A stretch of 64,000 nucleotides of DNA from an uncultured Spirochaetales bacterium (GTDB lineage Bacteria > Spirochaetota > Spirochaetia > Sphaerochaetales > Sphaerochaetaceae), in assembly GCA_949285905.1 (NCBI GenBank), contig CASDZV010000051.1, forward strand, positions 1 to 64,000, read 5' to 3'. This document shows, piece after piece, positions 1 to 64,000 of this stretch; within the stretch, counting starts at the first letter, position 1, and every line of letters starts with the position of its first letter. The notes under the pieces are model-generated. The model made no database searches, was not told the DNA's origin, and saw nothing but the letters and a program-made list of their open reading frames with translations. Position numbers and translations under genes: made by a program.

Positions 1-2
1 AC

Positions 3-332
3 TTCATGTGTCCCGATCCGGGGAAGATGTATTATACTGATCTCAGGGGAAAGGCGGCAGAGGCCAAAGAAGACAAGGAGGAGAGAGAAGCAATGGGACC
101 AATAATGCGTGAGATTTACAACAAGGGCATTGAGACCGGACGTAAGGAAGGTGTTGAAACCGGGCTTGAGACCGGCAGGAAAGAAGGACTGGAGGTCGGA
201 CGCAAGGAAGAGGCCAGGAATATTGCGAAGAATATGATTCGCACCGGTACGATTCCTCTTGCCACTATTGCAGAATGCTCAGGTCTTTCGCTTGGTGATG
301 TCCAGAGCATTAAGAGTAGCATGAGTATCTGA
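3..332 (+). CDS. Rpn-family PD-(D/E)XK nuclease/transposase, C-terminal part
   Basis: This is the end of a protein that enters from the left edge; the frame is open from base 3, so the true start is outside the window. The visible 109 residues hold a charged linker, then a run of short glycine-rich repeats built on G-R-K-E-G and E-T-G (about residues 40-70), then a terminal hydrophobic helix region. That arrangement is typical of the C-terminus of Rpn-type recombination-promoting nucleases / putative transposases, whose catalytic domain is N-terminal and would lie outside the window. Function (DNA cleavage promoting recombination) is inferred from the family only. It is followed by a hairpin terminator shared with the convergent phosphohexomutase gene. 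Confidence 0.7.
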   Translation, partial: FMCPDPGKMYYTDLRGKAAEAKEDKEEREAMGPIMREIYNKGIETGRKEGVETGLETGRKEGLEVGRKEEARNIAKNMIRTGTIPLATIAECSGLSLGDVQSIKSSMSI

Positions 333-349
333 AAAAATATAAAAATAGA

Positions 350-373
350 GGCAGGGAACAATGCGTCCCTGCC
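350..373. terminator. bidirectional intrinsic terminator
   Basis: A perfect 8-bp stem, GGCAGGGA (350-357) with TCCCTGCC (366-373), and an 8-base loop. On the minus strand the stem is followed by a T-rich tract (complement of 333-345), so it should end the phosphohexomutase transcript. On the plus strand the tail TTGTCT is weaker. It separates two convergent genes. Confidence 0.75.
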
Positions 374-386
374 TTGTCTGATTGTC

Positions 387-2108
387 TTAGATTCCGAGGA
401 ATGCCTCGATTTCTGCTCTCAGTTCTTTCTCCTTCTCGGCAGCTTTCGCTTTGTCATCAGAGCGGATTGAGAAATAAATCTTCAGTTTCGGCTCTGTTCC
501 GGAAGGACGGACAACTACGGAAATGCCGTCTGCTGTGATGAATTTCATTACATCAGAAACAGGCAGTTCGATTCTTGTCTTATTGCCATTCTTGTCTGTT
601 GAGACAGAGTTCAGATAATCATTGCAGATAACAACCTGGCTACCGGCAAAAGAAGCAGGAGGTTCTGTTCTCAGCTTCTTTGTCATGGCTTTCATCTTCT
701 CAAATCCTGCCTCACCATCAAACTCATAGCTGTGGAGTGTGTTGTAGAAGTAACCATATGTCTTATAAAGTTCTGCAAGAACATCCAGAAGGCTCTTGCC
801 TCTCTTCCTGTAGTATGCTGTCATGTCAGCAATCATCATGGCACCGTCAACAGCATCCTTGTCACGTACATAGCTTCCTGTGAGGTAGCCATAGCTTTCC
901 TCGAATCCGAGGATGTATCTGTCTGCTTCCCCGTCTTTTTCAAGAAGACCAATCTGTTCGCCTATGTACTTGAATCCAGTGAGAACTTCCCTTATTTCGA
1001 TGCCATAGTGCTCAGCAATGCGTGTTGCCATGTCTGTTGTGACGATTGTCTTAACTACAACAGGCTTTTCTGGCATTGCGCCGATCTCATTGCGCCTCAA
1101 TGCAATCCAGTTCAGAAGGAGAACGCCAGTTTCGTTGCCTGAAAGTAATGTGTATCCGCCTTCTGTGTTCCTGACAGCAATACCGACGCGGTCAGAGTCC
1201 GGATCGGTGGCGATGAGAATGTCGCTGCCTGTAGCTTCTGCATCCCTTAAGCCAAGCTCCAGAGCCTCTCTGATTTCCGGGTTCGGGTATGGGCATGTCG
1301 GGAAGTTGCCATCAGGATTCTCCTGTTCCTTCACAACATGGATATTCGTATAGCCATTCTTCCTGAGGCATGTAGTCACACACCTCAATCCTGCGCCATT
1401 GAGCGGTGTGTATACGATGGAGAGGTTCTTGTCACCATCATTGTCTTTCAGCAGTGACTCATTTGAGACAGCATCGATGAAAGCATTCACAGTTTCTTCG
1501 CCTATCCATTCAATTCTGCCACTCTTGATGCCTTCGTTGAAGTCAATGCGTTTGATTCCTGAGAATATATCGATGCCATTGATTGCCTTCTGTATTGCCT
1601 CTGCAGCTTTTGTGGTTATCTGACAGCCATCCGGTCCATAGACCTTGTACCCATTATATTTTGCGGGGTTATGGCTGGCTGTTACGACAACACCGCCAGA
1701 GCAGCCAAGATGACGTACTGCAAATGAAAGCGATGGAGTAGGCATGAGCGTCGGGTACATGAATACCTTGATTCCGTTTGCTGCGAAAACAGATGCAGCA
1801 GTTTCTGAGAAGAGGTCCGATTTGATTCTGCTGTCATGAGCAATGGCCACAGATGGTGACTGGAATGTCTCATTCAGATACTCAGCATAGCCCTGGCTTG
1901 CTTTTGCAACTGTCATGACATTCATTCTGTTCGTTCCGGCGCCGATGACTCCTCTCAGTCCTCCTGTTCCAAACTCAAGATCGCGATAGAAAGCGTCGTT
2001 GATTTTCTCATCATCCCCTTTGATAGCCTCCAGTTCTGCCTTGAGATCACTGTCAAAGAGCTCATTCTCAAGCCACTGGGCATACCTTCTCTCTGTTTCT
2101 TTTTCCAT
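387..2108 (-). CDS. phosphoglucomutase/phosphomannomutase (alpha-D-phosphohexomutase)
   Basis: Interconverts hexose 1- and 6-phosphates (glucose and/or mannose) in the cytoplasm. The 573-residue protein has the phosphoserine loop TASHNP, the metal-binding DPDSDR motif and the C-terminal phosphate-binding RPSGTEPK motif, in the usual order for the large PgcA-like subgroup. An upstream in-frame start at 2231 is rejected: it would overlap the alpha-mannosidase gene, and the ATG at 2108 has a clear Shine-Dalgarno sequence (GAGGTG) and starts with the normal family N-terminus. It lies 55 bp downstream of the alpha-mannosidase gene and is probably co-transcribed. That placement suggests it feeds sugar phosphates from mannoside breakdown into glycolysis. 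Glucose versus mannose preference cannot be read from sequence. Confidence 0.93.
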   Translation of the reverse strand: MEKETERRYAQWLENELFDSDLKAELEAIKGDDEKINDAFYRDLEFGTGGLRGVIGAGTNRMNVMTVAKASQGYAEYLNETFQSPSVAIAHDSRIKSDLFSETAASVFAANGIKVFMYPTLMPTPSLSFAVRHLGCSGGVVVTASHNPAKYNGYKVYGPDGCQITTKAAEAIQKAINGIDIFSGIKRIDFNEGIKSGRIEWIGEETVNAFIDAVSNESLLKDNDGDKNLSIVYTPLNGAGLRCVTTCLRKNGYTNIHVVKEQENPDGNFPTCPYPNPEIREALELGLRDAEATGSDILIATDPDSDRVGIAVRNTEGGYTLLSGNETGVLLLNWIALRRNEIGAMPEKPVVVKTIVTTDMATRIAEHYGIEIREVLTGFKYIGEQIGLLEKDGEADRYILGFEESYGYLTGSYVRDKDAVDGAMMIADMTAYYRKRGKSLLDVLAELYKTYGYFYNTLHSYEFDGEAGFEKMKAMTKKLRTEPPASFAGSQVVICNDYLNSVSTDKNGNKTRIELPVSDVMKFITADGISVVVRPSGTEPKLKIYFSIRSDDKAKAAEKEKELRAEIEAFLGI

Positions 2109-2163
2109 TCTATTCACCTCGTTTGTATTCAATAGACAGCTACAGGTTTCCCTGCAGCGTAAA

Positions 2164-5115
2164 TCAGATTTCTTCAGCGATTGTGATAATCTCAAACGGC
2201 TTGTAGTCGATTGTATCCACCCATCCTTCATGATCTTCCAGCATGTTCAGGGTCTCCACCTTTCTGCCGAGCTTCACTGTTCCTCTCTTTCCATCCTGTT
2301 CGGAGAGACGGTAAACAATCTTCTTGCCGTCCTCAGAGAGCTTTGCAGCTTCAAGGTAGAGCGGACCGAAATCCCAGTCTGCTGAAAGTTCTTCAGCCGT
2401 TCTCACAAGTGGTGTGTTGTACTCAATTGCTCTCTTGTTGATACCAGCTTCCACTGCGCTTCCTTCGTGAGGAAGAATTGTGAGACAGAAATCATGGTGC
2501 CCGATATCAGACATGATGTCCGGCCTGATATTAGACCTGAGAAGGCTGACAGAGAATCCGTCTTCCTGTACACCAAGGCCATACTTGCCTTCGTTGATGA
2601 CAGCAACGCCACCGTCAGCTTCAGCAAAATCTGTCCAGAGGTGTGTTGATACCTCGAATCTTGCCTGCTGCCATGTGGTGTTCCTGTGAGTCTCTCTGGA
2701 AGCATAACCTGCGCTTGTATCAGTGATGAGTGCACGAGAAAGAACATTGCAGCTGAATTCTGCTTTCATCAGCTTGTGCTTCTCGTCCCAGTCAACGATA
2801 TGCTCAGTCTCAATCTCAGGAGATGAGGAGAATACTCTGATGACAAGCTTCCACGTGCTCTTGTCTCCGGGTGTTTTCATTACTGCGGAGAACTCTGCGA
2901 CTGTGCTGTCTGCCTTGTCGAGTGAGAGTGGTTTCTCGACTTTAAGGCTGTATTCGACTTCATCATAGTTCGGTAGGATATCCCAGGCATCGTACATGCC
3001 CGGAGTGTCCTGGAAGAGGTGCAGCTTGTTGAAACCGCCCTTCACCCATTCTCTGCCGCTCTTCACATCTCTGAGGCTCTTGAAAGATCCATCCTCGTTG
3101 AATGTGATTGAGTAATATGGAGTAGTCACGCAAAGGCCATCTGCTTTAAGCCATGATGTATCTCCTGTTGTCTTATCCTCAGCCACACCCGTCTTGAGTG
3201 CGTCGATAGCAGGGTAGGAGAAGTATCCCTTCTTCCCATGCCGTGTGCTGCCGCCCTTATCGTTTTCAATGAAATGTACACCGCTTCTCTTCCAGTTGAG
3301 CGAGTTGAAGTACTTCTCGCCGCTTTCGGAGAGAATAGCGTCGAGCGAGCTGTCGACTTCACGGTAATCAGCCATTGCATCCTCGTAAACAGGGTTGATG
3401 TGAGAACCTGGGAGGATGTCATGGAACTGATTGAGCAGGAACTTCTTGTAAGCCGTGCGGATCTCATCTGCAGGGTATGCTTTTCCCGTCCTGGCTCTGA
3501 TGAGCGATACAATCTCCGTGCTCCTGAATTTGGACTCGAGCATTCTGTTATAAGCCTTGAGGTTTGATTTCGTGGTGAATGTTCCACGATGCATCTCAAG
3601 GTACAGCTCACCATCCCATACGGAAAGCTCTTCGTTGCCATCGAAGTTCGTGTGCAGATACTCATCAGCTCTCATATGCTTCGTCTTCGGCATGAGGCTC
3701 AGCTTGTCGAAGCGATGCATCATCTCAATCATCTCTTCCGTGACACCGCTGCCACCATCTCCATAGCCGAACATCGAAAGCGTTGCACCGCCTCTTTCCT
3801 TGTCCTGGTACGCATCCCAGTTCTCCATGATCTGGCTTGGCATGTTCCATGTGATGAAGTGTGTAGGAGGAACACATGCATAAATCAATGTTCCATCCAG
3901 GCCTTTCCAGAGGAAGTTGTTATGAGGGAAGCGGTTTGTATCATTCCAGGTGCTCATCTTGTTTGAGATGAAGTAATTCACACCGGATTTCCTGAGAATC
4001 TGCGGTAGAATCCAGCTGTTGCCGAATACGTCAGGAAGCCAGGCTGTATCCACTGTCAGACCAAAGGCTCTTCTGTAATAGTGCTGTCCATAGAGACACT
4101 GTCTTACAAGGCTCTCTGCGGATGGAATGTTGCAGTCTGGTTCGACATACATAGCTCCAACTGGTTCGAACTGGCCGCTTTTGACTTTCTCCTGGAGTTC
4201 CGCGAACAGATCCGGATGATACTTCTCCAGCGTCTCATATACATATGGCTGCGTATGTGTGTAATGGAAGTCCGGATACTGATCCATCAGCCTCATCTGG
4301 ATGAGAATTGTGCGCGCATTCTTCTCGACAACATGGATGCGCCTCCAGTAGTAGGCTATATCAAGATGCGAGTGCCCGATGAGCGCGACATTTCCAGATG
4401 AGCGGAAATCTGTATTCTGGAAGATTCGCTTCTCAATGTGCTCGCGGGCCTTGTCTGCACCTTCGAATGTGTCGAAGTTGACGTAGTTCAGCGCCGCATT
4501 GAGTTCCTTGGCGATATATGCTCTGGCATCTTCATCGAAGTGCTTCGACTTCGTGACGTCAATAAGCATTGTCATATCATAATACAAGCCAAGAACATCC
4601 TTGCGGAGCGTGACGACATACATGCCTGTGAAGATCTGTCTGCATCCTCGCGAGGCCATTGATTCAGGGTTTCTCTCATCATCTGGCTTTGACCTGTTGT
4701 AGCCTTCAATCTCGATTTTCACCTTTCCGTCCGGGCCGATGAAAGGAGAGAGGAGCATTCTGTCCCTGTTCGGGTCTATACCGCCAGCATAGCGGCCATT
4801 GACTTTGATGAGCATCTCGGCTGCTGTGTGATGATAAAGCCAGAGCTCCTCAGAGCGCAGTGACTCTGGAACAGTGATTTCTCCTTCAATGAATGCTGTC
4901 CCGTCTGGAGTGAAGTACATATCGCCATTGACGAGAGGCCTCCATCCTTCCGGATAGTATTCGAACTTGTCTTCGCTGATCTGACGGGCATCCCGGATAC
5001 GGAGGTCTGTAATCTCCACCTTGTCCTTGATGAACCCCCTTCTGAGCCATGAATACCTGAGGTCAGTCCATTCCTCCGGTCTCATACTTCTTCTGATGAC
5101 TTCTACGAATGCCAT
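2164..5115 (-). CDS. alpha-mannosidase, GH38
   Basis: Retaining exo-alpha-mannosidase of glycoside hydrolase family 38, 983 residues, with no signal peptide, so it acts on imported mannosides in the cytoplasm. The family features are present: a zinc-binding GHSHLD segment at the start of the catalytic domain, the nucleophile aspartate in W-L-P-D-V-F-G (about residue 362), and a long C-terminal beta-rich region. The N-terminal ~250 residues form the usual beta-sandwich extension. The start at 5115 has a strong GGAGG Shine-Dalgarno sequence. It sits between nifU-like (9 bp upstream) and phosphohexomutase (55 bp downstream). Linkage specificity is not determined; GH38 enzymes cleave alpha-1,2, -1,3 or -1,6 bonds, or mannosylglycerate-type substrates. 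Confidence 0.93.
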   Translation of the reverse strand: MAFVEVIRRSMRPEEWTDLRYSWLRRGFIKDKVEITDLRIRDARQISEDKFEYYPEGWRPLVNGDMYFTPDGTAFIEGEITVPESLRSEELWLYHHTAAEMLIKVNGRYAGGIDPNRDRMLLSPFIGPDGKVKIEIEGYNRSKPDDERNPESMASRGCRQIFTGMYVVTLRKDVLGLYYDMTMLIDVTKSKHFDEDARAYIAKELNAALNYVNFDTFEGADKAREHIEKRIFQNTDFRSSGNVALIGHSHLDIAYYWRRIHVVEKNARTILIQMRLMDQYPDFHYTHTQPYVYETLEKYHPDLFAELQEKVKSGQFEPVGAMYVEPDCNIPSAESLVRQCLYGQHYYRRAFGLTVDTAWLPDVFGNSWILPQILRKSGVNYFISNKMSTWNDTNRFPHNNFLWKGLDGTLIYACVPPTHFITWNMPSQIMENWDAYQDKERGGATLSMFGYGDGGSGVTEEMIEMMHRFDKLSLMPKTKHMRADEYLHTNFDGNEELSVWDGELYLEMHRGTFTTKSNLKAYNRMLESKFRSTEIVSLIRARTGKAYPADEIRTAYKKFLLNQFHDILPGSHINPVYEDAMADYREVDSSLDAILSESGEKYFNSLNWKRSGVHFIENDKGGSTRHGKKGYFSYPAIDALKTGVAEDKTTGDTSWLKADGLCVTTPYYSITFNEDGSFKSLRDVKSGREWVKGGFNKLHLFQDTPGMYDAWDILPNYDEVEYSLKVEKPLSLDKADSTVAEFSAVMKTPGDKSTWKLVIRVFSSSPEIETEHIVDWDEKHKLMKAEFSCNVLSRALITDTSAGYASRETHRNTTWQQARFEVSTHLWTDFAEADGGVAVINEGKYGLGVQEDGFSVSLLRSNIRPDIMSDIGHHDFCLTILPHEGSAVEAGINKRAIEYNTPLVRTAEELSADWDFGPLYLEAAKLSEDGKKIVYRLSEQDGKRGTVKLGRKVETLNMLEDHEGWVDTIDYKPFEIITIAEEI

Positions 5116-5124
5116 TTCCCCCTC

Positions 5125-5361
5125 CTATGCCATGTCCCAGAAATAGGGCTTCTTGCGGATTGCCTCGATGTGTACAGTCTCCCCGAGATCCCTGAGGATT
5201 TCTTTTTCCATCCAGGCTGTGCATCTGTTGAGAATCAGGCATTTGGAGCATTCACCCCTGAAGATAAGCCTGAGGTTTCCGTTTTCATAGGATACGAATT
5301 CTACCCATCCTCCATCGCCACGGAGCTTTGGAGCGAGCGTGTTGACGATATAATCTTCCAT
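5125..5361 (-). CDS. small NifU C-terminal-domain protein
   Basis: A 78-residue stand-alone NifU-like domain. Its middle has the family pattern: a G-D-G-G segment, alternating beta strands, then C-S-K-C followed by a helix. The CxxC pair in this family holds a transient Fe-S cluster at a dimer interface and passes it to apo-proteins. An extra cysteine follows six residues later. No SufBCD, IscS or other cluster-assembly gene is nearby. It is first in a unit with alpha-mannosidase and phosphohexomutase, but a functional link is not evident. The upstream region reads TAAGAT, six bases, ATG, which suggests a leaderless transcript. The Fe-S carrier role is inference from the domain. Confidence 0.8.
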   Translation of the reverse strand: MEDYIVNTLAPKLRGDGGWVEFVSYENGNLRLIFRGECSKCLILNRCTAWMEKEILRDLGETVHIEAIRKKPYFWDMA

Positions 5362-5373
5362 ATTCCTATCTTA
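5362..5373 (-). promoter_or_regulatory. -10 of nifU-like gene, leaderless arrangement
   Basis: Read on the minus strand, TAAGAT (5373-5368) is followed by AGGAAT and then the ATG at 5361. Transcription would start at or within a base or two of the start codon. The -35 region is weak, and AGGA could alternatively be a poor, very close Shine-Dalgarno sequence. Confidence 0.5.
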
Positions 5374-5443
5374 GCCTAAAGCGTCAATCACTACAGGGCA
5401 GATTCTGCTCCAGAGGTGGCATTTTCTTTGCGCCTGTTGCGTT

Positions 5444-5550
5444 AGAGTCATGTGATTCGACAGGACAGGAACGATCTTGTGTATTTTATGCTTGCATGTC
5501 ACGTGAGATTCAGAAATACTCCCGGTTGTGCTGCAAGTCATGTGAGATTG
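5444..5550 (+). repeat. three imperfect direct repeats upstream of the beta-galactosidase gene
   Basis: Three copies of a motif close to GTCAYGTGAGATT: 5447-5457 (GTCATGTGATT, shorter by two bases), 5498-5510 (GTCACGTGAGATT) and 5537-5549 (GTCATGTGAGATT). Spacings are 51 and 39 bases. The core TCACGTGA of the middle copy is a perfect palindrome and TCATGTGA a near one. All three lie in the 236-bp gap between nifU-like and beta-galactosidase, which otherwise contains only the two promoters. They look like regulator-binding sites, but no cognate regulator is known. Confidence 0.6.
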
Positions 5551-5562
5551 CTCTTCTCCTGA

Positions 5563-10213
<4,651 letters not shown>

Positions 10214-10217
<4 letters not shown>

Positions 10218-11755
10218 TGTGTGTTCTGTTCCTGAAACTCGGACGGTGTCATGCCTGTAATGTTCTTGAATGCTCTGGAGAATGAACGGTAGTCATGATA
10301 ACCGAGAGTGTATGCGATATCCGTCACAGATGCATTCCGGTCCAGAAGCCGCCGTCTGGCATCTTCCATCTTGCGTTGGAGTATGAACTCCCTGAGTGTG
10401 ATTCCTGTCTTTTTCCTGAAGTAGATAGCAGCATATGATGGACTCAGATTCACTTCAGCTGCGATATCCTCAAGCCTGATCTGCTCTTCAGGGTGTGAAT
10501 CGACGTATTCTGTCATCCGCTGGATAATCTCATCATCGCTCTTCTCTCCAAGCCTCAGTTCCGCCACATCTTTTCCGTAGACAGCAGCAATGTAAGAAGC
10601 AAGATGCTTGAATAGCCTGGCCAGTCCTTGTTCCAGTGCAGGGATTGTCTTGAATTCTGTTATCGCAGGGGCATCGGGCAGAAGTGATGTGTCGTTTATT
10701 ATCGGAGAGAGGCGTTTCCCGACTTCTCTTATAAGCCAGTTTGTGATGCTGTATACATAATTAGGTGGCGGGAGCGTTTTCCCGAGAAGTGTTTTGATGA
10801 AGACGCCGCAGAAATCCACGATAGCTTCTGTATCGTTGTCAAGGATTGCCTGGGCAAGCGGTTCGACATCCCTGTCATCTGGTTTGTATTCTGGCGGGGT
10901 TGTGGCAATGGTATCTGCAGTGAAGATTCTTCCATTCTCATCGTATAGCTGATACGAGAGTGCAAGTGCCGCACTTGCGAATGAAGATGATGAGAGTCCG
11001 ATTCTCTCGACAGTCTTCCCGATGGCTATCACAGGAAGAGGCATATCATTTTCTTTCAGGGCCTTCAGTTCAGATTCCGCTATCTCGAATGGCGTTTTCT
11101 CAGAAATCCCGAAAAGAGCGCGGAGTGTCTTCTGATCCTTGCTCCAGAGAATGCGCCTGAGGCCTTTTGTGGCATTTTCAAGTATTGTCAGCGTCCCTTC
11201 CTTCATATTGTCCCGGAAGGCGTAGACCATTGCGAAACACGGTCCTTCAGAGAGCCCTTCAGGATCCGATGTGATCATTGCGGCAGCGGAGGATGTGTTC
11301 AGCAGCTTTCCGTCTGCGAGGTCATTGAGAGTCGAGCGGCTTATATGAACCGCATCCTCTCCGTGGGCTGACAGCCTGTGCTTCCTGAGGTCTGAGAGCG
11401 TGTCTCTCAGCTCGTCTGTATCGACAGGTTTCAGAAGATAAGCCTTGGCCTGGAATTTCAGCGCCTTCCTCGCATACTCGAAGTTGCCGTATCCGCTGAG
11501 AATAATGATATCTGTGTCAGTTGCAGCTGCTGCAAGCTTCTCCAGCACATCAAGCCCGGTCATTCCCGGCATCATGATATCCATTATGGCGAAATCCGGT
11601 CTGTAGGAGAGTATTTTCTCAAGCGCAGAAGGGCCGGAATCGGCAGTGGCGACTACATTGATGCCGAGTTCCTTCCAGACAGGAAGCGAGGCCAGTCCCT
11701 CTGTGATGGCTGGCTCATCATCGGCGAGTATTGCTGTCAGATAAGGCGTATCCAT
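10214..11755 (-). CDS. response regulator with AraC output domain, YesN type
   Basis: Transcription regulator of 513 residues. The N-terminal receiver has the acidic pocket D-D-E (12-14), the phospho-acceptor aspartate D59 in M-D-I-M-M-P-G and the conserved lysine K109 in L-L-K-P. The middle ~250 residues are a poorly conserved helical linker. The C-terminal ~100 residues carry two AraC helix-turn-helix units. It overlaps its kinase gene by 4 bp. The gene starts directly after TATACT plus six bases (minus strand 11767-11756) and lacks a Shine-Dalgarno sequence, so the kinase-regulator mRNA is predicted to be leaderless. It probably activates the divergent importer operon. Confidence 0.93.
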
Positions 11756-11875
11756 GTGTTAAGTATAGTTTATTTCACTTGAATCTGTCCTGTACAGACT
11801 GGAAAATGTCCTTTTTCTCTTTTCAAACCGCTTTTAGCATTTAAAATGATTGATATACATTCAAAGGAGGAAAGA
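11756..11875. promoter_or_regulatory. divergent control region between regulator and ABC importer operons
   Basis: The 120-bp gap holds on the minus strand the TATACT -10 of the response regulator (11767-11762), six bases from its ATG. On the plus strand it holds a candidate -10 TAAAAT (11842-11847) and a strong Shine-Dalgarno sequence AAAGGAGG (11863-11870), five bases before the binding-protein ATG at 11876. Around 11785-11799 lies an inverted repeat TCTGT-N5-ACAGA with an 8-bp palindromic centre CTGTACAG. It is a reasonable operator candidate for the YesN-type regulator. Confidence 0.5.
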
Positions 11876-13246
11876 ATGAAAAGAGCAGCAAAGACGCTTC
11901 TCCTTGCAGGTATTATCCTTGCACTTTTCCTTGGACCTGTATTCGCTGGCGGATCCAGTGAGTCAGCTTCTTCAGAAGGAAAGACAGTTATAGAAGTCTG
12001 GTCAGAAGACAGACACGATATGGAATATGTTGAGGCAAAGGTTGCAGAGTACAATGCAACAAATACTGACAATATCCAGATCAACCTGACAATCATCTCT
12101 GATAACTTCCGCAATATGCTCCAGATGGCATTCGGTGGTGGTACAGCTCCAGATGTCGCAGGTATCAACGCAATTCCTATCAACATGGTTGTTGATACAG
12201 GTCTTGCTATGCCTCTCAATGATTTCATTGCAGAGTCTCCTGAGTATCAGAAGGTCAATGACCCGTATAACCAGATTTATGAGGGAACAAACGCAAAGAA
12301 TGGCAACGTCTACTGGATTCCTACAGGAATGAGATCAGGTGTACGTGTCATTTACAACAAGGACCTCATCGAGCAGTGTGGTTATACAGAGATTCCTTCC
12401 AAGCTTGAAGACTACATTGATATGGCTGCTGACATCACAGCTCAGGGAAACAGCAGATTCTATGGAATCGGATTCACAAACGCTTCCCCGTTCGAGAGAC
12501 TTCTCGAGATGTCTGCACAGATGTCTGGTATTTACTACTATGACTATGTGAACGGCCGCTATGATTTCTCCGGCTATAAGCCAATTCTTGAGCTTGGCAG
12601 AAGATTCTTCACAGAGAATATCGCATACCCAGATCAGCAGGGTGTAGATAACATGCGTGCTCTCTTCTCTGTCGGAATGTTCGCTCTCTGGTCAAACGCT
12701 TCACAGGAAGCAGCAGTATTCACAGAGCAGATTCCTGTCCAGGGATTCGAGTGGGGTGTTGCAGAGGTTCCTACACTCACAGGAGAGGTAGAGGGCGCTC
12801 TTATCACAACTCCATCAAAGGGCTGGGGCATCATCTCTTCCACAAAGCATCCTGAAGAGGCATGGAAGGTTATCGAGTTCTTCCAGTCTGAAGATTTCAT
12901 CAAGGGATACCTTGAAGCAGGATATGTTCTCCCATCAACAGAATATATGGCATCTGTAATTGATTCTTCCAAGACAGGACGCCTCGCAGACTTCTCCCTC
13001 AAGCCGTATGAGACTGTTTATCCAGCACCACCGGCTGTAAACCTTTCCGGAGATGACTACCGCACAGTATTCTGGAATGCTGTCCAGGGCTATGTTGATA
13101 TCGATGCTGCCATCAACGATCTCAACACACGCTACAACGAAGCTCTTGACGCAGACGTGGCATCCGGTTCGGCAACAAGACTTGTAATCAAGGATTACGA
13201 TCCGCTGCATCCGAACCTTGGTACACCGGAGTATCTGACAGAATAG
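11876..13246 (+). CDS. ABC transporter sugar-binding protein (family 1)
   Basis: Extracytoplasmic solute-binding protein of 456 residues, homologous to MalE/UgpB-type carbohydrate binders. It starts with a basic N-terminus and a hydrophobic core ending V-F-A, then G-G-S-S-E-S. There is no lipobox cysteine, so it is predicted to be cleaved and released into the periplasm rather than lipid-anchored. The ATG at 11876 is chosen over an upstream in-frame start at 11846 because it has AAAGGAGG at the right distance and begins directly with the signal peptide. It is followed by a hairpin and two permease genes, and is probably controlled by the divergent YesMN-like pair. The transported sugar is unknown. 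Confidence 0.92.
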   Translation: MKRAAKTLLLAGIILALFLGPVFAGGSSESASSEGKTVIEVWSEDRHDMEYVEAKVAEYNATNTDNIQINLTIISDNFRNMLQMAFGGGTAPDVAGINAIPINMVVDTGLAMPLNDFIAESPEYQKVNDPYNQIYEGTNAKNGNVYWIPTGMRSGVRVIYNKDLIEQCGYTEIPSKLEDYIDMAADITAQGNSRFYGIGFTNASPFERLLEMSAQMSGIYYYDYVNGRYDFSGYKPILELGRRFFTENIAYPDQQGVDNMRALFSVGMFALWSNASQEAAVFTEQIPVQGFEWGVAEVPTLTGEVEGALITTPSKGWGIISSTKHPEEAWKVIEFFQSEDFIKGYLEAGYVLPSTEYMASVIDSSKTGRLADFSLKPYETVYPAPPAVNLSGDDYRTVFWNAVQGYVDIDAAINDLNTRYNEALDADVASGSATRLVIKDYDPLHPNLGTPEYLTE

Positions 13247-13265
13247 TCTTCGGCGCTACCATGAA

Positions 13266-13284
13266 GGGGAGCTTCATGCTCCCC
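13266..13284 (+). terminator. intercistronic hairpin after binding-protein gene
   Basis: Perfect 7-bp stem GGGGAGC/GCTCCCC with a 5-base loop (TTCAT), followed by ATTATTCG rather than a T tract. It sits 20 bp after the binding-protein stop and 25 bp before the first permease. Such hairpins commonly stabilise the upstream mRNA segment or cause partial termination, giving more binding protein than permease. Confidence 0.6.
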
Positions 13285-13308
13285 ATTATTCGATAAAAAG
13301 GAGGACAG

Positions 13309-14232
13309 ATGAAAAACAAAGCACCAAAACTGGTCAAGAAGGAAGACAAGAAAGACAGAGTAGCTGCTATGCTGATGCTTGCTCCTGTCGTCTTCCTGCT
13401 TCTGATCTGTTCAATCTATCCATTCCTGTGGATGTTCCGATACGTCTGTTATGATTACAATGGCTTTACGGCCCATTTCACCGGTACCAGGAACTTCACG
13501 AGAATGATCTCTGATACAACATTCTGGACAAGTGTCGGGCATACATTCGAGTATGCTTTCTACAAACTTGTATTCATTATCCCGCTTGCCCTTGTCGTTG
13601 CAGTCCTGCTGAACCAGAAGATCAGAGGCACCTCGGTATTCCGTGCTGTCTACTTCATGCCTACGGTTATAAGCTCATCAATCTCCGGTATGATCTTCAC
13701 ATTCATCTTTGCAACGCAGAATGGTATTCTCAATGGCATGCTCATGGCTCTCGGCATGGATGCTCCTGTGCAGTGGCTTACAAGTCCTGAACATGTCATG
13801 AGTGCCGTCACAGTACTGGCTGTATGGGGCGGTTTCGGTAACTACATGCTCTATTTCATCACCGGTATGAATGTCATTTCCGAGGATGTCTATGAGGCTG
13901 CAAAGATTGACGGCGCCAATGGCGTTCAGACATTCTTCAAGATTACACTTCCAATGCTCAGCCCGATCCTGAAGGTCGTTCTCATGCTTGCGATCACAGG
14001 TGCGTTCAAGGATTATGAAGCTATCATGGTTCTCACGCAGGGAGGTCCTGGCAACAGATCGATGGTCATGTTCCTCTATATCTACAACATGATCTTCGGC
14101 TCCGGTTTGACAAATATGACACAGCCTCAGATAGGATACGGCGCTCTGCTTTCTGTAGTCGCTGCTATCATCGTCGGTATCGTTACGATTGCTTACCAGC
14201 GTATTGCACGTAAGCTCGATGACGTGATGTAA
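13309..14232 (+). CDS. ABC sugar permease, MalF/UgpA type
   Basis: Inner-membrane importer subunit of 307 residues with six predicted transmembrane helices and the cytoplasmic EAA loop (E-A-A-K-I-D-G-A) that docks on the ATPase. A basic, lysine-rich N-terminus precedes the first helix. The start follows AAGGAGG. It is the second gene of the importer operon and lies 10 bp before the partner permease. No ATPase gene is in this operon; the MsmK-like ATPase encoded at 37346-38443 could energise both importers, as shared ATPases are known for this transporter class. Confidence 0.92.
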   Translation: MKNKAPKLVKKEDKKDRVAAMLMLAPVVFLLLICSIYPFLWMFRYVCYDYNGFTAHFTGTRNFTRMISDTTFWTSVGHTFEYAFYKLVFIIPLALVVAVLLNQKIRGTSVFRAVYFMPTVISSSISGMIFTFIFATQNGILNGMLMALGMDAPVQWLTSPEHVMSAVTVLAVWGGFGNYMLYFITGMNVISEDVYEAAKIDGANGVQTFFKITLPMLSPILKVVLMLAITGAFKDYEAIMVLTQGGPGNRSMVMFLYIYNMIFGSGLTNMTQPQIGYGALLSVVAAIIVGIVTIAYQRIARKLDDVM

Positions 14233-14242
14233 GGGGGACAAG

Positions 14243-15109
14243 ATGGAAAAATCTAGAGCTGTAATGTCAGGAAAGCAGAAAACCGTGATGTTCATCATCT
14301 GGTGTCTGATGCTTATCCTCGGTATTATTACCGTCTTCCCTGTCGTTTACATCGTGCTGGGATCATTCAAGAGCAATGTAGAGCTTCTTGTTGGTGGATC
14401 TAATATCTTCCCGACAGAGTGGCATTTTGAGAACTATGTCCAGGCTTGGACTGGCGCGAAATTCGCTACATACACATGGAACAGTGTTATGATCTCTGTC
14501 TGTGTCATGCTTATCTCGCTCTTCATATCCACAATGGCTGGCTATGTGTTCTCGCGAAGCCATTTCCCTGGAAAGAATCTCATATATGGAATCTTTGTAG
14601 CATTCATGTTCATCAACGTCGGTTCTGTATCAATCAGGCCGCTTTATGAGCTTGCTACTGCATTGCACCTTAATGAGAGCCTCTTGCCGATTATCCTTAT
14701 ATCAACAGGTACGGGACAGGCGACGTACATCTTCCTCTCAAGAGGATTTGTTGATTCTGTTCCTCGTGAGCTTGATGAGGCAGCCAAGATTGATGGCTGT
14801 ACGTTCTTCCAGACATTCATCAGGATCATCCTTCCTGTACTGAAGCCTGTCATGGGAACGATTGCGCTCCTTTCATTCCGTCAGGGATGGAACGAATACA
14901 TCATGCCTTTGGTCTTCACGATGGCAAGAGATAACCTCCGGCCACTCACAGTCGGTGTTAATATGCTCAAGGCCACCGGTGGTGGCGCAGCCGCGTGGAA
15001 CGTAATGTTCGCGGGTGCTTCCATCGCTGTTGTACCTATGCTTATTATCTATATAATCTTCAACAAGAACTTCATGAGCGGCTCGACCGCCGGTGCGGTG
15101 AAAGGTTGA
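14243..15109 (+). CDS. ABC sugar permease, MalG/UgpE type
   Basis: Second membrane subunit of the importer, 288 residues, six predicted helices, with an EAA loop (E-A-A-K-I-D-G-C) about 90 residues from the C-terminus. It starts 10 bp after the first permease, behind the Shine-Dalgarno sequence GGGGGA. It pairs with the 13309-14232 product and takes sugar from the 11876-13246 binding protein. A GC-rich hairpin follows the stop codon, before the uncharacterised gene at 15149. Substrate is unknown. Confidence 0.92.
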   Translation: MEKSRAVMSGKQKTVMFIIWCLMLILGIITVFPVVYIVLGSFKSNVELLVGGSNIFPTEWHFENYVQAWTGAKFATYTWNSVMISVCVMLISLFISTMAGYVFSRSHFPGKNLIYGIFVAFMFINVGSVSIRPLYELATALHLNESLLPIILISTGTGQATYIFLSRGFVDSVPRELDEAAKIDGCTFFQTFIRIILPVLKPVMGTIALLSFRQGWNEYIMPLVFTMARDNLRPLTVGVNMLKATGGGAAAWNVMFAGASIAVVPMLIIYIIFNKNFMSGSTAGAVKG

Positions 15110-15115
15110 ATCATC

Positions 15116-15131
15116 GGGGGCTCAGGCCCCC
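15116..15131 (+). terminator. GC-rich intercistronic hairpin
   Basis: Perfect 6-bp stem GGGGGC/GCCCCC with loop TCAG, seven bases after the second permease stop. It is followed by ATATATTTTGAGG, a short T run merging into the Shine-Dalgarno sequence of the next gene. Likely a partial terminator or mRNA-processing barrier inside the operon. Confidence 0.6.
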
Positions 15132-15148
15132 ATATATTTTGAGGTCAT

Positions 15149-17536
15149 ATGCGTGCATTGAATCGTGATGGGTTTGTGATGAGCTATGTCTCGTCAATTT
15201 ATGCAGAGGATTACGAAACTGACCTGACAGACCGTAATCAGCTTCGTCTTGAAGCAAGACTGCGCAAGGCTATCTCCGAGAAAAAGCCGGCAGAGCTTCC
15301 CGGACTGCCACAGGGAATGAGACCATACTACTCACATGGTAACATCTTTGTGGATCACTCATCATTCTATTCAACTCTCAACCGGGTGAGGATGAATGTA
15401 GCTACAACGCTTTTGAGTGATGATGAGCAGGATGTGGATGCTATTCTCTGGAGCTATATGTCCACAGGTGCCTATCTGAATGGAAGTCTTGTTGCCGAGA
15501 TTGAGCATCCTGTCTACAAGCCCATTGAGAGTGTGCGTTTCAGGATGCACCTCAGGAAGGGAAGGAATGATGTGGTATTCCTCTCTGATAATCTCGGTGT
15601 TCGCGACACGCGCAACATGCTTGCTTTCCAGATTGTCACGGGCCACGGAATCATGACGACAATCCCAGATGAGAATGCAGAAAAAACATATGCTGGGAAC
15701 ACAGCATTCCTTGATGGAATCAAAATAGAAGAAGGCAAGCTTGTGTTCCCATATCCTGCGCCGGATGGTGCTATGCTTGAATATGCACAGCCCACAGATG
15801 ATTACTGCAAGAAACAGAGTCTCAGCAGGAGAGAAGATATTTCCAGAAAGGAATGTGCTGAAATTCCTCAAGGCATTGAGAGAACAGGGGTAACAATTGA
15901 TGGAATGACGCGCAGATTTGAGTTTTCTGAGCGTATCAGGCCATCATTCATTCCGTTCCGTGGCAACAGCGAGGCTCATTTCAGGGACATCATCGAGCGT
16001 ATTGCAAATCTTGAGATGCTGGACCGCGGCGACCATGGCTTTGCTATTTTCTCTTCTCTTGCAAGGCATTACCTGAACAAGCTTCGTCCCGATGAGAACA
16101 AGTACCTTAAGAATGATATCGACCTTATAAAGAGGCGTGGTGACTGCTCAGATTTCCTCGTATGCGGCCTTCTGAGATATATACATGAATATGGTCTTCC
16201 TGAAGAACTGAAGGCAGACGCGAAGGAGGCGCTTCTCAATTTCCGCTACTGGATGACGATGAAGGGCGCAGATGGTATGTGCTTCTGGTCAGAGAACCAT
16301 GCGCTTATGTTCTATTACTCTGCCTGCGATGCAGGAGCGCTGTATCCTGATGAATATTTCCCGAGAGCTGGAATGACAGGACGCGAGCTTCATGCATATG
16401 GGGAGAGACGGGTTGATGAATGGCTTGATGATGTGCTTGAAAGCGGCTATGAGGAATTCCTGAGCTCAACATATATGTGCGTCACATTCGCAGTTCTGCT
16501 GAATGTCATAGATTACTGCAAACCTTCAATTGCCGCTAAAGCATGGAAAGCTACTGACAGGATTCTTGAGATGCTTGCAGACAGTACATTCTCTGGAGCG
16601 GTCATCGCACCGATGGGCAGAGTGTACCGCGGTGTCATCTACCCATTCCGCGAGGCCGTCTCTTCGTTGATAAATGCTGTCGATGAAGAATCGCCTTATG
16701 CATATGGGGAGGGCTGGATCTCTTATCTTGCTACAAGCCGCTACAAAATGCCGGAAGGCCTTGCTGAGCGCATGCACAGCAATATCGAGAAGCGTTATAG
16801 CACAGGCAACGCAATGGTGTCCGTTGAGAAAAATGAGAGCTATATGCTCACAGCTGTTGAGTCCCCGAGAACAGATTCAGCTTTCATACGCTGGAAGAAT
16901 GTTCTTGATGATGACTCGCTTGATGCTGAAGATAACAGATTCGTCAAATCCATCAATGAATGCTTCCATGGCACATCATGCTTCCAGAGTGGTGTTTATG
17001 GCTATCAGCAGCATATGTGGTCCGCCGCGCTATCTGCAGAGGCCGTAGTCTTTGCGAATCACCCTGGAACAACTTCAGAGGATGCAGAGCTGAGGCCTGG
17101 ATACTGGAACGGAAACGGAGTAATGCCTGCGATAGTAGTCAGGCATGGTGAGCTTGGTGCTGTTTACAATATACCAGAGAATCATCCTGTGCCTTTCACT
17201 CATCTCTATCTTCCGCGCGCAAGATTCGCAGAATGCAGAATTGACGGGCATTGGATATTCCTCAGGGAAGGTAAAGGTTATCTGGCTATCTGGTTAAGCG
17301 GGGATGCAGTTCCATATGATGACATGATTGCTTCTTCAGAGCTGAGAGTCTATGCAAGGAATGCAGCTTACTACGTCAGAGCCGCAAAATGTACCGACAT
17401 TGATTTCGATTCATTCTGCAGCATGATGAAAGCTACTGCCGTGACATTCTCGGAAGATGCACTTGAACTTTCGGTGAACGGAAGCGTCATGGTGCATTTC
17501 AGCGTTTTTGATGATAAGACACAGTATCTTGATTAG
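15149..17536 (+). CDS. uncharacterised 795-residue protein, possible carbohydrate-active enzyme
   Basis: I do not recognise a characterised family. There is no signal peptide or membrane segment, so it is cytoplasmic. The N-terminal third (about 40-190) reads like a beta-sandwich: a segment A-Y-L-N-G and a later F-L-S-D-N-L-G resemble the jelly-roll modules of GH2, rhamnosidase or mannosidase enzymes. The middle (about 300-600) is helical, with W-S-E-N-H-A-L-M-F and an S-S-T-Y-M segment, in the style of an (alpha/alpha) toroid as in polysaccharide lyases and GH family enzymes. The C-terminal ~200 residues look beta-rich. Being last in the YesMN-controlled importer operon, it probably degrades the imported oligosaccharide. 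Its stop codon overlaps that of the c-di-AMP receptor gene on the other strand. Confidence 0.75.
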   Translation: MRALNRDGFVMSYVSSIYAEDYETDLTDRNQLRLEARLRKAISEKKPAELPGLPQGMRPYYSHGNIFVDHSSFYSTLNRVRMNVATTLLSDDEQDVDAILWSYMSTGAYLNGSLVAEIEHPVYKPIESVRFRMHLRKGRNDVVFLSDNLGVRDTRNMLAFQIVTGHGIMTTIPDENAEKTYAGNTAFLDGIKIEEGKLVFPYPAPDGAMLEYAQPTDDYCKKQSLSRREDISRKECAEIPQGIERTGVTIDGMTRRFEFSERIRPSFIPFRGNSEAHFRDIIERIANLEMLDRGDHGFAIFSSLARHYLNKLRPDENKYLKNDIDLIKRRGDCSDFLVCGLLRYIHEYGLPEELKADAKEALLNFRYWMTMKGADGMCFWSENHALMFYYSACDAGALYPDEYFPRAGMTGRELHAYGERRVDEWLDDVLESGYEEFLSSTYMCVTFAVLLNVIDYCKPSIAAKAWKATDRILEMLADSTFSGAVIAPMGRVYRGVIYPFREAVSSLINAVDEESPYAYGEGWISYLATSRYKMPEGLAERMHSNIEKRYSTGNAMVSVEKNESYMLTAVESPRTDSAFIRWKNVLDDDSLDAEDNRFVKSINECFHGTSCFQSGVYGYQQHMWSAALSAEAVVFANHPGTTSEDAELRPGYWNGNGVMPAIVVRHGELGAVYNIPENHPVPFTHLYLPRARFAECRIDGHWIFLREGKGYLAIWLSGDAVPYDDMIASSELRVYARNAAYYVRAAKCTDIDFDSFCSMMKATAVTFSEDALELSVNGSVMVHFSVFDDKTQYLD

Positions 17537-17862
17537 AACTTCTGGGCTTTATCGATATCGAGGACAAATACAACACATCCACCGGCAGGGACTTCAACCA
17601 TATTTGCCCCTGCTGGATTGAACATTCTCATATCCGCACCAGATACAGGGCTGAGCTGCATTCTGTGGCCCGCATACTTTTTGAGCACTTCAAGCACAGC
17701 ATCGACTTTCTCGTCCTCTGTACCGATCAGCAGTGTTGTGTTCTTTGCTTTCAGGAATCCACCGGTTGTTGAAAGCTTCGTGACGAAGAAGCCTTTCTTG
17801 TTCAGCTCCTGCACGGTATCTGTCTCATCTGCTGTCTGTATGATTGAAAGAATAAGCTTCAT
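17533..17862 (-). CDS. darA: cyclic-di-AMP receptor, DarA/PstA family (DUF970)
   Basis: A 109-residue PII-like trimeric receptor that binds cyclic-di-AMP. The central S-T-T-G-G-F-L segment and the following N-T-T-L-L-I-G strand are the family signature that frames the nucleotide pocket. The ATG at 17862 is preferred to an in-frame upstream start at 17913 because AAAGGAGA lies just before it and the protein then begins with the normal M-K-L-I. A good promoter precedes it. No diadenylate cyclase or phosphodiesterase is in the window. The gene's TAA and the TAG of the convergent 795-residue gene share bases. Its downstream target is not known for spirochaetes. Confidence 0.85.
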   Translation of the reverse strand: MKLILSIIQTADETDTVQELNKKGFFVTKLSTTGGFLKAKNTTLLIGTEDEKVDAVLEVLKKYAGHRMQLSPVSGADMRMFNPAGANMVEVPAGGCVVFVLDIDKAQKF

Positions 17863-17883
17863 CCGTTTTCTCCTTTTTCTGCT

Positions 17884-17913
17884 ATTATACCATGACAGAG
17901 CATGCAATAGCAA
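17884..17913 (-). promoter_or_regulatory. promoter of the c-di-AMP receptor gene
   Basis: On the minus strand, TTGCTA (17913-17908), an 18-base spacer and TATAAT (17889-17884). Transcription would start around 17877, giving a leader of roughly 16 bases with the AAAGGAGA Shine-Dalgarno sequence. The rest of the 225-bp gap (17863-18087) contains only the malQ promoter; nothing else was seen. Confidence 0.65.
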
Positions 17914-18075
17914 AGTCTTGATGATGTCTTTGAGCAGAGGTTTTCAAAACTCATGCCTGGAAGAAAAGCTGGCTGAATATGCAGAAGAGGTCTGTCATCA
18001 AGCTTGTTTGACTGCATCCTTCACTGGGGAAAATCGTGTGCTGAATAAGCTCTTTTTTTCTGTCTTCTCTGAGGG

Positions 18076-18087
18076 TATACTCTTCGT
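18076..18087 (+). promoter_or_regulatory. malQ -10, leaderless arrangement
   Basis: TATACT (18076-18081) is followed by six bases and the ATG at 18088, with no Shine-Dalgarno sequence. At 17 bases upstream there is only a T tract, so the -35 is poor. Confidence 0.6.
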
Positions 18088-19602
18088 ATGGCTGATCTAA
18101 ATACTAGAAAAGCAGGTATTCTGCTTCATATAACATCGCTTCCATCGGATTATGGTATCGGAGATCTTGGGGAGAGCGCTTACAAGTTTGTTGATTTGCT
18201 ATCATCAAACAGCGTAAGGCTCTGGCAGATGCTGCCAGTGGGGCCCACAGGTTATGGTGACAGTCCTTATGCCGCACGATCTGCATTTGCCGGTAATGAA
18301 CTGATGATTTCCCCACGCCTTCTGTATCTTGATGGTTATCTTGAGCTTGATGATGTGATGGACAAGGCGCTTCCCTCAGAACGCGTTGATTACGGAGAGG
18401 CGCGTAAGCTGAAAATGCCGATGCTCCGTCGTGCTGCAGAGAATTTCCTCAAGGAGAACAGAGGGAACAAGGATTTTGAGACATTCAGGACAAAGGAAGG
18501 ATGGTGGCTTGAGGATTATGCTCTCTTCCAGGTCCTTGCGGATGAGTACAATGATTCCAGATGGTTTCTCTCCTGGCCCAAGAGCCTGAAGATGAGGGAT
18601 GAGAAGGCGCTTGAGAAGGTCCGCAGGGAAAAGAAGCATGAAATAGATGTATACGTTGTTCTCCAGTATTTCTTCTGCAAGCAGTTCACTGACTTGAAAG
18701 CATATGCGAATGAACATGGCGTACTTCTTATCGGTGATATCCCTATATTCGTAGCAGGAGATTCTTCCGATGCGTGGTCACATCGTGAGCTCCTGCAGAT
18801 TGATGAGAACGGCGAGCAGGAAGCATCTTCCGGAGTCCCGCCAGATGCATTCTCAGCAGATGGACAGCTATGGGGTAATCCACTTTACAGATGGAGTGAG
18901 CATGTGAGGACAGGCTTCCGCTGGTGGATTGACCGTTTCAAGAAGAACCTTGAGCTTTTTGATATTGTGCGCGTAGACCACTTCAGAGGTTTTGAAGCCT
19001 GCTGGGAAGTCCCGAAGGGCGAGACGACAGCAAAAAATGGACACTGGGTGAAGAGCCCGGGACAGGAGCTTTTCGATGCTTTGCGAAGCGAGCTTGGCAG
19101 TGACCTTCCGATTATTGCAGAAGATCTCGGCGTCATCACGCCTGAAGTTGAGAAACTGAGAATGGACAATGGTTTCCCTGGCATGAAAATTCTGCAGTTT
19201 GCTTTTGCTTTTGATGAAGGTGATTGGCAGACAGGCAATGCCTATCTGCCTCATAATATCGAGAAACTCTCCGTTGCTTATACAGGTACTCATGACAATA
19301 ACACGACCAGGGGCTGGTATGAAGAGCTTGATGACGGAATGAAAGACTATGTCAGACGATACTTCGAGTGTTCTGATGATGAAGTGCTGTGGGAGGCTAT
19401 CAGGGCTCTTATGGCATCTCCTGCGCTTTATGCGATTTTCCCGATGCAGGATATCCTTGGCCTTGGTTCTGATGCGAGAATGAATGTTCCATCTACATGC
19501 GGTACGTCTAACTGGTCATGGCATATGAACAAAGAGGATCTTGAGACAAAATCACTTGAGGGGCTGAAGTATTATGCACACCTCTATGGAAGGGACAAGT
19601 GA
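18088..19602 (+). CDS. malQ: 4-alpha-glucanotransferase, GH77
   Basis: Amylomaltase of 504 residues that transfers maltooligosaccharide segments between alpha-1,4-glucans in the cytoplasm. The GH77 landmarks are present: nucleophile aspartate in V-R-V-D-H-F-R-G, acid/base glutamate in I-I-A-E-D-L-G and the stabilising aspartate in G-T-H-D-N-N-T. The N-terminal P-S-D-Y-G-I-G-D-L-G segment is also typical. Length matches the standard bacterial enzyme. It heads a unit with rsmE (overlapping GTGA at 19599-19602) and thyX. There is no glycogen or maltose operon around it, so it probably serves general maltodextrin or glycogen turnover. The upstream -10 lies six bases from the ATG, suggesting a leaderless mRNA. 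Confidence 0.95.
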   Translation: MADLNTRKAGILLHITSLPSDYGIGDLGESAYKFVDLLSSNSVRLWQMLPVGPTGYGDSPYAARSAFAGNELMISPRLLYLDGYLELDDVMDKALPSERVDYGEARKLKMPMLRRAAENFLKENRGNKDFETFRTKEGWWLEDYALFQVLADEYNDSRWFLSWPKSLKMRDEKALEKVRREKKHEIDVYVVLQYFFCKQFTDLKAYANEHGVLLIGDIPIFVAGDSSDAWSHRELLQIDENGEQEASSGVPPDAFSADGQLWGNPLYRWSEHVRTGFRWWIDRFKKNLELFDIVRVDHFRGFEACWEVPKGETTAKNGHWVKSPGQELFDALRSELGSDLPIIAEDLGVITPEVEKLRMDNGFPGMKILQFAFAFDEGDWQTGNAYLPHNIEKLSVAYTGTHDNNTTRGWYEELDDGMKDYVRRYFECSDDEVLWEAIRALMASPALYAIFPMQDILGLGSDARMNVPSTCGTSNWSWHMNKEDLETKSLEGLKYYAHLYGRDK

Positions 19603-20306
19603 ATATCATTCTCTTGAAAGATGGAGAGCTGTTCCTTCCTTCCTCTGATGAGAGGGCGAAGCATATCAGGAAAGTACTGCATTTGAATGAAGGTGATTCA
19701 TTCCGGGCGGGCATTGTGAATGGTATGCGGGGTAAGGCGAGGATTGAAGCGATGGAAGAGAGAGGCATCAGGCTCTCATTCACTGCAAAAGATGATGGCG
19801 CCCGGCTTTATCCCCTCACTCTGATAGTTGCACAGGTACGGCCGATCTGCATGCGGCGTATCTTGCGGGAAGCTGTCTCGATGGGGGTAAGGAAGCTCAT
19901 ACTGCCAGTATCCGATCTGGGAGAGAAAAGCTACCTCGGTGCATCTCTATATACAGAAGGAGAGTATGAGAACATCCTCCTCGATGGTGCGATGCAGTCA
20001 GGTTTTACTGGAGTGAGCGCTGTTTCCATAACGCAGTCACTCGATGATGCGATAGCAGAAGCTGACGGGGATGTGAAAATCCTCCTGGATAATCGGGAAG
20101 GAGCTATGTCTCTTTCAGAGGCAGTGCTTGCTGGAAACAGTGTCGTGCTCGCTATCGGACCGGAGCGCGGATGGTCACACCGGGAAGTCGGACTTTTTGA
20201 GAGAGCGGGGTATTCCCCAATGCTTATAGGAAAGCGCATACTCAGGACAGAGACTGCAGCTGTCGGCGGAACGCTTCTGGCGCTTTCTCGCATGGGATTT
20301 GTTTAG
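19599..20306 (+). CDS. rsmE: 16S rRNA (uracil-1498-N3)-methyltransferase
   Basis: SPOUT-class methyltransferase of 235 residues that modifies U1498 in helix 44 of 16S rRNA using S-adenosylmethionine. The SAM-binding trefoil knot motifs are visible: I-G-P-E-R-G-W-S and, near the C-terminus, I-L-R-T-E-T-A-A. The N-terminal ~70 residues are the PUA-like RNA-binding domain. It starts with GTG inside the malQ stop (GTGA) and ends 13 bp before thyX, so it is translated by coupling in a three-gene unit. Confidence 0.93.
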   Translation: MNIILLKDGELFLPSSDERAKHIRKVLHLNEGDSFRAGIVNGMRGKARIEAMEERGIRLSFTAKDDGARLYPLTLIVAQVRPICMRRILREAVSMGVRKLILPVSDLGEKSYLGASLYTEGEYENILLDGAMQSGFTGVSAVSITQSLDDAIAEADGDVKILLDNREGAMSLSEAVLAGNSVVLAIGPERGWSHREVGLFERAGYSPMLIGKRILRTETAAVGGTLLALSRMGFV

Positions 20307-20319
20307 TAAGGAGTTTTAT

Positions 20320-21141
20320 ATGCATTGTATTGTACCGGAAGCAGAGGAAATCCTCGACAAAGAATATCCAGTGCTGGATCATGGCTTTGTCCGTCTCGTG
20401 GATTATCTTGGCTCTGACCAGCGTATCGTGCAGAGTGCAAGGGTGAGCTATGGAGAAGGCACAAAGACCTACAGACAGGATAAGGGGCTGATCAACTATC
20501 TTCTCAGGAATGATCATACATCGCCTTTCGAGCAGGTTGTATTCACTTTCCATGTGAAGATGCCTATTTTCGTTGCTCGCCAGTGGACCCGGCACCGTAC
20601 AGCAAGGATGAATGAGATTTCCGGACGCTATTCTGTCATGAAGGATGAGGTTTATATCCCCGAATGTGAACACATAGCACTGCAGAGTGAGGATAATAAG
20701 CAGGGGCGTGCCTCAGAGCCTGTAGACAAGGAGACAGCAGAGAAGGTGCAGAGCCTGATGAAAGAGGATGCAGCACGTGCATTCGGGAATTATCATCAGA
20801 TGCTGGATATGGGCATCGCCAGAGAGATATCAAGAATCGATCTCCCTCTCTCGCTTTACACAGAGTTCTACTGGGAAATAGATCTTCACAATCTCTTCCA
20901 CTTCCTCAAGCTTCGTCTGGATGGGCATGCACAGTATGAGATCCGTGAGTACGCAAGAATCATGCTTGAGATTATCCGCAAGGTCTGTCCGATTGCGACA
21001 GAGGCTTTTGAGAACCATAAACTCAATGGCAGAAGCTTCTCCGGCAGGGAGATGGAAGCGCTTCGCGTGATGCTTGAAGGCAAAGAGTGTCCGCTGGAAA
21101 AGAGGGAACGGGAGATTTTTCTTGAAAAGCTAAATAAGTGA
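20320..21141 (+). CDS. thyX: flavin-dependent thymidylate synthase
   Basis: Makes dTMP from dUMP using methylene-tetrahydrofolate, FAD and NADPH. The 273-residue protein has the ThyX signature R-H-R-T-A-R-M-N-E-I-S-G-R-Y around residues 83-96. The ATG at 20320 is chosen over an in-frame TTG at 20299 because AAGGAG lies directly before it and the TTG falls inside rsmE. It is the last gene of the malQ-rsmE-thyX unit. The 3' end overlaps the convergent alpha/beta hydrolase gene by 12 bp. Confidence 0.95.
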   Translation: MHCIVPEAEEILDKEYPVLDHGFVRLVDYLGSDQRIVQSARVSYGEGTKTYRQDKGLINYLLRNDHTSPFEQVVFTFHVKMPIFVARQWTRHRTARMNEISGRYSVMKDEVYIPECEHIALQSEDNKQGRASEPVDKETAEKVQSLMKEDAARAFGNYHQMLDMGIAREISRIDLPLSLYTEFYWEIDLHNLFHFLKLRLDGHAQYEIREYARIMLEIIRKVCPIATEAFENHKLNGRSFSGREMEALRVMLEGKECPLEKREREIFLEKLNK

Positions 21142-21804
21142 ATTCTCACCTGTGAAGTTCTCCACGAGAATCTCTCCTATGCGCTCTGAGTCTGTGATGT
21201 AAGAGCTGTGAGATTCTCCTGGGAGAATCAGCAATCGCGATGACGGAATAGAGGATGCGATGAATCTCGTGTCCTCTTCTTTTATCATGTCCTTCTCTCC
21301 AGCCATCACAAGAGAAGGCACTGTTATTTTCTCCAGATCCTCTTTTCTGATATCAGGCTCAGTTGCTATCATGCGGGCTTTGGGATCGGATGTGAATACA
21401 GACAGCTTGCTATATCCGAATCGGTACAGAGCCTTCAGCGCTTTCGGGCTTGTATTTGCGCCACTTGTCGCAATCGCGCGTACTGAATCCGGATGTGTGA
21501 ACGCAAGCATCAGCGCGGCAATGCCACCATCTGAGAAGCCGTACACAATAGGCTTGCCGAGTTCAAGAAGAATAATGAAACGGTAAACATCATCAGCAAT
21601 GAGATCGTAATGCAGAGGTGCCTTTTCTGTACTCTGCCCATGACAGCGTGAGTCAATTCTGTAGACAGTGAAATGCTTTTCAAGAAGAGGGAGCGACTTC
21701 TCGAATATTGATATATCCTCTCCACTTCCGTGGAGCATTATCAGCGGTATTCCACTGCCAGAGACTTCATAATGGAGTCGTACTTTACCGTTTTCAAGGA
21801 ACAT
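21130..21804 (-). CDS. alpha/beta-hydrolase fold protein
   Basis: Serine hydrolase-like protein of 224 residues, predicted cytoplasmic. The oxyanion segment M-L-H-G-S-G-E is near residue 25, the nucleophile elbow reads G-F-S-D-G-G, a late acid lies in A-G-E-K-D, and the catalytic histidine is in G-E-S-H-S-S. The whole triad is therefore present; substrate unknown. The start at 21804 is preferred over 21822 because TATAAT ends six bases before it (minus strand 21816-21811) with no Shine-Dalgarno sequence, the same leaderless layout as many neighbours. Its 3' end overlaps thyX by 12 bp. Confidence 0.85.
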   Translation of the reverse strand: MFLENGKVRLHYEVSGSGIPLIMLHGSGEDISIFEKSLPLLEKHFTVYRIDSRCHGQSTEKAPLHYDLIADDVYRFIILLELGKPIVYGFSDGGIAALMLAFTHPDSVRAIATSGANTSPKALKALYRFGYSKLSVFTSDPKARMIATEPDIRKEDLEKITVPSLVMAGEKDMIKEEDTRFIASSIPSSRLLILPGESHSSYITDSERIGEILVENFTGENSLI

Positions 21805-21816
21805 GTGTTTATTATA
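21805..21816 (-). promoter_or_regulatory. hydrolase -10, leaderless arrangement
   Basis: Consensus TATAAT (21816-21811 on the minus strand), six bases, ATG at 21804. The -35 is weak (TTACTT with an 18-base spacer). Confidence 0.6.
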
Positions 21817-21882
21817 GCACACAGAGAGTTATGCAAGTAAGTCGAAGCTTGCTACTGCACAGAGCATTCTGAGGCTGAGATG

Positions 21883-23124
21883 TCAGTTTCTGAGGGCGCC
21901 TATTTTCTCGAAATAGTGCCGCTTCATGTCCATCTCAAAAGATTTGTCATTAGGGTATTCCCTTCCAAGAACCGGTCTCCACAGCGATGGATCCTCCATG
22001 CAGAGATAAAAGAATATATTGTCCCTGAATTCTTTGCTGAATGAGTTATAGACAGTTGAGAACATCTTCTCCTTGACAGAGAGGGGATAGGAAAACTTCC
22101 CGGCAGCAGGTGTCAGTTCCATCTCAAGGACCTTGCTTTCCTCGCCATTTTCCCTGAGTTTCTTCAGAAGCGATTTCGTGAATGTAAGTGTTCCTATGCT
22201 GATCATGCAGATATCTTCAGGAGAGAAATACTTTTCTATTGTCCTTGCAATTTCCGGGTACTCCTCATTCCAGCCTCTGAAATAGACCATCGGATGGATG
22301 TGGAATCCAACGAGGTTGCCATTATCTCTTGCGCGCTCGGCGTTCTTGATTCTCCCTGTAAGGGAAGCTGTGAGATGCTCTTCCTTTTTTATGATAGTAG
22401 GTGCATTGAGAGACCATGTGAAAATCATATTTTCTGGATATTTCTTCCCTTTGAAGACATCGCGTTCGCTCTTGCTTTTGAGTTCTATGACGATTTGGGG
22501 ATGCTGCTCTGCAAAAGCAGAGAGAGCTGTAAGAGTGCCATAATCATCTCCGAGAAGAATAGAGTCAGAGGCCTGCCCCGTCCCGATATGCCATACATTC
22601 TCATCGAGTTCAAGAGTCAGAAGCTTAGATCTGAGGTTGTCTACAGCATGTATCTCTTTCTCGCTGTAGAAAGCCTGTACAGAGCAGTATGAGCATGAGA
22701 ATGCGCATTGTTCCACAGGATCGATTGTCGTGAGCTTGCAGCAACGTGTTTTCTCTCCGTCGACAGGGCAAGGACAGCGGCCTGGAACAATTGGTTTATC
22801 CACAAGGACTGTCCTGTATTTCAGTCTGGGATGGACTTCTGGGGTGAACGATGAGTAATCGGTCTCATTGCTGCGGAGATTTTTCATATAGTCCCGCATC
22901 ATATTGATGTAGGCATCCCCTTTTCTGCCGTCCTTGCGGTTATCAAGGGCGGGGTAAGCTACGACTGTCAGGAATGACGGTTCTCTCCACTGTCTGAGAT
23001 CAGCCTCGTCTTTCAGTATCTCCAGCTTCTGGCTTTCTGTGAAATGATAGCGTTCGAAAAGTGATTTGAATGCGTTCCTCTCATTTTCCGGGAATGATTC
23101 CAATAGTTCTTCCAATGCTGCCAT
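21883..23124 (-). CDS. SPL-family radical SAM protein
   Basis: Radical S-adenosylmethionine protein of 413 residues. The cluster-binding CxxxCxxC is in E-Q-C-A-F-S-C-S-Y-C, preceded by a cysteine-rich stretch (C-P-C-P and R-C-C-K), and the rest matches the spore-photoproduct-lyase-like family. Classical SPL repairs the spore thymine dimer, but members of this wider family occur in non-spore-forming bacteria with unknown substrate. It is divergent from uvrC, with a 50-bp shared promoter region, which is suggestive of a DNA-repair role. No sporulation gene is in the window. The TATAAT box ends six bases from the ATG. Confidence 0.82.
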   Translation of the reverse strand: MAALEELLESFPENERNAFKSLFERYHFTESQKLEILKDEADLRQWREPSFLTVVAYPALDNRKDGRKGDAYINMMRDYMKNLRSNETDYSSFTPEVHPRLKYRTVLVDKPIVPGRCPCPVDGEKTRCCKLTTIDPVEQCAFSCSYCSVQAFYSEKEIHAVDNLRSKLLTLELDENVWHIGTGQASDSILLGDDYGTLTALSAFAEQHPQIVIELKSKSERDVFKGKKYPENMIFTWSLNAPTIIKKEEHLTASLTGRIKNAERARDNGNLVGFHIHPMVYFRGWNEEYPEIARTIEKYFSPEDICMISIGTLTFTKSLLKKLRENGEESKVLEMELTPAAGKFSYPLSVKEKMFSTVYNSFSKEFRDNIFFYLCMEDPSLWRPVLGREYPNDKSFEMDMKRHYFEKIGALRN

Positions 23125-23174
23125 GCTGTGATTATAGCGTTGCCAAAGATGTTTGGTGAAGCTATTCTCATGCT
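23125..23174. promoter_or_regulatory. divergent leaderless promoters of SPL-like gene and uvrC
   Basis: Plus strand: TTGCCA (23140-23145), 17 bases, TATTCT (23163-23168), six bases, uvrC ATG. Minus strand: TTCACC, 18 bases, TATAAT (23136-23131), six bases, SPL-like ATG. The two promoters interleave completely, so both polymerases cannot bind at once. Neither gene has a Shine-Dalgarno sequence. I see no LexA-type operator. Confidence 0.7.
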
Positions 23175-24950
23175 ATGGCAGAGAGCGCAAGAGATATCGC
23201 ACGTCAGCTACCGGAAAACCCCGGTTGCTACCTGATGAAGAATAAGGAAGGAACGGTTATCTACGTCGGCAAGGCAAAGAACCTAAAACGGCGTGTCAGT
23301 TCATACTTCCTTCCCAACCGCAATGCCAAGACAGCTGCGCTTGTAGAGAAGATTGTGAATATCGACTATGTCATAACCGGCAATGAGTATGAAGCGCTCA
23401 TCCTCGAGAATAATCTCATAAAGAAATACAATCCCCATTACAATATTCTCCTCAAAGATGGCAAGAGCTATCCTGTGATACGCATTACAAAAGAGCCATT
23501 CCCCCGTGTGTACAAGACGCGCCGTGTCATAAAAGATGGCTCTAAGTATTTCGGTCCGTATCCTGATGGTATGAGACTCGACACTTACCTTGATATGGTA
23601 GAGGACAATTATCCTTTAAGGCATTGTTCCGGATCTCTGAAGGCCAGGAAGACACCATGTCTGTATTATCATATCCACAAATGTTCCGGACCATGTATCG
23701 GTGCTGTTACGGAAAAAGACTACGGTCACTACATCAAGCAGATTGAGGATTTCCTTTCCGGTGATGATTCTTCGATGATCAGGAAGGTGGAGAAGGAGAT
23801 GATGGAGGCTTCGAAGGCGCTGGATTTCGAGACCGCCGCACGTAAGCGTGACCAGCTTAAGGCACTTCAGGTGATGCAGAAGAATCAGATGGTCCAGGAC
23901 TTTTCCGCAGACAGCCGTGACTATGCCGCAATTGAGATGCGGAGCTATCTCTGTACTGTGTCAATCATGCAGTTCAGATCAGGGCGTCTTATAGGGAAAG
24001 CGCTTTACAGGGCTGAGTGTCTTGGAGATGAGACGGAGACGCTCTTCTCGTTTCTTGTACAGTACTACAGTGATGGGGATACGCTTCCGCAGGAGATTTT
24101 CGTCTCTTGCGATATTGATACAGGACTGCTGTCTGAGTATTTCAACGAAGAGCTGAAGTCCCCTGTGTATATCTCAGTTCCCAAGGAGGGGAAACATTAC
24201 AGGATATTGAGGATGGCTGCGGAGAATGCTTCCCGCGATGTTGAGAAGAGGCTGAAGGAACTTGACAACACTCCTGCGCTTGAAGTCCTGCAGAAAGAGC
24301 TTGGTCTTGATAGGCTTCCCCGGCATATTGAAGGCTTTGATATCGCTCAGCTGTCAGGGAAATATACTGTTGCATCTCTCATCGTGTTCCGCGATGGCAA
24401 TCCCTCCAATAAGGAGTACAGACATTTCTCGATGAAGTCCCTGGATGGGAAGATTGATGATTTCCAGTCTATGAGGGAAGCTGTGGGAAGGCGTTATCAG
24501 AGGCTGATGAATGAAGGGCAGGAGATGCCGGATCTGCTGATGGTCGATGGTGGCAAAGGGCAGGTGAGTGCGGCACTTGATTCCCTCTCATCGCTCGGAC
24601 TGGACTTCCCTGTTGTGGGGCTTGCCAAGGAACATGAGGAGATTGTCTTTCCCGGAGAGAGGGGGTCGCTGCTTCTTGAGCACAGCAATCCAGGTCTGAG
24701 AGTGCTTATTGCAGTGAGGGATGAATGCCATCGCTTCGCCACATCATTCAACCAGAGAATGCGCAGCCGTGAGGCTTCGTTCTCCCTTCTTGAATCAATA
24801 GATGGAATCGGTCCTGAGCGCTCAAAACGTATCATGCAGAAGTATGGATCTGTGGAAGCGATTCTTTCGTTATCTCCAGAAGAACTGGCAAAAGGCGCTT
24901 CAATTCCAGTCACAGTCGCAGAGCGTGTGCTTCATAAACTCAATTTCTAG
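23175..24950 (+). CDS. uvrC: excinuclease ABC subunit C
   Basis: Makes both incisions in nucleotide-excision repair after loading by UvrAB. The 591 residues run GIY-YIG nuclease (about 12-90, G-C-Y-L-M...V-I-Y-V-G-K-A), UVR helical motif (about 200-235), RNase H-like C-terminal nuclease with M-V-D-G-G-K-G-Q, and a helix-hairpin-helix end (D-G-I-G-P-E-R-S). Length is typical. It is a single gene with its own promoter. Its TAG stop and the TAG of holA on the other strand share the palindrome CTAG at 24947-24950. UvrA and UvrB are not in the window. Confidence 0.96.
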   Translation: MAESARDIARQLPENPGCYLMKNKEGTVIYVGKAKNLKRRVSSYFLPNRNAKTAALVEKIVNIDYVITGNEYEALILENNLIKKYNPHYNILLKDGKSYPVIRITKEPFPRVYKTRRVIKDGSKYFGPYPDGMRLDTYLDMVEDNYPLRHCSGSLKARKTPCLYYHIHKCSGPCIGAVTEKDYGHYIKQIEDFLSGDDSSMIRKVEKEMMEASKALDFETAARKRDQLKALQVMQKNQMVQDFSADSRDYAAIEMRSYLCTVSIMQFRSGRLIGKALYRAECLGDETETLFSFLVQYYSDGDTLPQEIFVSCDIDTGLLSEYFNEELKSPVYISVPKEGKHYRILRMAAENASRDVEKRLKELDNTPALEVLQKELGLDRLPRHIEGFDIAQLSGKYTVASLIVFRDGNPSNKEYRHFSMKSLDGKIDDFQSMREAVGRRYQRLMNEGQEMPDLLMVDGGKGQVSAALDSLSSLGLDFPVVGLAKEHEEIVFPGERGSLLLEHSNPGLRVLIAVRDECHRFATSFNQRMRSREASFSLLESIDGIGPERSKRIMQKYGSVEAILSLSPEELAKGASIPVTVAERVLHKLNF

Positions 24951-26008
24951 ATGGAAATATCAAGCGGCGACGTGTCGAGCCGGAGTCCGCTTTCCCTCCC
25001 TTTGTTCATTATGATATCCACTACAAGCGATGATAGGATAACTGAAAGCCAGTCTGTGCTGGTGTTTTTTATTCTGCCATCCATTTCCCCTAGGTATCTG
25101 ATGATTCTCTCTGTGTCAGAGAGCGTGTAGTTCTTTGCAGCGATTCTGAATGTGCTCTGATCGCGGCCTTTTATTCCTTTTGTCGGATAGAAGACCGGGT
25201 ATGGGGAGAGTGCATCCGCGTTTTCGAAGGCTTCTTTCTCACTCATGCCTTTTGCTCTCAGCTTCTCGAAGCTCTCAAGCATCCTGAATTTCGTCACAAG
25301 TACTGAGAATGCTCTTGCAGGAGCCTGGGAATCGGATGTGATTAAAGATGCGATGATTGAAGACGCGTGCTCCGTGTCGCATGCGGCAATAGCCTGAAAG
25401 AGCGTATTGCCGTCCTCTCCTCTGGTCTGGAGAGAATACTTCTCGATATCCTCAGCTGTTATTTCTCTTTTGTCCTTATCTGTCGCATGGAAAAAAAGCG
25501 AGAGCGATGTGACAAGGTTCTTCATCTCCTGAGTGTTGTTATCGACGGAGAAGAGAATCTCCTCGACAGCGTCTCCCCGGATAACGAAGCCTTCTTTCGC
25601 AAATGCATTCACAATCCAGTCGTGTTTCTGGTTATCGAACATTTCCCAGAATGTCTGGATGCTCACATTCTTGCTGTTTGCGATCTTCGGATTGATTTTC
25701 GCTTTTGATTTCTCCTGGGAGAAAATCACGAACTCAGCAGATTCATCGCCAGATGAAAGAAAGTCTATCAGGGCTTTGTCAAAAGTGTCCTTAGCTGTCC
25801 TGTTCTCGTACTGCTTGATGATCACGAAACGGAAAGACGAGAACAGCGATGGCTGCGAGAGCGCTGCATCCAGATCCTCTCCTTTGTCATCTCCTACGAA
25901 TATCTGATGTATTTCAGCATCAGGATAGATCAAGAGTATCCGTTTCTTCTCTTCAGCAAGCCAGTCAGCCTTGAGCCCTTCCTCAGGTCCAAGAAGTATG
26001 TGGTTCAT
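24947..26008 (-). CDS. holA: DNA polymerase III delta subunit
   Basis: Clamp-loader delta subunit, 353 residues, that opens the beta sliding clamp. It is recognised by its layout: an N-terminal nucleotide-binding-like fold without a Walker A motif, a middle AAA+ lid, and a C-terminal helical collar with the segment F-R-I-A-A-K-N-Y typical of HolA. The ATG at 26008 has GGAGGAG just upstream and overlaps the end of the lexA-like gene by 26 bp. It is the last gene of the hprK-ptsH-lexA-holA unit. Confidence 0.85.
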   Translation of the reverse strand: MNHILLGPEEGLKADWLAEEKKRILLIYPDAEIHQIFVGDDKGEDLDAALSQPSLFSSFRFVIIKQYENRTAKDTFDKALIDFLSSGDESAEFVIFSQEKSKAKINPKIANSKNVSIQTFWEMFDNQKHDWIVNAFAKEGFVIRGDAVEEILFSVDNNTQEMKNLVTSLSLFFHATDKDKREITAEDIEKYSLQTRGEDGNTLFQAIAACDTEHASSIIASLITSDSQAPARAFSVLVTKFRMLESFEKLRAKGMSEKEAFENADALSPYPVFYPTKGIKGRDQSTFRIAAKNYTLSDTERIIRYLGEMDGRIKNTSTDWLSVILSSLVVDIIMNKGRESGLRLDTSPLDISI

Positions 26009-26618
26009 AACTCCTCCTGATGTGTGTAAGTACCCCGGCAGTAATCAGATTGCTTTGCATCACTTTGATGATCCCCATCGTATCATTGTCCGGAATCAGC
26101 TCAGCATAGCCGTTTCCTATGGGATGAAAACGCCTGAGCTCCATCTTCTCCTCGTCATCTGAGTATGAGGCAAGGATAATCTCATCATTGCGGGGCATGC
26201 CATCTGCCTTCCTCAATATTGCGATATCTCCAGGAAGAATCCCGGCATTCCTCATCGATTCAGATGTCACGCGGAATGCGAATGCATTGCTGTCTGCAAT
26301 CCTTCTAGGAACATACAGCACTTCTTCTGTATTGTTCTCTTCAATGCTCTTAAGCGATGGTTCCTTCCCGAAGAACGGTATAGGCGCGTTCTCTCTTTCA
26401 AGCCGTTCATCGAGAGGAAATGAAAGTGATCTGATCTCGTTCGCGCCTTTCTCAAGGTAACCCTTTTTCACAAGTGCAAGCACTGCATCACGGGCGGCAT
26501 TATGTGAGAATCCGAAACTCTCACCGATTTCTCTGAGGGTCGGTGATTTTCCATTCTCAAGTATGTATGATGAGACAAATGACAGAATCTCTTTCTGTCG
26601 TTCTGTGAGGTCCTTCAC
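25983..26618 (-). CDS. LexA-like repressor with degenerate autocleavage machinery
   Basis: A 211-residue protein with the LexA layout. The N-terminal winged helix (1-65) has S-P-T-L-R-E-I-G and N-A-A-R-D-A-V in the LexA helix-turn-helix positions, followed by an S24 peptidase-like C-terminal domain. The nucleophile serine is kept (S121 in S-E-S-M), but the lysine that should activate it is arginine (R162 in M-E-L-R-R-F). The Ala-Gly cleavage dipeptide after I-P-x-x-G is missing: residues 80-88 read I-P-F-F-G-K-E-P-S. RecA-stimulated self-cleavage is therefore unlikely. It starts with GTG overlapping the HPr stop, behind GGAGG. It may be a non-cleavable SOS repressor or have another role. Confidence 0.82.
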   Translation of the reverse strand: MKDLTERQKEILSFVSSYILENGKSPTLREIGESFGFSHNAARDAVLALVKKGYLEKGANEIRSLSFPLDERLERENAPIPFFGKEPSLKSIEENNTEEVLYVPRRIADSNAFAFRVTSESMRNAGILPGDIAILRKADGMPRNDEIILASYSDDEEKMELRRFHPIGNGYAELIPDNDTMGIIKVMQSNLITAGVLTHIRRSYEPHTSWT

Positions 26619-26878
26619 TGTTCAAACCTCCGTTCAAAGAGCGATGATAGTGCATCCATCGCTTCTTTCTCATCGCACCCGGAGCATGTGCAGAGAAGTT
26701 TCGTCTTGTACGTTGCTCCAAGTGTTATGACTCCCATGATGGATTTGGCATTGATTCTCATATTCTCCTTCTCGAAGAAAATCTCTGATGAGAAAGTGGA
26801 TGCGGTCTTGGCAATTTCAGAGGCCGGGCGGGCATGGATACCTGCTCTGTTCAGCACTTCCAGTTCCTTACTTATCAA
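26615..26878 (-). CDS. ptsH: phosphocarrier protein HPr
   Basis: An 87-residue HPr with both regulatory sites: histidine 15 in A-G-I-H-A-R-P-A-S and serine 46 in N-A-K-S-I-M-G-V. Serine 46 is the target of HPr kinase, whose gene lies directly upstream and overlaps by 11 bp. No enzyme I or sugar-specific EII genes are in the window. As in other spirochaetes, HPr may work mainly as a regulator of carbon metabolism rather than in sugar transport; that is inference. Its stop overlaps the GTG start of the lexA-like gene. Confidence 0.94.
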   Translation of the reverse strand: MISKELEVLNRAGIHARPASEIAKTASTFSSEIFFEKENMRINAKSIMGVITLGATYKTKLLCTCSGCDEKEAMDALSSLFERRFEQ

Positions 26879-27875
26879 TTCCGCTTTCTCCTTCGTAGCC
26901 TATGTCATCACTTGTGAAATACATTCGTCTGGCTTCCTCGCTTTCCAGCCATTTCATGACATTCTGGTCGAATTCCCTGGAAGAGTAGTAGCCGAGCTTT
27001 TTCAGTCGCTCATTGCGAGCGGCTGTCTCGATCAGGATAGGCACGTTACGGCCAGGGCGGACTGGAAGCACAATCTTTGGAATTGTAATGCCAAGGAATG
27101 TGTCTGTAAGCGTATCCCCGATGCGGTCATACTGCTTTGTTGAATCCCATGTCTCAAGATAGACAGATAGTTCCACCTGCTTTTTTTCCCTGATAGCCCC
27201 GACGCCGAAGAGATTTGTCAGGTTGATGATTCCCAGTCCTCTTATTTCCATATGGTGGGCAAGCATCGGATTTTCTCCTGAACCGACGAGGAATGTGTCC
27301 GAGATATTCTTCAGTTTCACTGTATCATCGCTGATAAGTCTGTGTCCCCTCTCGATAAGCTCCAGCGCTGTCTCGCTCTTTCCAACCCCGCTGTCTCCCG
27401 TGATCAGAACTCCGATGCCATAAACTTCGACAAGTACACCATGAATGGTCTGTGTCGCGGCAAATACCTCATCCAGCTGTGAATAGAGACGTCTGGAGAA
27501 ATCTGAAGACTCCAGCGGGGTGGAGAGTATCGCAGTCGCTTTCTTCTCCGCCAGTTCCACAAAATGCTCTGATGGATGGTAGTCGCCGATGAATATGAAG
27601 CATGGGACATCATAATCGAAGAGCTTCTCGATGTTCTCATACTCATTGCGTTCTTCAAGGAGATCTATATATGATTGCTCGCTTCTGCCGAAAAGCTGGA
27701 TGCTGTTTCCGGAGAAACTGACAAAGAATCCAGCCAGAGCAAGGCCAGGCCGGGCGATTTTCGCATTCTTGATAGCCCTTGATAACCCCGAGCGTCCCGC
27801 AATGCATGTGAGCTGCAGGTGGTTGTGTTCTTTCAGATCCAGATCAAGCAGATCCAGGACGGTGAATTCCTTCAT
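26868..27875 (-). CDS. hprK: HPr kinase/phosphorylase
   Basis: Bifunctional enzyme of 335 residues that phosphorylates or dephosphorylates HPr on serine 46. The Walker A loop G-D-S-G-V-G-K-S is followed by the family signature around E-I-R-G-L-G-I-I-N. An N-terminal ~130-residue domain precedes the catalytic core. The start at 27875 (M-K-E-F-T-V) is chosen over an upstream in-frame ATG at 27911, which lies within the hpf terminator. TATACT ends six bases before 27875, so the mRNA is predicted to start at the ATG. It heads the hprK-ptsH-lexA-holA unit. Confidence 0.95.
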   Translation of the reverse strand: MKEFTVLDLLDLDLKEHNHLQLTCIAGRSGLSRAIKNAKIARPGLALAGFFVSFSGNSIQLFGRSEQSYIDLLEERNEYENIEKLFDYDVPCFIFIGDYHPSEHFVELAEKKATAILSTPLESSDFSRRLYSQLDEVFAATQTIHGVLVEVYGIGVLITGDSGVGKSETALELIERGHRLISDDTVKLKNISDTFLVGSGENPMLAHHMEIRGLGIINLTNLFGVGAIREKKQVELSVYLETWDSTKQYDRIGDTLTDTFLGITIPKIVLPVRPGRNVPILIETAARNERLKKLGYYSSREFDQNVMKWLESEEARRMYFTSDDIGYEGESGIDK

Positions 27876-27887
27876 ATCCCGAGTATA
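27876..27887 (-). promoter_or_regulatory. hprK -10, leaderless arrangement
   Basis: TATACT (27887-27882 on the minus strand), six bases, ATG at 27875. The -35 position falls inside the hpf terminator hairpin and has no good match. Confidence 0.6.
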
Positions 27888-27891
27888 GCAT

Positions 27892-27919
27892 AAAAAAGGG
27901 CTGCCTATCATGACAGCCC
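27892..27919 (-). terminator. intrinsic terminator of hpf
   Basis: Read on the minus strand: GGGCTG (27919-27914), ten-base loop, CAGCCC (27903-27898), then TTTTTT (27897-27892). It lies 19 bp after the hpf stop and immediately upstream of the hprK -10, so terminator and hprK promoter share DNA. Confidence 0.85.
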
Positions 27920-27938
27920 GGGTTGAGAGAGAAAAAGA

Positions 27939-28235
27939 CTAGAGCTTCATTGTCTTCTCTTTTTCTTTCTTGGCGGCAGCCTGTATCTTGTCTGCAATGA
28001 GCTCAATTCCTTCATACAGCTCGTAAGCATCCTGAGATACAGCCTTTTCCTTCTTCCATGTAAAGTGCAGTGTGGCCTCGAGATGGAACCCGATGCCCTT
28101 GCTCTCTTTTGTTGCTACAATATCGAGATCATGCAGATAATCATCTGCGAATGAAAGCTTCTTTAGCTTCTTGTCAAGGAACTCCTTGTCTTCATCGGTG
28201 GGTGTAAATCCGATTCCTCTGAATGTAAGATTCAT
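27939..28235 (-). CDS. hpf: ribosome hibernation promoting factor, short form
   Basis: A 98-residue RaiA/HPF domain protein that binds the 30S decoding region and inactivates ribosomes in stationary phase or starvation. The N-terminal strand N-L-T-F-R-G-I-G-F-T-P and the basic C-terminal helix are typical. The dimerising C-terminal domain of long HPF is absent. It has a clear Shine-Dalgarno sequence (AAGGAGG), a good promoter and its own terminator, so it is a one-gene unit with a conventional leader, unlike many neighbours. Confidence 0.9.
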   Translation of the reverse strand: MNLTFRGIGFTPTDEDKEFLDKKLKKLSFADDYLHDLDIVATKESKGIGFHLEATLHFTWKKEKAVSQDAYELYEGIELIADKIQAAAKKEKEKTMKL

Positions 28236-28272
28236 AGGCTTTCCTCCTTTTCATTAATGCTTTCTTAACTAG

Positions 28273-28301
28273 ATTGTAACCCAGCATCCGGGAAAGCACA
28301 A
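28273..28301 (-). promoter_or_regulatory. hpf promoter
   Basis: On the minus strand TTGTGC (28301-28296), 17-base spacer, TACAAT (28278-28273). It predicts a leader of about 30 bases carrying the AAGGAGG ribosome-binding site. Confidence 0.7.
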
Positions 28302-28376
28302 AAGAATATTGGATGTATTTTGCCTGCAGTGTCTGAGAATGAACTGATGTATGAGGATTTCCATAAGAGAAAAATG

Positions 28377-28419
28377 TTGACAGAGCAGAAGAAGGGATAG
28401 ATTATAATGTTATAACATT
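28377..28419 (+). promoter_or_regulatory. ROK-GntR-manA promoter with palindromic operator
   Basis: TTGACA (28377-28382) with GATTAT at 17 bases (28400-28405), or TATAAT at 20 bases (28403-28408). Directly at the -10/start region lies the perfect 14-bp palindrome AATGTTATAACATT (28406-28419). The second gene of the operon encodes a GntR/HutC-type repressor, whose family typically binds short AT-rich palindromes. This is its probable autoregulatory operator. Confidence 0.65.
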
Positions 28420-28430
28420 TAGGCAGGATT

Positions 28431-29297
28431 ATGAGTTACATTATGCTTGATGCGGGGGGCACGAATATAAAATACGGGCTTCTTGATAATAACGCTGGAC
28501 TGGAAGGTGAGATGGGGGAGTGTCCTTCCCACAGCTGTGGAAGCAGTGAGGAGATTTTCAGAACCATTGCCGCTGTTATTAATGAGAAAGCCGGAGAATG
28601 TGGCAAACTCGATGGTATAGGGTTCTCTTTTCCTGGCCCGTTTGATTATTCAAACGGCATCAGCTGGATGAAAGGGATTGGGAAATACGACTCTGTTTTT
28701 GGTCTCTCTATCAAAGAAGGCATCGCACCGTATCTGGATTCAGCTGTCAGCAAAGCAGTTCCGATGCTGTTCATGCATGATGTCACGGCATTCGCAGAAG
28801 GTTATGCGGCTGTTTCTGAATATCGCCGTCTTTTAGCTCTTGTCATAGGGACAGGGGCAGGTTCCGCGTTTGTTGAGAACGGAAAATGTGTTTCAGTCTT
28901 TCCCGGCCTGCCCGTTAATGGCTGGATATACAATGAGCCTTTCAAAGATTCGATAATCGATGATTATATCTCAGCCCGCGGGCTCGAGAAGCTGGCATTT
29001 GCATATTTCGGCAAGTATCTGGACGGCAAGACATTAAGCAGGGAAGCTATGGCAGGCAATGGGAAAGCCCTGGAGGTTTTCTCAGCATTCGGTGAGAATA
29101 TCGCTGCAGCATTGAAGCCTTATATCGATGTATTCAGACCTGATGGGATTGTTTTTGCAGGTCAGATTTCAAAATCGCTGGAATTCTTCATCTCCCCGCT
29201 TGCCAGAACATGTCCGGAACTTTCTATCATGACTGAGGATAATACGTCGCTCAGGATATTCCAGGGCTTATATGGATATTTCCGGAGGAATTTATGA
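28431..29297 (+). CDS. ROK-family sugar kinase
   Basis: Probable hexose or hexosamine kinase of 288 residues. The phosphate-binding loop is D-A-G-G-T-N-I-K-Y-G at the N-terminus, and the catalytic aspartate is in M-H-D-V-T-A-F-A-E-G. The usual ROK zinc motif (C-x-C-G-x2-G-C) is absent: the corresponding region contains no cysteines. That places it in the zinc-free ROK branch, in which substrate is hard to predict. It overlaps the GntR regulator by ATGA and shares a transcript with mannose-6-phosphate isomerase. A fructose or mannose kinase role, supplying the isomerase with hexose 6-phosphate, is inferred from context. Confidence 0.85.
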   Translation: MSYIMLDAGGTNIKYGLLDNNAGLEGEMGECPSHSCGSSEEIFRTIAAVINEKAGECGKLDGIGFSFPGPFDYSNGISWMKGIGKYDSVFGLSIKEGIAPYLDSAVSKAVPMLFMHDVTAFAEGYAAVSEYRRLLALVIGTGAGSAFVENGKCVSVFPGLPVNGWIYNEPFKDSIIDDYISARGLEKLAFAYFGKYLDGKTLSREAMAGNGKALEVFSAFGENIAAALKPYIDVFRPDGIVFAGQISKSLEFFISPLARTCPELSIMTEDNTSLRIFQGLYGYFRRNL

Positions 29298-30010
29298 CAA
29301 AGACTTTGGACCGGAGTCGGGGTGCTCAGCCTCTTTACCGCCAGCTTGAGATGATTCTCAGAGAAGAAATAGAGAATGGCCAATATAGCCATGGCGATGC
29401 ATTCCCTTGTGAGCGTGAGCTCATGGAGCAGTTCAATGTCAGCCGTATCACAGTGCGCCAGGCGCTTCGCAACCTTGCAGATCTTCACTACATCTCTCCG
29501 CATCCGGGGAAAGGCACGGAAGTCGTCTTCTCTAAAATCAATGAGAACCTGAAGGAAGTCATCCCTTTCTCTGAGGAGATGGCAAAACATGGTATTGCTA
29601 TGTCTACATCATATTGCGTGACAGAATATGTGAAACCAGAGAAGAACATCGCTTCAGCTCTTAGTACAGAGGATTGTTTCCTTCTCCAGCGTGTCCGGCT
29701 TGCAGATGGCATTCCTCTTGTATATTCAGAAACATATATTGCCTCATCATGGAAGCTTCCAGCTGAAGCAGATCTGTATCGGAATTCGCTTTACAAATAC
29801 CTTAAGGAAAAACTTGGCATCACAGTGACTAGAGCTACAGATACTCTTGAGGCTGCTGCCTGCCCAGCTTCTGTCGCAGCTTTCCTTGAGATTGAGGAAG
29901 GAATGCCTGTCTTCAAACGGACGCGCAGAAGCTATGCGGGCGAGAAAATCCTTGAGTATACAATCTGCTACTACCCAGCGGACCGATATAAATACACCGT
30001 TGAATTATAA
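29294..30010 (+). CDS. GntR-family regulator, HutC subfamily
   Basis: Transcription regulator of 238 residues. The N-terminal winged helix (about 12-80) has C-E-R-E-L-M-E-Q-F-N-V-S-R-I-T-V-R-Q, the classic GntR recognition region, and the C-terminal ~150 residues are a UTRA ligand-binding domain, which in this subfamily senses a sugar phosphate or related metabolite. It sits inside the operon it probably controls, between the ROK kinase (4-bp overlap) and the isomerase (9 bp). The likely operator is the palindrome at 28406-28419. Confidence 0.93.
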   Translation: MTKTLDRSRGAQPLYRQLEMILREEIENGQYSHGDAFPCERELMEQFNVSRITVRQALRNLADLHYISPHPGKGTEVVFSKINENLKEVIPFSEEMAKHGIAMSTSYCVTEYVKPEKNIASALSTEDCFLLQRVRLADGIPLVYSETYIASSWKLPAEADLYRNSLYKYLKEKLGITVTRATDTLEAAACPASVAAFLEIEEGMPVFKRTRRSYAGEKILEYTICYYPADRYKYTVEL

Positions 30011-30019
30011 GGAGTGAGA

Positions 30020-31750
30020 ATGTACGAGTACCATACATTTAACAATTATGACCTTCATCCGATGACAGCTGTCGAAGGTCATGATAATGCTGTTATCAGC
30101 GGATATGACGGGATATGCAATACCATCAGAGAGCGTCATGCTTCTGTTGTTGTCTGCGACCTCTATCCGGGCGTCGATAAGAACAAGATCAGGAAAGGGC
30201 TGTCTTCCCTCTGCCCGGAGCTTGTTGTCTTTTCAGATTCTGCACTCTATTCTTACGCAGAACTTGATGATATTTTCCGTGACTATCTTTCAGAGGACAG
30301 AGTATTTGCTTACATGACGTCGAAGAGTATCGAGGCTGCATTCAACCCCGGGAAACTGAAAGAACTGCGCGATGAAATATCATCTGTCAGAGATGGACTT
30401 GTTCTTGTCATAGGAACAGGGGCCTCATTGATTACAGAAGGCGATCTTCTCATCTATTTCGATCTCAACAGATGGGAATGCCAGTTAAGATACAGAGCAG
30501 GAGGGACAAACTGGCTTGCCGATAATCCTGAAGATGCTGCGCTGGCAAAGATAAAGAGAGGCTTTTTCATAGAGTGGAGGCTAGCAGACAGGCACAAGGA
30601 CGGATTGTTTCCTCATATGGATTACATAGCGGACTCCAACAATGATGACGCGCCGAAGATGATTTCCCGCGAATCGTTCTATTCAGCAATGAAGCAGGCA
30701 AGTACAAAACCATTCAGGATGGAGCCTTATTTCGATCCGGGGGTATGGGGCGGACAGTGGATGAAGCATGTATGTGGCTTGCCTCCTGAAGAGAAGAACT
30801 ATGCATGGAGCTTTGATGGTGTTCCAGAAGAGAATTGTATCAACCTCAGATTCGGTGAATCTTTTGTCTCGCTGCCGATGATGGATATGATCCTGACATG
30901 TCCCAAGGCTCTTCTAGGAGGTAAGAACATCGCACGTTTCGGCAGGGAGTTCCCGATCCGCTTTGATTTTCTTGATACGATGGATGGAGAGAATCTCTCT
31001 CTGCAGGTTCATCCTCTCACTGAATATATCCAGAAGACTTTCGGCATGCATTATACGCAGGATGAGAGCTATTACATTCTCGATGCCAAGGAGAATTCCT
31101 GTGTTTACATAGGGCTCAAGGACGGGGTGGATAAGGATGAGATGAGAAGGGACCTTGAACGTGCTGAGAAAGGGGAGATACTTTTCCCCGCAGAGAAATA
31201 TGTGAATAAAGTTCCCGTCAAGAAGCACGATCACATTCTCATACCAGCTGGTACTGTGCACTGTTCCGGCTCTGATACGATGGTGCTCGAAATCAGCGCA
31301 ACACCGTATATTTTCACTTTCAAGCTCTGGGACTGGGGAAGGCTCGGGCTTGATGGCCTTCCGCGTCCTATACACATAAAGCATGGCATGAACAATATCC
31401 AGTTTGACAGGACGACAGGATGGGTGATGGATAACCTCGTCCATCAGTCAGTCACGCTTGAGAAACACGATGACTTCATGAAGGAGCATACAGGGCTGCA
31501 TCCGCTGGAATTCATTGAGACAGAGCGCTACACAACCTCGTCATCTTATGAAATAGAGATGGGGGACAGCATGCATGTCTGCAATCTTGTTGAGGGCAGG
31601 GAAGCTGTCATTGAAAGCCCCGATGAGGCATTCCAGCCATTCCATGTCCACTATGCTGAGACGTTCATCATACCATCCTCTGTGAGAAAGTACAGGGTAA
31701 GGTCAGAAGAAGGCGAGATCAAAGTGATCACAGCGTATGTCCGATGCTGA
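30020..31750 (+). CDS. class I mannose-6-phosphate isomerase with N-terminal extension
   Basis: Zinc enzyme interconverting mannose 6-phosphate and fructose 6-phosphate. The C-terminal ~330 of 576 residues form the cupin-type isomerase, with zinc-site segments L-S-L-Q-V-H-P, Y-T-Q-D-E-S-Y-Y and I-P-A-G-T-V-H-C. The N-terminal ~230 residues are an extra domain seen in longer class I isomerases. It has the look of a nucleoside/phosphoribulokinase-like fold, but I see no intact Walker A loop. ATG 30020 is chosen over GTG 30014 because AAGGAG (30009-30014) would be inside or touching a GTG start. It ends the ROK-GntR operon. Confidence 0.9.
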   Translation: MYEYHTFNNYDLHPMTAVEGHDNAVISGYDGICNTIRERHASVVVCDLYPGVDKNKIRKGLSSLCPELVVFSDSALYSYAELDDIFRDYLSEDRVFAYMTSKSIEAAFNPGKLKELRDEISSVRDGLVLVIGTGASLITEGDLLIYFDLNRWECQLRYRAGGTNWLADNPEDAALAKIKRGFFIEWRLADRHKDGLFPHMDYIADSNNDDAPKMISRESFYSAMKQASTKPFRMEPYFDPGVWGGQWMKHVCGLPPEEKNYAWSFDGVPEENCINLRFGESFVSLPMMDMILTCPKALLGGKNIARFGREFPIRFDFLDTMDGENLSLQVHPLTEYIQKTFGMHYTQDESYYILDAKENSCVYIGLKDGVDKDEMRRDLERAEKGEILFPAEKYVNKVPVKKHDHILIPAGTVHCSGSDTMVLEISATPYIFTFKLWDWGRLGLDGLPRPIHIKHGMNNIQFDRTTGWVMDNLVHQSVTLEKHDDFMKEHTGLHPLEFIETERYTTSSSYEIEMGDSMHVCNLVEGREAVIESPDEAFQPFHVHYAETFIIPSSVRKYRVRSEEGEIKVITAYVRC

Positions 31751-31751
31751 T

Positions 31752-31774
31752 AGAAGGGGCCATGAGCCCCTTCT
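31752..31774. terminator. hairpin between convergent operons
   Basis: Perfect 9-bp stem AGAAGGGGC/GCCCCTTCT with a 5-base loop, one base after the isomerase stop and 12 bp before the end of the GH13 gene on the other strand. There is no clear T tract on either side, so it may work as a bidirectional mRNA-end stabiliser or weak terminator. Confidence 0.65.
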
Positions 31775-31785
31775 CTATACGCGTG

Positions 31786-33450
31786 TCAGCTCTTTCTGAT
31801 CCATCTCACCTGGTAAGGTGAAAGTGCTATGTTCTCCTCTACGGATTCGCCGGTCAATATATCGATGCCTGCTGTATTCAGATTATCAATTTCAACCTGG
31901 CTGTTGCTTACATTGATGAGTACAAGAAGATCCTTGCCTCTCCTGAGAGCAAAGATACGCTGGTCAGTTTCCAGGACTTCCTCTTCAGCAAATGGAGAGA
32001 AAGAAGGTTCTGCTCTTCTTACATCAAGCATGTGCTTGATAGCAGAATAAATCCCATAACGCATTGATGCTGGGTCTCTGAGTTCTTCTGCGAGTTTCTC
32101 AGCATCGAGTTTTTCCCTGTTGATGCGTCTTGGTATTCCAGATGTCGTCATTCCATAGTAGTCGTTTCTCGTGCCTAGAAGGCTGTGGATGTATATTCCT
32201 GGAACACCACGGAGTGAGAAGAGAATTGCCATTGCTGCTATCATGCGCCCTCTTCTTATCTCATCACTGTCATACTCTCCAGATAGCGCATCGATGTAGG
32301 AAATATTGAGTTCATATGGACTCTGGCTGCCATCTGTGTTTGTCTTGTATGACACCCGGCCTCCATTCCTGAGCACAGTATCGACGAGATTCTGCTTCTC
32401 TTCATCTGTAAGAATTCCATCTGTTGGCCTGAGTCCTATCCCATCATGGCTGCTGAGAAAGTTGAAGTAGCATGTTCCGGCAACAGGCTTGTAGAGCTCC
32501 TTTGCCCACTTTGTCAGTACTGATGCATTGCCTGTAATGATTGTATGCATCACAAGAGGTGGTAGAGGAAACTGATAAACCATCGCAGCTTCGTCCCCGT
32601 TCTCTCCGAAATAGCTGATATTGTCTTTCTGAGGGACATTGGTCTCTGTGATCAGCATGACGCCGGGAGCTGTATCCTCTAGTATCAGCTTTATCAGTTT
32701 TATGATGGCGTGTGTCTCTTCAAGATGCATGCATGAAGTGCCCATCTCCTTCCATATGAACCCGATTGCATCGAGCCTGATGAAGCGCGCACCGTGTGCA
32801 ACGTAGGTGAATAACGCCTCGATGATCTTTATCAGTACATCAGGATTCCTGTAATTGAGGTCAATCTGATCGTCAGAGAACGTAGTCCAGATGTATTTTT
32901 CTCCATTTGCAGTCTGGAAAGGCGTCAGAAGAGGAGTTGTCCTGGGGCGTGTCACGCTGCTGTAATCTGCATTTATGTCACCCTCGATGAAGAAATCCTT
33001 GTATTTTTCATTTCCCTTCAGATATTCTCTGAACCACTCACTCTGTTTTGATACGTGATTCGCAACAGAGTCAATCATAAGGTAATGGTCTTTCGAAATC
33101 TCTGAGATATCATTCCAGTCACCAAGATCAGGGTTGACTGTGTAGTAGTCAGTGATTGAGAAACCATCGTCAGATGTGTATGGGAAGAACGGAAGTATGT
33201 GAACTGTCGAGACTGAATCACCCACGAATGCTTTCAGAAAAGCGGATAGTGTTCTTAGAGGCCTTTCTCCTTCTTTGTTGATGCTGTCGCCATAAGTTAT
33301 GAGAATCGCGTCTTTCTCATCAAGAGCTTTTCTTGTGCTGCTTATCTTCACGTGCTCAGCTATTGTCTTGATTCTGGCTGCTGTCGTCTCTGCAACTGCC
33401 TTGTCTTTGTATATCTCTTCCAGCTTCTCAATCCAGAGTTCTGTTCTCAC
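31786..33450 (-). CDS. GH13_18 glycoside phosphorylase (sucrose phosphorylase-like)
   Basis: Retaining enzyme of the GH13 subfamily 18, 554 residues, cytoplasmic. Catalytic residues are in F-I-R-L-D-A-I-G-F (nucleophile D227), L-I-T-E-T-N (acid/base E269) and F-L-S-S-H-D-G-I-G (stabiliser aspartate). This subfamily contains sucrose, sucrose 6'-phosphate and glucosylglycerate phosphorylases, which split an alpha-glucoside with phosphate to give glucose 1-phosphate. Which acceptor is used cannot be told from sequence by eye. As last gene of the LacI operon it would deliver glucose 1-phosphate to the phosphohexomutase. Its start overlaps the beta-helix gene stop (ATGA). Confidence 0.88.
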   Translation of the reverse strand: MRTELWIEKLEEIYKDKAVAETTAARIKTIAEHVKISSTRKALDEKDAILITYGDSINKEGERPLRTLSAFLKAFVGDSVSTVHILPFFPYTSDDGFSITDYYTVNPDLGDWNDISEISKDHYLMIDSVANHVSKQSEWFREYLKGNEKYKDFFIEGDINADYSSVTRPRTTPLLTPFQTANGEKYIWTTFSDDQIDLNYRNPDVLIKIIEALFTYVAHGARFIRLDAIGFIWKEMGTSCMHLEETHAIIKLIKLILEDTAPGVMLITETNVPQKDNISYFGENGDEAAMVYQFPLPPLVMHTIITGNASVLTKWAKELYKPVAGTCYFNFLSSHDGIGLRPTDGILTDEEKQNLVDTVLRNGGRVSYKTNTDGSQSPYELNISYIDALSGEYDSDEIRRGRMIAAMAILFSLRGVPGIYIHSLLGTRNDYYGMTTSGIPRRINREKLDAEKLAEELRDPASMRYGIYSAIKHMLDVRRAEPSFSPFAEEEVLETDQRIFALRRGKDLLVLINVSNSQVEIDNLNTAGIDILTGESVEENIALSPYQVRWIRKS

Positions 33451-35081
33451 TTTATTCCTCCTTTTTCTGTCATCAGAATTTCCTCATCTACTGAGTCAAA
33501 AGAACAGTTCTTCATGATGAAATTTCCTGTGTTATGCAGTTCGATACCCCTGCCGGAGTTTATGAACTGGTTGTTGTTTAAAATCAGATTTCTGCAGCTC
33601 AATCCGTCTGTTCCCTGCGAAACTGCTGCGACTGCTCCTGCCCCGACAGTCCCATAACGGGGGTACGAGCCACAGTCTGTGAATACTGAGTCTCGTATTT
33701 CCACTCTTTCTGGTACCATTCCTTCCCGATGTGTGTCGATTTCAGCGCCTGCAAGGACTCCCGGACACATCAGATGTTCGTATCTGCAGTTTTCAATCAG
33801 TGCTCTGCGTGCTTTGATTATCTGTCCGCAGCCGGCGATGTTTCTGAAAACAGATTCTGTGCAATGATATTCATCGAGAACCATTGAGGAGATCAGAAGC
33901 ATGTCGCCTTCTTTTATTCCAGCGGGATTCTCAACGGCAATCTCATAGCTGTTGATTCTGCTTTTCCTGTCCGGGACAATTCTTCCGGATGTCGGATTTG
34001 CGGATTGCCTGCCTTGCTCAAACCTGTATGATATCATGCGCGATGAGAGTATTCTTGTTTTCATTCCTGTCTGGTCATTTTCCAGCCATGCACCTTCCCT
34101 CACTGGTGTCGGTGCATATTTCAGGTCACATATGATTGTGTTTCCTGACACAGAGGTCACAAGCACATAGTTTGTATGAACATTCTGTCCGTCCATGCGT
34201 GTGCCTTCAAAATGACATTTGTTCACATTGACCGTGCCGGAGCAGCGGAATATCTTCCAGCCATCACGCGAAACTGATACTCTTTCATCGGGCTTTGGCG
34301 CGATGACAACGCGCTCTGCATCGATGTTGTGGCAATCCTCAGTCAGGATTGCATATCCAGAGGCATCATCGATACGGAGATTCTCGAGTATGAGATTATC
34401 AGAGTGTCCGAAGAAGAGCGCGAAATCTGTAAGTCCTGCCTGCCTGAACGCTATCTCATCCCCCTCGGAAAGATGTGCGGCAATTTCCTTGTCGCTGAAT
34501 GTGAATATGCCATCTGCGCCTTCCTCAAGCATTGTGGGGCAGTCAAAACCGATTGTTATACTGCGACCTGTAAGACAGCCATCCTTGTATTTGTTCATGC
34601 AGTAAAGTGGCAGTGATGAACGGTTGTAATCCTTTTTCAGACGGACATGCACACAGCTGTCCTCTATTTTTGTGACGCAGCCAGAGAAACAGCTGCTGTT
34701 ATCTCTTGTGAAATGCAGGTTCCTTATCCGGAGCCCTGGGCAGTTCTCTGCCCATATGAATGAGCATTCACGCTTCTGCGGAATCATATCATTGGATGCA
34801 ATGAGGACTGTACATGGATCCCCGTTCTCATTGACAGTCCCTTCCAGTGTCACCTTTGCTCTATTCTTCAGATAGATGTGACTTGTCTTGTGTGCGTCTT
34901 CTCCGCTCCCGTCGTCGTGTGTGATTGAGGCAGAGGAGAATGAGAAGATTTTCTCAAGAGGAAAATGCCCCGCGGGAAGAGTTATCCTGAGATTTTCGCA
35001 CACGTGGTCCTGCAGAGCCTCATTCAGAGCTTCGCCGACGTTTCCGTATTTTCTGATATAAGGTCCAAGATCAAGATTCAT
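33447..35081 (-). CDS. right-handed beta-helix protein, possible glycosidase or lyase
   Basis: A 544-residue protein dominated by short strand-turn repeats of the parallel beta-helix kind (repeated I-R-N-L, L-I-L-E-N-L-R, V-N-V-N-K-C-H-F, L-I-L-N-N-N-Q-F, F-I-M-K-N-C-S-F coils). There is no signal peptide, so it acts in the cytoplasm, which is unusual for this fold. The segment C-H-F-E-G-T-R-M-D-G-Q-N-V-H resembles the active-site strand of GH110 alpha-1,3-galactosidases, where two adjacent aspartates are expected; here the second is glycine. The ATG at 35081 follows AAGGGG; an upstream start at 35120 lies inside the SGNH gene. Role in trimming the imported sugar is inferred from the operon. 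Confidence 0.75.
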   Translation of the reverse strand: MNLDLGPYIRKYGNVGEALNEALQDHVCENLRITLPAGHFPLEKIFSFSSASITHDDGSGEDAHKTSHIYLKNRAKVTLEGTVNENGDPCTVLIASNDMIPQKRECSFIWAENCPGLRIRNLHFTRDNSSCFSGCVTKIEDSCVHVRLKKDYNRSSLPLYCMNKYKDGCLTGRSITIGFDCPTMLEEGADGIFTFSDKEIAAHLSEGDEIAFRQAGLTDFALFFGHSDNLILENLRIDDASGYAILTEDCHNIDAERVVIAPKPDERVSVSRDGWKIFRCSGTVNVNKCHFEGTRMDGQNVHTNYVLVTSVSGNTIICDLKYAPTPVREGAWLENDQTGMKTRILSSRMISYRFEQGRQSANPTSGRIVPDRKSRINSYEIAVENPAGIKEGDMLLISSMVLDEYHCTESVFRNIAGCGQIIKARRALIENCRYEHLMCPGVLAGAEIDTHREGMVPERVEIRDSVFTDCGSYPRYGTVGAGAVAAVSQGTDGLSCRNLILNNNQFINSGRGIELHNTGNFIMKNCSFDSVDEEILMTEKGGIK

Positions 35082-35697
35082 GGAATTCCCCTTTGTGAAT
35101 TGAGAGGAGTCTCTCCACACTCTGTATGATGGCCTTCTGGATTATGTCATATCCCGCCCGGGAAGGATGTACGCCATCTTCCAGATATTTCTTCTCATTG
35201 TAACGTGTGATCTGCACAAGTGATGAGATGTCCTGGAAGAGGAAATTATTCCTGAAAGCCTCTTCCTTGAGAGATGCTGTGTAATCGAGGATAGTATAGC
35301 CCGCTTTGTTCTTTGTCTCTGCAGCTTCGCCCTTGATGCTGCAGCCATCCGGGCATTCGTAACGATATGAAAGAGGGGAGAACCAGATAACAGGAGAGTA
35401 CGGATTCCGTTTCCTGATGGTATCAACGGCTTCACGCACTGCGGAACGGAATGTTTCCATATCAGTTCCCCAGTACCAGTCATTGGAACCATGCCAGACA
35501 ATGACAATATCCGCATTCCTGTCATCATATTTCTCAAGCTGGCTGAGCATTGATGATGGTGTTGTGAGAGCTGTGCCGCTTGAGCCTACAGCTCTGTTGA
35601 TGAGAGTGGCATTGAAAGCAGCAGCAAGCGCATCAAGGTATGCGCCATCCCCATGTGTCCCTGTGGATATGCTGTCTCCGTAGATGAGTATGTTCAT
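35071..35697 (-). CDS. SGNH/GDSL-family hydrolase
   Basis: Esterase-like protein of 208 residues with all SGNH blocks: Y-G-D-S-I-S (nucleophile serine, block I), a glycine in V-G-S-S-G-T (block II), W-H-G-S-N-D (block III asparagine) and D-G-V-H-P-S (catalytic Asp-His, block V). It lacks a signal peptide. In a sugar operon such enzymes usually remove acetyl or other ester groups from oligosaccharides. The ATG at 35697 has GAGGAG seven bases upstream and is preferred over an in-frame TTG at 35712. It overlaps the beta-helix gene start by 11 bp and follows the GH63-like gene closely. Confidence 0.88.
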   Translation of the reverse strand: MNILIYGDSISTGTHGDGAYLDALAAAFNATLINRAVGSSGTALTTPSSMLSQLEKYDDRNADIVIVWHGSNDWYWGTDMETFRSAVREAVDTIRKRNPYSPVIWFSPLSYRYECPDGCSIKGEAAETKNKAGYTILDYTASLKEEAFRNNFLFQDISSLVQITRYNEKKYLEDGVHPSRAGYDIIQKAIIQSVERLLSIHKGEFHES

Positions 35698-35708
35698 AAT
35701 CCATCTCC

Positions 35709-37349
35709 TCAAAGCCTGATGACAGCTTCGTCAGTTACTTCAACTGTGTGCACCGATCCGTTGTAGAGAATTTTCGCAGTGAATGGCTCTTTGCCTTTCA
35801 GCATGACAGTAACGCTGTCTGAGTCTCTGACAGCTTTCACTGTTGCAGTTTTCCCCATCCACCAGTAGTTCTCGCACGAGACTTCCTCTGCGTTGTCAGT
35901 GAAGCGGAGATTCCACAAGAGGCTGCCATCCATGTCCTGTGAAAGACCGACACCATATCTGATGAAGAACCGTATAGGAGCCATGCCTGACCAGCCTACC
36001 ATATCCGGATGATCGCTCTTGCCCTGATTAAGATAATCTGCAGGGTAGTTCTCCCAGATGGTGCCTGTTGTCTTGAAGATATCAGCGATGCACGAAGTAT
36101 CATTTAAGGCAATGACGCGAGCAAGTTCATATTCGCCTCTCTCTTCCAGCCCGATAGTGATCATAGTGTTCAGCGGAGCCCAGACAGAGCCGTTCCAGTA
36201 ATCTCCCTCACCATCATAAGCACTTTCATCTGCGGCAAGTGATGGTACGCGGTGGAGTCTGTTGAAAGTCTTTTCGTCATTAAGATACCGGCACAGCCAT
36301 TCAAGCTCCTCAGGACCTGCTACGCCGGAAATGATAGTCCAGAACGCTGCTGCTGTCTTGATTTTTATCTTGTTCATATTCTGGTCGAGATCGTAGTAGA
36401 AATGTGTCTCCTCATCCCACAGGAGATTCTGGATAGCACTCTTTGTCTCATCATGTTCTCTGGTAAGCTCTTCTCTGATAGCTTGTCCGCCTTCTATTGC
36501 TTTGCCGCACTTTTCAAGAACATCCATTATTTTCAGGAGATGATCAGCAAAGAGAACCATTTCAGAAGATGTGTCAACTGCAAGATATAATCCCTTGTTT
36601 CTTGCGCTGTTATCCATGCTTGCCCAGTCCGTCACATATAATCCTGAGACATGCTTCAAGTGATAGACAAATGCCCTGAAGTATTGCAGGAGAGGCAGAA
36701 ATACCATTCTGAGACGATCTGTGTCACCCGTCTGCAGGTAGCTTTGCCACTCTGCGAATGCAAGGATCGGATGGTTGAGATTGTCGAGAGTCAGGTACGG
36801 GTGTTTTCCCACTGTTCTGCCAAGATCCGGCTTGTAGAGCTCAGAGTAGTCGACATCCTTCATCTTGCTGAGACCGCGGTAACTGTAATGGTTGTTGAAG
36901 TAGGAATAGAGTGGCGAATCATACGCATTCACCCATAAAAGGAAATCCTTGCCAGTATCCCTTACCATCTCCCGGGGAATCTCCCCATCCTCGAATTGCT
37001 TGCAGTAGAAATTGTCGAGCGAGCAGATTCCAGGAATGTATGGATGAAGAAGATTGCAGAACATCGTCATGAACGAAGTATCCCAGAGGAAGATGTCCTT
37101 ATTGAATGCGGCATCAACGAAGTTGCTTACATATCCGCTCCCAGAGGCTGGCCTGTGTGTGTTCCTGAAGAGAATCTTCAGTGCATAGTCATAGCATTCC
37201 CTCCACTCAGGGTGAGAAGAGACAGAGGGGTGCGGAAGTTTGTCCTTCACTTCTTCGTAAGAATATAGTCCTGCATTGTCGTATGATTTCTTGCCGAAAT
37301 ACATTCCCCGATCAAGCTTGTCAAGGAATGTGTAGTCTTTTGCTCTCAT
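35709..37349 (-). CDS. GH63/GH37-like (alpha/alpha)6 glycosidase
   Basis: A 546-residue protein with the (alpha/alpha)6-barrel pattern of trehalase/glucosidase clans. F-L-W-D-T-S-F near residue 95 is the region carrying the general acid in GH63/GH37/MGH1-like enzymes. Y-W-N-G-S-V-W-A-P-L-N near residue 385 is the matching substrate-site motif. A small beta domain (about 480-546) closes the C-terminus. There is no signal peptide. Relatives include alpha-glucosidase, trehalase and glucosyl- or mannosylglycerate hydrolases. Together with the GH13_18 phosphorylase in the same operon, an alpha-glucoside is a reasonable substrate guess. It overlaps the upstream ATPase gene by 4 bp. Confidence 0.8.
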   Translation of the reverse strand: MRAKDYTFLDKLDRGMYFGKKSYDNAGLYSYEEVKDKLPHPSVSSHPEWRECYDYALKILFRNTHRPASGSGYVSNFVDAAFNKDIFLWDTSFMTMFCNLLHPYIPGICSLDNFYCKQFEDGEIPREMVRDTGKDFLLWVNAYDSPLYSYFNNHYSYRGLSKMKDVDYSELYKPDLGRTVGKHPYLTLDNLNHPILAFAEWQSYLQTGDTDRLRMVFLPLLQYFRAFVYHLKHVSGLYVTDWASMDNSARNKGLYLAVDTSSEMVLFADHLLKIMDVLEKCGKAIEGGQAIREELTREHDETKSAIQNLLWDEETHFYYDLDQNMNKIKIKTAAAFWTIISGVAGPEELEWLCRYLNDEKTFNRLHRVPSLAADESAYDGEGDYWNGSVWAPLNTMITIGLEERGEYELARVIALNDTSCIADIFKTTGTIWENYPADYLNQGKSDHPDMVGWSGMAPIRFFIRYGVGLSQDMDGSLLWNLRFTDNAEEVSCENYWWMGKTATVKAVRDSDSVTVMLKGKEPFTAKILYNGSVHTVEVTDEAVIRL

Positions 37350-38443
37350 ATGATTCTCTTTGTGGTGTCCTGATCGAAGAATGCCATTCTGTCATCTCTG
37401 ATTCTCAGGCCGACATTTTCTCCAGCCTTGAGCTTTGAGAACTCCGAAGCCTCAGTCTTGATTTCATGTGCTCCGATATCAAGGATAAGCACAGAGTGAG
37501 ATCCCTGCGGTTCGACGAAATTCACTTTTGCTTTTGCGAATGTGCCTTCATCGCCGCTTCCCACCGTTTCGATATATTCCGGTCTGATGCCCAGATCCAC
37601 TCTGCGGCCGACATAAGGGGAGAGCCCTTCCTGATACTTTCCCGGTATCCTGAGGCTGATTTCCTCGCTCTTTGCATACAGGCCGCCATCTCCTGTTGAG
37701 ATTTCCACGCTGAAGAAGTTCGTAGGAGGAGTGCCGATGAACCCTGCAACGAACTTTGTGGCGCTGTTATGGTAGACTTCATCAGGCGTTCCCACTTGTT
37801 CAATCTTGCCGTTGTTCATGATGAAAATCCTGTCTGCAAGACTCATTGCCTCACTCTGGTCGTGTGTGACGAAGATGCTTGTAGCTCCCAGTTTGTTGTG
37901 GATGTTCCTCAGATCAGTTCTCATAGAGACTCTGAGCTTCGCATCAAGATTTGAAAGCGGTTCATCCATCAGAAAAAGCTTCGGATTGACGACAATTGCC
38001 CTTGAAACTGCTACACGCTGTCTCTGCCCACCAGACATCTGTGCAGGATATCTGTCCAGAAGTTTCTCAATCTGTGTCACTTCCGCAGCTTCATACACTC
38101 TTTTCCTGATTTCAGCCTTTGGCACTTTCTGCAGTTTGAGAGGGTAGGCGATGTTGTCGAAAACAGTCAGATGCGGCCATACAGCATAACTCTGGAAGAT
38201 CATGGACACACCGCGGTCTTTGGGGGTGAGATTTATGATTGAGCTGCCTTCAAGGAGAATGTCGCCTCCTGTCACATCCTCAAGTCCTGCAATCATTCTG
38301 AGTGTTGTTGTCTTTCCACAGCCAGATGGCCCGAGGAAGACGACGAACTCTCCCTTCTCGATATTCATGTTCATGTGATCCACAATAAGTGGTCCGTTCT
38401 TGCTATAGCGTTTCTCAAGATCTTTAAGTTCAAGATAACTCAT
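37346..38443 (-). CDS. ABC sugar importer ATPase, MsmK/UgpC type
   Basis: Nucleotide-binding subunit of 365 residues. The Walker A loop G-P-S-G-C-G-K-T-T, signature M-S-G-G-Q-R-Q-R-V, Walker B L-F-L-M-D-E-P and switch histidine in F-V-T-H-D are all present. The C-terminal ~120 residues form the TOBE/regulatory domain typical of MalK/MsmK/UgpC proteins. It is the only importer ATPase in the window and could serve both permease pairs (13309-15109 and 38460-40377). It starts 16 bp after the second permease. Confidence 0.95.
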   Translation of the reverse strand: MSYLELKDLEKRYSKNGPLIVDHMNMNIEKGEFVVFLGPSGCGKTTTLRMIAGLEDVTGGDILLEGSSIINLTPKDRGVSMIFQSYAVWPHLTVFDNIAYPLKLQKVPKAEIRKRVYEAAEVTQIEKLLDRYPAQMSGGQRQRVAVSRAIVVNPKLFLMDEPLSNLDAKLRVSMRTDLRNIHNKLGATSIFVTHDQSEAMSLADRIFIMNNGKIEQVGTPDEVYHNSATKFVAGFIGTPPTNFFSVEISTGDGGLYAKSEEISLRIPGKYQEGLSPYVGRRVDLGIRPEYIETVGSGDEGTFAKAKVNFVEPQGSHSVLILDIGAHEIKTEASEFSKLKAGENVGLRIRDDRMAFFDQDTTKRII

Positions 38444-38459
38444 CTTCTTTCTCCTTTTT

Positions 38460-39506
38460 TCAAAGTTCTACACCGCCCCACATCTGGCCGATATACTTGC
38501 GGATGATGAATGTGAATACGAGGGCAGGGATAACCAGCACGATACTGCCAGCTGCAGCATACTGTATGCCGCTTGATGTTGAGCCGATGGCATTGTAGAC
38601 AACAAGAGACAGTGTCTGGTTCTCATTGGTCAGTATGAGTGCTGAGATTGTGTCATTCCAGGCTGTCAGGAAGCTGTACATCGAACTTGCAGCCAGCGCA
38701 GGGAATGCAAGCGGAAGTGTTATTTTCATGAATGTCTGGATACGGTTTGCGCCGAATACAAGGGAAGCCTCTTCCAGTTCCTTGTTGATTCCTACAAAGA
38801 TGCTGGATGTGATCCACGCTGTCAGTGCGATGTTCGGTATGGAATATATGATAGCCAGGGATATGAGAGTGTCATAAAGCCCGAGGCGGATCATGATCAC
38901 AGCCATAGGAACACTGATGCCGACAGTAGGGAACATTCTTACAACGAGCAGCGCGACATTAAGCTGTTCTCTCCCTTTGAAGCGGTAGCGTGCAATGGCG
39001 TAGCCTGCCATGCTGCCGAAACAGAGCGATATGAGTATCGTGTATACTGAAACAATGATACTGTTTTTCAGTCCGCTTGCCGCATTCGGGACAATCTTGA
39101 AGAACTGAATGAAGTTGTTGAACGGACGCTTTGAGTATGTGAATTCCATCGGCCCGTTCTCTCTGGTCACGGCCCATTCATCCAGCAGTTCATCCCCATC
39201 TATTGCAACACCGTATTGCAGAAGGAAGTGGTTTTCCATTCTGTTTGCATTCGATGATGTGATGACAGATTCCCATCCATCCCCTCTGCCATAGTCGTAG
39301 AAGAGCTCATAACTGCCTTTTTCATGAGGAACGATGCGGACTGTCACTGAACCGGAGGCAAAGAGGTTTTTCGGGAATTGTGACATCTCAACAGAGTTCG
39401 AGAACGAGACTGAGATGAAGAAAAGCATTGGAATTGCAACAGCAAGTGCCATAGTTGCAAGTACCAGTGCTATGAGTGTCTTCTGTACTGCACTGTATTT
39501 ATCCAT
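38460..39506 (-). CDS. ABC sugar permease, MalG type, with extra extracytoplasmic insert
   Basis: Membrane subunit of 348 residues, about 70 longer than usual for MalG-type permeases (the paralogue at 14243 has 288). The extra length lies between the first transmembrane helix (about 9-33) and the second: residues ~48-118 are hydrophilic and beta-like (Y-E-L-F-Y-D-Y-G-R-G-D-G), and this loop should face the periplasm. The remaining five helices and the EAA loop (L-E-E-A-S-L-V-F-G) are normal. It overlaps the partner permease by 8 bp. A role of the insert in docking the binding protein or substrate is inference. Confidence 0.9.
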   Translation of the reverse strand: MDKYSAVQKTLIALVLATMALAVAIPMLFFISVSFSNSVEMSQFPKNLFASGSVTVRIVPHEKGSYELFYDYGRGDGWESVITSSNANRMENHFLLQYGVAIDGDELLDEWAVTRENGPMEFTYSKRPFNNFIQFFKIVPNAASGLKNSIIVSVYTILISLCFGSMAGYAIARYRFKGREQLNVALLVVRMFPTVGISVPMAVIMIRLGLYDTLISLAIIYSIPNIALTAWITSSIFVGINKELEEASLVFGANRIQTFMKITLPLAFPALAASSMYSFLTAWNDTISALILTNENQTLSLVVYNAIGSTSSGIQYAAAGSIVLVIPALVFTFIIRKYIGQMWGGVEL

Positions 39507-40377
39507 TTGCTTTCTTTCCCCTTCCTGAAATTCTGAGATAGAAAATCGTTGCTATAAGAACGATGACTGTTGTTGTGAATGAGTAGGTATATGCCAGCTT
39601 GGTTGATGTATCAACGCCGGGAATAACCTCTGTATAGAAGGCGACACGCTCGACAAGGAACGGTACTTTCGAATAACCGAGAACCATTACAGATATTGAC
39701 CAGACCTGTATTGCCGCAATCATTCTTGTGATGATTGAAGTCGTTATTGATGGCTTGAGGGCAGGGAGTGTTATATCTTTGAATGTCTGCCACTTATTCG
39801 CGCCAAAGAGATATGCGGCTTCTTTCTGGTCCCTCTGTATCTGCTGTAATCCGGCAAGAAGGATGATCATGACAGATGGTGTCACTGTCCAGGCATCAAT
39901 TAAAACAACCATGATGACGGCTCTGATTCCCTCAATGTTCATGAACATGATTCTCTCATCTGTGAAGCCGAGGGATATAAGCATTGAATTGATCCATCCA
40001 TCGCTTAGGAGTCCAGTCTTCCAGAGAATAGCTACTGCAGTCGGTGTGATTGCCATAGGTATCATCGATACGAATGTAAGCAGCTTTGATCCAGGGAATT
40101 TTATATTAAGAAGCACTGCAAGAAGCAATGCAACAAGATATTCAATTACAACGGATACGATGGTGAATACAGCTGTATTGATCATCGCTTCTGCAAACAA
40201 ATCGCTTTCACCCATCAAGCGGAAGTTTGCAGTCAGTGAAAAGGACCCATCTGCGGCAGTAAATACCTCTTTTATGCTTGTAAGGACCGGCGTAAGCCAG
40301 AAAAGAGCATAGAAAATGAATACAGGTGCCAGCAGAAGGTATGGAGCAGCAGCGTTGCTGATTCTTGCTTTCTGCAT
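39499..40377 (-). CDS. ABC sugar permease, MalF type
   Basis: Partner membrane subunit, 292 residues, six predicted transmembrane helices and an EAA-type loop (K-E-A-A-Y-L-F-G-A-N-K-W). It lies 65 bp after the binding-protein gene, separated by a strong hairpin, and overlaps the MalG-type permease by 8 bp. The ATG follows AAGGAGA. Substrate is unknown. Confidence 0.92.
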   Translation of the reverse strand: MQKARISNAAAPYLLLAPVFIFYALFWLTPVLTSIKEVFTAADGSFSLTANFRLMGESDLFAEAMINTAVFTIVSVVIEYLVALLLAVLLNIKFPGSKLLTFVSMIPMAITPTAVAILWKTGLLSDGWINSMLISLGFTDERIMFMNIEGIRAVIMVVLIDAWTVTPSVMIILLAGLQQIQRDQKEAAYLFGANKWQTFKDITLPALKPSITTSIITRMIAAIQVWSISVMVLGYSKVPFLVERVAFYTEVIPGVDTSTKLAYTYSFTTTVIVLIATIFYLRISGRGKKANG

Positions 40378-40408
40378 TATTTTCTCCTTTTGTTTTTAAT
40401 GGTTGGCA

Positions 40409-40434
40409 ATCCAGGAGGGAAGCCCCTCCTGGAT
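40409..40434 (-). terminator. intercistronic hairpin after binding-protein gene
   Basis: Perfect 11-bp stem ATCCAGGAGGG/CCCTCCTGGAT with a 4-base loop, nine bases after the binding-protein stop and before the first permease. No uridine tract of note follows on the minus strand. The same position of a hairpin in the other importer operon (13266-13284) suggests a shared way of making more binding protein than permease. Confidence 0.7.
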
Positions 40435-40442
40435 CATGAGAA

Positions 40443-41705
40443 TTACAGGTGCAGTGATTCGAGTGTTGCCTGGCAGTTGTCCAGGAAATCCTGTGCAGGT
40501 ACTTCTCCAGTTGCAAGTATTTCATTGAAGATGTCGTGGTAGAGAAGCTTGACAGCATTCCAGTCAGAGTAATCTGTAGATGGAACACCAGCTACAATCG
40601 CTGTCTGGAGAATGTTGTTTCCAGCTCTCATCAGAACATCCTCATCTGTCATGATGTCGCCGACTTCAAGAATCGGGCTGAGTGCAGCGCCATTGTTAAT
40701 ACATACATCGTAGTTGACTTCAGGGCGTGTGATATAGTTGATGAACTCCTCTGCTTCTTCTGTGTTCGGAGCGCCTGCCACAATACCATAGCACCATGCG
40801 CCTGATGTGCTTCCTGCGCCTGTGTCTCCATGAGGAGCTGCACCGATGACGAAGCTGTTTGGAGCTGCGTTATATGTCTGACCGGCTGGTGTCATGTGTG
40901 AGAACGCAAGCCATACCTCACCAGCATTCATTGGATCTGTAACAGCTGAATACTGGTCTTCCTGTGCATAGAGAGCATCCGCTGCTGCCATCTTGGCGAT
41001 AACATTCCAGGCTTCCTTTGCACTCTCTGTATTCATCTCAGGGAATACGCCACCATATGCAAGGACCATACCGCCCATCTGGTAGAGCAGCTGGCTTCCT
41101 GTCTGGGATGCAGGGAACATTGTCTTGCCTTCTCCTGTTCCTTCCTTTATCGCAATTGCCCAGTCAGCATACTCTTCCCAGCTGAGGCCGTTTACGACAT
41201 CTTCCTCTGTCAGACCTTCTGGCAGATAATCAAGAGCGTGGACGTTTGCAATGAGAACGTAGACATCAAAAGCATTTGGAACGAAATATCTGACACCGTC
41301 TTTGTTTGTTGTCTGGTCGAACATTGTTGTGTATGTTGATCCGGAATTATCAATGATAGCTGTGATATCCTGCATCCAGCCACCATTGACGTATGGAGCC
41401 ATATTCGCCGTATCAACGTATGCGACATCATAAGTGATGTTTCCTGTGCTCTGCTGTGTTTCCATCAGTGTGATGGCATCTGCCTGTGTCACGAAGTTCA
41501 CATTCACCTTGATTCCAGTCTCTTCCTCGAAGTCCGGATAGAACGTGTTCAGAAGATACTCTCTTTCCTGAATCTGCGGTGTTCCAGAGTACAGAACATT
41601 CAGTTCTCTCGAGTCTCCGCTCTCACCTGAACCGCCAGCAAAAAGCGCAGAAGCGGCAAGCAGGCACAGACAAAGTACAGCAATTGTTTTTGCTACCTTT
41701 TTCAT
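40443..41705 (-). CDS. ABC transporter sugar-binding protein (family 1)
   Basis: Periplasmic binding protein of 420 residues. A signal peptide ends A-L-F-A, followed by G-G-S-G-E-S; there is no lipobox cysteine, as in the other importer's binding protein. The fold region (two alpha/beta lobes) fits the extracellular sugar-binding family 1. The gene follows lacI by 18 bp, with GGAGAC as ribosome-binding site, and it is the second gene of the operon. The ligand is presumably the glycan that the downstream glycosidases and phosphorylase process. Confidence 0.92.
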   Translation of the reverse strand: MKKVAKTIAVLCLCLLAASALFAGGSGESGDSRELNVLYSGTPQIQEREYLLNTFYPDFEEETGIKVNVNFVTQADAITLMETQQSTGNITYDVAYVDTANMAPYVNGGWMQDITAIIDNSGSTYTTMFDQTTNKDGVRYFVPNAFDVYVLIANVHALDYLPEGLTEEDVVNGLSWEEYADWAIAIKEGTGEGKTMFPASQTGSQLLYQMGGMVLAYGGVFPEMNTESAKEAWNVIAKMAAADALYAQEDQYSAVTDPMNAGEVWLAFSHMTPAGQTYNAAPNSFVIGAAPHGDTGAGSTSGAWCYGIVAGAPNTEEAEEFINYITRPEVNYDVCINNGAALSPILEVGDIMTDEDVLMRAGNNILQTAIVAGVPSTDYSDWNAVKLLYHDIFNEILATGEVPAQDFLDNCQATLESLHL

Positions 41706-41723
41706 AATTGTCTCCTTTTTCTC

Positions 41724-42698
41724 TTATCTGAGGGAATTTCTTATTACCAGTTTTGGTGTAATGCTTATTTCATCTTGCGAATAATCCTTGTCAGGATGCT
41801 CAATGCGCTGTATGACGTAATCGACCGCCATCGACACTTCTGAATCAATGAACTGTGTCACGCTTGTGATGCCCATCAGCTCCGCAATTGGGAGGTTGTC
41901 AAAACCCATGATCCCGATATCCTGTCCTACACAGATGTTGTGCTCCATCATGTACCTGACACCGCCGGCTGCCATGGCATCGCATGAGAAGAATATGGCA
42001 TCGGGAGTCTCTGGAAGACTCATCAGTTTCTCTGTGGCCTTGTAACCACCTTCTGCGGAGAGCGTGGAAGTCACTCTATATTCATCGGGAATGCTTATCA
42101 CGGATGTGAATCCGTCATAACGTTCCCTGATATGCTCATCACAAGGTTCCCATGCAACAAATGCAATTTTCTTGTATCCGCGCTGTACAATATAGGCTGC
42201 GGCATCTTTTCCGCCCTTGAAGTTGTTTGTGAGGATGCATTGTTCCCCAGGGCATTGGGAATGAACGAGAACGACAGGCAGTCCGATGCTGCTGAAGAAC
42301 TCACTTCCCGTCTGGGAGAGTGTTGAGCTTGAGATGATGAGCGCGTCAATTTTCCTCAAGGCATCCGGATGTTTCTCCATGAAGTATTCATAGACATCTC
42401 TTCTGCTTTTCAGATTAAAGAGCATGAGATTGTATTTTGTATCTGCAATCTTCTTCTCAAGTGCAGAGATCAGCTCAGCTGTGAACAGTGACGATGGATC
42501 CGAGAATGTAAGTCCGATTGTGTTTGTATGTGTCCTGTTCTGCTTTGACAGCTTCAGATTGTTCTTTCTCAGATAGTTGAAGACAGCAGATCTTGTTGAT
42601 TCTTTCACCAGTTCAGGATGGTTCAAGACCCTTGATATCGTACTGGGGCTTATGCCGATGTCCCGGGATATTGTTCTGAATGAATCTGCCTTCCTCAT
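41724..42698 (-). CDS. LacI-family transcription regulator
   Basis: Repressor of 324 residues. The N-terminal helix-turn-helix reads I-S-R-D-I-G-I-S-P-S-T-I-S-R-V-L, followed by the hinge helix and a periplasmic-binding-protein-like sensor domain. It heads the sugar operon and is likely autoregulated: two palindromic sites lie in the 282-bp gap upstream. TAGAAT ends seven bases before the ATG, with a perfect TTGACA upstream, so transcription should start at or next to the start codon. The inducer is probably the imported sugar. Confidence 0.94.
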   Translation of the reverse strand: MRKADSFRTISRDIGISPSTISRVLNHPELVKESTRSAVFNYLRKNNLKLSKQNRTHTNTIGLTFSDPSSLFTAELISALEKKIADTKYNLMLFNLKSRRDVYEYFMEKHPDALRKIDALIISSSTLSQTGSEFFSSIGLPVVLVHSQCPGEQCILTNNFKGGKDAAAYIVQRGYKKIAFVAWEPCDEHIRERYDGFTSVISIPDEYRVTSTLSAEGGYKATEKLMSLPETPDAIFFSCDAMAAGGVRYMMEHNICVGQDIGIMGFDNLPIAELMGITSVTQFIDSEVSMAVDYVIQRIEHPDKDYSQDEISITPKLVIRNSLR

Positions 42699-42733
42699 AG
42701 CTTAAATTCTACTACGTATTTCCTTGCTGTCAA
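42699..42733 (-). promoter_or_regulatory. lacI-operon promoter, near-leaderless
   Basis: On the minus strand TTGACA (42733-42728), 16-base spacer, TAGAAT (42711-42706), seven bases, ATG at 42698. No Shine-Dalgarno sequence is present. Confidence 0.7.
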
Positions 42734-42754
42734 ACAAAATATTTCATAAATTCA

Positions 42755-42837
42755 ATGAAACGTTTATGTAGTTTTAATAAAATGAATTAGTATTTAGATG
42801 CAATGATGTAAATCAATATTCAATGAAACTGTTTCAT
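42755..42837. promoter_or_regulatory. two palindromic candidate LacI-family operators
   Basis: Site 1: ATGAAACGTTTATG (42755-42768), an imperfect palindrome with the central CG usual for LacI-family sites. Site 2: ATGAAACTGTTTCAT (42823-42837), a perfect 7+1+7 palindrome. They share ATGAAAC and are 68 bases apart (six to seven helical turns), upstream of the lacI -35. Looping by a tetramer or autoregulation is possible. Confidence 0.55.
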
Positions 42838-42919
42838 AAAAATGATGAATATAATGCATCGATTTTCAGCTGTTGTTTCAGTCAGATCATGAGCTTTGAT
42901 AACGCTTGGCATACAGATT

Positions 42920-42962
42920 GCCGTCAACTACCGCCGCCCTGAAAGACGGCAGCTTCCTTGCT
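42920..42962 (+). mobile_element. probable scar of an IS200/IS605-type right end
   Basis: GTCAACTACC (42923-42932) is followed by a GC-rich hairpin region (C-C-G-C-C-G-C-C-C-T-G-A-A-A-G-A-C-G-G-C, 42931-42950) and AGCTTCCTTG. This order resembles the 3' end of IS605/TnpB elements, where the terminal hairpin also forms the end of the guide RNA. GCCGTC (42920-42925) and GACGGC (42945-42950) are perfect complements. No tnpA or tnpB remains nearby. The rest of the 282-bp rpoN-lacI gap is AT-rich and carries only the operators and promoter listed. Confidence 0.4.
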
Positions 42963-42980
42963 TGTTTAATTGCCTGAATC

Positions 42981-44360
42981 CTATTTTGCTCTCTCAAACG
43001 ATGAGTCTATATCCATCTCTTTGCGGTATTTGCTGACAGTCCTCCGTGCAATCTTGATGCCGCGCTCTGCAAGCTTGTCACTGATCTTCTGGTCTGACAG
43101 CGCTTTACCAGATGAGTTTTCCCGGATGATCTCTCCGATGATTTCCTTAACAGCGTTCTTTGAATAGTTTTCGTTCCCGTCGGATTCGACTTTGTTCGAG
43201 AAGAGCGAGCGGATAGGGTAGATGCCGTAATCTGTATCGATATATTTCGAGGAGGCAATGCGGCTGACTGTGGCTTCATGCACACCGATTTCATCAGCGA
43301 CATCCTGCATTGTCAGGCCTTTGAGATATTTAGGACCATTGAGGAAGAATTCACGCTGCTTGTCCATCAGAACAGCCCCTGTCTTTTCTAGTGTGTTCGC
43401 CCGCAGTTCAAGCTGATTGATCAGTGCGGATGCAGAACTGAGTTTGTCTTTGATGAATTTCTCCGTCTCCTTGCCCTCTCTGGATTTGTCATTCCTGTAT
43501 TCTTCTGCCATATCTGTGTATGACTGATCAATTTCCACAAGGGGGAGAGCATTCTTGTTGAGCTGCATTCTGAGCATGCCGTTTTCATCTTTCTTTATTG
43601 ACAGCTCCGGGATGATGTACTGATCATAGTCACTGCCATAGCGACGGCCGGGAAATGGTGTAAGTGTCTTCAGAAAAGCATAGAGAGCCTCGATTTCCTC
43701 TTTATCTGTTCTGAGTTCTTTTGCAACCTGGTCTGTCTTGCCAGCTTTCATCTTCTCAAGCTCATTATTGACAAGAGCACTGAAAAGCTTGAGCTCATCT
43801 CCTTTCATGCCCTTTGCTTCTGCTTGTATGATAAGGCTTTCCCGCCAGTCCCTGGCGCCGACGCCATCTGGTTCCATGCTCTGTATTGTCTTTACAGCTT
43901 CGCTTACATATGGCCTTTCTTCTTCTTTTACAAGCAGTTCTGGCGCGAGCGGGAAAAAACCATTCTTGTCGAGAGCTGTGATCAGTGTTTCTGCCGTTTT
44001 CCTCGCTGGCTCAGATATGTTGTTGGTCATTCCCAGTTCAGCAAGCAGATGCTGCTGCAGCGTCTCCCTGCTTCTGACCATCCCTTCCATCCAGTTTGTG
44101 TCTTCCTTGTCATTGCCGAGGATGGGTGCATCGTCAGAATAGTATTCCCTCCGGTCCGTTCTTGTGCGGTATTCACTGGCAATCTCATCATAGGAAGCGG
44201 TCCTGTCTTTAATGATCAAGGCAGGATTTGTTTCGGCCTCTTTCCTGATTTTTTCTCTCAGCTCCTCTGTGGAAAGCGAGAGAGTCTCCATTGTCTGCAA
44301 GAGCTGTGTGCTTATTCTCAGCTCCTGTTTGAGCGACAGGTCAAGGCCCTGGGAAATCAT
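42981..44360 (-). CDS. rpoN: RNA polymerase sigma-54 factor
   Basis: Alternative sigma factor of 459 residues for -24/-12 promoters activated by AAA+ enhancer-binding proteins. Region I at the N-terminus is glutamine/leucine-rich (L-K-Q-E-L-R-I-S-T-Q-L-L-Q). The core-binding domain follows, then a helix-turn-helix, and the RpoN box A-R-R-T-V-S-K-Y-R near the C-terminus is nearly canonical. It is the last gene of the ymdB-rseC-lptC-lptA-lptB-rpoN unit and overlaps lptB by 4 bp, the same lptB-rpoN order as in many proteobacteria. No convincing sigma-54 promoter or enhancer-binding protein was found in the window. Confidence 0.95.
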   Translation of the reverse strand: MISQGLDLSLKQELRISTQLLQTMETLSLSTEELREKIRKEAETNPALIIKDRTASYDEIASEYRTRTDRREYYSDDAPILGNDKEDTNWMEGMVRSRETLQQHLLAELGMTNNISEPARKTAETLITALDKNGFFPLAPELLVKEEERPYVSEAVKTIQSMEPDGVGARDWRESLIIQAEAKGMKGDELKLFSALVNNELEKMKAGKTDQVAKELRTDKEEIEALYAFLKTLTPFPGRRYGSDYDQYIIPELSIKKDENGMLRMQLNKNALPLVEIDQSYTDMAEEYRNDKSREGKETEKFIKDKLSSASALINQLELRANTLEKTGAVLMDKQREFFLNGPKYLKGLTMQDVADEIGVHEATVSRIASSKYIDTDYGIYPIRSLFSNKVESDGNENYSKNAVKEIIGEIIRENSSGKALSDQKISDKLAERGIKIARRTVSKYRKEMDIDSSFERAK

Positions 44361-45091
44361 TCGCTCTCCTTATCGAAATCCTTGCCGAAGTAGATTTCCT
44401 TGGCTTCTTCGTTGTGGAGAAGCTCCTCTCTCGTTCCAGAAACGAGTATCTCGCCATCAGAGATTATATGTGCGGTTGTTGTGATTTCAAGTGTATCACG
44501 TACATTGTGATCGGTGATGAGGATGCCGATTCCTGACGCTGCGAGCGTTCTGATTATCTGTTTGATCTCATAGACAGCTTTCGGATCGATTCCTGCAAAT
44601 GGCTCGTCGAGAAGAAGAAACTTCGGAGATGTCGCAAGCGATCTTGCAATCTCGGTACGCCTTCTCTCTCCGCCAGAGAGAGTATAGCCATATTGCCTTC
44701 GGACTTTTTCAAGCCCGAAATCATAGATAAGTTTCTCATGCAGGTTCCTGCGCTCTGTTTTTGTCATGTCCTTCTGTGTCTGGAGCACGAGGTTGATGTT
44801 GTCATCGACAGTGAGTTTGCGGAAGATGGAGGCTTCCTGCGGGAGGTATGCAAGTCCAAGTCTTGAGCGCTTATGCATTGGCAGTCTTGTGATGTTCTGT
44901 CCATCGATGATGACTTCTCCTCCATCTGCTTTGATGAAGCCTACGATCATATAGAATGAAGTCGTCTTTCCTGCACCATTGGGGCCAAGAAGCCCTGTGA
45001 TATCCCCAGAGGACATTGAGAACGACACGTTTTTCACGACATGCTTCCTGCCATAGAACTTGGAGAGATGATTGACAATGAGCTCAGCCAT
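44357..45091 (-). CDS. lptB: LPS export ABC ATPase
   Basis: ATPase of 244 residues that powers the LptB2FG extractor of the lipopolysaccharide transport bridge. Walker A is G-P-N-G-A-G-K-T-T, the signature L-S-G-G-E-R-R-R-T, and Walker B L-L-L-D-E-P-F-A-G-I-D-P. The Q-loop region and T-D-H-N-V-R switch are as in LptB. It overlaps lptA (8 bp) and rpoN (4 bp). LptF, LptG and LptD are not in the window. Confidence 0.95.
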   Translation of the reverse strand: MAELIVNHLSKFYGRKHVVKNVSFSMSSGDITGLLGPNGAGKTTSFYMIVGFIKADGGEVIIDGQNITRLPMHKRSRLGLAYLPQEASIFRKLTVDDNINLVLQTQKDMTKTERRNLHEKLIYDFGLEKVRRQYGYTLSGGERRRTEIARSLATSPKFLLLDEPFAGIDPKAVYEIKQIIRTLAASGIGILITDHNVRDTLEITTTAHIISDGEILVSGTREELLHNEEAKEIYFGKDFDKESE

Positions 45092-45710
45092 TAATCGTAC
45101 CCCTTATCCTGCCATCGAGTGAGATGCTGTCTGTATCCAGGTCCACACTGATGACCTCTGCTGCGTAGCTGTCGCCATCCCAATCAACGGAGGCCGCACC
45201 TCTCAGCTGCAGTATATTCTCCCCACGTGAGAAGATGACACTCTCAGCGTGGCAGCGCATGATGCCGCTGTCTTCTGTGTTCTTGAGAAGTGTCACATCC
45301 TTGTCCAGCTGCAGTTTCTCATCATCGAGAAGATATTCAAGAGAAGCACCGGTCGCGCTTACTTCGTTTTCCGTGTCGTCGATTTCATACCATGAGGAGA
45401 TGAGAATGCGCTCCTCACTCCTGTCATACCATATGGCTGATGTGCGGATAGCAATTCCCCTGGATTCGTCTGTGACTGAGGCTTTGCCGGTGCAGCTTAC
45501 ATACCTCCAGTCGTTTCCGGAGAGTGTTATGGTGTCTGCTGTGATAGTCATCGTGTCAACCTTTACAGTCGCGCCATCGGAAAGCACGACGCTTTCCCTG
45601 CCGTCCCGGAGCACTACGGAACTTGTGCCTCCTGAGAATGTGATGTTATCTGCAAAGAGAAGGGAAGCCTGGCAAAGCAGTATCATGAGGAGGACTGTCA
45701 ATTTTCTCAT
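45084..45710 (-). CDS. lptA: LptA/OstA-like periplasmic protein
   Basis: A 208-residue exported protein with a signal peptide (M-R-K-L-T-V-L-L-M-I-L-L...L-L-F-A), followed by alternating beta strands typical of the OstA/LptA fold that forms the periplasmic lipid-carrying bridge. Similarity is mainly in pattern, and the position between lptC and lptB supports the call. It overlaps lptC by ATGA. Whether this organism has true LPS or another outer-membrane glycolipid is not shown. Confidence 0.82.
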   Translation of the reverse strand: MRKLTVLLMILLCQASLLFADNITFSGGTSSVVLRDGRESVVLSDGATVKVDTMTITADTITLSGNDWRYVSCTGKASVTDESRGIAIRTSAIWYDRSEERILISSWYEIDDTENEVSATGASLEYLLDDEKLQLDKDVTLLKNTEDSGIMRCHAESVIFSRGENILQLRGAASVDWDGDSYAAEVISVDLDTDSISLDGRIRGTING

Positions 45711-46231
45711 AGGTCAAAAACCCCTTCTTTAATGGCCGAGAAGGAATATGCTTCCTCTCTGAGATCTCCTCTGAATCCGATTCCTGCAAAAGTGCCATCT
45801 TCAGAGCTGACACGCACTTCTCCTTCTGCTTCAATCTCCTCATTCTCGCTGTCGAATGTGAGATCCTCGGCTTCTATCATCATATCACCATCTGTTGCCC
45901 TGAGGCGGACGTTGCCTGTAAGGTGCATTACTTTGGAATCTGTGTCGATTTCCCCATAAGAGGCAGATCCCTCAACAGATGGATTATTATCCTCATCATA
46001 AGATATGAAAGAAATATTCTCTACTATCGCAAGGTTGTCTTTTGAATAAAGCGTCATTCTTGTGCTTTCAATATATACAGGACGCTGCCCGCTCTGTCCA
46101 AGCGTATATGAAGAATTCTCCAGGATGATATCTGGAAGTGTTGCCTTGGTGTGTTCTCCATCATCCTCTGAGATGAAGGAACACGATGACAGAACGACGG
46201 CAATAAGCACCAGAATGACCATCTTCCTCAT
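45707..46231 (-). CDS. lptC: LptC-like protein, predicted lipoprotein
   Basis: A 174-residue member of the LptC family, which normally receives lipid from LptFG and hands it to LptA. Instead of the usual N-terminal transmembrane helix, it has a lipoprotein signal peptide with lipobox V-L-S-S-C at residue ~17, so it would be lipid-anchored. The remainder (I-E-S-T-R-M-T-L-Y and the strand-rich G-N-V-R-L-R-A-T-D-G segment) fits the OstA-like fold. It overlaps rseC and lptA by 4 bp each. Confidence 0.82.
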   Translation of the reverse strand: MRKMVILVLIAVVLSSCSFISEDDGEHTKATLPDIILENSSYTLGQSGQRPVYIESTRMTLYSKDNLAIVENISFISYDEDNNPSVEGSASYGEIDTDSKVMHLTGNVRLRATDGDMMIEAEDLTFDSENEEIEAEGEVRVSSEDGTFAGIGFRGDLREEAYSFSAIKEGVFDL

Positions 46232-46635
46232 TCTGTTCCGTCCTTTCTGGCAATGATGACAGGTGTGTATTTCCTGCGTCTTATGTGAAAAAAGATCGCA
46301 GATATTATAAATCCAAGTGCAACGCCGGAGAGCGATGTAAGCAGTCTTATGCCTTCGCTTTCTGAGAGCAGGGCGCCAATGCCATAGCCCGGCAGAAACA
46401 TCAGAAGAGGCAGCCCCAGACTCATGAAGACTGTGAAGAGCGTCTTTCCAGAAGGCATGTCGATGACCGCCTGGTCTCCTTTTTCAAGGGGGATGTTGTC
46501 AGGGTTGAGAACATCGAAAGAGGCCTTCTTTGACGTGCAGAAGAACGATCCCTTACAGCTTTCACAGAGGGATTTATCGCATCCTGCTATCAAACGATTG
46601 CCTTTCTTGTCTTCTATAGTGACTGTCTGCTTCAT
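46228..46635 (-). CDS. rseC: SoxR-reducing system / RseC-family membrane protein
   Basis: A 135-residue protein with the RseC/MucC pattern: an N-terminal cytoplasmic part with C-E-S-C and a later F-F-C (C-x7-C-x2-C-x5-C spacing), then two transmembrane helices (about 62-82 and 92-114) and a basic tail. In enterobacteria RseC links to SoxR reduction and to sigma-E control; in spirochaetes its role is unknown. No Rnf or sox genes are beside it. It is inside the ymdB-lpt-rpoN unit, overlapping both neighbours. Confidence 0.82.
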   Translation of the reverse strand: MKQTVTIEDKKGNRLIAGCDKSLCESCKGSFFCTSKKASFDVLNPDNIPLEKGDQAVIDMPSGKTLFTVFMSLGLPLLMFLPGYGIGALLSESEGIRLLTSLSGVALGFIISAIFFHIRRRKYTPVIIARKDGTE

Positions 46636-47456
46636 TCTTTCTGTGAGTTCTCCGGTTTCCTGATATCTATATGCCGCATTACGCGTTCAATGCTGACTGA
46701 CTGTCCTGTCCCTTCATCAATTGAAACCACTGCGCCCTGAATCGTACCATCGTCCCAGCATTCAGAACTTCTGATGGGAAGCTGGGATCTCAGCTTCTTT
46801 ATCTCACCTTCGGGGTCGAAGCCTCCTGCAGACATGAACGATCCTACTCTCCCAATATCTGTGATATATGCAGTACCTTTCTCGCTCACTGTTTCATCGG
46901 CTGTAAGAACCTTTGTGTGTGTGCCGATTACAGCTGCGGCTCTTCCATCCAGGTAGAATTTCATTGTCCTTTTCTCTGCCGTAGTCGCAGCATGGAAGAT
47001 TACAAGCGGGATTTCATCAGGATTTGTCTCCTTGATCTTCTTGAGAATTCCATCAGCAGAGAAGAACGCGTTCTGGATGTTCTGCCGTGGGAAGTTCGAA
47101 TTTCCCTGCAGATTGATAATCGCGAATTTCTTCTCTTTGATTGTGACATGTCTGTATCCATGTCCTGGGCAGAGAGGAGGGTAATTCGCTGGACGCAGAA
47201 TGAATCCGGCCTTCGGCGCGAAATCGACCATGTCTATTTTATAAAAAAGCTTCTCCGCTCCTGTGATGGTATCCACGCCGAGTTTTCCCAGTTGCAGCGC
47301 ATGTGCTTTTCCGATGCCAAAGCCGTTTGTCATGCCTTCGCCGTTTGCAATCGTATAATCTATGTCATATTCCGTCTTGAGAGTCTGAAGGCCGTTCTTG
47401 AGCGCTGTGATTCCAGGTCTTCCAGTCACCTCTCCGAGGAAGAGTATCTTTATCAT
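46632..47456 (-). CDS. YmdB-family metallophosphoesterase with altered metal site
   Basis: A 274-residue protein clearly related to the YmdB/TIGR00282 phosphodiesterases (cyclic-nucleotide hydrolases in Bacillus and Deinococcus). Several metal ligands differ from the consensus: the first G-D is G-E, N-G-E-N is N-G-E-G, T-G-N-H is T-G-A-E, and G-T-H-T-H is G-T-H-T-K, while the histidine of D-F-H-A and the first of G-T-H are kept. Activity may be lost or changed. ATG 47456 is chosen over 47558 because it gives the family N-terminus M-I-K-I-L-F-L-G, and TATCCT ends seven bases before it. It heads the rseC-lpt-rpoN unit. Confidence 0.85.
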   Translation of the reverse strand: MIKILFLGEVTGRPGITALKNGLQTLKTEYDIDYTIANGEGMTNGFGIGKAHALQLGKLGVDTITGAEKLFYKIDMVDFAPKAGFILRPANYPPLCPGHGYRHVTIKEKKFAIINLQGNSNFPRQNIQNAFFSADGILKKIKETNPDEIPLVIFHAATTAEKRTMKFYLDGRAAAVIGTHTKVLTADETVSEKGTAYITDIGRVGSFMSAGGFDPEGEIKKLRSQLPIRSSECWDDGTIQGAVVSIDEGTGQSVSIERVMRHIDIRKPENSQKE

Positions 47457-47492
47457 GCAGATGAGGATACCTTTAATCGCTGTAAGAGGCAA
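47457..47492 (-). promoter_or_regulatory. promoter of the ymdB-lpt-rpoN unit, leaderless arrangement
   Basis: On the minus strand TTGCCT (47492-47487), 17 bases, TATCCT (47469-47464), seven bases, ATG at 47456; no Shine-Dalgarno sequence. Confidence 0.65.
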
Positions 47493-47533
47493 TCTTCGTA
47501 GATGAATTTTGGCTGAATATCGTGAAGAGAAAA

Positions 47534-47573
47534 CAAGTATGTACTTGCACATAATCACAAAGCCAAGTAATAT
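47534..47573 (+). promoter_or_regulatory. tRNA-Leu promoter with overlapping inverted repeat
   Basis: TTGCAC (47545-47550), 17-base spacer, TAATAT (47568-47573), ten bases before the mature tRNA 5' end. A perfect inverted repeat CAAGTA-TG-TACTTG (47534-47547) overlaps the -35. Confidence 0.7.
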
Positions 47574-47583
47574 CTAACAGTCT

Positions 47584-47667
47584 GCCCAGATGGCGGAATT
47601 GGTAGACGCGCTAGTTTCAGGTACTAGTCTCCGCAAGGTGATGGGGGTTCGAGTCCCCCTCTGGGCA
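47584..47667 (+). tRNA. tRNA-Leu (anticodon CAG)
   Basis: An 84-nucleotide class II tRNA. The acceptor stem GCCCAGA pairs with TCTGGGC, plus discriminator A. The anticodon stem CTAGT/ACTAG encloses loop TTCAGGT, with anticodon CAG at 47618-47620 reading CUG. The long variable arm and the T-loop G-T-T-C-G-A-G-T are present. The CCA end is not encoded and must be added. It is followed by a strong terminator and is a single-gene unit. Confidence 0.97.
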
Positions 47668-47671
47668 TAGC

Positions 47672-47698
47672 ACCCCGCTTATGGCGGGGTTTTGTTTT
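47672..47698 (+). terminator. intrinsic terminator of tRNA-Leu
   Basis: Perfect 7-bp stem ACCCCGC (47672-47678) / GCGGGGT (47684-47690), 5-base loop, then TTTGTTTT. It begins five bases after the tRNA. Confidence 0.9.
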
Positions 47699-47740
47699 CA
47701 GAAATAATTCCGGGCGAATAAATTGTTGATAATGCAGCAA

Positions 47741-47760
47741 TTGCCCGGATTCCCGGGCAA
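47741..47760. terminator. hairpin downstream of aldo/keto reductase gene
   Basis: Perfect 8-bp stem TTGCCCGG/CCGGGCAA with a 4-base loop, 18 bp beyond the reductase stop on the minus strand. No T tract follows; it may protect the 3' end or mark factor-dependent termination. Confidence 0.5.
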
Positions 47761-47778
47761 CAGGATTATTTACAAGGA

Positions 47779-48888
47779 TTATACAAGACGGCTTTCAGCT
47801 GTGCTTAAGAGTTCTCTTATAGGAAGTTTCTGCGGGCAGATTTTCTCGCACTTTCCGCATTTGATACAGCTTGAGGCCCGCCCTGATTTCCCAGTACGGA
47901 TCATCGTGTCATATCTTTCTCTGACGTTCTCCTTGTCGCTTATGACAGCTTCTTCGTTGAGAAGCTTGAAGACATCAGGGATAGCGATCTTCTCAGGACA
48001 GCCTGGAGTACAGTAACGGCATGAAGTGCACTGAATGACCTGCAGCTTCTCAATACCTGCTTTTACGCTCTCTATAGCTTTAATTTCCTCATCTGAGAGC
48101 TTTTCAAGCGGTGAGAAAATCTTTGTGTTCTCTTCCACCTGCTCAATTGTGCTCATTCCGGAAAGAACTGCAAGGATACCATCCAGACCTGCCGCAAAAC
48201 GCAGAGCCATCGAAGCTGGGGTGGCGCTTCCGAATGGTTTTGTCAGTTCACTCTGGAGGTTTGATAAGAGACCTCCTTTTACAGGTTCCATTATGATGAT
48301 AGGCTTGTTGTGCTTCCTCGCGACCTCATAAATACCTCCGGACTGCACATTCGGGCTTGTCCAGTCGAGGTAATTGATCTGCAGCTGTACAAACTCTGCC
48401 TCCGGATGCTCAGAAAGGATTCTGTCCAGCATTTCCGGCGTATCGTGGAAAGAGAATCCGAGATGGCGGATTTTCCCATCTCTCTTCAGTTTCTGCCCAA
48501 ATGCCCATGCGTCATATTTCTCGAATTTCTTCAGATTCTCGCTCTGTATGCTGTGCAGCAGGTAGAAATCAAGATAATCAAGGCCTGTGCGCCTGAGTTG
48601 CTCTTCAAACATCTTCTCTGGCGGGAAATCATCGGACAAAGCACCACTCGACATCTTTGACGCGATTGTATAGCTCTCGCGCGGATACCTTGTGCTTATA
48701 ACGCTCTTGAAGACCTCCTCGGATCCCGGGTATGCATATGCTGTGTCGAAGTATGTGAAGTCTTGCTCCATGAAGCAGTCAATCATCTTGGCTGTTTCGC
48801 TTTCAATAATCCTGCCACTTCCGTCTTTTGGAAGTCTCATAAGACCAAAACCGAGTTTTTTCTTATTTAACTGAAACAAATCATCCAT
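47779..48888 (-). CDS. aldo/keto reductase with C-terminal 4Fe-4S domain
   Basis: A 369-residue oxidoreductase. The N-terminal ~270 residues are an aldo/keto reductase TIM barrel with the catalytic tyrosine in D-T-A-Y-A-Y and histidine in F-Y-L-L-H-S. The C-terminal ~95 residues carry two ferredoxin-type clusters, C-T-S-C-R-Y-C-T-P-G-C-P and C-I-K-C-G-K-C-E-K-I-C-P. This fusion is common in anaerobes, where the clusters probably exchange electrons with ferredoxin; the substrate is unknown. It is a single gene with TAAGAT ending six bases before its ATG, so leaderless. Confidence 0.92.
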   Translation of the reverse strand: MDDLFQLNKKKLGFGLMRLPKDGSGRIIESETAKMIDCFMEQDFTYFDTAYAYPGSEEVFKSVISTRYPRESYTIASKMSSGALSDDFPPEKMFEEQLRRTGLDYLDFYLLHSIQSENLKKFEKYDAWAFGQKLKRDGKIRHLGFSFHDTPEMLDRILSEHPEAEFVQLQINYLDWTSPNVQSGGIYEVARKHNKPIIIMEPVKGGLLSNLQSELTKPFGSATPASMALRFAAGLDGILAVLSGMSTIEQVEENTKIFSPLEKLSDEEIKAIESVKAGIEKLQVIQCTSCRYCTPGCPEKIAIPDVFKLLNEEAVISDKENVRERYDTMIRTGKSGRASSCIKCGKCEKICPQKLPIRELLSTAESRLV

Positions 48889-48900
48889 AGCTGTATCTTA
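48889..48900 (-). promoter_or_regulatory. aldo/keto reductase -10, leaderless arrangement
   Basis: TAAGAT (48900-48895 on the minus strand), six bases, ATG at 48888, with no Shine-Dalgarno sequence and a poor -35. Confidence 0.55.
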
Positions 48901-48968
48901 TCACTTTTCAGATTCCTGTTGGAAAATTTTCCGAACTCAGGGATTGCAGAACCTTGCTCTCTTATTCA

Positions 48969-49964
48969 TCACATAAGCCCGGCTGCTCTGGCAATTGGGC
49001 TTATGCCAAGGAAATCAAAGACTTCGGCTTTCAGATCAACAAAGACATCAATAGCAGCATCCAGAACCTTGTCAGCAATCGAAGCTGGAGGGGTGACATA
49101 TTCAAGCTGGGCAGGGTCTGTGCTCTCTCCTGTAGGGATGTATTCAGTGAAATTCCAGTCAGATATGCGCATCTCGCTTTCGATGATGCTTTCCTCATCA
49201 TCGGGGAGGGCAGGGTAGAAATCGAGACCTGTTATCTCTTCAACCTCGTCAACTGTCACAGCGAAGCTCTGCAGTGACTTATCTGAGTTCTCATTTGGCA
49301 GCACAAAGCCAATTGCCTTGATATCCGGATCTGTATAATCGAGGACGACTTTGTAGAACTGTTTAGGAACTGCAACTTCATTCTCTCCGATTCTCTCATA
49401 CGGTCCGTCTGTCAATACAGGTCCCGTTACAACATAGATTTTCTCATTTTCATATGCCATAGTCCTCACCACCGCTTCCAGATCTGCCCAGATTCCTCGA
49501 TTGAATGACGGATTCTGGGGGCACATGTTCGAGAGATAGAATGTATCACTCATGGCTTCTTCAGACCATTTGAAATCTGCGGCAGGGGCCATGTGTCCGC
49601 GGTCATAACCGGAGCCTCGGTAATCATCGAGTTCTGCTGAGCCTGTCCGTACGTCTTTGTCAGCTTTGAAGCTGTCACTGCGTTCCTCGCCGCCTAAGAC
49701 TTCATTCCGTGTCAGTTCATACGCCACATATGACGGAACTTCAAACTCTTCGTTGTATGAGAGCGTATAACCTGTGTGTCGTATTATCTGCTCACCTGGA
49801 ACGGGAGAGGGAAGTTCCAGTCCCTCGATTTCCCCTGATGCTGTCAGATTGCTATCTTCGGATGACGGCGTGATGAAGCAGAGGACGATGAATATGATGA
49901 TAAGCACAACCAGTGTGATCAAGAGTCTCTTCAGCTTGCTTTTTGATTTCTTCTTTCCTGCCAC
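48969..49964 (-). CDS. membrane-anchored DNA/RNA non-specific endonuclease (NUC1/NucA type)
   Basis: A 331-residue protein. A lysine-rich N-terminus and one transmembrane helix (about 13-31) place the rest outside the cytoplasm, either anchored or as an uncleaved signal. The nuclease domain has the catalytic D-R-G-H-M-A-P-A-A-D-F motif and the metal asparagine in N-M-C-P-Q-N, as in Serratia and NucA endonucleases. Such enzymes degrade extracellular nucleic acid for nutrients or protection. The start is GTG at 49964, with AAGGAG five bases upstream. It is transcribed towards the aldo/keto reductase, 80 bp away, but that gene has its own promoter. Confidence 0.9.
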   Translation of the reverse strand: MAGKKKSKSKLKRLLITLVVLIIIFIVLCFITPSSEDSNLTASGEIEGLELPSPVPGEQIIRHTGYTLSYNEEFEVPSYVAYELTRNEVLGGEERSDSFKADKDVRTGSAELDDYRGSGYDRGHMAPAADFKWSEEAMSDTFYLSNMCPQNPSFNRGIWADLEAVVRTMAYENEKIYVVTGPVLTDGPYERIGENEVAVPKQFYKVVLDYTDPDIKAIGFVLPNENSDKSLQSFAVTVDEVEEITGLDFYPALPDDEESIIESEMRISDWNFTEYIPTGESTDPAQLEYVTPPASIADKVLDAAIDVFVDLKAEVFDFLGISPIARAAGLM

Positions 49965-50027
49965 AAAAACTCCTTATCTCATCCCGCTGGAATGATATCA
50001 TGTTTGGTTCAGCTTGTCCTGAGAATT

Positions 50028-50858
50028 TCACTTTATACAGAAGCCTTTGCGGCAGTGTCCCGTCTTCCAGCTGTAGAGATAGACAATTATGAAGACAATT
50101 ATCGTCTCTGCTATTGTTGCAACGCTTCCTGCACTGCTGGCTGTGAATAGTGCTTCTGTAGGCATCGAGGAGCCGGAATAGTTGATGACGAGTGCTATGA
50201 AGAGATTGTTGACAATGTGCATCGCAGTTGATGCTTCAAAACCATCTGTTGCCAGAGAGATAAACATCGCCAGACTGCCCCAGAGAAAGTAAGCGAGAAG
50301 GGGGAGGATGAAGTTAGCGGCTGCGATCACTTCGCTGTTTGCACTGTGGAAGAGTGCGAAGACAATTCCTGAACCTGCTATCAGCGGGAGAGCTTCTATG
50401 AGTGTCTTTGGAGATTTATCTCCGTAGACAATTCCTTTTGGCAGTGCTCTGAAGAATACTTCCTCGGCGGTTGCCTGCATCGGCGTGAGAACGAGAACAG
50501 GTATTGAGGAGAATAGATACTCTCCCACATCGATACTGTTCCTTGCAATGCCCCCGGAGAAAAGCGGTGTCAGTATTCCTGTGGCAATCATGTATATGAG
50601 GCCGCATTCGACAGAGAAGCGGTAGCGGAACCTGCTGCCATCTCCTGAGAGCATGCTGCGAAGAGTATTCCCGAGAATCAATCTCGAGAAGATCAGAAGG
50701 GAGAGAAATAATGTTATGTAGGGAATGTGCATGAGTATGTACTCATTCCGCCCTGGTGCATCACTGAGTGCAATCATCATCACAGGTCCGATGACAAGCC
50801 AGCTGATGAGTGAAAGGAGAAGAACTGCGACACCTCTTGGAAATGAGAACCTTTTCAT
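50028..50858 (-). CDS. CPBP-family intramembrane metalloprotease
   Basis: A 276-residue polytopic membrane protein with about seven or eight hydrophobic helices. The CPBP (Abi/CAAX) motifs are present: E-E-V-F-F-R (glutamates plus arginine, about residue 146), F-A-L-F-H-S, and a later H-I-V-N-N segment. Bacterial CPBP proteins include prenyl-protein-type proteases and bacteriocin-immunity proteins; the substrate here is unknown. It is divergent from addB, with 45 bp between the two start codons. TAACCT ends six bases before its ATG. Confidence 0.88.
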   Translation of the reverse strand: MKRFSFPRGVAVLLLSLISWLVIGPVMMIALSDAPGRNEYILMHIPYITLFLSLLIFSRLILGNTLRSMLSGDGSRFRYRFSVECGLIYMIATGILTPLFSGGIARNSIDVGEYLFSSIPVLVLTPMQATAEEVFFRALPKGIVYGDKSPKTLIEALPLIAGSGIVFALFHSANSEVIAAANFILPLLAYFLWGSLAMFISLATDGFEASTAMHIVNNLFIALVINYSGSSMPTEALFTASSAGSVATIAETIIVFIIVYLYSWKTGHCRKGFCIK

Positions 50859-50903
50859 AGCGTGAGGTTATCACAATGGTGTGTTTTCGCCTATAATTCA
50901 CCT
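50859..50903. promoter_or_regulatory. divergent leaderless promoters of CPBP protease and addB
   Basis: Plus strand: TTATCA, 18 bases, TATAAT (50892-50897), six bases, addB ATG. Minus strand: TAACCT (50870-50865), six bases, CPBP ATG. The 45-bp gap has no room for separate -35 elements, so the promoters overlap. Neither gene has a Shine-Dalgarno sequence. Confidence 0.6.
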
Positions 50904-53453
50904 ATGGCCAGGAAGCTTTCAGATCTGATGGATATGATGGAGAGCGGTATTGTGCTTGTCTTCCCGACGGAAGAGAGTGCAAGGGCGTTCTCTTCTCTGT
51001 ACGTGCTGACAAGGAAACGTGGACTTCTTGCCTCTTCCTGTATCGCATTCGATAGCTTTGCATCTCAATTTATGAGTGAAATCAAAGGGAAAACACCAGC
51101 TGGGGATATCGACCGAATGATTTTCTCCTCGTATGCTTCTACTATCCTCTATGATAGATTCAGGTACTACACATCCCCGGATTACCCCGAGATGCAGAGC
51201 CGTCTCCCATCATTTTTCCGTCCCATGCTTCCGCACCTCGATGATGCTTTGTCGTTGAAACAGAAAAGCAGAGAAGCAGTGGAGGACCTTCTGCTTTTAA
51301 GGCGGGAGTATGGTGCATTCCTTTCCGCTTCCTCGCTCTATGAAAGTTCTTTTGTCCCTCTCAGCATACCAGCACGTCTTGAGGCTCATTACGCTGTTGT
51401 GATGCCTTCCGCATTTCCTAAGGAGAGCAGGATTGTAAATGCTCTTTCATCGCATCCTGATGTGACAGTTGCTGATGATCTCTCATCTCCCATCCCCCGC
51501 CTCAGCGTCTACCAGAATGAGAAGGGGGAGATCCGCTCTCTGTTTGCAGAAATCCGCCGGCTTGCAGATTGCGGAGTGACGCTTGATGAGATAGCTGTTT
51601 CCGTCTCTGCGCTTGAGAGACTCAGACCATATATTGAAGACGAAGCATACATCTTCGGCATCCCGCTCGATTTCAGGGAAGGTGTGCTCGTGTCATCGAC
51701 TGCTCCTGGCGCTTTCATATCCGCTCTCAGTGAAATCTATACATCATCATATTCACTGGATGCTCTGAAAGCATTCTTCCTCAATCCATCTATTCCTTTC
51801 AGAGAGCCGGATAAGATGAGAACGTTTATCGCAGAAGCCGTGCGTTTTTCAATCACAAGCGCGCCTCTGAGGAGAGGAGACCGCTATATGAAGCTTCCAG
51901 CGGAAGCCGGGGCAGGGTATTACAGAGTGTTACGTCTCACACTTGACCGCCTGATGAGTGAGACTGACCCAGATAAAATCGAAGGCCTCGTCCATACATT
52001 GATGTCATCGCTTCTGAAAGATGAGGAGTTCCATGGCTCTGAAGAGGATGAGAATATTTACTCTTTCACGATGAATGCGCTTTCTGATTTCATCTCACAC
52101 TACAAGACTGCTGTTTCCTCGTCTTATGCAGCTCCTGTTCCTGTATTCCCGCTCTTCCTGAACTACTTCTCGCTTCTCCGCTATGTGCCACGCAATCGCA
52201 CGGAAGGTGTCGCAGTCTATCCGTTCACGCAGGATGCGGCAGTGCCGTATAAATACCGGTTCATTATCGCACTGAACAGCAAGGAAGGAGCTGTTACAGT
52301 AAGCAAAGCCTCATTTCTCTCAGATTATTCCCTCGCAGAAGAGAGAGAAGAAGAGGATATTACAGAGACCATCCTCTCTCTTTATGCCGCTGTCACAGAA
52401 CATCTGGTGCTTTCCGCATCAAATGAGACTTATGCGGGCTTTGCACTTCCTGTCACGTCTCTTCTTGACAGTGCGGTTTCTGCATCTCCTGTTCCTGACC
52501 CGCTCAGAGCAGAGGAGAAGAAAGAGGAGTGCACGCTTCTTCCTGTCCAGATGAGAGGGTATCAGAGGGCAGTTATATCTTCCCTGAGGAAACGTAGCGC
52601 CCCTGATGATATGACTCTTTCGAAAAGAGGGAAGGAGAGGCCTCTTCCTGTTCCTCTTTCGTTCTCGTCTTATAACGCTTATACAAAGTGCCCATACCTC
52701 TATGCACTTCAGTATGTATTCAGACTCCGCAACCTGCCTTCTTATGAGCCTGTGGAGATGGACCATATGCAGATTGGCATCCGCCTTCATAGTATCCTTG
52801 AGCGCTTTTACCGTATTGGCGGGAAAAGCGTGAGTGAGCTCTTTGATGAGGAGATGGCTGCATGGAGCGACGGAATGAGCTACAGGGATGATGGGACGCT
52901 CGGTCCCATGCCGCCCTCAGCTTCTCGCCCGACGCCGTTCCTGATCCATTATCTCCGTGTCCGGTATCTTTCACGTCTTGAGTCCGTCGTCAGAAAAATG
53001 GATGAGCTTTCCACATCTCTCCCTGGAGGAAAAGGGATTGAAGAGGCGCTGAGTGCTTCTTTCGAGGAACTCGGGCTTATCGTTGATGGCAGAGCAGACA
53101 GAATCGCTATAAAAAAAGATGGCAGTGGTTACATCATCTATGATTACAAAAAAGGCAGAAGCTTCGCAAAGGATGAAAGAGCGGAAAAAAGTTATCAGTT
53201 TCATTTCTACAAGCTGCTGCTTTCTGCCGATCCGTCATTTCCGCTTCCTGTGTGCGACGCATACTTTGTTTCGCTGATGGATGGGGCATTTACTGAAGCT
53301 TCCCCCGCTCCTGATGAGAAGACTTTCAAAGAGAATCTCTCCACTGTCTCATCTTCAATCGCCAGTGGGGACTGGCATGCACAGTCAAGCGACATCAACT
53401 GCAAAGGCTGTGTGTACAGAGCGATATGCAGAAGGAGGTTCAGTGTAAGATGA
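50904..53453 (+). CDS. addB: AddB/RexB-like subunit of helicase-nuclease
   Basis: Partner of AddA in double-strand-break end resection, 849 residues. The C-terminal RecB-type PD-(D/E)XK nuclease has I-V-D-G-R-A-D-R-I and I-Y-D-Y-K-K-G-R. Four cysteines fit the AddB iron-sulfur staple: one in T-K-C-P-Y-L-Y-A-L before the nuclease and three at the end in C-K-G-C-V-Y-R-A-I-C. The N-terminal helicase-like part lacks a clear Walker A loop, as expected for AddB. The start at 50904 is supported by TATAAT ending six bases earlier; an in-frame start at 50862 lies upstream of the -10. It overlaps addA by ATGA. Confidence 0.85.
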   Translation: MARKLSDLMDMMESGIVLVFPTEESARAFSSLYVLTRKRGLLASSCIAFDSFASQFMSEIKGKTPAGDIDRMIFSSYASTILYDRFRYYTSPDYPEMQSRLPSFFRPMLPHLDDALSLKQKSREAVEDLLLLRREYGAFLSASSLYESSFVPLSIPARLEAHYAVVMPSAFPKESRIVNALSSHPDVTVADDLSSPIPRLSVYQNEKGEIRSLFAEIRRLADCGVTLDEIAVSVSALERLRPYIEDEAYIFGIPLDFREGVLVSSTAPGAFISALSEIYTSSYSLDALKAFFLNPSIPFREPDKMRTFIAEAVRFSITSAPLRRGDRYMKLPAEAGAGYYRVLRLTLDRLMSETDPDKIEGLVHTLMSSLLKDEEFHGSEEDENIYSFTMNALSDFISHYKTAVSSSYAAPVPVFPLFLNYFSLLRYVPRNRTEGVAVYPFTQDAAVPYKYRFIIALNSKEGAVTVSKASFLSDYSLAEEREEEDITETILSLYAAVTEHLVLSASNETYAGFALPVTSLLDSAVSASPVPDPLRAEEKKEECTLLPVQMRGYQRAVISSLRKRSAPDDMTLSKRGKERPLPVPLSFSSYNAYTKCPYLYALQYVFRLRNLPSYEPVEMDHMQIGIRLHSILERFYRIGGKSVSELFDEEMAAWSDGMSYRDDGTLGPMPPSASRPTPFLIHYLRVRYLSRLESVVRKMDELSTSLPGGKGIEEALSASFEELGLIVDGRADRIAIKKDGSGYIIYDYKKGRSFAKDERAEKSYQFHFYKLLLSADPSFPLPVCDAYFVSLMDGAFTEASPAPDEKTFKENLSTVSSSIASGDWHAQSSDINCKGCVYRAICRRRFSVR

Positions 53454-56400
53454 CATTTCCGGAATTGCTTGAGAAAACAGGTCGCAGTGTATCGCCTGAA
53501 CAGCTGGATGCGATTCTGTCAGATACGTCGACAATCGTCTCTGCAGGGGCAGGGTCCGGGAAGACAACAGTTCTTTCCCTCCGTTTTGTACGCCTCGTTC
53601 TTGATGGGAAAGCACATTCAGACGAGATCCTCACCCTTACATTCACGCGCAAAGCTGCTGCAGAGATGTATGAGCGCATTTATCGTCTGCTTTCACTTGC
53701 AGCTGAAAACGATGAGCGCATTGCTGAAGAGCTTCGTCTTCATTTCCCGAAAGCCCGTATCTCCACAATGGATTCATTCTGGGGAGAGATAGCCAGGACA
53801 GATTCAATGCGTTTCGGTGTGACAAGAGATTTCCTTGCGCTGGATACGGATGAAGGAGACGCTGAGGATCTTGTCCGTGCAGTGTATGAGTCACTGCAGG
53901 GAAGGGAAGAACTGGAAGAAGGATTCATGATTCTTTCCGCACTCTATAAGAGCGAGGAGATTCTCAGTTTCTTCCTGCGCATTGCAAGTGAAAAGACAGA
54001 TATCCTCACATCTTTCGATGCAAAGAGAAACACTGAAGCTTACAATGCTTTGATAGCGCTATTCCAAGAGCGTTATAAAGGGCAGCGCGCGGCATACGTT
54101 TTCTCGTCGCTTGCCGCACTTGATAAAGAGAATCCTGGAAATGGACAGCATGAGGAGATACAGAAGGCACTGGACGTGTATCGTACCGGAGATTATTCAT
54201 CACTTCCAGCCTTCAATCTCAATAAGCTGAGGAAAGCTGCAGACAGTGATATACGCTCATTCATAAAAGATGAGGACTGCAAAGGGTATTTTGATACTCT
54301 CAGAGCATTGGATGCACTGGAGAAGACAGCCTCTGACGCAGAGCCTGTCAGCCGTGTTGTCGAGGCATTCATCCGCGAGATACAGATGAAAAAACGAGCG
54401 GAAGGCAAACTCTCATACCGTGACACAGAAACCCTGTGCCGGGAAATCCTCATCAGTAATGAAGATGTCCGCAGCTATTATAAGCGTCGTTTCAGATACA
54501 TCATGGTGGATGAGTTCCAGGACAATAACAGCAGGCAGCGGGACCTTCTGTATCTTCTTTCTGAAAAGGAAGGGCTTCATTCTCCATCTGTTCCTCCTCT
54601 CTCATCTATTGATCCTGACAAACTTTTCTTCGTTGGTGATGATAAACAGTCCATCTACTACTTCAGAGGCGCGGATGTCTCTGTCTTCCGCTCCCTGAGA
54701 GAAGATATCAAAGCATTGGGCGGCAACATTCTCTCACTCTCAGCGAACTACCGTTCAGAACCGGATCTCATCTCGTGCTTCAATACAGTCTTTGCTTCTG
54801 TGTTCTCGCGTTCGATGTCCAGAGAGGAAGAAGAGAAAGAGAAGCTGCTATCGTCTTTTACAGGCGAGCGTATTGCGTCGTTCTATGCTGATTCAGAACC
54901 AATACAGGCAAGGGAAGCCACAGATGGCGTCAAGCCACAGATGGCGCTTTATACAATTCCTGCAGATAATACCGGGGAAGGACTTGCACCCACAGAAGAT
55001 TCAGAAGCGATCTTCATTGCCAGGAAAATCCTGGAGATTGTAAACGGCGATGAATATCTTGTTGCCGCAGGAAGCAAATCGTTCCGTCGTCCGGTCTTCG
55101 GGGATATCGCGATACTCCTGAGAACAACAGCCCCTCAGATGCCGGTAGAGCGTGCGTTCAGGCTTTTCGGCATTCCGTATACTGTACAAGAGAGCACCTC
55201 TGCGATGCTTGAGGGTGTCGGGTCTGATATCTACGCTTTTCTCCAGCTTCTCGTATACCCAGAAGACAGAATGTCATATATGGCGATTCTGCGTTCTCCA
55301 TTTGCCAGGATTTCTGATGAGGGGCTGCTGTTTCTTGAACAGGATAATGCTCCAGCTTTCGATTCCGATCCATCATTCAGTCTTGAGAGCGACAGAATTG
55401 CCTATGCTGCCCTGAAAGATCTGTATGCTGAGCTCAGGGGACTGGTTGGAAGACGGCGGATTTCCGAAATACTGACACGTCTTTTTTACGAGAGCGGATA
55501 CAGCACATATCTTCATTCTGAACCATTCCTTGAGCCTTATGCAGAGCATTTCAGCTATATCTGGGCAGCAGCAGAACGCTTTGATGCCAATGGCAAGCCG
55601 CTTCCATTGTTCCTCGATTATCTGAGGCCGCTTGTCGGGGAGGCGAAGAAGCTCAGGAATGCGAGTGTACAGCATCTGGAAACAGACGGTGTGCAGATCA
55701 TGACAGTTCACCGTTCAAAAGGGCTTCAGTTTCCTATTGTTTTCCTGTCCGATGCCGATCATGGCTCTTCAGGGCAGGCAATGCGTGACAAACTCATTGC
55801 GTTCGAAGGGAAAAATCCTCTGATTATACCATCGCTTGTGGAAAAGGCTGTGCCGGATCTGATTCTCCGTGAAAAAGGCGAGTATACTCAGCGTCGGGAG
55901 GAAGCTGAGCTGAGACGTCTTTTGTATGTTGCCACGACAAGAGCAATTGACCATCTCATCATCACAGCCCATCTCAGGAAAAGGCGTACTGGGACATCTC
56001 TTCTGGATATTCTCCGCGAAGGATGGGAAGAAGGGGAGGATGAAATCGAAGCAGCTGCAGAGAAGGATCTTTACAGATATTCAGACAGCGAGGCTGGCAC
56101 ATTGTGGTATTCGCAGCCTGTATCTTCTTTGCCTTCCTATTCTCATAAGCGCTTTGGCGTGAAGGATGCCTCAAAAGCTGAAAGCTCTGATTTCTCTTCT
56201 GGAGAGAAGCTGCCTTCTCTTCCATCTGACAGTGTCATTAGTGCTCATGGCATGCAGGATGTATTCGGTACTATGGTGCACCAGAGGCTGGAAGAGGCTG
56301 TTTCAGGGAAGGCCTCTGCTCTTGTTTTCCCGCAAGGTCTTACAGAAGGTGAGAAGAATGAGATACTTCGTGCGCTTGATGAGATAGCGCAGGGCTTTGC

Positions 56401-56716
56401 CGCGTCTGATTTCTACCGTGATTTCATTTCCGGGCATGAGTGCAGTACTGAGGTCCGTTTTTACTACCCGTCAGATAACTCAGTTCTGGAAGGTTTTGTG
56501 GATCTTCTTGTCTTTGGCGATGAGTATAACCTTGTTGTTGATTACAAAACAGACAGGGTAATGAACGAGAGCGTGCACATGGGGCAGATTACAGCATATG
56601 CTTCAGCTATGGAGGATCTATATAAAAAGAAATGCTTCTCCGTCCTTCTCTATGTAAGAGGCTGGAGGAGAAGCACTGTCGTAGACAGGGACGGAAATGC
56701 TGTCAGAGTGATTTGA
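53450..56716 (+). CDS. addA: AddA/RexA-like helicase-nuclease
   Basis: UvrD-superfamily helicase with C-terminal nuclease, 1088 residues; with AddB it unwinds and trims DNA ends for RecA loading. Walker A is A-G-A-G-S-G-K-T-T; motif II V-D-E-F-Q-D-N-N; motif III G-D-D-K-Q-S-I-Y-Y-F-R-G; motif V T-V-H-R-S-K-G-L-Q-F; and the PD-(D/E)XK nuclease ends in G-F-V-D-L-L-V and V-V-D-Y-K-T-D-R. ATG 53450 overlaps the addB stop and has AAGGAGG 11 bases upstream; an in-frame ATG at 53426 would precede that ribosome-binding site. The 3' end overlaps the convergent aminotransferase gene by 14 bp. Confidence 0.93.
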   Translation: MTFPELLEKTGRSVSPEQLDAILSDTSTIVSAGAGSGKTTVLSLRFVRLVLDGKAHSDEILTLTFTRKAAAEMYERIYRLLSLAAENDERIAEELRLHFPKARISTMDSFWGEIARTDSMRFGVTRDFLALDTDEGDAEDLVRAVYESLQGREELEEGFMILSALYKSEEILSFFLRIASEKTDILTSFDAKRNTEAYNALIALFQERYKGQRAAYVFSSLAALDKENPGNGQHEEIQKALDVYRTGDYSSLPAFNLNKLRKAADSDIRSFIKDEDCKGYFDTLRALDALEKTASDAEPVSRVVEAFIREIQMKKRAEGKLSYRDTETLCREILISNEDVRSYYKRRFRYIMVDEFQDNNSRQRDLLYLLSEKEGLHSPSVPPLSSIDPDKLFFVGDDKQSIYYFRGADVSVFRSLREDIKALGGNILSLSANYRSEPDLISCFNTVFASVFSRSMSREEEEKEKLLSSFTGERIASFYADSEPIQAREATDGVKPQMALYTIPADNTGEGLAPTEDSEAIFIARKILEIVNGDEYLVAAGSKSFRRPVFGDIAILLRTTAPQMPVERAFRLFGIPYTVQESTSAMLEGVGSDIYAFLQLLVYPEDRMSYMAILRSPFARISDEGLLFLEQDNAPAFDSDPSFSLESDRIAYAALKDLYAELRGLVGRRRISEILTRLFYESGYSTYLHSEPFLEPYAEHFSYIWAAAERFDANGKPLPLFLDYLRPLVGEAKKLRNASVQHLETDGVQIMTVHRSKGLQFPIVFLSDADHGSSGQAMRDKLIAFEGKNPLIIPSLVEKAVPDLILREKGEYTQRREEAELRRLLYVATTRAIDHLIITAHLRKRRTGTSLLDILREGWEEGEDEIEAAAEKDLYRYSDSEAGTLWYSQPVSSLPSYSHKRFGVKDASKAESSDFSSGEKLPSLPSDSVISAHGMQDVFGTMVHQRLEEAVSGKASALVFPQGLTEGEKNEILRALDEIAQGFAASDFYRDFISGHECSTEVRFYYPSDNSVLEGFVDLLVFGDEYNLVVDYKTDRVMNESVHMGQITAYASAMEDLYKKKCFSVLLYVRGWRRSTVVDRDGNAVRVI

Positions 56717-57920
56717 CAGCTCTTACCATACGTTCAAGGGCTTTCATTACCCTGTTTCTTGATGTGCCGTAATTGAAGCGTACAAAGTTCTGCCATGCAT
56801 CTCCGAACCATGTGCCGTCATTCATGGCAACACCTGCGGCAACGCCGAAGAAACGTGAGAGAATGCCTCCGCCTTCACCTCCCTTGTATCTGTCAGGGTG
56901 GCTCAGGACTTCTGTCTCAATTCTCTGGTAATACTCACCGCAATCGATGAATGTGACAAATGAGGCATCGCCGTTGGCCATTTTCAGTCCAGGACAGTTT
57001 GCTTCAAGATATTTTCTCATCTCGCTTGCAGTCTCGCCAAGATAGCGGCACAGTGCCTTGTTATACTCTCCGCCTTTTGAGTATGCCGCATATGCAAGTT
57101 CCCCTATGGAAAGGCCTGGTTCATCAAGCCAGAGAGCGCTCTCCGCTTCTCTGAACTTCTCTTCCATGCTGTTATCTGAGAAGACAGCGAACGCACAATG
57201 CTCGCCTGCGATGTTGAATGTCTTCGAAGGTGCGAAAAGTGTGATGCATTTAGCGCCGACACGCTCATTTGCAAGTCCTGCCGGGATGTGTTTTGCATTC
57301 GGATGAACGAGGTCTGAGTGAATCTCATCCGAGATGACGGGGATATCCCTCTTTTTGGCAGTTTCCATCACGAATCTGAGCTCTTCTTCTGTGAAGACGA
57401 TTCCCGTCGGGTTCTGCGGCGAGCAGAAGATGATTGCGTCTGCCTGCTCTGCCTCCGATGCGAAACGTTCCCTGTCGAGATGGAAAAGTCCGCTATCATA
57501 ACTGAGATTGTGCTCAATAAGCACTCTTTTGTTGCGTGCAGTGATTTCCCTGAATGGTCTGTACATCGGGGAGCAGACAAGAATCTTATCTCCTTCCTTT
57601 GTGAAAAGATTCATCGACAGAGATAGTGCGTGAAGCAATCCCTGTGCGAAGATTATCTTCTCCTCAGGAACAATCCAGCTGTGCTTTGCTCTCAGCCAGT
57701 GTGAGACAGCCAAAGCATCTTTCGGGAATGATGGATAGCCATAGATACCAAGGCCGGCAAGCACTTTGCCAGCTTCCTGTATATGTGGTTCGGGATAGAA
57801 ATCCATATCCGCAACCCAGAATGGCTCTGCTTCAGGATTTGCCGAGATGTTCTCAATAGCGTCTCTGTTCCATTTGATACTGTTTGTATTGCGGCGGTCC
57901 GCAGAGATGTCAAAATTCAT
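56703..57920 (-). CDS. PatB/MalY-type PLP aminotransferase (cystathionine beta-lyase-like)
   Basis: Fold-type I pyridoxal-phosphate enzyme of 405 residues. The N-terminal D-R-R-N-T-N-S-I-K-W-N segment and W-V-A-D-M-D-F are hallmarks of the MalY/PatB branch. S-D-E-I-H-S-D-L and the PLP lysine in P-S-K-T-F-N-I-A-G follow. Members are C-S lyases (cystathionine beta-lyase) or aminotransferases. It is last in the aroA-ltaE-EFR1-patB series, overlapping its upstream neighbour by ATGA. Its link to chorismate or threonine metabolism is not obvious. Confidence 0.92.
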   Translation of the reverse strand: MNFDISADRRNTNSIKWNRDAIENISANPEAEPFWVADMDFYPEPHIQEAGKVLAGLGIYGYPSFPKDALAVSHWLRAKHSWIVPEEKIIFAQGLLHALSLSMNLFTKEGDKILVCSPMYRPFREITARNKRVLIEHNLSYDSGLFHLDRERFASEAEQADAIIFCSPQNPTGIVFTEEELRFVMETAKKRDIPVISDEIHSDLVHPNAKHIPAGLANERVGAKCITLFAPSKTFNIAGEHCAFAVFSDNSMEEKFREAESALWLDEPGLSIGELAYAAYSKGGEYNKALCRYLGETASEMRKYLEANCPGLKMANGDASFVTFIDCGEYYQRIETEVLSHPDRYKGGEGGGILSRFFGVAAGVAMNDGTWFGDAWQNFVRFNYGTSRNRVMKALERMVRAVKSL

Positions 57921-58702
57921 AGTTCCTCCACCTTGCGCCCCGGCCTTATAAGCTCTTTTACAGGTACAAGCCCTTTGTACTGGCCGGACGCACCTTTATA
58001 ATCTATAGCATTCTCCGGGCATCTGTGGTAGCAGGCGAAACAGGATATGCACCGCTCGCCGAATACAGCTTTCATGTCATTCAGAGCAATATTCCCCATC
58101 GGACAGATTGAGGCACATGTCCCGCATCCTTTGCAGTGGCCATTGATGCTGAGTTTGCTGTTCTTCCCCGGTTTCATGCCAGAAGAGGAGAGTGCTCTGA
58201 TAAGCCTCCAGCCAGGACCACGGTGAGGTATGTGCAATGCTTCTTCCTCGATGTCTTTGATCACACTCTGGAGTTTTTCCTCGATCGCTTCAGCTGCCTT
58301 TTTTGTCTCTGCTTCTGTCACAGCTGTCTTTTTCAGCGGAAGATATGCATCCGGCAGCTTGAAGGATGCTCCGTATGAAAGGGCGATGCCTGCATCTGCA
58401 AGAGAAGCGGAGAGGTCGTGAAGCGTGAAAAGCGGAAAGGCTCCGCATGTGGCTATACCGAACACATAACCGAGAGCTGAATTGTCTCTCCCTGCAAGGC
58501 ATTTCCTGATGAACTCTCTCACAGGATATGGCAGTCCCCAGCAGTAGACAGGGAACACAATACCAAGCCTGTCTGTATTGTCAGGGAGGGTGTATGAACC
58601 TGTCAGGAACTCATCTATGAAATGAATCTCTGCATCTGGGATGTGTTTTGCAATGTAAAGACTGTTACCTGTTCCTGTATGTACTGCTATGACTGTTTTC
58701 AT
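57917..58702 (-). CDS. EFR1-family ferredoxin (flavodoxin-like plus 2x[4Fe-4S])
   Basis: A 261-residue electron-transfer protein. The N-terminal ~150 residues are flavodoxin-like (H-T-G-T-G-N-S-L-Y at the FMN phosphate loop), and the C-terminal ~80 residues hold two clusters: C-K-G-C-G-T-C-A-S-I-C-P and C-I-S-C-F-A-C-Y-H-R-C-P. This flavodoxin-ferredoxin fusion is common in anaerobes, and its partner reactions are mostly undefined. It overlaps ltaE and the patB-like gene by 4 bp each. Confidence 0.9.
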   Translation of the reverse strand: MKTVIAVHTGTGNSLYIAKHIPDAEIHFIDEFLTGSYTLPDNTDRLGIVFPVYCWGLPYPVREFIRKCLAGRDNSALGYVFGIATCGAFPLFTLHDLSASLADAGIALSYGASFKLPDAYLPLKKTAVTEAETKKAAEAIEEKLQSVIKDIEEEALHIPHRGPGWRLIRALSSSGMKPGKNSKLSINGHCKGCGTCASICPMGNIALNDMKAVFGERCISCFACYHRCPENAIDYKGASGQYKGLVPVKELIRPGRKVEEL

Positions 58703-59712
58703 GCCAAAAATTCCCTTGTGTCCATTTCCTCTATGATTTTCACTGTCTCTTCTGTGTCTTCATCTGTCACATTCAGCGATGTGACAATGCGCCCCATGCC
58801 TCCGTCTTCGAGGAAAAGCACACCTTTTTCCCTGAAGGCCCTGATAATTCCAGCCATAGGATACTCCGATGTGAAGAATATCATATTCGTCTCAGAGATC
58901 CTGACATCTGCCCAGCCTGTTTTCCTGAGCGCTTCCGAGATAGCCATCCTGTGCTCATGATCCTCTTTCAGTCTTTCGATATTGTGCTCAAGCGCATATA
59001 TCCCAGCTGCTGCGAGAATACCGATCTGGCGCATGCCTCCTCCGAGGAGTTTCCTTATTCTCTTTGCCTCTCTGATGAACTCGTGTGTTGATGAGAGCAC
59101 TGAGAATGCAGGGCATCCCAGCCCTTTTGACAGGCAGAACGTTATATCATCAGCAGTCTCTGCATATGTGCTGACAGGAATTCCAGTCTCAACAGAGGCA
59201 TTGAATATCCTGGCTCCATCCATATGTACCCATAAATTGTGTCTTTCAGCGACATCTTTGATAGCTCTGAGATTCTCGATGGGGTAGATAAGACCAGATG
59301 TCGTGTTCTCTGTTTCTATCATTGCAGTCTCTGACATGTCATACGCATAGCCATGTACGTGTTTTTCCACATCTGCGCTATTAAGGATGCCTTTGTCTGA
59401 TGGTACAAGGACCGGAAGGGTTCCAGACAGCGAGGCAACCGCTCCTATTTCATGACGCACTATATGCGACTCTGGGGCACAGAGGACTTCCTTTCCCCTC
59501 CCTCCTTTGATCATCAGAGGAATGAGATTGCCCATGCATCCAGAGGAGACAATCAGGGACTCTTCCTTGCCTGTGATCTCCTCGGCCATTCTCTCCAGAC
59601 GGTTTGCCGTCGGATCCTCTCCATAGACATCATCGCCAGTCTCGGCGCTGTACATCGCCTTCCTCATTGCCTCTGTCGGCTGCGTGAATGTATCTGAACG
59701 GAAATCTTTCAT
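58699..59712 (-). CDS. ltaE: low-specificity L-threonine aldolase
   Basis: PLP enzyme of 337 residues that splits threonine or allo-threonine into glycine and acetaldehyde. F-R-S-D-T-F-T-Q-P-T at the N-terminus, the G-D-D-V-Y-G-E-D-P-T segment, and the PLP lysine in C-L-S-K-G-L-G-C-P are family landmarks. The ATG is one base after the aroA stop, with AGGAGG inside the aroA end, so translation is coupled. It overlaps EFR1 by ATGA. Confidence 0.93.
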   Translation of the reverse strand: MKDFRSDTFTQPTEAMRKAMYSAETGDDVYGEDPTANRLERMAEEITGKEESLIVSSGCMGNLIPLMIKGGRGKEVLCAPESHIVRHEIGAVASLSGTLPVLVPSDKGILNSADVEKHVHGYAYDMSETAMIETENTTSGLIYPIENLRAIKDVAERHNLWVHMDGARIFNASVETGIPVSTYAETADDITFCLSKGLGCPAFSVLSSTHEFIREAKRIRKLLGGGMRQIGILAAAGIYALEHNIERLKEDHEHRMAISEALRKTGWADVRISETNMIFFTSEYPMAGIIRAFREKGVLFLEDGGMGRIVTSLNVTDEDTEETVKIIEEMDTREFLA

Positions 59713-59713
59713 A

Positions 59714-60970
59714 CTACCTCCTGATGGTTTCCAGAAGATTGAAGAATGCCGGGAATGTCACAGCAGCGGCCCTCTCATCATCGATTGTCACAGTGCTGTC
59801 TGCAGCAGCTGAAGCGACAGCGAGTGACATGATGATTCTGTGATCGCCGTATCCCTTGCACGATGCACCATGGATTCTGCCATTGCCATGAATGATTATC
59901 CCATCTTCCTCTTCTTCTGCGCTCACACCCATAAGGGTGAGATTTTCATGCATGCATCTGATCCTGTCTGTTTCCTTGATACGAGCCTGCGGAACATTCA
60001 TGAGATGCGTATCTCCATCTGCTGCCGCTGCAGCGATTGTCAGCACTGGAAGTGTGTCTGGGATGGCATTGAGGTCGAATTCCCCTCCCTTGAGCTTCTC
60101 AGGTCCCTTCACTGTCACTGCATTTCCATGCCATGTTACAGTGCATCCCATCGCTTCCAGGATGGAAAGGATTGCTTTGTCACCCTGTGGGTCTTTTCTG
60201 TCCAGTCCTTCCACAGTGACTTCTGTCCCTGACACGGCTGCCGCTGCAAAGAAGAACGATGCTGAGGAGAAATCTCCGTTGATGTATTCATCAAATGGCT
60301 TATAGCTCTGGCCACCTTCAATCTCAGAGTGAAGATAGTCATCTGAAATCGAGTATCTTATGCCCTGCCTGTCGAGCCAGCCGAGCGTGAGCGATACATA
60401 TGGTTTCTCATAAAGCAGCGGGCAGTCGATGACAGTCTTGCCTGCCGCGAGAGGTGAGGCAAGAAGCAGTCCAGAAAGATACTGGCTTGTCCTGCATTCA
60501 ATTGATACATGCCCGCCCTTGAGCGGTCCTATTACGCGAACAGGTGGTTTGCCTTTATCATCTGCAGCTTCTGCGCCCAGCGTCCTGAGTGCTTCTGTAA
60601 GCGGTGCAGTCGGTCTTCTTCTCAGCTGTTCATCTCCTGTGATGGTTACAGGGACTGAAAGCGAGGCAGCCATTGGCAGAAGAAGATACGTTGTCGTCCC
60701 GCTGTTGCCGGCATCTATGAAGACTTCTTCTTTTCTGCTGAAGCCATCTGATGTGACATATGCTATGTCGTTCTCTTCATCTATCTCAACATTTGCTCCC
60801 ATCGCTTTTACAGCCTCGATGCATGAGAGCGTGTCTGAGGAGATGAGGGGATGGCGGATAGTTGATGTTCCTTTTGCGGCAGATGCGATCAGGAATGCCC
60901 TGATAGTCTGGCTTTTAGAGGCAGGAACTTTCACAGTACCCTGCATCTTTTTCGGTTGTAGGGAAAGCAT
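59714..60970 (-). CDS. aroA: 5-enolpyruvylshikimate-3-phosphate synthase
   Basis: Shikimate-pathway enzyme of 418 residues joining phosphoenolpyruvate and shikimate 3-phosphate. The N-terminal P-A-S-K-S-Q-T-I-R-A carries the S3P-binding lysine/serine pair. G-N-S-G-T-T at about residue 91 and R-I-K-E-T-D-R-I near residue 333 are the other signatures. No other aro genes are in the window. TATAAT ends seven bases before the ATG and there is no Shine-Dalgarno sequence, so it has its own leaderless promoter although the SprT-like gene ends only 27 bp upstream on the same strand. It heads the aroA-ltaE-EFR1-patB unit. Confidence 0.95.
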   Translation of the reverse strand: MLSLQPKKMQGTVKVPASKSQTIRAFLIASAAKGTSTIRHPLISSDTLSCIEAVKAMGANVEIDEENDIAYVTSDGFSRKEEVFIDAGNSGTTTYLLLPMAASLSVPVTITGDEQLRRRPTAPLTEALRTLGAEAADDKGKPPVRVIGPLKGGHVSIECRTSQYLSGLLLASPLAAGKTVIDCPLLYEKPYVSLTLGWLDRQGIRYSISDDYLHSEIEGGQSYKPFDEYINGDFSSASFFFAAAAVSGTEVTVEGLDRKDPQGDKAILSILEAMGCTVTWHGNAVTVKGPEKLKGGEFDLNAIPDTLPVLTIAAAAADGDTHLMNVPQARIKETDRIRCMHENLTLMGVSAEEEEDGIIIHGNGRIHGASCKGYGDHRIIMSLAVASAAADSTVTIDDERAAAVTFPAFFNLLETIRR

Positions 60971-60983
60971 AGCTGTGATTATA
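60971..60983 (-). promoter_or_regulatory. aroA -10, near-leaderless
   Basis: TATAAT (60983-60978 on the minus strand), seven bases, ATG at 60970. The -35 would fall within the end of the SprT-like gene and is weak. Confidence 0.6.
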
Positions 60984-60997
60984 TCAATTTCCTATTT

Positions 60998-62026
60998 TCA
61001 TTCCAGCTCTTTGCGGTCAAAAGATGAAGGGATGGCAAGGGAGGAGCCGAAGCCCTGTCCTTTTGTGTAGCTCTTCCAGTCCCCGCCGCGGGAGTACATG
61101 GCCCTGTGCGAGAGTTTGGTATCAGGGAAGACAATCTTCTTTGCCAGTGCCCTGTTCCTTCCCTGGATGACTATAATGGCATTATCTGACGCGTCATCAG
61201 ATGTTCTCTTCATAAGAGAGGAGAGCGCACCGCATAGAAAGCTGTCTTTTGTTACATGCTCTCCTGACCTTCTTAGCCGGGCTATCTCGCGCTCCGTGGC
61301 ATTCGTGAGGTAATCATAGAGGTAAATCGAGGCTTCTGTCTCTTCAAGGCTTCCGTACGCCACTGCTGTCTTACCCTCTTCAGTGCATGAAGTGACGACA
61401 TATACTCCGGTTACAGATGAGATATATCCGAGTAGTTTTCTGATTGAGAAAGGAAAACGTTTTGCCTGATACAGCGGAACCATGTAAATTCTTTCATCAT
61501 CATCTTTCTCCAGTGAGATTCCGCTCTTGGCCATCAGTTCTTTCGCTTTTCTTATCGCTTCAGACGCTTCGTTCTCGAACGGGGAAGAGGAGAGTGCCAG
61601 GAGTTTTCTGATTTTGTCTTTCTTCTCATTGCTGTCTGTCAGCGTGGTACGTACATGGCTCTTTTCGAAATCCGGATCAACTCCGAGGATACGGCAGCAG
61701 GTTCTGAACTGTGAGGAATGCCCGGAGAGCGTGCCATGCAGGTTGTAGTCGAGTGCATGTGCAAGTTCGTGCAGGAATATGTTCTGCACTGTAGTGCTGT
61801 CGCACTCGAGTGCGATTTTTTCGGAGATGACTATCAGCAGGGACTGAGAGGAGAAATACCCAAGCCGCTCTTCTTCGAGAGAGGGCGCGACAATAATGTT
61901 CCTGAAAAGCGGGGTATGTATAATCCCGGCCTCGGACAGTTCGTCCTCCTTTGCCTTCCCGAGAGCTTTCAGCAAGGCTTCTGTCCTGTCAGTTTTTAGA
62001 CTTCTGAGCCTGATTATCCGTTCCAC
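60998..62026 (-). CDS. SprT-like metalloprotease domain fused to DUF2786
   Basis: A 342-residue two-part protein. Residues ~1-135 resemble SprT/Spartan-like zinc proteases: the H-E-L-A-H motif, a second conserved histidine in S-G-H-S-S-Q-F and a short following helix. Residues ~140-180 match DUF2786 (I-R-K-L-L-A-L-S-S-S and A-K-E-L-M-A-K-S-G-I), followed by the ~150-residue partner domain seen with DUF2786. Eukaryotic Spartan cleaves DNA-protein crosslinks; the bacterial role is not known. The start is GTG; TTGCAA-17-AATGAT ends six bases before it, and no ATG exists until well inside the protein. Confidence 0.78.
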   Translation of the reverse strand: MERIIRLRSLKTDRTEALLKALGKAKEDELSEAGIIHTPLFRNIIVAPSLEEERLGYFSSQSLLIVISEKIALECDSTTVQNIFLHELAHALDYNLHGTLSGHSSQFRTCCRILGVDPDFEKSHVRTTLTDSNEKKDKIRKLLALSSSPFENEASEAIRKAKELMAKSGISLEKDDDERIYMVPLYQAKRFPFSIRKLLGYISSVTGVYVVTSCTEEGKTAVAYGSLEETEASIYLYDYLTNATEREIARLRRSGEHVTKDSFLCGALSSLMKRTSDDASDNAIIVIQGRNRALAKKIVFPDTKLSHRAMYSRGGDWKSYTKGQGFGSSLAIPSSFDRKELE

Positions 62027-62090
62027 GCTGTAATCATTGCTGAAAGACTCCTTGCTTGCAATAGCTGAGGCTATGGACTACGATGGCGCT
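62027..62090. promoter_or_regulatory. back-to-back leaderless promoters sharing one -35 (rimO / SprT-like)
   Basis: The self-complementary hexamer TTGCAA (62056-62061) is placed 17 bases from TACGAT (62079-62084) on the plus strand and 17 bases from AATGAT (62038-62033) on the minus strand. Each -10 is exactly six bases from a GTG start (62091 and 62026). There is no Shine-Dalgarno sequence for either start. Confidence 0.6.
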
Positions 62091-63404
62091 GTGAAGCGTA
62101 TATACATAGAGAGCCTTGGCTGTGCCAAGAACCAGGTTGATTCAGAGCTCCTGCTTACATATGCAATGGAGAATGGATACGAGAGAACTGAGGATGTGAC
62201 AGAAGCTGATGTCATTGTCGTCAATACATGCGGTTTCATTGAAAGTGCCAAGAAAGAGTCAGTGGATACGTTCTTTTCTCTCCATGATGCAAACCCTGAT
62301 GCGCGTATCATTCTTGCTGGCTGCCTTGCCCAGCGCTATGGGCATGATATGGATCTTGAAGAAGCTGATGCTATATTCGGCAACAGGGACCTGTCGCTCT
62401 TTCCAGATGTGCTGGAAGGGCGGGAGAAGCTGCTCATTCCAGAGTATCCAGATCCTGAGAGAGAGCGTGATGACAGAAAGGTTCTGCTGAATTATCCGGG
62501 ATCGGCATATCTGAAAATCAGTGAGGGTTGTAATCACAGATGCTCTTATTGCGCTATCCCTGTCATCCGCGGTTCTCTTCGGTCCCGCCCGATGGACAGA
62601 ATCATCGCAGAAGCGAAACGTCTGATTGCTTCCGGCATTTATGAAATAAATATTGTCGCACAGGATCTCGGTGCATATGGAACTGATGATGGAGAACCTT
62701 CGCGATTTGTTGAACTGATGGATAAACTTTCTTCCCTTGAGGGGGACTTTGTGCTGAGGATGCTTTATATACATCCGGACACATTCCCATCCGGGCTTAT
62801 TGAGCTCTGTCAGGAAAGAAAGAAGATCCTTCCATATTTCGATATCCCGTTCCAGCATGCTGACCCAGTTGTGCTGAAAGCGATGAAGAGGACGGGCAAT
62901 CCGGAGATTTATCTTGGATTAATCAATCGTATCAGGACAGCGCTTCCGGAGGCTGTCATCCGCACAACGCTGATGCTCGGCTTCCCGGGAGAGGACAGGA
63001 AAGCTTTTGACACTCTTCTTGATTTTGCAGAGAATGCTTCGTTCGACTGGATGGGCTCATTCCTTTATTCCCGCGAAGAGGATACCCCCGCTTATGATAT
63101 GCGTGGCGAGGAGGAGCATGAGAAGGCTCATGACAGGGCATCGCGCTGGCAGAAGGAACTTGAGAAGCTGCAGGAGCGTATCACGGCAGAGCGTCTTGAA
63201 CGCTTCGTCGGAAAGGAATACACAGCACTTATTGAAGAGAAAATCGAGGGAGAGGACCTCGCTATCGGAAGGATCTATGCAGAGGCCCCGGATGTTGATG
63301 GCCTGACTGTGATCATGGGGCGTGGTATGGAGCCTGGTGACAGAGTGAGGGTCGGTATTACCAGAACACGCGGTGTTGATCTTGAAGGAGTCCTGATTGA
63401 CTGA
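62091..63404 (+). CDS. rimO: ribosomal protein S12 methylthiotransferase
   Basis: Radical SAM enzyme of 437 residues that methylthiolates Asp88 of ribosomal protein S12. The N-terminal UPF0004 domain has I-E-S-L-G-C-A-K-N and V-V-N-T-C-G-F with cysteines for the auxiliary cluster. The radical SAM cluster is in C-N-H-R-C-S-Y-C, and a TRAM domain ends the protein. GTG 62091 is chosen because it gives the usual family start M-K-R-I-Y-I-E-S-L-G and lies six bases after a TTGCAA-17-TACGAT promoter. In-frame alternatives are ATG 62073 and TTG 62037, both inside or before the promoter. It overlaps the downstream helicase gene by 8 bp. Confidence 0.93.
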   Translation: MKRIYIESLGCAKNQVDSELLLTYAMENGYERTEDVTEADVIVVNTCGFIESAKKESVDTFFSLHDANPDARIILAGCLAQRYGHDMDLEEADAIFGNRDLSLFPDVLEGREKLLIPEYPDPERERDDRKVLLNYPGSAYLKISEGCNHRCSYCAIPVIRGSLRSRPMDRIIAEAKRLIASGIYEINIVAQDLGAYGTDDGEPSRFVELMDKLSSLEGDFVLRMLYIHPDTFPSGLIELCQERKKILPYFDIPFQHADPVVLKAMKRTGNPEIYLGLINRIRTALPEAVIRTTLMLGFPGEDRKAFDTLLDFAENASFDWMGSFLYSREEDTPAYDMRGEEEHEKAHDRASRWQKELEKLQERITAERLERFVGKEYTALIEEKIEGEDLAIGRIYAEAPDVDGLTVIMGRGMEPGDRVRVGITRTRGVDLEGVLID

Positions 63405-64000
63405 TCTGACAGCACTTAATCCAGAGCAGAGGGAAGCTGTTCTGGACTTTGATCATAATCTTCTTATCCTTGCATGCGCAGGTTCTGGCAAGACACGCAC
63501 AATAACATCTAAAATCGCTTATGCAATCGAGAATGGCATTTATAAGCCTTATCAGATACTGGCTGTGACATTCACAAACCGGGCCGCAGGGGAGATGAGG
63601 GACAGAGTCGAATCCATGCTTCCTGATACAGATCTTTCGGGACTGGAGATGCGTACTTTTCATTCATTCGGGGCTTATGTGCTCCGCCGCTATGGCTCTC
63701 TTGTTGGATTGTCTCCGGATTTCTGCATCTATGATGATGCGGATTCGCTTTCACTGCTTGATACAGTCTCAGCACTGGACAAGAAATCGCTGAGAGAAGT
63801 TGTAAAAGCAATATCAAATGCAAAGGACAGAGGTCTTACTCCGGATTCTCCCGGTCTTGCAGGCATTCTTCCTGACTATGATTTCTCCACGCTTTTCAGA
63901 AAGTATGAAGAGGCTCTGGCGCTTTCAGGGAATGCGGACTTCGCGGATCTTATATCAAAGCCGACTGAGATAATGCGCTCTCACCCGGAAGCGGGGGATG
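63397..64000 (+). CDS. UvrD/PcrA-type DNA helicase, N-terminal part
   Basis: Superfamily 1A helicase that runs off the right edge; 201 residues are visible. It starts at TTG 63397, six bases after AAGGAG (63385-63390), inside the end of rimO. The Q-motif L-N-P-E-Q-R-E-A-V, Walker A A-C-A-G-S-G-K-T-R and motif Ia V-T-F-T-N-R-A-A-G-E-M are clear, and R-T-F-H-S-F-G is motif Ib/Ic. UvrD, PcrA or Rep cannot be told apart without the C-terminus. Translation is coupled to rimO. Confidence 0.9.
   Translation, partial: MTDLTALNPEQREAVLDFDHNLLILACAGSGKTRTITSKIAYAIENGIYKPYQILAVTFTNRAAGEMRDRVESMLPDTDLSGLEMRTFHSFGAYVLRRYGSLVGLSPDFCIYDDADSLSLLDTVSALDKKSLREVVKAISNAKDRGLTPDSPGLAGILPDYDFSTLFRKYEEALALSGNADFADLISKPTEIMRSHPEAGD

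Follow-up and report, generated by a model that had tools for sequence, protein, structure and literature searches.

Which reaction is carried out by the protein encoded at the end of a YesMN-linked sugar importer locus was the question raised by an ORF at 15149–17536 (+) of the window, a 64,000-nt stretch of contig CASDZV010000051.1 from an uncultured Spirochaetales bacterium. The ORF runs from ATG to TAG, is preceded by a GAGGT ribosome-binding site and encodes a protein of 795 aa; relatives conserved at 59 loci of other genomes, mostly with 35–68% identity, indicated that the gene is real and not an artefact. Upstream on the same strand, in this order, lie the genes for the solute-binding protein of the importer (11846–13246; SBP_bac_1, 1.4e-25) and two sugar ABC permeases (13309–14232 and 14243–15109; MalF/UgpA- and MalG/UgpE-like matches), and the YesN response regulator (10214–11755; Pfam Response_reg and HTH_18) and YesM histidine kinase (8538–10217; Pfam His_kinase and HAMP) are divergent on the minus strand. 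This order confirmed the preliminary description of a 795-residue protein following a sugar importer with YesMN. Importer or YesMN genes stood beside the family gene in 38–43 of 60 neighbourhoods, many of which end at contig ends, with the solute-binding protein gene present in 38 of the 60. A terminator-like scan detected a GC-rich hairpin with a U-rich tail in the gap between the second permease gene and the 795-aa gene (15116–15131, +), consisting of a perfect 6-bp GC stem (GGGGGC-TCAG-GCCCCC) followed by the tail ATATATTTT. The hairpin was kept at this position, with an altered loop, in 12/12 spirochaete orthologues, and the sole other copy in the genome (G000:C61:6119-6134) was located just beyond the end of a transporter-like gene cluster; the hairpin is possibly a leaky terminator keeping the enzyme level under the transporter level. 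At the other end of the gene, a small convergent ORF at 17533–17913 (−), the sequence of which we take to resemble a DUF970/DarA-type c-di-AMP receptor, abuts the stop codon. The 795-aa protein and nearly all family members contained no signal peptide, which agreed with the cytoplasmic location proposed earlier and fits action on imported oligosaccharides; three distant family members carried hydrophobic N-terminal anchors instead.

The absence of a recognised family, also anticipated in the preliminary description, was borne out by the sequence searches. With the single 795-aa protein as query, no family match was obtained in Pfam (to E 1) or NCBIfam, and the Pfam heparinase II/III models PF16889 and PF07940 gave none up to E 1. 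No relative was found among the PDB sequences with either the single protein (phmmer) or the 62- and 74-row profiles, and the solved members of PL17, PL35, PL12 and PL8 were absent from these phmmer and profile searches to E 10. Alignment by hhalign to heparinase II/III proteins gave a suggestive score of 28.7, which was not significant compared to 27.9 for an unrelated YesN set and at most 16.9 for column-shuffled controls. Searching the literature for a new PL family that matched, for PL27 and for BglB/GH105 yielded no paper on the family. Judged by sequence, the family is unnamed in Pfam and NCBIfam and lies outside every family compared (Pfam, NCBIfam and PDB). Its members were spread over Spirochaetota, Lachnospiraceae, Lacrimispora and Paenibacillus and occurred in 14 of 296 genomes of the window's phylum. 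Matches in the more distant families of this phylum spanned the core only, from about profile position 290, suggesting that residues 268–795 are probably the ancestral unit and that the N-terminal domain is confined to a subset. One relative (L056:9974-13954) carried a PHP/DUF3604-like metallohydrolase domain fused to its C-terminal end, and similar PHP or CehA/McbA proteins were encoded near further relatives (L044:12490-13974, L084:3-821 and L127:7150-8076), making this type of protein a candidate recurring partner of the family.

To describe the fold, we built AlphaFold2 models of the full-length protein with 62 relatives and of the core alone with 74 relatives, which reached mean pLDDT values of 95.1 and 94.1, respectively. 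The full-length model reproduced the plan of β-sandwich, helical toroid and β-rich end outlined in the preliminary description: an N-terminal jelly roll (residues 6–166; 15164–15646, +), an (α/α) toroid (residues 268–545; 15950–16783, +) and a C-terminal antiparallel β-sheet domain (residues 546–795; 16784–17533, +), the toroid being assigned from secondary structure and structural matches and the last domain from secondary structure and alignment with lyase C-domains. The jelly roll shares the fold of the GH2 sugar-binding domain (VIA Z 9.9, rmsd 3.0, 119 residues, with 119–125 residues aligned to GH2 enzymes at rmsd 3.0–3.5). In contrast to GH2 enzymes, the 795-aa protein has no TIM barrel after the jelly roll, and Pfam Glyco_hydro_2_N did not match it up to E 1. 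The best 50 VIA rows for the core comprised 47 polysaccharide lyases with a toroid followed by a β-sheet domain, one dermatan sulfate epimerase 1 and two GH105 toroids; Z reached 10.3, and the leading rows aligned 391–449 residues over both domains. The six Foldseek matches under 1e-3 were all polysaccharide lyases of the same architecture. Z values of about 10 are moderate and can arise from the shape of a helical toroid alone; the structural evidence nevertheless carries weight because the match list belongs almost entirely to one clan and both domains align. The clan is defined by a helical toroid with an antiparallel β-sheet domain C-terminal to it, and the AlphaFold2 models showed this fold. 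Thus, the earlier proposal of a carbohydrate-active, glycan-cleaving enzyme stood as to its general plan and was sharpened by the fold to a lyase. The preliminary description had named a clear match to the profile of a characterised family as evidence against its reading; none was obtained at the sequence level, whereas the fold was that of a characterised clan without pointing to any named family within it. The dermatan sulfate epimerase 1 row (Z 10.0, 449 residues aligned) raised the alternative of a uronate C5-epimerase built on a lyase scaffold, as in the human enzyme. We regard this as very improbable, since it was a single row against 47 lyases and the bacterial neighbours, GH88/105 and Kdu genes, are catabolic.

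Conservation, counted over a 74-sequence alignment of diverse relatives, pointed to a candidate active site in the toroid. D332, D335, D375, E382, H384, E436, S439 and Y532 were invariant, and N383 and Y442 were each kept in 73/74 sequences. The motif D332-C-x-D335-F336 (16142–16156, +), in which F336 was likewise invariant, starts one toroid helix. The near-invariance of E382-N383-H384 (16292–16300, +), which begins another toroid helix at E382 and is the proposed carboxylate neutraliser, and of E436-x-x-S439-x-x-Y442 (16454–16474, +), in which Y442 is the proposed catalytic acid/base, upheld the earlier suggestion that the ENH and S-x-x-Y clusters could form an active site. Two consecutive toroid helices have N383/H384 and Y442 at their starts, 59/58 residues apart along the sequence. 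Judged by this spacing, they correspond to the Asn/His and Tyr on successive toroid helices that characterise the clan, in which the catalytic pairs of PL12, PL15, PL17, PL21, PL33, PL35 and PL39 are 53–57 residues apart (PMC12088678 Table 4; PMC11848413). A weak, non-significant profile alignment also set N383 and Y442 against the conserved Asn and the Tyr column of heparinase II/III proteins. The HxHxD motif of these proteins, which holds the catalytic His, was not conserved over the 74 family sequences, leaving the catalytic base uncertain. The stretch nearest to HxH was Q620-Q-H622 (62/74), whereas at least 32 of the 33 heparinase II/III-type sequences had an H-x-H. Conserved candidates in the β domain were Q620, H638 (17060–17062, +; 72/74) and H685 (17201–17203, +; 73/74), the two histidines being candidate helpers of Y442.

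The five invariant acids in the 74 sequences, D332, D335, D375, E382 and E436, speak against a lyase in that they would also suit a hydrolase. The protein could accordingly be a glycoside hydrolase whose active site lies in the toroid and uses two invariant carboxylates, for example among D332, D335, D375 and E436; GH65 and GH95 enzymes also have the order of β-sandwich, toroid and β domain, GH95 and GH92 enzymes were among the Foldseek matches, and GH105 toroids among the VIA rows. However, the GH95/GH92 matches spanned about 255 columns at E >1e-3 and were not among the best 50 VIA rows, the best of which were lyases over both domains, and the conservation of N-H and Tyr fits a lyase site. 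We therefore consider a hydrolase unlikely.

Comparison with the closest known systems placed the lyase-like core near several families and within none of them. PL17 oligoalginate lyases (Alg17c, 4nei/4ok4/4ojz), which are exo-acting on oligosaccharides, shared the toroid and β-sheet core (Z 10.1–10.3 over 405–415 residues) and an Asn-His pair with a Tyr about 57 residues further along. They differed in that identity was about 9%, no match was returned by the PDB sequence search, the GH2-type N-domain is extra in the 795-aa protein, and the neighbours of the family do not point to alginate. The PL35 GAG lyases (GAGase II/VII, 8khv/8khw) gave Z 9.7–10.3 and have an N192-Y246 spacing of 54, but His401, the catalytic residue of their HxH loop, had no clear counterpart in the 795-aa protein and there was no sequence match. 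PL12, PL21 and Hepar_II_III enzymes (Z 8.7–10.1) were set apart by the HxHxD missing from the 795-aa family, by the lack of a Pfam match and by a profile match that was not significant, and the PL8 xanthan, hyaluronate and chondroitin AC lyases (Z 8.2–9.7 over about 390–428 residues) by catalytic residues in another order and spacing and by no sequence match. We see a minor chance that the protein is a lyase of an already described CAZy family outside the libraries searched, such as PL27, the arabinogalactan rhamnose-glucuronate lyases. PL27 resembles the 795-aa protein in outline by published description alone, having an N-terminal β-sandwich followed by an (α/α)6 barrel or helical toroid (PMC8377490), and arabinogalactan-type neighbours occur in some relatives. 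No PL27 structure was among the structural matches listed, which was not counted against PL27; what argues against a described family is that no PDB sequence matched even with the 62- and 74-row profiles and that Pfam and NCBIfam gave no match. This alternative touches the naming and novelty of the family, the mechanism being the same as in the lyase reading.

The gene neighbourhoods were consistent with an enzyme acting in uronate catabolism. GH88/105 hydrolases act on lyase products, the unsaturated uronides. Of 19 strong GH88/105 genes in nine genomes, 9 lay no more than 10 kb from a family member; under uniform placement, 0.45 would be expected (P about 9e-11). Presence of the family, and not of GH88, was the basis for choosing these genomes, and since several come from one genus, the nine are not fully independent. 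The adjacency was found in paralogous clades of the family, where it implies a lyase acting upstream and argues against a hydrolase. No GH88/105 gene was found near members of the window's own clade, and the lyase step for the window gene is consequently drawn from fold, residues and family-wide context. One distant genome showed the order IclR, KdgK-like kinase, family member, GH88, GPH symporter, KduI, another gene, KduD and a second family member, with KduI scoring 462 bits (cut-off 250) and KduD 395 bits (cut-off 339). The window's own genome contained KduI, four GH88 matches and two paralogues of the 795-aa protein; a GH88 gene lies 271 bp away from one of these paralogues. Against the NCBIfam BglB β-galactosidase model (cut-off 420), the paralogue-adjacent GH88/105 gene of this genome (L125:6824-7906) scored 411 bits, so some GH88/105 neighbours may not be unsaturated-uronide hydrolases.

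The preliminary description had regarded importer and sensor as the sole partners of the gene and its product as probably the sole glycan-cleaving enzyme for the substrate. Neither claim survived, since a LacZ-type GH2 β-galactosidase (5598–8549, +; Pfam GH2 domains; NCBIfam 737 bits, under the 999 cut-off; 12 loci) and a GH38 α-mannosidase-like gene (2164–5115, −; Glyco_hydro_38N 3.8e-71; 13 loci) adjoin the locus, and relatives have GH28-like and heparinase genes nearby. Both window neighbours are hydrolases, which in itself would suit a hydrolase reading of the 795-aa protein. A Hepar_II_III lyase gene was located immediately upstream of the family member in four Paenibacillus loci, and a GH28-like divergent β-helix protein of 510–710 aa, probably a co-acting enzyme, was encoded close downstream of the family in 19 loci of Spirochaetes and Lachnospiraceae (e.g., L033:15424-17142). 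The GH2, GH38, GH28-like and Hepar_II_III genes are neighbours within the window's clade, and single relatives adjoined arabinofuranosidase, melibiase-type and GH95 genes. These neighbours suggest plant-type acidic oligosaccharides as the substrate, with no single one fixed; acidic side chains of pectin or arabinogalactan are our guess from the GH2, GH28-like, GH51, GH27 and GH95 neighbours of relatives.

Taken together, we consider it likely that the 795-aa protein is a cytoplasmic β-eliminating lyase acting on imported uronate oligosaccharides, a reading in which fold, conservation and neighbourhoods are computed and from which we infer activity, residue roles and product. A uronate oligosaccharide would be captured by the binding protein, imported by the ABC importer under YesMN control and bound where the toroid and the C-terminal β domain form a cleft. 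There, N383 (with H384) would neutralise the carboxylate of the +1 uronate, and Y442 would take the C5 proton and protonate the leaving oxygen, probably helped by H638 or H685. The predicted product is a 4,5-unsaturated uronide, on which a GH88/105 hydrolase and the enzymes of the KduI pathway would act. The protein probably represents a new sequence family within the known clan of toroid and β-sheet lyases, new relative to Pfam, NCBIfam and PDB sequences. By a narrow preference, we take it as the founding member of a new family of polysaccharide lyases, one that carries a GH2-type jelly roll before the lyase core, lacks the usual HxH catalytic loop and acts inside the cells of gut spirochaetes and clostridia on uronate oligosaccharides delivered by the importer. 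If this is true, a widespread family of Spirochaetota, Lachnospiraceae, Lacrimispora and Paenibacillus that is unnamed in the libraries searched would gain a function, and these bacteria would have a testable route by which oligosaccharides containing uronic acid are taken up and then split inside the cell.
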